Shown one piece after another: positions 1 through 24,135 of a stretch of DNA of 24,135 nt (its first letter is position 1; every line of letters starts with the position of its first letter). Under the pieces are notes generated by a model. The model did no database searches, was not told the origin of the DNA, and worked only from the letters and a program-made list of their open reading frames with translations. Source of the stretch: a virus; the IMG/VR virus record IMGVR_UViG_3300028193_000164, positions 1-24,135 of that record; one strand, 5' to 3'. Both the position numbers and the translations under genes were made by a program.

Positions 1-16
1 CCTTCCTTATTTATCC

Positions 17-262
17 CTATTCCAATTCCCTATATTTATTTTTAAGCTTTATCATTATACCAAGTAGAAAATATTCTTTTTCACTATCCTTCTTGTTATA
101 TTTGCTATCATATTTAATACAGTATTCATATTGTGTTATAGCAAGCTCTAATAAATGTTCAAGTTCTTCTTTTGTGAGTTTTAAATTAAAATTAAAATCA
201 CTTTTCTTTGGAATATCCTTATCTTTCACAGTATTCTCACCTCCCTTCCTATTTACTTTCAT
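17..262 (-). CDS. Small hypothetical protein
   Basis: This encodes an 81-residue, highly charged protein of unknown function. Its C-terminal half, rich in E, K, Y and L, looks helical. No catalytic motif or membrane segment is visible. The ATG at 262 overlaps the stop codon of the upstream oxidoreductase gene as ATGA, so translation may be coupled. A GTG at 229 is an attractive alternative start because GGGAGGTGAG lies just ahead of it, which would give a 70-residue protein. It is the last complete gene of the leftward operon in this window. Confidence 0.6.
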   Translation of the reverse strand: MKVNRKGGENTVKDKDIPKKSDFNFNLKLTKEELEHLLELAITQYEYCIKYDSKYNKKDSEKEYFLLGIMIKLKNKYRELE

Positions 263-1377
263 AACATCCCCTCAAAATCCCTCGAACTAATATCCAACCC
301 CTCATCATTATTTATAGCTTTCAAATATTTCTGAGACTTATAGGCCATTAAGATTATGCTTAAGGATTTTCTTCCTTCGTAACCGTCAATTAATGGATTC
401 CAATTATTTCTAACCGCACCCACAAAATCCGCATATAGCGGGGAATGCCCATCTCCATAGATGTTGCCGTCTTCTAAATTGTATCCCCTTTGTACCTCTT
501 CTAAAGATTCCAAGCCATCTTCAAAGTCCCAGACTAAGATTTTATTTAAAGCCAGCCCGCCAATAACTACAGTCCCCTTTTCGCCTAATATAGTTAATGT
601 TTCTTCTAAGTTTTTAGGATATACGTTTACCGTTCCTTCTACATTTCCGATAGCTCCATTAGCGAATTTAATAATTATGCTTCCATAGTCTTCCGTATCG
701 ATATAGGGATGCATGTAATTTGCAGTCTGGCCATAAACAGAATCTATTCCGCTATCAATCATCCATTGTAAGAGGTCTATATTGTGGGTACATTGATTTA
801 TTAAGCAACCGCCGTCTAATCTCCAAGTACCTCGCCAAGCCGCTTTATCATAATATGCTTTGCTTCTATTCCATAAAACCTTAGCAGTACCGGCAAATAT
901 CCGGCCAAGTCTTCCTTCGTTTACCGCCTGTCTCAGCTTCTGTATAGGCTTATTAAATCTATTCTGGTGACAGACCGCTAATTTTAACCTATTATTTTTA
1001 GCCACCTTAATCATCTCATTAGCACCCGATATAGACATGGCCATTGGTTTTTCTACGATAACGTGTTTTCCGTGGTCCAGGCAGTAAAGGGCAATTTTAG
1101 CGTGATAACCTGATTCAGTACAAATAGAGCAGATATCGATATCTTCTTTTTGGAGCATTTGTTTGTAATCGGAATATGCTTTTGGCCATGTAGATGCTAT
1201 CGGTATATTCTCTTGCCGTGCTCTTTTTGTATATTCAACCACTTCATGTACAGCCTTGCATCTTAAAACATCACAAACCGCCACAAGTTCAATATCACAA
1301 TAATTATCTAATACCGCTTTAATATGGTTATCGGATATACTACCGCAACCGATTATAGCTAATTTTAATTTATTCAT
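259..1377 (-). CDS. Gfo/Idh/MocA family NAD(P)-dependent sugar oxidoreductase (WbpB/WlbA-like)
   Basis: This 372-residue protein is probably a cytoplasmic NAD(P)-dependent sugar dehydrogenase. The N-terminal Rossmann fold shows IIGCGSIS at residues 8-15. EKP, the family's catalytic lysine motif, is at 109-111. The C-terminal sugar domain has GGCLINQCTHNIDLLQW at about 189-205, with the expected His198 and Asp201. Length matches the family. The ATG overlaps the stop of the upstream aminotransferase gene (ATGA), and AAGGAGGAAA lies within that gene's last codons, so the two are translationally coupled. In the Pseudomonas and Bordetella pathways an enzyme of this family (WbpB/WlbA) oxidises UDP-GlcNAc-uronate at C3 before transamination, and the adjacent aminotransferase makes that the best guess. 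The exact substrate cannot be read from sequence; an inositol- or other sugar-oxidising relative is possible. Confidence 0.88.
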   Translation of the reverse strand: MNKLKLAIIGCGSISDNHIKAVLDNYCDIELVAVCDVLRCKAVHEVVEYTKRARQENIPIASTWPKAYSDYKQMLQKEDIDICSICTESGYHAKIALYCLDHGKHVIVEKPMAMSISGANEMIKVAKNNRLKLAVCHQNRFNKPIQKLRQAVNEGRLGRIFAGTAKVLWNRSKAYYDKAAWRGTWRLDGGCLINQCTHNIDLLQWMIDSGIDSVYGQTANYMHPYIDTEDYGSIIIKFANGAIGNVEGTVNVYPKNLEETLTILGEKGTVVIGGLALNKILVWDFEDGLESLEEVQRGYNLEDGNIYGDGHSPLYADFVGAVRNNWNPLIDGYEGRKSLSIILMAYKSQKYLKAINNDEGLDISSRDFEGML

Positions 1378-2558
1378 TTTCCTCCTTTATAAAATTCACT
1401 AATCTTATTTACTACATATTCCTGTTTTTCTTCTGTAAATTCCGGATACATGGGAAGAGCCAAGACGTGTTTACTCGCATTTTCCGCAACAGGGAAATCG
1501 CCAACCTTGTAGCCAAGATATTTAAAGCATTCTTGTAAGTGTAGGCATAAAGGATAATAGATGTTTGTACCTATACCGTTTTCTTTTAGATATTCTTGAA
1601 GTCCGTCCCGGTCTTTTGCGTAGATGACATATTGATTAAAGGTATGGTCTTTGTACTCACTATAACGGATATCATTTAGGGGAAGTTTTATCTTATTTAA
1701 TAAATTATATCGTTCAAATATTTCTTCATATTTATAGGCAATATTGTACCTATCACATAGCCACTTCTCTAAATATCTTAATTTAATGAGTAATACGGCA
1801 GCGTGTATTTCGTCTAAGCGGGAATTAATGCCTATAACTTTATGATAGTATTTGGGGTCTGCTCCATGAGAACGGAATATCCGGCAGTATTCAGTATACT
1901 CAGGAGAGGATGTTATGATCATCCCACCGTCTCCATAAGTACCTAGATTTTTTGTAGGATAAAAAGAAAAGGTAGCTAAATCTCCATAGCTTCCGGCTCT
2001 TTTTCTTTTATACTCTGCGCCAATAGCCTGGGCGCTATCCTCTACAACTTTTAAATTGTATCTGTTGGCTATGTCCATAATCTTATCCATTTCACACATC
2101 CGGCCGAACAGATGGACCGGGATAATGGCTTTTACGTCCAGGCCTGTTTTTTTGTCCATTAATTGACCGCCTGCTAATATGCAATGACCTATTATCCATT
2201 CTTCCAGTTTTGCAGGGTCCATATTATAAGTGTCCGGATCTATGTCTATGAATACCGGAGTTCCACCTGCCCTGACTATGCTTCCGGCAGTCGCGAAGAA
2301 GGTAAAGGGAGTCGTTAAAACATATTCCCCATACTTACCTACGCCCAACGCTTTCAGGGCGATATAAAGAGCATCCGAACCGTTGGCCACTCCTACGCCA
2401 TAACTGGCGCCTGAATATTCTGCAATAGATTTTTCAATATCTTTTACATTATCACCGTTTATATATACGCCGGATTCTATAACTGACTTAATGGCTGTAT
2501 CTAATTCGCCTTTTATAGAATTATATTGATCAACTAGATTTAGCTGAGATACTTTCAT
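1374..2558 (-). CDS. DegT/DnrJ/EryC1 PLP-dependent sugar aminotransferase (WbpE/WlbC-like)
   Basis: This is a 394-residue PLP-dependent aminotransferase that would convert a keto-sugar nucleotide to an amino sugar. Family motifs in order are NGSDALYIAL near the N-terminus (phosphate binding), the acidic EDSAQAIGA segment, and FYPTKNLGTYGDGG with the PLP lysine at about residue 203. The start at 2558 (MKVSQLNL) is preferred to an ATG 12 codons upstream because AAGGAG lies 10 nt before it and the family begins here. The stop of the preceding 53-residue ORF overlaps this ATG as TAATG. A dozen-residue insertion (around GGQLMDKKTG) precedes the conserved AIIPVHLFG. The coupled downstream oxidoreductase suggests joint action on UDP-GlcNAc-uronate, as in WbpB/WbpE. 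A host-derived O-antigen or capsule gene is the likely source. Confidence 0.88.
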   Translation of the reverse strand: MKVSQLNLVDQYNSIKGELDTAIKSVIESGVYINGDNVKDIEKSIAEYSGASYGVGVANGSDALYIALKALGVGKYGEYVLTTPFTFFATAGSIVRAGGTPVFIDIDPDTYNMDPAKLEEWIIGHCILAGGQLMDKKTGLDVKAIIPVHLFGRMCEMDKIMDIANRYNLKVVEDSAQAIGAEYKRKRAGSYGDLATFSFYPTKNLGTYGDGGMIITSSPEYTEYCRIFRSHGADPKYYHKVIGINSRLDEIHAAVLLIKLRYLEKWLCDRYNIAYKYEEIFERYNLLNKIKLPLNDIRYSEYKDHTFNQYVIYAKDRDGLQEYLKENGIGTNIYYPLCLHLQECFKYLGYKVGDFPVAENASKHVLALPMYPEFTEEKQEYVVNKISEFYKGGK

Positions 2559-2719
2559 TAATGACTTTCTCCTTTTTTGTTGGATTGTATCCAATCGTTA
2601 ACGGTTGTTTCAGGAGTTTCTTCTTTAGGCTCTAATTCGCTTAATAACTCATACTCCTCTTTTATTTTTTCTTTTTCTATTCTGTTTTCTATTTCGTCCA
2701 TGATCTTGTATGTATCCAT
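2558..2719 (-). CDS. Small acidic hypothetical protein
   Basis: This is a 53-residue ORF (MDTYKIMDEIENR... ending KKGESH). GGAGGGAAGAAA lies immediately before the ATG. The sequence is rich in E and K and probably helical, with no known motif. Its stop overlaps the aminotransferase start as TAATG, so it may couple translation of the sugar genes to the head gene operon. Function unknown. Confidence 0.6.
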   Translation of the reverse strand: MDTYKIMDEIENRIEKEKIKEEYELLSELEPKEETPETTVNDWIQSNKKGESH

Positions 2720-2730
2720 TTTCTTCCCTC

Positions 2731-2823
2731 CTATTCCGCCCAGTGACCCATAAGAGATTTTTTAATCAAAAGCCATATATCATCTAATATAGGTTTTAAC
2801 CACTTTTTAAGCATATTTAACAT
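2731..2823 (-). CDS. Tiny amphipathic peptide ORF
   Basis: A 30-residue ORF reads MLNMLKKWLKPILDDIW then a basic and hydrophobic tail. GAGGTGAAATAAA precedes the ATG, which lies 1 nt past the stop codon of the minor head gene. The composition (W, L, K) suggests an amphipathic or membrane-associated helix. It could be a real small phage peptide or a translational relay; nothing in the sequence assigns a role. Confidence 0.45.
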   Translation of the reverse strand: MLNMLKKWLKPILDDIWLLIKKSLMGHWAE

Positions 2824-2824
2824 T

Positions 2825-3889
2825 TTATTTCACCTCGATTACACTTTTCTTTAACTCAAACCCCTTTGTAAAATTATTACCAATCCAGTCTGGCATATTC
2901 TTATACCCTGCCAACTTTTCAGCATTATTTTTTAACCAATCTTCTGCTTTCTTTGGTATCTTATTTATATAATTAGATTTATCAATTTTACCGGTCTCCA
3001 TGTATTTTAGAGAATCTTTTTCGTTTAACATAATTGAAGTCGTGTAACAGATACAGCCCACATGCCAAATATCAAATATAAAGCCTTTGGGGTAAATTCC
3101 AGCTAGGTCATCGCACATATCCATTTGCGGATGATCAGCCGATAAATGCACCTCAATTCCTGTAATAAATGGTAACTGCTGTCTTCTCACATAGTCACTC
3201 ATTCTGTATGCCATGTTAATCTCATTTTTTGCCAGTCTCAAAGCATTTTTGTATGAACTTCTGTAGACACCGCTACCTGGGTGATAACCGCGAGCCGATT
3301 TACTCAAGACCAGTTTACCCTCGTGTCTTACCCTTCTAAATAACCTATTCGGTTCATTAAGATATTGCTTGATATCCCTTGCGATCCCCGCTGCACTTTT
3401 TCCGGTAGATATACCAGAAGCGAGGTAAAGTTCAATTTGGTCTTTTACCCCCGCTGCTATATTCCAGACTCTATCCGATATCTTTAATCCCGCTGTCGTC
3501 CGCGTAAGAAATGTATCTAACGCCTCCATATTTAACTGGTTAAACGAAGTCGGTATACCGTTTTTAGTTAGCTTAATCCCGTTAGCCCACTTGCCTATCA
3601 TTCTATTATTTTTTAGGTTGGCTAAATCCCAATTAGACACAACCCCATCTCCGATATAAGCCTCTATATCCTTGCTTAGCTTGCCTAATATGGTATCTAT
3701 CTGTTTTTCTAAGCCTTTATTGCGTATATAGAAAGAACCTTGAGAAACCGCAGTCGGGTTTTTCAGTTCAAAAATGCTAATTCGTTTAGCCAAATCTTTA
3801 GAAGCCTGGTTTAATACCGCCTCAATTTTCTTGTTGTATGCGATTATGGCTCTTATATGTTTTGATTCAAATTGTTCTTCTATGGTCAT
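2825..3889 (-). CDS. Minor head / head morphogenesis protein (Mu F / SPP1 gp7-like)
   Basis: This 354-residue protein resembles the portal-associated head morphogenesis proteins (Mu gpF / SPP1 gp7 group), which normally follow the portal gene. The N-terminal half is mainly helical. The C-terminal third holds KNEINMAYRMSDYVRR followed by an HLSADHPQMDMCDDLAG segment and WHVGCICYTTSI. That order of His and Cys residues is the metal-binding signature typical of this family (more often written HPxCRC). GAGGAGTATTAA precedes the ATG. In most relatives the gene abuts the portal. Here about 2.8 kb of non-structural genes separate the two, suggesting cargo insertion into the late operon. Family assignment is by pattern, not alignment. 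Confidence 0.82.
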   Translation of the reverse strand: MTIEEQFESKHIRAIIAYNKKIEAVLNQASKDLAKRISIFELKNPTAVSQGSFYIRNKGLEKQIDTILGKLSKDIEAYIGDGVVSNWDLANLKNNRMIGKWANGIKLTKNGIPTSFNQLNMEALDTFLTRTTAGLKISDRVWNIAAGVKDQIELYLASGISTGKSAAGIARDIKQYLNEPNRLFRRVRHEGKLVLSKSARGYHPGSGVYRSSYKNALRLAKNEINMAYRMSDYVRRQQLPFITGIEVHLSADHPQMDMCDDLAGIYPKGFIFDIWHVGCICYTTSIMLNEKDSLKYMETGKIDKSNYINKIPKKAEDWLKNNAEKLAGYKNMPDWIGNNFTKGFELKKSVIEVK

Positions 3890-3899
3890 TTAATACTCC

Positions 3900-4169
3900 T
3901 CAGCTTATACTTAAATCTTCAAAGGGATATTTCCTATAGTCTTTTATTTGATTGAAATAATTCTCAATTTCTTTTCTATAATAGAATATTTTAACATTTG
4001 AATTACCACGTTTTTCGAAATATTCCAATAGTTTCTTGGGTCTAATCCTTGTCCTGTGCATAGAAACTTTGTAACATTTTAATCCTTCTCTTATCCATTT
4101 ATAAACCGCCTGAATAGATACTCCCAAAACTTCCGCTGTTTCCTTAACTGTTAAATAATCATTACTCAT
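3900..4169 (-). CDS. MerR/excisionase-type helix-turn-helix protein
   Basis: This 89-residue DNA-binding protein starts MSNDYLTVKETAEVLGVS and continues QAVYKWIREGL, the pattern of the helix-turn-helix 17/excisionase family, in which a winged helix reads DNA. A second half with RTRIRPKKLLEYFEKRG matches the wing and basic tail. The start at 4169 is chosen because AAAGGAGATTTATT precedes it; a longer reading beginning 18 codons upstream would translate the repeat block and is rejected. A GGTNN repeat block with one hairpin lies between this gene and the RAMP-like gene, and the hairpin ends just before the ribosome site. It may regulate the module or bind its repeats, but that is inference. Confidence 0.8.
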   Translation of the reverse strand: MSNDYLTVKETAEVLGVSIQAVYKWIREGLKCYKVSMHRTRIRPKKLLEYFEKRGNSNVKIFYYRKEIENYFNQIKDYRKYPFEDLSIS

Positions 4170-4186
4170 AATAAATCTCCTTTCAC

Positions 4187-4256
4187 CTGCCCGAAGGCAG
4201 TTCCTTACCCCACCCCACCGCACCCCACTCTACCTAACCACGCCACACCAAACCAT
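4187..4256 (-). repeat. Short degenerate GGTNN pentamer block with one hairpin
   Basis: Read on the minus strand, positions 4256 to 4201 give about ten near-continuous 5-nt units of the form NNGGT, with a few mismatches (GTGGC, AGAGT). They end in GGAACTGCC, a TTCG loop and GGCAGGT. The hairpin stem CTGCC/GGCAG is at 4187-4200, closing a UUCG tetraloop in RNA. It lies in the spacer between the RAMP-like stop (4263) and the ribosome site of the HTH gene, so it would be in the HTH mRNA leader. It is a shorter copy of the array at 4834-5082. Confidence 0.85.
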
Positions 4257-4262
4257 ATTTAA

Positions 4263-4790
4263 TTATTTAAATTTTACTACTTCAAATCTACCAAAGTGAG
4301 GACGCCAATCGCCTATACCAATAAATTTTCCAGCATAAACAATTATCTCTTTTAATATATCTTTCTGCATTTGATCATCCATTACTAATAAAGTAAATTC
4401 CGCTTCCCAACCTTTTTTAAATGCAGGTCTACTTCTTAGAATCTGATTCCTTTGAATCTTAACAAATTCCTGATGATTATAATCAAATGTTTTCTTACCT
4501 AAAGGAATTTTATCAGGTTCAACTTCAACAGTAGCATTAATCATGTCTTTATAAGTTTTCCCCATTCTACCTTTGATCTTAAAATTTACTGCACCTTTAA
4601 CTAAAGAAGCTCTTAATTGTTTTGAAGGAATATAACAACCTATCTCATCATCAAAATACATTGAGTTTTCTGCTTCCTTAGAATAATCAGCTTCACCGGA
4701 TTTTTGTCTTGAATTATCTTCTTCAAAAGGTCTTTTATGTTGTAAATAATCAGCAATACCTTTGATCCTTACCTTAACCTCATAAGCCAT
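4263..4790 (-). CDS. Small RAMP / Cas7-like protein (tentative)
   Basis: This 175-residue protein has the outline of a single RAMP (ferredoxin-like RNA-binding) domain. It has an N-terminal strand MAYEVKVRIKGIADYLQHK, then YIPSKQLRASLVKGA resembling the I-P-x-S-x-L-R/K-G segment of Cas7/Csm3 proteins. The C-terminal IGIGDWRPHFGRFEVVKF is like the glycine-rich RAMP loop. No Cas6-type catalytic site or CRISPR array is seen. The start at 4790 is chosen because AAAGGAG lies 9 nt before it; an ATG 11 codons upstream would overlap the ribosome site. The gene is flanked on both sides by GGTNN repeat blocks, which makes the repeat RNA a natural binding candidate. The fold call rests on motif resemblance only; another phage family with a similar glycine-rich end is possible. 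Confidence 0.6.
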   Translation of the reverse strand: MAYEVKVRIKGIADYLQHKRPFEEDNSRQKSGEADYSKEAENSMYFDDEIGCYIPSKQLRASLVKGAVNFKIKGRMGKTYKDMINATVEVEPDKIPLGKKTFDYNHQEFVKIQRNQILRSRPAFKKGWEAEFTLLVMDDQMQKDILKEIIVYAGKFIGIGDWRPHFGRFEVVKFK

Positions 4791-4833
4791 TTTATTTTTC
4801 TCCTTTCTTATTATTTTTGGCAAGTCTCATGGC

Positions 4834-5082
4834 AACCGACCACACCAAACCACACCTGACCAAATTACCTCCCAAAAGGGAGTTCCAAACCAAACCGAAC
4901 CCCGGCACACCTTACCTTACCTTATCTAACCTGACCGAACCGCAAACCTGCCTGTGTGGCAGTTCCTCACCGAACCTCAGCTAACCACACCACACCAAAC
5001 CATAACTTGCTTGAAAGCAATCGCTTACCTGACCTTGTCTTACCTCAGCTTACCGCACCTGACCTAATCCAACCCCACCACA
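4834..5082 (-). repeat. Degenerate GGTNN pentamer array with interspersed hairpins
   Basis: The transcribed (minus) strand carries 30 GGT trinucleotides in about 250 nt, mostly spaced exactly 5 nt apart (for example GGTTTGGTGTGGTGTGGTTA). Intervening degenerate units such as GCTGA, GATAA and GACAA keep the phase. Three short hairpins interrupt it: TTGCT/AGCAA at 5007-5020, CTGCC/GGCAG at 4948-4962 and CTCCC/GGGAG at 4869-4882. The last two share the frame GGAACTSCC-loop-GGSAGGT with the hairpin at 4187-4200. The region is non-coding, begins 2 nt after the nuclease-like stop and ends about 30 nt before the RAMP-like ribosome site. It is not a CRISPR array, since there are no long identical repeats or spacers. 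On the plus strand it reads as C- and A-rich (ACCNN). Confidence 0.92.
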
Positions 5083-5084
5083 TT

Positions 5085-5459
5085 TTAACCATAGAAATAT
5101 TTCTTTAATAATTTTCTTGTAATTTTCTCATCCAAATAATTAATAACCGAATTTGCTATCCTTAAACAATTTACCCCGTTAATCTTACAAATTTTATCCT
5201 TCTTTGAATCTCTAACTTTTTGTTTTTTATCTTTGAAATGTGCCGCACCGCCGGGTTCAATAATAGCAACTAATTTACCATGCCTGAAAACTGCTATATC
5301 AGCGTGAGAGTTATTGCTCCAAAACTTTTTTAACCATTTATCTTCTGGCTCTGGAAACAATTCTTTTAATGGTATTTTTACTTTAAATTTTAATCTGGGG
5401 AAATTAGCATTGAGATGAGAATATAATTTCTCTATTACTGCTTCATCATTTTGTATCAT
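5085..5459 (-). CDS. Small PD-(D/E)XK-like protein (DUF559/DUF2726/Vsr-like)
   Basis: This 124-residue protein has the layout of a minimal restriction-endonuclease-like fold. It has HADIAVF (Asp about 54), a strand LVAIIEPGGAAHF with Glu and His in the positions seen in DUF559/DUF2726 proteins, RDSKKDKICKINGVNCLRI matching their conserved RD..K...C...G...LRI end, and a terminal helix. The usual E-x-K is replaced by E-P-G, so catalysis is uncertain. AAGGAGG lies 7 nt before the ATG, and a strong promoter sits 30-60 nt upstream. It is the first gene of the module that contains the pentamer array. It could be an active nickase or endonuclease, or a nucleic-acid-binding relative. Confidence 0.7.
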   Translation of the reverse strand: MIQNDEAVIEKLYSHLNANFPRLKFKVKIPLKELFPEPEDKWLKKFWSNNSHADIAVFRHGKLVAIIEPGGAAHFKDKKQKVRDSKKDKICKINGVNCLRIANSVINYLDEKITRKLLKKYFYG

Positions 5460-5490
5460 TTAACAACCTCCTTATAATAGCTATATTGGT

Positions 5491-5519
5491 AGTATAGTGT
5501 ATAAAAAGAAGATTGTCAA
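5491..5519 (-). promoter_or_regulatory. Sigma70-type promoter for the pentamer-array module
   Basis: On the minus strand TTGACA (5514-5519) is followed by a 17-nt spacer and TATACT (5491-5496), a near-consensus pair. A small dyad, CTATA-ctaccaa-TATAG, overlaps and follows the -10 and could be an operator. It lies in the 74-nt gap after the dehydrogenase gene and directly upstream of the nuclease-like gene, so the module can be expressed independently of the late operon. Confidence 0.8.
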
Positions 5520-5533
5520 ATTTATTGTTTACA

Positions 5534-6307
5534 CTAACTTAAAGTTCCCTTCTCTAATAAATTTACGTTTTCTTTATCAGCTTCTATTATTACTTTAGGT
5601 AATATTCCTTTCCCTTTTGCCGCCTTTATTAAAAATTTCAGGTCTTTTGGGAGACATTTACCGCCAGCCCCTCGATAATTATCAAATAGCGGGTCTAAAT
5701 GCATAGGGTTTATGTATTTATCCAGCTTGAAAGCCTTATGTAGTTGGTAATAGTCCGCACCGAAAGCCTTACATATATCATATAGCTCGTTTGCAAATAC
5801 GACCTTTACAGTGTATAAACTATTTAAGGCTACCTTAATCAATTCAGCTTCTACAGGTTTCATCATTAATATTTTTTTCTTATCAATTATAGGAGCGAAC
5901 AAAGTTTCAAATATCTTAAATGTTTCGGCTCTTTCAGTCCCTACTACAATTTTGTCAGGTTTAATTGAATCTTCCAAAGCTGACCGTTCTCTTAAAAATT
6001 CCGGTAAGAATACAAATTCCCTGTCGTATCCTTTAGCGAATTCCTCTGTCATACCGGGCAATATTGTAGACCGTATGCAGATAATCCCATCTTTATTCTT
6101 TTTATTTACATAACCTACTGCCTCTTTTATATCCTCGAATTTCATATCTGCTTTAGTTGGGACGCAAAGAAAAACTATTTCACAGTTAGCGATATTATCA
6201 GTTAAGCCTTTAGCAGGGTCATAGCGCTTGATGTTGTGGCCTAAATCTTCTAAGAGATTGCTTAGACTTTCTCCTATAACTCCGCAGCCTATAACACTTA
6301 ATTCCAT
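5534..6307 (-). CDS. Short UDP-glucose/GDP-mannose dehydrogenase family protein
   Basis: This is a 257-residue nucleotide-sugar 6-dehydrogenase. MELSVIGCGVIGESLS is the NAD-binding N-terminus. IVFLCVPT, RSTILPGMTEEF, EFLRERSALED and the catalytic loop GAGGKCLPKDLKFL (the Cys of GGxCxPKD) follow in family order. Typical UGD/WbpA enzymes are about 390-450 residues; this one stops shortly after the active-site loop and lacks the C-terminal nucleotide-binding domain. It would oxidise a UDP-hexose such as UDP-GlcNAc to the uronate. The start at 6307 is preferred because it coincides with the Rossmann fold start, although its ribosome site is weak; an ATG at 6346 is the alternative. With the aminotransferase and oxidoreductase at 259-2558 it could complete a WbpA-WbpB-WbpE-like route. 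Confidence 0.82.
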   Translation of the reverse strand: MELSVIGCGVIGESLSNLLEDLGHNIKRYDPAKGLTDNIANCEIVFLCVPTKADMKFEDIKEAVGYVNKKNKDGIICIRSTILPGMTEEFAKGYDREFVFLPEFLRERSALEDSIKPDKIVVGTERAETFKIFETLFAPIIDKKKILMMKPVEAELIKVALNSLYTVKVVFANELYDICKAFGADYYQLHKAFKLDKYINPMHLDPLFDNYRGAGGKCLPKDLKFLIKAAKGKGILPKVIIEADKENVNLLEKGTLS

Positions 6308-6311
6308 TTTT

Positions 6312-6644
6312 CTATATATTCTCTTCCCTTTTTTGCCAATCATCATAACTTTTTTGTGCTTCCTTTTCTGTTATTGGTCTTTCTCCAATAACAATTGCAA
6401 ATTCATCAGCCCCTGTATCTACCTGTTTTATCGTTGGAGATTTATATTTTTCTAAAGCACTTATTATCTCCTCAAAATCTGGCTGTTCTTTCCAATCCCA
6501 GAATATTATTTGTCTTCCGTTTATATTATCTTCCCCCTCTAACTTAGCATTATCTGGGTCAAACGCTGAACACGTAAGTGGAACCCCCATATTAATACTC
6601 CAATCTATACCCATGCCTATTTTTTTATCTTTCGTTTTTTTCAC
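6312..6644 (-). CDS. Hypothetical protein
   Basis: This encodes a 110-residue protein of unknown function. MGIDWSINMGVPLTC opens the protein and GADEFAIVIGERPITEKEAQK lies near the end. The tail is charged. I recognise no family. The GTG at 6644 overlaps a strong AGGAGG run, so the real start may differ; an internal ATG (MGIDWS) 10 codons in is also possible. It lies between the portal and sugar dehydrogenase genes, with 19 nt after the portal stop. Confidence 0.6.
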   Translation of the reverse strand: MKKTKDKKIGMGIDWSINMGVPLTCSAFDPDNAKLEGEDNINGRQIIFWDWKEQPDFEEIISALEKYKSPTIKQVDTGADEFAIVIGERPITEKEAQKSYDDWQKREENI

Positions 6645-6663
6645 CTCCTTCCCTTATCAATTT

Positions 6664-8046
6664 TTATACCTCGAATGATTCGCCAAGTTTGCTTACCTCA
6701 CCTTTCCCTTCTTCTTCTAATCGTTTTATATCCTCTTCTGGGTCTTCTACGAGAGGATTCTGTCTTATAGCCTCATCCCTGCTCATAATCGCCTCGCCAC
6801 CTCTTGCAGTCGATAACGCATTAATTGTTTCTGTCACATCTTGCGGCAAAACATTCCCGAACTTAACCGATATATCCAGCTGCTCTAACCTCTGTTTTTC
6901 TTTTACATCGGTTACACTTATTATTGCTTTTAATAGATTTATTCTTCTGACCAGAGCCTCTCCAAAGACTTCTTCTTTATTTTTCGCTTTTAGGATAGCA
7001 TCTAAAAACATAAATTTGAGGGTTTCACCGGAAGTCTGATTCATGCCTTTAACATTGTCAAAAGATAAATCAGGAGTAGAGGTCATAGAGAAGATAATAT
7101 CTTTTAGAGTGTTATATTCTAATTTTATTGCTTCTGGAGCCTGATCCCAGGTAAGATAGTCGGCGTCTCCGTACTCTGTTTTACCTTCAGCACCTACCAC
7201 ACCAGTGAATTGTAATAATTTCCCTACTTCTGCTTTATCTGGAGGATTGGTTATTTTCCCTTTTATCTTTAATGTAGGTGATCCAAAATAATCGTTGGTA
7301 TCGGCAAATTTACTGATCAGCATTTCACTTCTATCAATTTCAGTCTGTACATCCGTCCACTCCGGTTGAGACTGTTGATAATAGATGACCGGGATCTTAC
7401 CATACAAATTGGTACTCTTTTTAACGTCCCATTCTGTCTTTTTAACACCATAAATTATCTCTTTAGCAGTATATATATCGATATGTTCATATGTCTTTTC
7501 GTCTATATCTTCTAACTTGTACCGCCGGGTAAAGGCGTCTAAGTCTCCATTTTCATTGAAGTGGGAGAATACCTCATCTCCGTTTTCATTGCATAAGAGA
7601 GCTACCTTAATATGTTTTATATTGTCATCATCGATTATGACATACCATAACTCGGCTACCTTTGTTTCAACGAATAACCGACGTGCCAGTTTTCGATTAA
7701 AATAATCAAGTTTATTTTTATCCCAAACATTTTGAATAAATTTAAATGTCTTTTGTAGATTATCTTCTTTATTGGCTAAGATTAATTTCACGGCGTCACC
7801 AAACAAGAATGATACAGCCATGTTAACAATTTTCTTTTGATATTTGATGACTAATTTTGCCTGCTCTACCTTTTTTCTCGAAGATCCAGAGCCAATTGTT
7901 TTAACTTCCCGAAGCAGAATATCATGTTCGCCCTGGTATTCTTTTTCATAGGTTTCTATATCCCTTTCTACCGGGTCTTTACAAAGAACGGTTGTTAGCT
8001 TAGCAAAATCGTCTTTATACTTCTCTAAAATGTCTTTTATATTCAT
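6664..8046 (-). CDS. Phage portal protein (SPP1 gp6-like)
   Basis: This 460-residue protein fits the SPP1 gp6-type portal family, which forms the dodecameric DNA channel at one capsid vertex. Supporting features are the N-terminal helical region with KIVNMAVSFLFGDAVKLI, the central LYGKIPVIYYQQSQPEWTDV segment, SEMLISKFADTNDYF and SSTPDLSF-like STPDLSFDNVKGMNQTSGE leading into the long C-terminal crown helices, and an acidic tail. Length matches the family. It follows the large terminase by 26 nt, in the usual phage order. ATAGGAGATTACC precedes the ATG. The downstream neighbour is unusual: the head morphogenesis gene normally next to the portal is displaced by the sugar and pentamer-array genes. 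Confidence 0.88.
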   Translation of the reverse strand: MNIKDILEKYKDDFAKLTTVLCKDPVERDIETYEKEYQGEHDILLREVKTIGSGSSRKKVEQAKLVIKYQKKIVNMAVSFLFGDAVKLILANKEDNLQKTFKFIQNVWDKNKLDYFNRKLARRLFVETKVAELWYVIIDDDNIKHIKVALLCNENGDEVFSHFNENGDLDAFTRRYKLEDIDEKTYEHIDIYTAKEIIYGVKKTEWDVKKSTNLYGKIPVIYYQQSQPEWTDVQTEIDRSEMLISKFADTNDYFGSPTLKIKGKITNPPDKAEVGKLLQFTGVVGAEGKTEYGDADYLTWDQAPEAIKLEYNTLKDIIFSMTSTPDLSFDNVKGMNQTSGETLKFMFLDAILKAKNKEEVFGEALVRRINLLKAIISVTDVKEKQRLEQLDISVKFGNVLPQDVTETINALSTARGGEAIMSRDEAIRQNPLVEDPEEDIKRLEEEGKGEVSKLGESFEV

Positions 8047-8072
8047 GGTAATCTCCTATCACTTTTATATTT

Positions 8073-10346
8073 TTAGAATATCCCCAGACCACTTGCGGTA
8101 TATACTTCCTCTTTTTCTCTTTCAAAAATTCTGTCATTTAATGCGTAACGGACTTGGTCAAGAAAATGGTTATTTCTATCCACCGGTTCGTTAATTGTCT
8201 CCCCATCTTTATTTTTCTTCCATTGATACTGCTGGATTTCGTTTATGGCATTCTGACATCGTATGTCTATTACAATTTCAAATTGTTTTAAATACTGAAT
8301 ACCGAAATTGACACTTCCCGGTCCCTTTTTAGCTGCCAGTGCTTCTATCCCATAGCCTCTTAATTCTGCTATGGATTTAGGTTCGTTGTCACATCGGATA
8401 TATTCTTTGTTAATAATTGGTTTTAATCTATCTGCTATAAGATTATTGGTCAGGCCTAATTCATATATCATCTCTTCTAAAATGTATAAAGTCTTTCCTT
8501 TTATCGCCTGCCTGCCTGCTGCAGTGGGGTCATTGGAATTGCCTGTAAAATATACTGTACCATTACGTCTTGCAAGCCATGTTTTATTTTGTGTTGTTGG
8601 ACACCAAATTAAACCTTCATGAACAACCTTTTTCATATTTTTTCTTCTTCTTATTAATTCGCCAATATACAATTTATTATTTTTCTTAAATAAGGTTAAA
8701 CGCCAAGATAGATTATTATAGCTATAAAACGATTTACTTTTATAATATTTTAATGTCGTTCTAATGCCCAATAAACAACATGCCATTTGTAAAGGTTCTA
8801 ATCTTTCCCTTTCTGATTGTGTAATTACTCTTGTGCCATAATTTGTTGTGCTTCCATCAGCTTTTATGCTTACATTAATAAATAATTCTAACTGCTCCTT
8901 TGTCAAAAGAATGATAAATTCAGGAGAAATTATCTTTTTTGGAGCTACTTTTAACAATCTTTCTGCCCCATTCAAATTGATTGCCCAATGGCATAAACCA
9001 TCTTCCCTTTTATGTCTTTCCCTCCATCCAGCTTTTGCTCTATTCCTACCATTCCTTGTTTTAACAAGTTCTTCTCCAAATTCTTTACGAAGACATTTTC
9101 TAATTTCATCAGCATTTTCCCCTTCATTCTGCCATATTGAAATACCACCTTCTGTAATTTGTCCTTCTGTCCAGAACCATGCTACTAATTCTACAAACTT
9201 ATCAGTATATTCCTTTATTTTGGGTAAATTATCACATTCCCTCGCACATGCTATTGCGTCAGCCCCTCCTAATTCTTTAGTGGTTTGGAATCTTCTTTTA
9301 TATATCCTTGATTCTGGTCTTGGTTCTATCAGCCAACTATGATTTAATGTGGTTAAAGAACTATGGCTTTGGCCTTCGATCAATCCCATATTATATTTAC
9401 CATAAAAATAATTTACTTTTTGTATCTTTTGCCATTCCGACAATCCTGTTTCTTTGTTTATTGTTAAAGCTATATCATCTATATTTAATGTATTGTGTCT
9501 CTTCCATCCTCTCTTTGTTAATATTTCCGTTTCTTTGTCTACACAATAGCCAAAATCCAGCCCATTGTAATAAACTCCAAAGGTATTTTTAATCTTTGAA
9601 AGGTCTTCTATCTTCCAATTGGTAAAGATTAAATCTCCTAAAATCCCCCAATTGCCTAAAGTATAAACGTCCCTATAGTAGGGGTCTTTTTCATTCTCTA
9701 ATTCATCTATATCATCCTGCTCTAAAAACCTCAAGTTGTTTTTATAGGTTGTCTTTAAGATTAATAATCTTTCATCGTGATATTCGGTCTCGCCTTCTAC
9801 CCAGCCGCCGAAGTATTCTTTAAAGATCCAATGGCTTCGCATGATAGGGTTGAAAGATAATGTTATACGTTTAGGTACTTTAGATTTACCTCTCAACCTT
9901 TTATTTAATTGCTTCATATCATCCCTTTTGGTCTCAGTGGCCTCTTCTACCCAGATATCTGTAATAACGCCTTTTATAGGAATGATTCCTTTAAGCTTTT
10001 CTGTATCATCTAAACCTCTAAAATATATCTGATATCCAGTAACGCAAGTTATAGTCATCTCAGTTTGATTGATCTTAAATAATTTCTCCATATTCCAATT
10101 CAAGATGACTTTATTTATTTCATTGAATACGGAAGATCTCAATGTCTTGGCCGTATTCCTGATGATTAAATAATTCCTATCTTTTTCTAAAAGATCAATG
10201 ACACAGCGTTGAGCAAGCCAAACTGTTTTACCTGCTGAACTGCCACCATAATATATCTGCGTTCTGATATTATTATTAAGATACGGTATATAAATGGGAT
10301 TAAAGATTTCTTCTTTAATGTTTATACCAATTCTTTTAAAACTCAT
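8073..10346 (-). CDS. terL: Terminase large subunit with in-frame intein
   Basis: This 757-codon ORF encodes a precursor that should splice to a 421-residue terminase ATPase/nuclease, the motor that packages phage DNA. The ATPase part has GGSSAGKT (34-41, Walker A), VITDIWVEEA (127-136, Walker B and catalytic Glu) and LSFNP (163-167, coupling motif). The nuclease domain begins NGLDFGY (261-267) and, after the intein (268-603), resumes SNDPTAAGRQAI. A late catalytic-acid region with NNHFLDQVRYAL is at 726-736. Joined, the motif reads GLDFGYSNDPTA, a good RuvC-type motif I. The ATG overlaps the small-subunit stop. Order small terminase, large terminase, portal is classical. Length after splicing matches TerL proteins. 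Confidence 0.95.
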   Translation of the reverse strand: MSFKRIGINIKEEIFNPIYIPYLNNNIRTQIYYGGSSAGKTVWLAQRCVIDLLEKDRNYLIIRNTAKTLRSSVFNEINKVILNWNMEKLFKINQTEMTITCVTGYQIYFRGLDDTEKLKGIIPIKGVITDIWVEEATETKRDDMKQLNKRLRGKSKVPKRITLSFNPIMRSHWIFKEYFGGWVEGETEYHDERLLILKTTYKNNLRFLEQDDIDELENEKDPYYRDVYTLGNWGILGDLIFTNWKIEDLSKIKNTFGVYYNGLDFGYCVDKETEILTKRGWKRHNTLNIDDIALTINKETGLSEWQKIQKVNYFYGKYNMGLIEGQSHSSLTTLNHSWLIEPRPESRIYKRRFQTTKELGGADAIACARECDNLPKIKEYTDKFVELVAWFWTEGQITEGGISIWQNEGENADEIRKCLRKEFGEELVKTRNGRNRAKAGWRERHKREDGLCHWAINLNGAERLLKVAPKKIISPEFIILLTKEQLELFINVSIKADGSTTNYGTRVITQSERERLEPLQMACCLLGIRTTLKYYKSKSFYSYNNLSWRLTLFKKNNKLYIGELIRRRKNMKKVVHEGLIWCPTTQNKTWLARRNGTVYFTGNSNDPTAAGRQAIKGKTLYILEEMIYELGLTNNLIADRLKPIINKEYIRCDNEPKSIAELRGYGIEALAAKKGPGSVNFGIQYLKQFEIVIDIRCQNAINEIQQYQWKKNKDGETINEPVDRNNHFLDQVRYALNDRIFEREKEEVYTASGLGIF
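8538..9545 (-). mobile_element. Intein with LAGLIDADG endonuclease domain inside terL
   Basis: The 336-residue intein starts at Cys268 of the precursor (CVDKETEILTKRGWK, block A). Block B is SSLTTLNHSW with TxxH at 333-336. Two LAGLIDADG-like helices, LVAWFWTEG (about 387-395) and FINVSIKADGS (489-499), each end in an acidic residue. Block F/G is WLARRNGTVYFTGN, ending at Asn603, with Ser604 as the +1 extein nucleophile. The usual penultimate His is Gly. All splicing residues needed by a class 1 intein appear present, so it is probably active, and the endonuclease may home into intein-free terL genes. The insertion point splits the nuclease metal-binding motif, a highly conserved site. Confidence 0.93.
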
Positions 10347-10738
10347 TTAATTAATTTCACCGTAATTTCTAAATCATCATCAGGAGACTCACCCATTAAT
10401 AATAAATCTAATTTAGCCATTACGTTTAAATCCTCTGGTCGTTCAATTCTTATCTTTCCATCTTTTAATTTTTGTTCAAATTTTTTAACGACTTTTTTTA
10501 TTAAGGCTCGGTAGTCAGCTTTTGAATTTACTATTGCTTTATCAACTTTTTTCTCCAGTTCTTTTCCATTATTAATATCTCTTAGTTCAATTCGTTCTTG
10601 CCAGTTAAAATTCTTGGCCCATTTCTTGATTGAAGTCTTTGAGACGGTAAACTTAAGGGCAACCTTTGGGTAACTTCTGTTATCCCCTAAACTATAATAA
10701 TATTCAAATGCTTCTTTATGTCTAAGTGTTTCCTTCAC
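10343..10738 (-). CDS. terS: Terminase small subunit
   Basis: This 131-residue protein is probably the DNA-recognition subunit of the terminase. The N-terminus has a helix-turn-helix (YPKVALKFTVSKTSIKKWAKNFNWQERI, of the SPP1 gp1/P27 type), then a long coiled, basic region (KKVVKKFEQKLKDGK) suited to oligomerisation, and a C-terminal tail that could contact TerL. Start is a GTG at 10738 with GGTGGTGATTATCA ahead of it. The stop overlaps the terL ATG by 4 nt. Identification rests on the HTH plus position directly before terL. Confidence 0.85.
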   Translation of the reverse strand: MKETLRHKEAFEYYYSLGDNRSYPKVALKFTVSKTSIKKWAKNFNWQERIELRDINNGKELEKKVDKAIVNSKADYRALIKKVVKKFEQKLKDGKIRIERPEDLNVMAKLDLLLMGESPDDDLEITVKLIK

Positions 10739-10904
10739 TGATAATCACCACCTTAACTAATTCATCAGGCTTGTGTATCCTATTCAACTTATCTAAAATA
10801 TCATCAGTAGGTTGAAACTGTAGTATTATTCGTGTTTCCTTATCCAGTGATACTAACGATTTTGTCTTTAACTCTTTTATTAACGCTTCAAACTTTACTT
10901 TCAT
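10722..10904 (-). CDS. Small hypothetical protein
   Basis: This is a 60-residue protein (MKVKFEALIKELKTKS start) of unknown function, with two likely helices and strands and no motif that I recognise. GGAAGGATAAAGT precedes the ATG. It overlaps the terS start by 17 nt, so it appears to be the first gene of the packaging operon downstream of the terminator at 11020-11073. Confidence 0.6.
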   Translation of the reverse strand: MKVKFEALIKELKTKSLVSLDKETRIILQFQPTDDILDKLNRIHKPDELVKVVIISEGNT

Positions 10905-10907
10905 ACT

Positions 10908-11006
10908 TTATCCTTCCAAAATCATTTTGCCTAAAAGATGTTTGACGCCATGTTTTTTTCTTACTCCCCATGATCTCAAGTTATTACTTATACATCCTAC
11001 AGACAC
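10908..11006 (-). CDS. Possible 32-residue HTH remnant or mini-protein
   Basis: From the GTG at 11006 the reading is VSVGCISNNLRSWGVRKKHG and about a dozen more residues. It resembles the recognition-helix end of the HTH protein at 11838-12209 (GVSRSIIYLRLRKWGITVRK). The frame stays open upstream (FRKDGVS...) across the terminator, so this may be the tail of a decayed gene, or a small late-gene regulator. The start choice is weak. Confidence 0.35.
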   Translation of the reverse strand: MSVGCISNNLRSWGVRKKHGVKHLLGKMILEG

Positions 11007-11019
11007 CCCGTCCTTCCTA

Positions 11020-11073
11020 AAATAAAAAAAGAGAACCACTTAAAAGTATATTTCAACTTTTTAAATGGCTCTC
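11020..11073 (-). terminator. Rho-independent terminator
   Basis: The minus strand has a long stem, GAGAGCCATTTAAAAAGT pairing with ACTTTTAAGTGGTTCTC (two G-U pairs and one bulge), followed by TTTTTTTATTTT. It starts 10 nt after the stop of the zinc-ribbon gene and separates the replication/early genes from the packaging genes. No clear sigma70 promoter is visible between it and the packaging genes, so late expression may need an activator or antitermination. Confidence 0.87.
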
Positions 11074-11082
11074 TTTGGAGCT

Positions 11083-11331
11083 CTACGGATATTTAATTTT
11101 TACTATTACTTCTTCCTTGATCCTACAGGTGACGGTAATATAATTTTTGCATTTTGGGCATTTAATTGTTTGTGTTTTCGGTTTACCGAATATATCAAAA
11201 CCCGGGCTTCCGATAAAAAACATATGATTGCATGGTCTTTTATTACCATGTTTATCTGTAAATATCCCTGGACAACGAATTTCTATCTCATCTGTATTAT
11301 TAATAATACCACCACCACCTTTTTTAGTCAA
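11083..11331 (-). CDS. Com-like zinc-ribbon protein
   Basis: This 82-residue protein has a zinc-ribbon layout: EIRCPGIFTDKHGNKRPC, then NHMFFIG and TIKCPKCKNYITV. The first knuckle is stretched (C-x13-C); the second is a standard CxxC. The IRC...IKCPKCK order resembles the Mu Com family of small regulators, but the similarity is weak. The start is uncertain: the TTG at 11331 lacks a clear ribosome site, and a GGTGGTGGTGGT run lies just inside. It is the last gene before the terminator. Confidence 0.55.
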   Translation of the reverse strand: MTKKGGGGIINNTDEIEIRCPGIFTDKHGNKRPCNHMFFIGSPGFDIFGKPKTQTIKCPKCKNYITVTCRIKEEVIVKIKYP

Positions 11332-11372
11332 ATTATCTTATTAAATCTTTTAGTCTAAAATCAGTTAACATA

Positions 11373-11708
11373 TTATCCTAATATCTTAATTAGATCATCC
11401 AGATTATCAATCAAATAATATTCCCCTTTTTGATTAGTGATGTTCCATTCAAATTCTATTTGACCAGGGCTTTGTTTTCCTTTAGGCCTTTTAATTTCCA
11501 GATATATTGTCCGCCCATTCTTAATGGCTATTCTGTCGGGAATACCGTTAAAAGATCCTAATCCTTGCAAAATTGGAAAATTATACCAACCTTTAATGCT
11601 TAAATAATCCTTAACCTGTCGCTTAACGTCATTTTCGGTTATCTTAATCTTATTCTTCACTTTCTGGATAATTGTGGCTCGCCTCCTTCGATTTATTATT
11701 ATCTTCAT
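11373..11708 (-). CDS. VRR-NUC domain nuclease
   Basis: This 111-residue protein is a stand-alone VRR-NUC (virus-type replication-repair nuclease), a PD-(D/E)XK phosphodiesterase. TENDVKRQVKDYLSIKGW is the N-terminal helix. GSFNGIPDRIAIKNG carries the GxPD aspartate, YLEIKRPKGKQSPGQ carries E-x-K and the downstream Gln, and a C-terminal YYLIDNLDDL closes the fold. Phages use these beside replication and recombination genes, possibly as Holliday-junction or flap nucleases. The ATG at 11708 has AAAGGTGAAAG before it, but an AAGGAGG at 11682-11688 sits 9 nt before an in-frame ATT (11672), which could be the real start. The first third overlaps the small ORF at 11650-11799. Confidence 0.85.
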   Translation of the reverse strand: MKIIINRRRRATIIQKVKNKIKITENDVKRQVKDYLSIKGWYNFPILQGLGSFNGIPDRIAIKNGRTIYLEIKRPKGKQSPGQIEFEWNITNQKGEYYLIDNLDDLIKILG

Positions 11709-11799
11709 CTTTCACCTTTCTTATAATTGGTCCATAACTATTGGCATATCTTTGTAATTTCACATAATCATTATTTAATTTGGCTTGAATATCTACCAC
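11650..11799 (-). CDS. Small hypothetical protein overlapping the VRR-NUC start
   Basis: This is a 49-residue reading from a GTG at 11799: VVDIQAKLNNDYVKLQRYAN, then SYGPIIRK and a charged tail ending PESEE. The composition looks protein-like and the frame continues through the nuclease ribosome site. The ribosome site is weak (GAGGA about 15 nt upstream) and an internal GTG (DYVKL) is a possible alternative. If real, it means the VRR-NUC gene starts later than its ATG at 11708. No function can be assigned. Confidence 0.45.
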   Translation of the reverse strand: MVDIQAKLNNDYVKLQRYANSYGPIIRKVKDEDNNKSKEASHNYPESEE

Positions 11800-11837
11800 C
11801 CCGCATTGTTACTGTCCTCAATTTACTTACCCCCTTT

Positions 11838-12209
11838 TTAGCCGATTATTGGTCGGCTCAATAAATTATCTACTAACTTTTGATCTTCTGTGCTACGTTT
11901 AAATTTAATGTATGTAATATGCTCATTATTTATTCTGGTATTCTCTTTTTGCTTCGCTAAAAATGCTTTACTAAACTGCCGCTTGTAATGCTCCCGACTT
12001 ACCAGTCTTTCCTCTTTTCTACGCCTTGTCCCTTTATATTTCCGAACAGTTATGCCCCATTTGCGTAGCCGCAGATATATGATAGACCTTGACACGCCGT
12101 ATAACTCGGCTATTGTTTTTATCGGCGTATTCTGCTCATACTTTTCTATTATGTTTTCACGATTAGATTCTATATATTCAGCTATTAGAAATTTGTTTTT
12201 AGTTATCAT
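11838..12209 (-). CDS. Helix-turn-helix protein (homeodomain-like)
   Basis: This 123-residue basic protein has a central HTH, TPIKTIAELYGVSRSIIYLRLRKWGI at about 28-53, followed by KYKGTRRRKEERL. It is probably a DNA-binding regulator or recombinase-associated factor. GAAGGAG precedes the ATG, and the gene overlaps the upstream loader-like gene by 11 nt. It shares its recognition-helix pattern with the fragment at 10908-11006. The exact role is unknown. Confidence 0.7.
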   Translation of the reverse strand: MITKNKFLIAEYIESNRENIIEKYEQNTPIKTIAELYGVSRSIIYLRLRKWGITVRKYKGTRRRKEERLVSREHYKRQFSKAFLAKQKENTRINNEHITYIKFKRSTEDQKLVDNLLSRPIIG

Positions 12210-12816
12210 TTACTTTTTCTCCTTCTGCCGCTTCCGGCATATTAAATTTATCTTTTAATTCTTTCTTGTCTTCTATCTGTTTCCTATCTACTTTCGTGCC
12301 GTCTAGTTTCATCCCATACTTATCCAACATATATTTTTCGGTATATTTATTCCCATTATCTAATTCAAATTGACCTATTAATTTATCGGGATATTCACCC
12401 CTTTTTTTTATAATGGGATATAATTTTATAAATTCCTTTTTAATCCATTTCTCCTCATCAAAAGTCGTTTCGCATATACTTAACCAACCACCAAGTGCTT
12501 CAATTACCGCCCCAATTGCCGGATATTTTGGGAAAGATACGGATTGGTAATGTCCTACAGTTTCTATTTTGTCCAACAAAGATATCCAGGCAAGTTCGGC
12601 TTCATCTGTAGAATTGCCTTCAATGGCTTCTATAATCTCGGATATTTTAGGGAAATATTTAAGTTCTTTAACACATTTAATAGTAGCTTTTTTAATAATA
12701 TTATCATCATATTTATTAAGTATATCCCAATAAATTTTACTCGTGTCTTTACTTAACTTAACTGAAAATCCTGCCTCTAATAATTCTATTACATTAGAAA
12801 AGGTTTTTTTATTCAA
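12199..12816 (-). CDS. Replicative helicase loader-like protein (tentative)
   Basis: This is a 205-residue protein. The N-terminal helices SNVIELLEAGFSVKLSKDTS and YFPKISEIIEAIEG, with KYPAIGAVIEALGGWLSICE and EEKWIKKEFIKLYP, resemble phage loader and inhibitor-of-helicase families (DUF6475/G40P-inhibitor-like). These normally follow the initiator gene, as here. The start is a TTG at 12816, supported by AGGAGG 9 nt upstream; it overlaps the initiator stop by 8 nt. The C-terminal tail is charged and likely flexible. The assignment relies on context and weak pattern resemblance. Confidence 0.55.
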   Translation of the reverse strand: MNKKTFSNVIELLEAGFSVKLSKDTSKIYWDILNKYDDNIIKKATIKCVKELKYFPKISEIIEAIEGNSTDEAELAWISLLDKIETVGHYQSVSFPKYPAIGAVIEALGGWLSICETTFDEEKWIKKEFIKLYPIIKKRGEYPDKLIGQFELDNGNKYTEKYMLDKYGMKLDGTKVDRKQIEDKKELKDKFNMPEAAEGEKVNDN

Positions 12817-13630
12817 TTATATTTTCCTCCTCATTAATAAAATCGAAACGGTTGGGATCGTGGGTTGTGTTGGTTATAACTTTTTTATAAAATCTCGGAT
12901 AATGCTTTCTTAATTTTTTAGCAGATAAAATATTGCCTGACCAAAAATTATCTTCTACTACCCAATCTATTATCTGTTTTATTTCTTTAGGATTTGCACC
13001 ATCTTTTCTAATTAATAAATCTATATCTTTACACCAGGATTGTATCTGTGGTTCTGTTCTTTTGTTAATCGCTTTATTATTTTCTCTAATCTTCCCTTCT
13101 AAATAAATTGTAAGTTGATATACCGCCTCGCACTTTTCAAAAGTGCGACTTAGTTTCCTTTCTTTTTCCTTCTTATCCTTCTTATCCTTATTAGTTATTG
13201 TTAAGGCTTTGTTAAGGCTTTGTTGAGGCTTTGTTAAGGCTTTGTTATTTGGTTTGTTAATGTAATTATCCACAGCTTGATAAAGGTCATATTTTAATAT
13301 GGTTATAAGAGTATAGTGGCTTGTTGTTTCGCTTGTTAGAAATTGCATGTTTTTTAAAATCTCTATACAGGTTCTAATTTTTTGTGTTTTAATTGATTTG
13401 TCCTTAATCTCTTTTCTAATCTGCTCTATCGAGGTTATAAAACTCCCCCTTTTAATGGTAATAAATTTCTTTTGGTAGCTATCCCACCACTCATTATCCT
13501 TCCAATTAGCTTTTAATATTAGGTATATTGTTATATATTTTTGTATAGCATTTAAACCATTAAAGGTTTTGCTTTTAAATATTTTTCTTGATAATAGGAC
13601 AAAACCATCTTCTATAAATTCGTCTGCCAT
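12809..13630 (-). CDS. Phage replication initiator / replisome organizer (DnaD/O-like)
   Basis: This 273-residue protein looks like a replication initiator. An N-terminal winged-helix region (FVLLSRKIFKSKTFNGLNAI, then ITIKRGSFITSIEQIRKEI and KIRTCIEILKNMQFLT) matches replisome organizers that bind iterons. A low-complexity linker NKALTKPQQSLNKALT follows. The C-terminal part (IQSWCKDIDLLIRKDGANPKEI... FWSGNILSAKKLRKHYPRF) is typical of DnaD-like phage proteins that recruit the helicase. The linker is encoded by four 11-bp direct repeats, so the gene probably contains its own origin, as in lambdoid phages. AAGGAGGTATAA precedes the ATG. The next gene is a likely helicase loader. Confidence 0.78.
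   Translation of the reverse strand: MADEFIEDGFVLLSRKIFKSKTFNGLNAIQKYITIYLILKANWKDNEWWDSYQKKFITIKRGSFITSIEQIRKEIKDKSIKTQKIRTCIEILKNMQFLTSETTSHYTLITILKYDLYQAVDNYINKPNNKALTKPQQSLNKALTITNKDKKDKKEKERKLSRTFEKCEAVYQLTIYLEGKIRENNKAINKRTEPQIQSWCKDIDLLIRKDGANPKEIKQIIDWVVEDNFWSGNILSAKKLRKHYPRFYKKVITNTTHDPNRFDFINEEENIIE
13129..13246. other. Candidate replication origin: iterons plus palindrome in the initiator gene
   Basis: Four tandem 11-bp repeats AAGGCTTTGTT lie at 13203-13246; the third starts G instead of A. A perfect 9-bp palindrome with one central base, CGCACTTTTCAAAAGTGCG, is at 13129-13147. The DNA between them is pyrimidine-rich with its own short direct repeats (CTTATCCTT). Repeat period, clustering and position inside an initiator gene match known phage origins. 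The 11-bp unit is not a multiple of 3, so protein constraints do not explain it. Confidence 0.65.
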
Positions 13631-13661
13631 TTATACCTCCTTCTCTTTGTGGATTTGCCAT
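13575..13661 (-). CDS. Possible 28-residue leader ORF overlapping the initiator start
   Basis: An ATG at 13661 with GGAGGAATAA ahead reads MANPQREGGINGRRIYRRWF and 8 more residues in another frame, crossing the initiator ribosome site and start. The GGAGGTATAAATGGCAGA start of the initiator is a near copy of this upstream site, 31 nt apart. It may be a translational regulator or simply a duplicated start. Confidence 0.3.
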   Translation of the reverse strand: MANPQREGGINGRRIYRRWFCPIIKKNI

Positions 13662-13672
13662 TTATTCCTCCA

Positions 13673-14029
13673 CTAAATACTTTCAAAATAAAACTTGCCA
13701 CCAAATGGTTTTATTTTAATAATGCCATAATCTATGGCAACTTTAGCAATATATAAATCTTGCATTCTTTCATGTAGTGTTTTTATATATTTTCTAAATC
13801 CTTCTAAATCTAATTCCCTTTTATAGTGATTACATCTTCTACAACTCGGCATAAGATTATTGAATGAATTTATATCGAAACGAGATTGTAGAGGTATAAA
13901 ATCATAGGCATATTTAGATATAGCGTGGTCTACTTGCATATCTTTATATTCCAAAACCTTTCCACAATAAGCACAATGCTTGTTATATTTTAACCATACT
14001 CTTTGACGTAATCTTTCTCTTTTATTCAT
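13673..14029 (-). CDS. HNH endonuclease domain protein
   Basis: This is a 118-residue HNH protein. CAYCGKV (CxxC) and VDHAISK (the conserved DH) are followed by NNLMPSCRRCNHYKRE with the Asn and the second CxxC. This is the full zinc-stabilised beta-beta-alpha metal motif, so a DNA nickase or nuclease is likely. It sits between a winged-helix-like gene and the replication initiator gene. It may be a free-standing homing endonuclease or a phage processing nuclease; no self-splicing host intron or intein is seen around it. Confidence 0.85.
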   Translation of the reverse strand: MNKRERLRQRVWLKYNKHCAYCGKVLEYKDMQVDHAISKYAYDFIPLQSRFDINSFNNLMPSCRRCNHYKRELDLEGFRKYIKTLHERMQDLYIAKVAIDYGIIKIKPFGGKFYFESI

Positions 14030-14040
14030 TCTTACCTCCC

Positions 14041-14424
14041 CTATCCTACCCTTACTAATCTCTTCCCAAAATCAAATACCTGCTGTATCACGTTCTTGTG
14101 GAAATACCTGTATACGCCAAATCCAACAGGCTTTATTTTGGCTATCTGCTTTTTTGCCTTGGCCATCTCACGAGCTTTCCAGTCGAAATATTCCTGCCGT
14201 GTAGCAGGCCAAAAATATCCACCTGGCTCGTGAGGGGTAGATAGGATTGGTATTTTCATAAATCGCAGTGTCTCAATTTTATTTCTTACAGTTCTTGTGG
14301 TAACGTGTTCACCTGTCGACCTTATATATTCATCGGCAATATCATATTGATTCAGTGCATTTTCTGCACCCACTCGCTTGCGAATGATGTCAGTGATTAC
14401 TTGGCTATCAATTTCCTTTTTCAC
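14041..14424 (-). CDS. Winged-helix-like hypothetical protein
   Basis: This is a 127-residue protein. VITDIIRKRVGAENALNQYDIADEYI and HVTTRTVRNKIETLRFMKIPI have the look of a winged-helix DNA-binding domain, and PHEPGGYFWPATRQEYFDWKA is typical of similar small phage proteins. A basic C-terminal part follows. It overlaps the methyltransferase stop by 17 nt. I cannot name the family with confidence. Confidence 0.6.
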   Translation of the reverse strand: MKKEIDSQVITDIIRKRVGAENALNQYDIADEYIRSTGEHVTTRTVRNKIETLRFMKIPILSTPHEPGGYFWPATRQEYFDWKAREMAKAKKQIAKIKPVGFGVYRYFHKNVIQQVFDFGKRLVRVG

Positions 14425-15319
14425 TTGGTTTCATCTCCTTTCGTGGATCTTCATTTATATTAGCAATTGAATATGGTAGTTTCATGTCAACCCTTTTTTC
14501 ACAATTCCCTTCTATTGATGGTCTGAGGAAGCTCATCTGAATATTGTTTAACATCTTTTCTCTTGCATTTTTATAAACATCTCTATCAATTTCAAAACCA
14601 TAACTATGCCTATTCAATTCGCATGCCGCCTTTAATGTTGTTCCGCTTCCTGCAACAGGGTCAATAACTACATCCCCTTCATCTGTAAATATTTGTATTA
14701 ATTTTTTAAGCAATGAAATGGGTTTTTGTGTTGGGTGTATTTTTATAATTTTATTGTCTTTAGGCCACTTCATCCAATTAAATATCATTTTTCCATCATT
14801 ATTAAATTTAGGTAGTTTATCTCTATATAAAACTACTGCATGTTCTGTTGCACCAACTATCTTCATATTTGCTTTTAGCACTTGAGGACTATAATTTTTA
14901 ATGAAAAATAAAGGGTAACCGTTATTAAATCCATATTTTTTACCTATATCAATTAACATTTGCATTTGGTTAAATGCACAAAATACTATCATCGCGGGAG
15001 CTTTATTTTTTTCTTTAGGTTCTTTAATTAATAAAGTGCTGCAAAAGTGCATATATTCAACTAAGTTAAAATTACCATCACTATTAAAGAATTGTTTTCC
15101 CGCCAATTTACTTTCACCTTTTTTATTGTCCCCATCAATATACCATTCTGTGCTACTTCCATAAGCGTTTATGCCAATGTTATAGGGTATATCTGCTATA
15201 ACTAACTGTGCTTTCGGTATTCCATATTTCTTATAATTTTGAAAATTATCATGATATAGTTCTGTTTTTATTTTGCTTTGGTCTATCTTCTTTTTTTTCG
15301 GCCACTTTTTATTTGTCAT
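14408..15319 (-). CDS. DNA adenine-N6 / cytosine-N4 methyltransferase
   Basis: This is a 303-residue beta-class DNA methyltransferase. The catalytic motif IV is DIPY (43-46, a DPPY variant), and DPVAGSGTTLKAACE (220-234) is the SAM-binding motif I. HPTQKPISLLKKLI (195-208) is the helix before it, all in family order. It probably methylates phage DNA against host restriction; the target site cannot be read from sequence. GAGAAAGGAGCAAAA precedes the ATG. No restriction partner is adjacent, so this is an orphan enzyme. Three direct repeats of AACTATAA lie just upstream. D-I-P-Y in place of D-P-P-Y is the only notable departure. Confidence 0.88.
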   Translation of the reverse strand: MTNKKWPKKKKIDQSKIKTELYHDNFQNYKKYGIPKAQLVIADIPYNIGINAYGSSTEWYIDGDNKKGESKLAGKQFFNSDGNFNLVEYMHFCSTLLIKEPKEKNKAPAMIVFCAFNQMQMLIDIGKKYGFNNGYPLFFIKNYSPQVLKANMKIVGATEHAVVLYRDKLPKFNNDGKMIFNWMKWPKDNKIIKIHPTQKPISLLKKLIQIFTDEGDVVIDPVAGSGTTLKAACELNRHSYGFEIDRDVYKNAREKMLNNIQMSFLRPSIEGNCEKRVDMKLPYSIANINEDPRKEMKPSEKGN

Positions 15320-15343
15320 TTTTGCTCCTTTCTCATATTATTT

Positions 15344-15395
15344 TTATAGTTCTCGCTTAAAAAATTATAGTTCTTTTATATATTTCTTATAGTTC
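15344..15395 (-). repeat. Three direct repeats GAACTATAA upstream of the methyltransferase
   Basis: GAACTATAA occurs on the minus strand at 15387-15395, 15365-15373 and 15344-15352, spaced 22 and 21 nt apart, about two helical turns. They start at the 44-residue membrane ORF stop and end about 25 nt before the methyltransferase gene. The even phasing suggests operator sites for a regulator or a repeated -10-like element. Confidence 0.6.
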
Positions 15396-15521
15396 CCCCG
15401 CCAACTCCTCTACCTTATCTCTTACCCTAAGTACCATAGAATAAGCTATCTCGGGCGTTATAATAATCACACCAATACAGACTATAATTATAGCCTCTAA
15501 AAAGTTAATTAGGTTCTTCAT
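15387..15521 (-). CDS. Small single-pass membrane protein
   Basis: This is a 44-residue ORF. After MKNLINFLE comes a strongly hydrophobic segment, AIIIVCIGVIIIT, then a charged C-terminus (RVRDKVEELAGEL). GGGGAG lies 9 nt before the ATG, which overlaps the zinc-ribbon ORF end. It is probably inserted in the inner membrane; the role is unknown. Confidence 0.6.
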   Translation of the reverse strand: MKNLINFLEAIIIVCIGVIIITPEIAYSMVLRVRDKVEELAGEL

Positions 15522-15666
15522 CCGGATCATCTCCCCTTCCTATTTCTTCCATAACCGTATCGCACTCCGGGCATCGCATTGGATCATGGGTATACCATGA
15601 CTGTACTTCCATGCTATCTACAAAACCGCATTTCGGGCATTTATAAACTATCTCAAAGCAGCCCAT
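15505..15666 (-). CDS. Small zinc-ribbon protein
   Basis: This 53-residue protein has YKCPKCGFVDSMEV and MRCPECDTVMEE, the two CxxC knuckles of a rubredoxin-like zinc ribbon, and an acidic tail. The ATG overlaps the stop of the upstream 76-residue gene as TAATG, with GGGGGATAAAT ahead. It may bind nucleic acid or protein; no specific function is visible. Confidence 0.7.
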   Translation of the reverse strand: MGCFEIVYKCPKCGFVDSMEVQSWYTHDPMRCPECDTVMEEIGRGDDPDEEPN

Positions 15667-15896
15667 TATTTATCCCCCTTTTTTTTAATATGATATTCCT
15701 TAATAAGATCATCATATCTTTTGAGGATATCCTTTATATATTCATGTTTATAAGACATCCATTTATTATGTATTTCTTTTATAACCGTTATACTATCTTT
15801 ATCCATTAAAGAAGGTATATTCTCATTTAACCATTTATCAAAATCTTTAACTATTTTTTCGTAGCCTGGTTTTAATTCTTTAGGTTTTTTAGGCAT
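15666..15896 (-). CDS. Hypothetical protein
   Basis: This is a 76-residue helical, charged protein (MPKKPKELKPGYEKIVKDFD start). No known family is recognised. AGGGGTAAATAA precedes the ATG. It lies directly downstream of the cloverleaf-like RNA candidate, whose 3' arm ends 19 nt before the start, so that structure would be in its leader. Confidence 0.6.
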   Translation of the reverse strand: MPKKPKELKPGYEKIVKDFDKWLNENIPSLMDKDSITVIKEIHNKWMSYKHEYIKDILKRYDDLIKEYHIKKKGDK

Positions 15897-15915
15897 TTAT
15901 TTACCCCTTTATTTT

Positions 15916-15999
15916 TTTTGCCTGCCCCGTGGATTAGCGTGTTGCCAATATAAACTTACTCCCTAAGTACTGTGTGGAGGCCACTCAGGGCAGGCAAAA
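15916..15999 (-). ncRNA. Candidate structured RNA closed by a 12-bp inverted repeat
   Basis: A perfect 12-bp inverted repeat (TTTTGCCTGCCC at 15916-15927; its complement at 15988-15999) encloses 60 nt with three potential arms on the minus strand. These are GTGG-CCT-CCAC (15974-15984), ACTTA-GGGAG-TAAGT (15954-15968) and TTGG-CAACACG-CTAA (15934-15948). The layout is cloverleaf-like, but a TTC arm and 7-nt anticodon loop are missing, so it is not a normal tRNA. It is in the only sizeable gap between the two flanking small genes. It is not followed by a T-run on the minus strand. Confidence 0.55.
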
Positions 16000-16010
16000 T
16001 TTATTTATTT

Positions 16011-16343
16011 TTAATCAGTTTCTTTGATTGACTCAGTCAACTTAAAATCCTTTATAACTTCCTCCCTAGCATCTTCCATCTTCTTTTTCATCCTTTTAAT
16101 AATAACCTTAGTGATTTCATCCTTATGATCCTTGATATATGCTTCTATTATGCAGGTCACCTCTTCGCGTTCTTCATATTTAACATGACTAAAAGTAGCA
16201 TCATAAAGATAAATCTCCACTACAATATTCCCCTTAGCATTTTTGGTTACCTGGGATAAATGTGTAGGAAGGGCCCTATCTGTTTCTAAGACCACTCCAC
16301 TATAATCTTTTCTTCTTTGATAAAATTTATCTACTGGATTCAT
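16011..16343 (-). CDS. Hypothetical protein
   Basis: This is a 110-residue protein. NPVDKFYQRRKDYSGVVLET opens it, then GNIVVEIYLYDATFSHVKYE suggests beta strands, and a long helical, charged C-terminus (EDAREEVIKDFKL) follows. No family is recognised. AAAGGAGATAAGAA precedes the ATG. It follows the sbcC gene and may belong to the same DNA-metabolism operon. Confidence 0.65.
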   Translation of the reverse strand: MNPVDKFYQRRKDYSGVVLETDRALPTHLSQVTKNAKGNIVVEIYLYDATFSHVKYEEREEVTCIIEAYIKDHKDEITKVIIKRMKKKMEDAREEVIKDFKLTESIKETD

Positions 16344-16377
16344 TTCTTATCTCCTTTATATTTTTATTTAAGTACTT

Positions 16378-18966
16378 TTAATTCTTCACAATCTTATATA
16401 TCGATCCCGTTTCCGGATATTTAGTTACTTCAATTTTTACCGGAAAAGCATTCTTCAAAGTCTCAAGATGAGTAATCACTAAAATCTTATCAAAGTCATT
16501 ACTTATTGACCGGATAGCTTCTACTATATTTTCCAATCCTTCTTCATCCTGAGTGCCGAATCCCTCATCGATAATAAGAGTCCTCAATTTAGTCCCTGCT
16601 CTTCTGGCCAACAATTTAGACAAAGCGATTCTTATTGAAAAATCTATCCGAAAGGCCTCACCACCGCTGTATAATTCATAATCCCGGACTCCCATTTCAT
16701 CACTTATTTTGATATCTAAGGTCTCTTTTAACTTTCCACTCTTTAAATCTTTTAAGGATTCCATAGCTACTTGAGTTCCGTTATTGGTCAGCTTGGCTAG
16801 CAAATTATTAGCTTCTTCTTCTATCTCCGGAAGGGCGTTTTCAATAATTAAGGCTTGAATACCATTTTTACCAAAGGCTACTATCAATTTTTCATAGACG
16901 TTTTTCTCCTTATATGTGCCTTCCATTTCCTTCTTCATCTTATTTTTTTCTTCTTTAAGTTTTAGGCACTGATTATATTTGCTTTGGTAGCCCCCTCTCT
17001 CGGATAGAATTTCTTCTTTTTGCTTTAGTTCTACCTTAAGAGATTCATCTTCACCGTATAATTCAGTCTCTATATAAGGCAATCTTTCGAGTTCCTTTTT
17101 GATTTCGTATATATTCTTCTCCGAAGCTTCGATGTTGAATCTTTTCTGTTGGTACTCTCCTTCCCATCTATCGAGTGTTTCTCTTAGGGGACTGAATTTC
17201 TTCTCTGCTTCTTCTAGCTTAATTTTGTTTATAGGGGCATTATGTAGTTTTTCGATTTCGTTGGTTACCTGGAAGTGTCTGGACTCGTCATAGCCTATAT
17301 TCTCAATCTGCTCTTCAAGTTCTTTTAGTTTTTTATGTTCTTCTAGGGTATAGGCTTTTTCTCTTAAAATTCCCACAATTCCCTCGATCTCTTTCTGGAT
17401 ACTATATAATAGATTTGTTGCTTTGGCGGATTCTTGACATTCTAAAAGAATCCTATTTAGTCTTTGTTGCCATATATCCTTATCTTTTATTTTTTCCTTA
17501 ATCGCTTTCCATAAATTTACTAAGCTTTCTCTTGCTACATTCATTAATCTATCTTCTTTTTTTAACTTTTCTATAAGAGTAATATTATTTTCTATTTCTT
17601 TATCTAAATTAACCTTAATTTTACTTTTCTTTTCGGCGTTTAATTTAGTCTCACATAGAGGGCATACCCCTTCTGAATCTTCTTTTAATAGTTTTATCTT
17701 TTCTTTATTATTTTCAATATCTTTCTCTAATCCGCTTATTTTAGTTTTTATATTAGCCAAATCCAGATTAATAGCATTACCTTTTTCTTGTATTTCTTCA
17801 CTTTCTTTTTCGAGAGATTTTATCTCTTCAATTTTTTTCTCTAGATCAGGTAATTCAGCCTTACTCTTTTCCCCTTGATCAGCCTTGAATTTAAGATCCT
17901 TATATCTATCTTCTTTATTCCGAAGGTCTACTACTAGATTGGATCTTTCACTCTCTATCTTTTTTTCGATAAGATATTTCTCTTCTTCTACTTTTCTGGC
18001 TTGCTTAAGTTTTGAAATAAGGTCGGTATTTTCTTTGTTGATCCTTTGGTAATCTTCGAATCTGGCCAATATACTTTCCTTCTGGGATATTACTCTTTCG
18101 CAATCCGCTATCTCTTCTTTTTTTGACTCAATTTCCTGTTGCTTTTGGTATATCTCCCGTTTTTGCTGTTCTATTGCCTTGGCTAATTCATCGGCTCTTT
18201 CGCTTTTATTTTTCAGTAAGTTCAATTTATCTTTTAGCTTGGCTACCTGGGCTTCCTTCTCGGTTATCTCTTTTGAGATTCTGGTATGATCATCATTTAA
18301 TTCCTTTATCCTATTTTCATAGAAACCGATTTGGGTTAGCTCCTGCTCTATATATTCCAGTCTGCTGTCTTTGGCCGTTATAGTATTATTAATTTCCCTA
18401 AGATAGGATTTAGCCAGGTCTGCTAGGTCATCATAGCGGGATAATCCCAAAATCTCAGATAAGACTTCCTTCCTTTCTCGGGCAGTTTTCTTACTGAATT
18501 CGTTCCCTCTACCTTGCATGATAAAAGCAGAATTTATGAAAGTCTGAAAATCCAACCGTAGGATCTTAATTATTTTTTCCTGGGTTTCCTTGGTAGAAGG
18601 ACAGGCAAGAGAAACATATTCATTTTTCTTGGGATCATATATTTGAAACTCCAGACCAGATTTAGAATTTTTTCCGGATCGTGAGAAGGTTCTAATTATC
18701 CTGTATCGATCCCCTTCTAAATCAAATACGAATTCTACCTGCATATCTTCTTGACCCATCCGGAGTAAGCTGCTGTCTGCTTTTCTTTCCTGGCTTCCCT
18801 TTCTACCTTCTCCCCAGATTGCCCAGGTTAAAGCGTCCAGCAATGCAGATTTTCCCTGGCCATTAGATCCGGATAGACAGGCTACATGAAACTGCGTAAA
18901 ATCAAGAGCGGGGACGTCCCCGCCGTAACTTAAGAAATTCTTTGGTATTAATTTTACCGGTATCAT
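16378..18966 (-). CDS. sbcC: SbcC/Rad50-like SMC-family ATPase
   Basis: This 862-residue protein is the ATPase arm of an SbcCD (Rad50-Mre11) nuclease, which processes DNA ends, hairpins and cruciforms. GSNGQGKS (33-40) is the Walker A, a long coiled-coil (about 200-750) contains the CPLC zinc hook at 435-438, and YSGGEAFRIDFS at about 766-777 is the ABC signature. LRTLIIDEGFGTQDEEG (794-810) is the Walker B/D-loop, and a His-containing VITHLETL switch follows. The ATG overlaps the sbcD stop (ATGA) with AGGGAGGATAA ahead, so subunits are made together. It is shorter than Escherichia coli SbcC (about 1048 residues) but complete in motifs, and is likely involved in phage recombination or concatemer repair. 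Confidence 0.93.
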   Translation of the reverse strand: MIPVKLIPKNFLSYGGDVPALDFTQFHVACLSGSNGQGKSALLDALTWAIWGEGRKGSQERKADSSLLRMGQEDMQVEFVFDLEGDRYRIIRTFSRSGKNSKSGLEFQIYDPKKNEYVSLACPSTKETQEKIIKILRLDFQTFINSAFIMQGRGNEFSKKTARERKEVLSEILGLSRYDDLADLAKSYLREINNTITAKDSRLEYIEQELTQIGFYENRIKELNDDHTRISKEITEKEAQVAKLKDKLNLLKNKSERADELAKAIEQQKREIYQKQQEIESKKEEIADCERVISQKESILARFEDYQRINKENTDLISKLKQARKVEEEKYLIEKKIESERSNLVVDLRNKEDRYKDLKFKADQGEKSKAELPDLEKKIEEIKSLEKESEEIQEKGNAINLDLANIKTKISGLEKDIENNKEKIKLLKEDSEGVCPLCETKLNAEKKSKIKVNLDKEIENNITLIEKLKKEDRLMNVARESLVNLWKAIKEKIKDKDIWQQRLNRILLECQESAKATNLLYSIQKEIEGIVGILREKAYTLEEHKKLKELEEQIENIGYDESRHFQVTNEIEKLHNAPINKIKLEEAEKKFSPLRETLDRWEGEYQQKRFNIEASEKNIYEIKKELERLPYIETELYGEDESLKVELKQKEEILSERGGYQSKYNQCLKLKEEKNKMKKEMEGTYKEKNVYEKLIVAFGKNGIQALIIENALPEIEEEANNLLAKLTNNGTQVAMESLKDLKSGKLKETLDIKISDEMGVRDYELYSGGEAFRIDFSIRIALSKLLARRAGTKLRTLIIDEGFGTQDEEGLENIVEAIRSISNDFDKILVITHLETLKNAFPVKIEVTKYPETGSIYKIVKN

Positions 18967-20195
18967 TTTTTATCCTCCCTATCCTTTAATTCTTTTTCTA
19001 ACTCCTGTGCCTTAGCTTCCATCTCTTCAGCTATAGGAGCTAATTCAGGGATACTTCCGATATATTTATCCAATGCCTCTAACATCCCCAGATCCTCTGT
19101 AACTTCCGCTCTTTGGACCCGTTCTGTAGGTTTTGTTTTTTCGGAGATATTTGCTGTCATAAAAGCCCCTTCTAAAGCAGTATTAATCTTAGCAAAATCT
19201 ATCGGATTCGTTGCTTCTTCCGGCATGGTGTAAGAAATTCTTACAATAGATCCGTCTAAATTTTGCTTTTCTATTTCGGCTAATAAGGTAGTGGTTGGGT
19301 CCTGATCCTTGTTAATATTAATATCTATTGTGATAAAATTTCTTGCCGGGACCTTGATAAATTCATAAGTGGCTTTCCCATTTTCTATGTTAACGATACA
19401 GAATCCCTTGTCTTCTTTTTCTTCACCAAAGTTGATTCTTTCAATGCTTCCTGGGTAAACTACAGGAATTCCATTATCAGGATTAAGGTCCTGAAATTTA
19501 TGGATATGGCCTAAAGCTACATAATTAAATTCCTTTTGAGCCAATATCTGAGCCGGGAATACGGGATCTGAACCTATCAGAACCGACCTCTCGGACCCGG
19601 AATAAGTGGCTTCTGCTACGGCCAAATGAGCGGCGAATATTGCGGGGATATCGGGCTTAATCAGTTTGGCGAATTCTTTTATCTTTCCAATTGTTCTTAT
19701 TTGAATCTGCTCGGTAATCTCAACATCGGTAAGATCTTTACATTCTTCTTTTGTTAGAAACAGATTTTTGGTAGGCCAGGGTAAACCGAAAACTTGTACT
19801 GGTCCGGATTTGGTTTCGATAGAAAATAGCTCAGGTTCATTTACTACCCGGGATCCAGGGACGTTCAAAGTCCCAAAAATATCTATAGAAGTAGCCTTAC
19901 CAAAAGATACAGGGTTATCATGATTCCCATTGATTAGTACGACCGGGATATCTGCTTCGCTTAATCTATAAATCTGACGAGCAAATTCTCTTTGATGGGT
20001 AGGGTTTGGATTGCTGTTTTTATAGGCATCGCCGGCGAATATCACTAAATCGACCTTTTCTTCTATGGCCGTATCGATAGCAAAACTAAAGCATTTTATG
20101 AAATCTTCTAATCGGGTATGCATACCGGTAGAAGGATTTATCCTTCCATAATTTTCCATCCCCAAATGGACATCGGCTATATGTAGAAATTTCAT
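18963..20195 (-). CDS. sbcD: SbcD/Mre11-like nuclease subunit
   Basis: This 410-residue calcineurin-like metallophosphoesterase is the nuclease partner of the adjacent SbcC. The metal-binding motifs are in order: IADVHLG (6-12), FAGDAYKN (53-60), INGNHDNP (88-95), then AAHLAV and ALGHIHKFQ in the later part. The C-terminal capping domain, with an E/K-rich tail, is where Rad50 docks in relatives. AGGAGAGGAAAG precedes the ATG. The order SbcD then SbcC with a 4-nt overlap is the usual bacterial operon. It probably works in the cytoplasm on phage replication ends. Confidence 0.93.
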   Translation of the reverse strand: MKFLHIADVHLGMENYGRINPSTGMHTRLEDFIKCFSFAIDTAIEEKVDLVIFAGDAYKNSNPNPTHQREFARQIYRLSEADIPVVLINGNHDNPVSFGKATSIDIFGTLNVPGSRVVNEPELFSIETKSGPVQVFGLPWPTKNLFLTKEECKDLTDVEITEQIQIRTIGKIKEFAKLIKPDIPAIFAAHLAVAEATYSGSERSVLIGSDPVFPAQILAQKEFNYVALGHIHKFQDLNPDNGIPVVYPGSIERINFGEEKEDKGFCIVNIENGKATYEFIKVPARNFITIDININKDQDPTTTLLAEIEKQNLDGSIVRISYTMPEEATNPIDFAKINTALEGAFMTANISEKTKPTERVQRAEVTEDLGMLEALDKYIGSIPELAPIAEEMEAKAQELEKELKDREDKK

Positions 20196-20257
20196 TTTTC
20201 TTTCCTCTCCTTTTTTTAAAATCTTTTAATTACTTAACCCCCTTAAATTTAATTTAA

Positions 20258-20914
20258 CTAAAATTCTAATTGATAATAATTCTCTTCTCTTCTAAATCTC
20301 TCGTCTAATTCGTCTAATGTATAATCTAATCTAAATTGAAATTTACTTTGTTCCTGCATTTCAAGTAATCTCTGCCAATATTCTGGAAAATAAATCCACA
20401 ATGCTTTTAATTCTTTTAATGGTTGAAGCGGACAGCACCAGCAACTTACTCGTCGAAACTTTTCATATAATCCACCCCAATTAAAACCCCTTTCATGGCA
20501 ATATTTTAAAGCATCTTCTTCTGTTACTTTCCAATCAACGAGTGGGTAGCAATAACCTATTGTCTTTTTAATCCTTTGTCGTTCGTCAAAAGCAAAACCA
20601 ATATATTGGGTAAAAAGTTCAAGTTTATTGCAAAATTTATTTATAGTTTTTACTTTTCTATCGGTACACCATCTTCTTTTAAAAGAAGGAAACCCCCACT
20701 TTTTTAATGCTTCATCAAATGATATTTTGTATTTTAACCTTACAATCTCCCTGCCTATATATTTTTCTAACTTGTCTATATGCTCAATCATTCCTGGAAA
20801 TTCCCAACCAGTATCGAAAAATACAATATAATCAACTTTGATTTTCTTCTCTAACATCATTAGTAACATTGCGGTACTATCTTTTCCGCCTGATAGGCTT
20901 ATTATGTTATTCAT
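20258..20914 (-). CDS. PAPS reductase-like PP-loop protein
   Basis: This 218-residue protein belongs to the phosphoadenosine-phosphosulfate reductase/DndC-type ATP-pyrophosphatase fold. SLSGGKDST (6-14) is the PP-loop, VFFDTGWEFP (31-40) follows, and RRWCTDRKVK is the conserved Cys-rich turn. VSCWCCPLQP adds Cys residues that in DndC-like and QueC-like enzymes bind metal or a cluster. Such phage proteins may take part in sulfur chemistry or modification of nucleic acid. It is 9 nt after the Gp3-like gene. The missing C-terminal ECGIH-type motif argues against true sulfate assimilation, but the substrate is unknown. Confidence 0.78.
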   Translation of the reverse strand: MNNIISLSGGKDSTAMLLMMLEKKIKVDYIVFFDTGWEFPGMIEHIDKLEKYIGREIVRLKYKISFDEALKKWGFPSFKRRWCTDRKVKTINKFCNKLELFTQYIGFAFDERQRIKKTIGYCYPLVDWKVTEEDALKYCHERGFNWGGLYEKFRRVSCWCCPLQPLKELKALWIYFPEYWQRLLEMQEQSKFQFRLDYTLDELDERFRREENYYQLEF

Positions 20915-20923
20915 GTTTTACCT

Positions 20924-22378
20924 CTACCGTGCCTTGCTTTTAAATGGGATAGCATTAGCGGGACTGCTTCCCGGGATATCTTCTTCGGCTATTTTTTCTC
21001 CTTGAAATAATGCTCCTTCGTCCTTCACTTCTAATTTCCCGGGTCTATTGACTATCTCCTGAGCAACCTTTATTTTTTCTTCTTTTGTCCCCTCTATAAT
21101 AGGTTCAATAGTTTCAGCTTCTTCTTGCTTTGATTCCTCTTTTCTCTTAAGAAGGACAGTACGCCACCATAAAATTATCTTATCGGCTTCAACCGAAGTT
21201 AACTTACCTGGAAATAGAGTGGGTTTTAATTCTTTGTCGAAGTCTGCTCTATTTAGTGAGGGTTCATGAATTATTCCCTCTGAGAAAATATGCAGGTCTA
21301 TATTTTGGCACTTGGAGCATTTATAACCGTAGACCTTAGTTCCACATTTTTCACAGACTACAGCTCCGTAGATGATAATTATTTGTGATTCTGTGGCAAG
21401 AATATTCTCTTCTTCTTGCTTATCCTGGGATATTACCTTAGCTTCTTGTAGAGGTTTAATATCGTGTTTCCCCGCTTCTATTTCCTTTTTTAGCTGTGCG
21501 GTTCTGGCCTTACTTTCTTCATATTCTTTTGCTAAGGCCGCTTTCTTTTCGGCTGCTTTTGCTTCCCTTGCCTTAATTTCTTCTTCTGTTTCTTCTAAAT
21601 CGTCATCTTCTATTGTTTCCTCATTACCTAAGGAAGGATTGATATCGTCTTCTGGGTTGGGTGCTTCAATCTCATACCGCTTGTTTTGGCCTGCAAACAA
21701 TCTTTGCCCTTCTTGTATCTTAGTTAATTCTTGAGCCGTGATATTAAGCTCTAATTGCAGGGTATAATGGATTTGCTTTTTACCTTCATTGTGGGTTTCT
21801 TTTGGTACTCTTTTTAGCTTAAATGGTAAAAATACTATCCGATCACCCACTAAAGCTCTGGCGTAATCAATACCACTATTAATATCTACAATACTGTGAT
21901 AACTTGATAGGTCAATTTGATATACCCCACCAATTTTTATTCCCGGCATCATAAAAATTAAACTTGCCCGCTGTTTACATTTGCCATTTTCCAATAAATC
22001 ACAAGGGCAAGTTCGTTCTTCCATTTCTCCTGTATCTTCATTTAGCCTTATAGCATTTATGCCATCACCCCGGCATTTTAAGCCTTTAGAACTTCCATAC
22101 CATTTATAGCATTGCGGGAATATTACCTCTGGATCATTTACCGGAAAAACTATATTTAATTCTTTTGGCTCATCCCCATAAACCTTTTTTATCTCCGGCG
22201 GGCATACAAAAAAATTTGTTTCTTTTGGGTAAGTAACAGGATTGCCCTGCCTATCTTTTTTAGTTTTTGATTCTATTTTTATCCCCAACTTAATTTTGCC
22301 AATCCGGGGTAACCTCCTAATACTTGATAGCCCTTCAATTCTTGTGAATCTTTGTCTGAAAACGTTCTTGCCGTTCAT
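20924..22378 (-). CDS. Gp3/RDF-like zinc-binding phage protein
   Basis: This is a 484-residue protein. The N-terminal region has RRLPRIGKIKLGIK, PKETNFFVCPPEIKKVYGDE and a LKCRGDGINAI...CPCDLLENGKC cluster, like the conserved phage family related to recombination directionality factors (phiC31 Gp3) and often labelled hydrolase or metal-binding protein. A long E/K/A-rich coiled-coil (about 260-330) follows, and then VCEKCGTKVYGYKCSKC, a zinc ribbon, before a helical tail. It may bind DNA and regulate recombination; no integrase is in view. Its ATG overlaps the stop of the 53-residue ORF (ATGA). Confidence 0.7.
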   Translation of the reverse strand: MNGKNVFRQRFTRIEGLSSIRRLPRIGKIKLGIKIESKTKKDRQGNPVTYPKETNFFVCPPEIKKVYGDEPKELNIVFPVNDPEVIFPQCYKWYGSSKGLKCRGDGINAIRLNEDTGEMEERTCPCDLLENGKCKQRASLIFMMPGIKIGGVYQIDLSSYHSIVDINSGIDYARALVGDRIVFLPFKLKRVPKETHNEGKKQIHYTLQLELNITAQELTKIQEGQRLFAGQNKRYEIEAPNPEDDINPSLGNEETIEDDDLEETEEEIKAREAKAAEKKAALAKEYEESKARTAQLKKEIEAGKHDIKPLQEAKVISQDKQEEENILATESQIIIIYGAVVCEKCGTKVYGYKCSKCQNIDLHIFSEGIIHEPSLNRADFDKELKPTLFPGKLTSVEADKIILWWRTVLLKRKEESKQEEAETIEPIIEGTKEEKIKVAQEIVNRPGKLEVKDEGALFQGEKIAEEDIPGSSPANAIPFKSKAR

Positions 22379-22536
22379 TTCTTTTTACCTCCTGATAATT
22401 TTATTTCCCTTTTAAAAGCTTCTTCATAACCAAATCTTTCAATATTTCTTTTCCTTCTTAGTAATATCTCTAATGCTTCTTCCGGTGTTTTTCCATTGCC
22501 TTTAGAGATTTTTTTTGCTAACTGGAATGTGGTCAT
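22375..22536 (-). CDS. Small hypothetical protein
   Basis: This is a 53-residue ORF, MTTFQLAKKISKGNGKTPEE then ALEILLRRKRNIERFGYEEA, with a basic tail. AGGAGGAAAAAATCT precedes the ATG. It overlaps the Gp3-like start as ATGA. It is helical and basic; the function is unknown. Confidence 0.6.
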   Translation of the reverse strand: MTTFQLAKKISKGNGKTPEEALEILLRRKRNIERFGYEEAFKREIKLSGGKKK

Positions 22537-22561
22537 AGATTTTTTCCTCCTAACTTAATAT

Positions 22562-22687
22562 TTACCAAAAAAATCTGCCGTTAAAATGCTTACGCTTCAT
22601 GGGCTTACCCTCCTTCTCGTTTCGTATTCGCCAAGCTATTCTGGCTATCATTAGCACAAATAGCCCAAAAATAATATTAAGAAACAT
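22562..22687 (-). CDS. Small membrane protein
   Basis: This is a 41-residue ORF. MFLNIIFGLFVLMIARIAW is a signal-anchor-like hydrophobic segment and the rest (RIRNEKEGKPMKRKHF) is basic. GGGGGAATATT precedes the ATG. It is likely a small single-pass membrane protein of the early operon. Confidence 0.55.
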   Translation of the reverse strand: MFLNIIFGLFVLMIARIAWRIRNEKEGKPMKRKHFNGRFFW

Positions 22688-22705
22688 AATATTCCCCCTA
22701 ATTAA

Positions 22706-22867
22706 TTATTCTCTTATACTCTGTCCGTTAATCTTAACCATCTCATTATTAAGTAATTTGTAAAGTATCCACCGTTTATTAACCACATTGTGTTTTTCAT
22801 TTTCCGACTGCTTAATCAGCTCATCAAATTTAATGGGCTTTCTTGTGTTGACCTCTATGATTATCAT
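22706..22867 (-). CDS. Small hypothetical protein
   Basis: This is a 53-residue ORF, MIIIEVNTRKPIKFDELIKQ then SENEKHNVVNKRWILYKLLN. GGAGGTAACTC precedes the ATG, which overlaps the upstream HTH stop by ATGA. The strand-then-helix layout suggests a folded domain; no family is recognised. Confidence 0.6.
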   Translation of the reverse strand: MIIIEVNTRKPIKFDELIKQSENEKHNVVNKRWILYKLLNNEMVKINGQSIRE

Positions 22868-23055
22868 GAGTTACCTCCTAACAGCTTTATTATTTTTTTC
22901 CGATATACCGGAAATGGCGTTTTCCCTTCTCTTATCCACCGCCTTAGCGTCCGGGTAGTTGTCTCCAATATATCAGCAATTTCGGAATATTTAAAATTAT
23001 GCGATTTCTTGTATTCGTCTAATTCTTTAATATAATCTTCAATATCTTTTTCCAT
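22864..23055 (-). CDS. Small helix-turn-helix regulator
   Basis: This 63-residue protein has YSEIADILETTTRTLRRWIREGK, a clear HTH, and a basic C-terminus. It is the first gene after the promoter at 23080-23108 and may bind the dyad overlapping that promoter, acting like a Cro or early repressor. GGAGGGTATAAGAAAT precedes the ATG. Autoregulation is inference. Confidence 0.75.
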   Translation of the reverse strand: MEKDIEDYIKELDEYKKSHNFKYSEIADILETTTRTLRRWIREGKTPFPVYRKKIIKLLGGNS

Positions 23056-23079
23056 ATTTCTTATACCCTCCTATATAAA

Positions 23080-23108
23080 ATTATACTATAGGACAGATAA
23101 CCTGTCAA
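23080..23108 (-). promoter_or_regulatory. Consensus sigma70 promoter with overlapping dyad operator
   Basis: On the minus strand TTGACA (23103-23108), a 17-nt spacer and TATAAT (23080-23085) form a perfect consensus. The inverted repeat GACAG-GTTAT-CTGTC (23092-23106) overlaps the -35 and spacer and is a good operator candidate. It drives the HTH gene and the early/DNA-metabolism operon below. Confidence 0.87.
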
Positions 23109-23111
23109 GAA

Positions 23112-23282
23112 TTATTTTGTATTTTTTGCAATATATTCTCTCAAAGCAATCTGGCAGACTGAGCTCAAGCTAATTTTCACTGGGTTAAATTCCTTCGCCA
23201 GCTTGACCGCCTTCTCTTTTAACTCCTTTGATCCACAATCAAAAGTTATAGTACTTCTTTTGGTTTCTTTTTTTGTAACCAT
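23112..23282 (-). CDS. Small ribbon-helix-helix-like protein
   Basis: This is a 56-residue ORF, MVTKKETKRSTITFDCGSKE then a long helix (LKEKAVKLAKEF) and SLSSVCQIALREYIAK. The short N-terminal strand followed by two helices fits a CopG/Arc-type DNA-binding dimer. AAGAAAGGAGAAATAAT precedes the ATG. It lies just upstream of the consensus promoter and could regulate it. Confidence 0.65.
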   Translation of the reverse strand: MVTKKETKRSTITFDCGSKELKEKAVKLAKEFNPVKISLSSVCQIALREYIAKNTK

Positions 23283-23332
23283 ATTATTTCTCCTTTCTTA
23301 TTAATTCTCATCAGTCCCGGCTATACCGGATT

Positions 23333-23593
23333 CTACCAACCCAGCCAATCTAAAATCGTTAACTCCTCTTCTTCGTTATCCTCTCTATCTCTGTCAAAAT
23401 CATACTCTATTTTGTCTTCTTCTTCTGGGTTGGCAGCACTAAAAATAAAATCTAAAGCGGAACCCACTTCTTCTGTCATTTTGTATTCCTTTAAAAACAT
23501 CGCAGAATTTTGTTGACCAGAGACAAATTCCCAATTACAATTTTCGTTTTCTTTTTCAAAATAACTATCAGAGTCTATAATATTAATTCTCAT
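23333..23593 (-). CDS. Acidic hypothetical protein
   Basis: This is an 86-residue, very acidic protein (MRINIIDSDSYFEKENENCN start, D/E-rich tail ending TILDWLGW). AGGAGG lies 8 nt before the ATG at 23593, which makes this start preferable to the longer reading. The composition recalls DNA-mimic or anti-restriction proteins, but there is no motif support. Confidence 0.6.
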   Translation of the reverse strand: MRINIIDSDSYFEKENENCNWEFVSGQQNSAMFLKEYKMTEEVGSALDFIFSAANPEEEDKIEYDFDRDREDNEEEELTILDWLGW

Positions 23594-23619
23594 ATTCTTT
23601 TCCTCCTCTTTTTTTATTT

Positions 23620-23784
23620 TTAATTTGCCCACTCATCTTCATCTCCATCAGGTGTGTGCATCATTTCCCATTCTTCTTTTGCGCTTAATTTGTTGTATGT
23701 TTTTAACATTGCATTATTATCTTCAATTAATTTATCGTATCTGTTTATTTCTTCTTTCCTTTCTTTGTCATCTCTTTTAGTCAT
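23620..23784 (-). CDS. Small charged hypothetical protein
   Basis: This is a 54-residue ORF (MTKRDDKERKEEINRYDKLI start, tail GDEDEWAN). It is probably a coiled helix followed by an acidic tail. AAGGGGGATTTGAAAA precedes the ATG. It is the first gene after the promoter at 23815-23844; function unknown. Confidence 0.6.
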   Translation of the reverse strand: MTKRDDKERKEEINRYDKLIEDNNAMLKTYNKLSAKEEWEMMHTPDGDEDEWAN

Positions 23785-24135
23785 TTTTCAAATCCCCCTT
23801 TTTTCTTATACCTTATTTTAACATATTAATAATAACTTTGTCAAGGGTTTTATGAAAAAAAAATGAAAATAATTTAATTTTTTTTGATGTATATATAAAG
23901 TTTAGAAGAATTATTAATATTACATTATTTAGAGAATGCTCGAAACTGTTATTTTGTAAGGCTTTCAGAAGGTTTTATATTAGTTAGGAGAGAAAATAAG
24001 CCAAAAATGGGGTGAAAATATATTAAAAACGCTGTAACCGTTGATATATAAGGGTTTGCGAGTTTTTTGGAAACGTTCCAGAATCGCATATATGGCGAAT
24101 ATTTGAAGTGGTTGGTATGAATATACCTATTCCGA
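23785..24135. other. AT-rich gene-free segment
   Basis: Apart from the promoter at 23815-23844 I see no complete gene here. The segment has short dyads such as TGGAAACGTTCCA (about 24068-24080) and a partial palindrome around GAATCGCATATATGGCGAAT (about 24081-24100). Plus-strand ATGs run quickly into stops, except a truncated one at 24117 at the window edge. It is probably a control region or the edge of the phage segment. Confidence 0.5.
23815..23844 (-). promoter_or_regulatory. Extended -10 promoter for the first early genes
   Basis: On the minus strand TTGACA (23839-23844), an 18-nt spacer ending TG-T, and TAAAAT (23815-23820) form an extended -10 promoter. It sits about 30 nt before the 54-residue ORF. 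Confidence 0.7.

Follow-up and report, generated by a model that had tools for sequence, protein, structure and literature searches.

Which kind of system is encoded by a non-coding tract of GGT triplets that recur every five nucleotides beside the gene of a RAMP-like protein? The question is raised by the 24,135-nt stretch of a viral genome analyzed here (positions 1–24,135 of IMG/VR record IMGVR_UViG_3300028193_000164; hereafter designated the window), in which the segment 4834–5082 contains 31 ACC triplets on the plus strand, that is, GGT on the minus strand. A first-pass annotation made from the letters alone had described this segment as a degenerate GGTNN array with built-in hairpins, distinct in layout from CRISPR, TIGR, and microsatellites, whose GGT core and 5-nt period are kept by selection while the other bases are free to vary, serving an oligomerizing nucleic-acid-binding protein or a guide-like RNA of no described family. 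The periodicity is borne out by the numbers: ACC pairs at lag 5 amount to 18 on the plus strand, against 0.99 ± 1.0 in dinucleotide shuffles (maximum, 7 among 2000), and sequence identity at lag 5 is 0.52, against 0.29 ± 0.03 for shuffled sequence. The segment is indeed intergenic and adjoins the 5' side of the RAMP-like gene on the same strand.

Parsed in phase, the array consists of three blocks of 11, 7 (or 8, if GTTAT directly upstream is included in the second), and 11 pentamers and a subsequent 5-unit tract, which is followed by a ribosome site and the start of the RAMP-like protein P0001. Every block is composed of 7–11 pentamers and one fixed 3' hairpin, and the three 5-bp hairpins between the blocks (CGATTGCTTTCAAGCAAG, CTGCCACACAGGCAG, and CTCCCTTTTGGGAG) are present as annotated. 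Three features had been overlooked, namely this layout of fixed hairpin-ended units, the mini-array in the gene leader, and a fourth block (4186–4254), likewise hairpin-ended, on the 3' side of the RAMP-like gene (Table 1). No matches were obtained in an Rfam scan of the window.

Table 1. Features of the locus, in window coordinates.
Feature	Position	Strand	Description
sigma-70-like promoter	5491..5519	-	TTGACA-17-TATACT, consensus match only
candidate vap	5085..5459	-	124-aa DUF2726/DUF559-like protein
vrRNA 1 variable tract	5025..5079	-	11 units, NN = GG TG TA CA GC AA GA AA AA CA AA
vrRNA 1 3' tail hairpin	5006..5024	-	GCGA-UUGCU-UUCA-AGCAA
vrRNA 2 variable tract	4967..5001	-	7 units, NN = TT GT GT TA GA TC GA
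vrRNA 2 3' tail hairpin	4947..4966	-	GGAA-CUGCC-ACACA-GGCAG
vrRNA 3 variable tract	4887..4941	-	11 units, NN = TC CA TA AA AA AA GT GG TC TT TT
vrRNA 3 3' tail hairpin	4868..4886	-	GGAA-CUCCC-UUUU-GGGAG
short GGTNN tract, vipr leader	4837..4861	-	5 units, CA GT TT GT CG; without tail hairpin
vipr	4263..4790	-	175-aa RAMP-like protein P0001, SUSP1 Vipr homologue; phrog_4652
vrRNA 4 variable tract	4205..4254	-	10 units, NN = TT GT GT TA AG GG GC GG GG AA
vrRNA 4 3' tail hairpin	4186..4204	-	GGAA-CUGCC-UUCG-GGCAG

The sole PDB sequence match of P0001 is SUSP1 Vipr (36pp; phmmer E = 3e-15), which is also matched by the P0001 family profile (E = 1.7e-39), and identity with the Felix-group homologues is ~29%. 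A Cas7-like fold is predicted by the AlphaFold model (pLDDT, 90.8), whose top 50 Foldseek matches are CRISPR effector RAMP chains, mostly of Cas7 type (E ~1e-6), and which is grouped with Csm3, Cmr4, and type VII Cas7; in the loop GxGDWRPxFGRF, G154, G158, R163, and G167 are invariant. VIPR (Viral Interference Programmable Repeat), described in a preprint of April 2026 (PMC13142463), combines Vipr, a small single-domain RAMP of ~20 kD that has an RRM core and a G-rich loop, with vrRNAs consisting of 9–16 YNNGG repeats (GGY/NN) and a structured 3' tail, in which the NN letters specify a double-stranded DNA target, one base being skipped per unit, and binding silences genes; reprogramming experiments have been reported, and the natural targets found so far are mostly satellites and prophages (PMC13142463). 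Because P0001 is homologous to the characterized protein and is accompanied by the array, the locus is, on sequence grounds, a VIPR locus, of a lineage residing in a clade of uncultivated phages. Thus, the first-pass annotation was right about the design, including the RAMP-type partner, the guide-like RNA, and the distinction from CRISPR, TIGR, and microsatellites, but wrong in supposing that no family had been described, as VIPR has exactly such a design together with a homologous protein. The window tracts lie on the vipr strand and contain 11, 7–8, 11, and 10 units, guide 2 being shorter than the published 9–16.

Like the SUSP1/Felix O1 VIPR (PMC13142463; PDB 36PP), the locus has a homologous RAMP whose gene is bordered on both sides by GGY/NN vrRNAs of its own strand, a structured 3' tail, and a phage genome as its carrier. 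It differs in that the tail, as parsed here, simply consists of GSRA and a 5-bp hairpin, its neighbor is PD-(D/E)XK-like instead of a predicted DNA-binding Vap, and its guides appear to point to sister phages instead of a satellite. With the Cas7/Csm3/Cmr4 RAMPs of Class 1 CRISPR it shares the predicted fold and, presumably, a guide RNA sheathed in a protein lattice, its pairing interrupted at regular intervals, but it has a 5-nt period, a 3-nt scaffold, and a single small protein without repeats and spacers. The window contains no CRISPR-type direct repeats with spacers, and no cas genes were recognized among its listed ORFs and the proteins scanned. TIGR-Tas and CRISPR also provide phages and mobile elements with guide RNA arrays; in those, contiguous spacers lie between longer repeats, whereas scaffold triplets and dinucleotides alternate here. 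TRAP sites, composed of ~11 triplets with 2-nt spacers, have the same 5-nt period, but TRAP requires (G/U)AG. A TRAP-binding leader was ruled out, as the core is GGY and the partner is a RAMP; CsrA-type and Rho-type binding sites, considered along with TRAP from the motif, were dropped in view of the link to a RAMP.

The tail, GSRA plus a 5-bp hairpin, stands 3' of all four window guides and recurs in identical design in 17 further tails from relatives. Compensatory double changes were found at 5/5 stem pairs across the tails of the window and relatives, with 98.9% of the cells paired, and the covariation score was 0.468, compared with 0.214 ± 0.029 for shuffled tails (0/500 shuffles reaching the real value). 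Slid registers were only 35–62% paired, which shows that the pairing register of the tail matters.

The same architecture is kept in related viruses. P0001 is encoded at 89–91% identity in five viral contigs; hairpin-ended blocks occur upstream of vipr in all five of these close relatives and just downstream as well in four, with NN letters and block lengths that differ among them. When units from six related viruses are taken together with those of the window, G, G, and Y are kept at 90%, 91%, and 99%, respectively, consistent with the proposed selection on the core, and the two N positions have entropies of 1.89 and 1.93 bits out of a possible 2. More widely, viral contigs were scanned with (GGTNN)x5 and x8 patterns and the loci filtered for long, high-diversity arrays, which yielded at least 78 viral loci with long degenerate arrays. 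Among the matches listed, a P0001-family ORF was present at 62/78 array-bearing loci, compared with 7/139 array-less viral loci (Fisher p = 6e-31); the 16 array loci without the family include several that are short or have the array at a contig end. The arrays lie on the vipr strand, mostly <80 nt away, with a second group ~500 nt away, and their block separator or tail is fixed per virus group (GGCA, GGCTAATG, GGCAGTT, a 20–25-nt AT-rich linker, or a hairpin). GGTNN arrays are thus widespread in viruses of environmental origin, with a very uniform layout.

Simple GGTNN microsatellites occur in cellular genomes, and it might be argued that slippage in low-complexity sequence produced the arrays, or that they are replication or recombination sites, unlinked in either case to the RAMP gene. 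With the same pattern, however, none of the 119 cellular loci listed had a P0001-family ORF, and all of them failed the degenerate-array filter except for two short candidates (L178 and L232). The high NN diversity, the covarying fixed hairpin after every block, the linkage to vipr at 62 of the 78 loci listed, and the retention of the same layout at two syntenic positions among relatives leave this explanation with a negligible probability.

Among the viruses bearing both elements is the cultured phage wV8 (EU877232, L368) of the Felix O1 group, in which gene 95 is a P0001 homologue with GGTNN arrays on both sides, at about 3700–3880 and 5097–5283 of L368, parts of which are annotated merely as DR_4 direct repeats; wV8 offers a laboratory-tractable VIPR. 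In phiHSIC, a vipr homologue is present and the array is absent from the stretch read. In L312, L320, L328, L333, L343, L094, and L358, the array lies ~486–522 nt downstream of vipr, a gap that fits one gene of constant size, and GGCA separators occur in L312, L333, and L094; this group probably represents a further VIPR type that has a vap of its own. Long degenerate arrays with no vipr detected in the fetched stretch were seen in L066, L078, L122, L129, L289, L314, L342, and L349 and could be orphan vrRNA arrays or belong to a vipr that has diverged or lies farther away. The 112-kb phage L318 (IMGVR_UViG_3300012971_000018) carries seven arrays with ~350 GGT pentamers in 10 kb (2574–12922) and two consecutive P0001-family ORFs (6351–6690 and 6721–7345). 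An Rfam scan of 13 array loci gave only a tRNA and a DUF3800-VII RNA (51 bits; L288, 2353–2431, on a contig that also carries a VIPR array), with no hammerhead.

Do the NN letters carry information, or is the tract a protein-binding scaffold or decoy only, either TRAP-like or a RAMP sponge, with neutral NN and without targeting? The latter would account for a strongly kept GGY beside near-random NN and for the absence of an identified target for most guides. However, L139 and L141, which share 92% identity in vipr (81% at fourfold sites), have guides that agree at only 21–50% of NN when aligned from the tail, and the NN letters therefore turn over faster than neutral sites. Moreover, it is only with a 1-nt skip that guide 1 and three further guides match genes of sister phages in frame, as detailed below, and VIPR has been reprogrammed experimentally (PMC13142463). 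We consider a pure scaffold or decoy very improbable. Thus, the free variation proposed in the first-pass annotation holds as far as ~1.9 of 2 bits at NN are concerned, but beyond being free to vary, these letters probably carry the targeting information.

The best evidence for targeting by these VIPR guides came from guide 1. Written out as 20 letters (10 units, skip 1), it is matched exactly at a single place in the IMG/VR viral_contigs searched. That place is in the close relative G001 (L364/L377), within the gene of the 124-aa family that adjoins vipr there on the upstream side. The site, GGCTGGTATCACGCTAAAGATAAAAAGCAA, reads GGC TGG TAT CAC GCT AAA GAT AAA AAG CAA AGA (GWYHAKDKKQR) and agrees with the guide at 21/22 letters over 11 units, in codon phase 0, the skips falling on the wobble bases. 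The orthologous site differs from the guide at 3 letters in G002, and the window's own allele (GGTGCGGCACATTTCAAAGATAAAAAACAA) differs at 6. A comparable 16-letter skip pattern gave six apparently chance matches in the viral_contigs, which puts the expectation for 20 letters at ~0.02, an extrapolation between patterns of different composition. The nuclease-like gene of G001 is the probable natural target of guide 1.

The other guides gave modest matches, and their targets are suggestive. With skip 1, guide 4 best matches the NDP-sugar dehydrogenase gene of G004 (18/20; own ortholog, 16/20), the downstream guide of L140 matches the minor head protein gene of G004 (20/22; own ortholog, 17/22), and the 8-unit guide of L138 matches the 124-aa-family gene in G002, G005, and G006 (15/16), all in the sense orientation and in codon phase 0. 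The window orthologues of these three target genes surround the VIPR locus (5534–6346, 2825–3889, and 5085–5459, respectively). When convergence was defined as best matches at orthologous sites in three or more genome pairs, 4/25 guides converged on orthologous sister-genome sites with skip 1 and none with skip 0 or 2; shuffled guides gave a mean of 0.4 and a maximum of 3, with 0/300 sets reaching four. Simpler controls, based on score, are less clear: a preference for codon phase 0 is also seen in shuffled guides, owing to their composition, and in the within-clade score control the best real score was equaled by one shuffle replicate. In a general search, the parsing of 113 loci having given 355 guide tracts (a set only partly curated), 325 guides were compared with 3 Mb of fetched loci at skips 0–2, and the 322 longer guides with about 2.5 Mb, in neither case with a general excess over shuffles, guide 1 alone standing out. 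Guides 3 and 4 had no exact target in the viral_contigs. A reading of guide 4 as directed to the terminase Walker A was discarded, since its 8-unit core matched six contigs and the flanking units failed in all; the NDP-sugar dehydrogenase match is better than these candidates.

These matches could instead be coincidences at conserved codons within a genuine VIPR whose real targets are satellites or prophages outside the databases. Such a reading agrees with the published targets, mostly satellites and prophages, with the only moderate excess of within-clade matches over the shuffle control, and with the two mismatches that guide 4 has even in its best sister. It explains less well why guide 1 is unique at 20/20 in the viral_contigs, with its match in a VIPR-linked gene of a sister phage, and why four guides converge on orthologous sites when 0/300 shuffles reach four; we regard it as rather unlikely. 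The guide matches themselves suggest VIPR warfare between sister phages. In its full form, in which the VIPR of this clade would be a sibling-exclusion weapon of a virus-borne lineage with a degenerate PD-(D/E)XK accessory, the guides matching codon positions 1–2 of genes common to sisters (the nuclease-like VIPR partner, NDP-sugar dehydrogenase, and minor head protein) while the phage's own alleles have diverged, the proposal is tentative, falling a little short of an even chance.

The neighboring gene is found upstream of vipr in 6/6 relatives examined and is the best vap candidate in the locus. Its 124-aa product matches DUF2726 below the curated cut-off, and its model (pLDDT, 89.6) has weak best fold matches to the PD-(D/E)XK nucleases BstEII, TnsA, I-Bth0305I, and VRR_NUC. 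D54 and E68 are invariant and the usual lysine is replaced (EPGG); from this replacement, the protein may bind rather than cut. Among the VIPR types, predicted nucleases have been reported for III and V only, both of them enriched in host defense islands (PMC13142463), so that a phage-borne nuclease-like partner is worth checking. The downstream HTH gene (3900–4169) was dropped as a vap candidate, being absent from every other locus fetched.

Collectively, the locus is explained best, and with high confidence, by a VIPR system whose Vipr-coated vrRNAs would read DNA with a 1-nt skip and repress it, with sister-phage genes as probable targets. The anatomy, homology, hairpin covariation, and guide–target matches were established directly in this analysis; vrRNA transcription, assembly, DNA binding, and repression in this phage are inferred from the published system (PMC13142463). 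Presumably, transcription on the minus strand would turn the arrays into vrRNAs in which a GGY/NN tract is joined to a structured 3' tail; Vipr would coat the pentamer tract, with GGY facing the protein as a scaffold, while the NN letters would pair with double-stranded DNA, one base being skipped per unit, so that target binding leads to transcriptional repression. The guides of the clade would be aimed at genes common to sister phages, such as the nuclease-like gene of a competitor's VIPR locus, the phage's own copy having diverged from its own guide. As the kind of system is already known, the main addition made here is the probable sister-phage target, that is, a guide–target pair linking two related phages, with the target inside the VIPR locus of the rival. 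The locus also adds an independent VIPR lineage from an uncultivated phage and a clean series of orthologous tails that covary strongly, and it makes testable a possible role of VIPR in sister-phage competition and the avoidance of self-targeting.

Two further elements may bear on expression of the locus. The sigma-70-like promoter, judged from its consensus match, could drive the whole locus. The leader mini-array, whose sequence is kept at the same place in 4/5 close relatives (L138–L141), unlike the guides, showed no self-match beyond chance under the skip code; its function may be autoregulation through Vipr binding, or it may act as a short guide with a dedicated role. Elsewhere in the window, an 11-bp tandem repeat (13198–13247; 4.5 copies, 94% matches) lies within ORF 12809–13630, and the large terminase (8073–10346, minus strand) contains an apparent intein that begins with CVDKETEILTKRGW and ends with VYFTGN before S.
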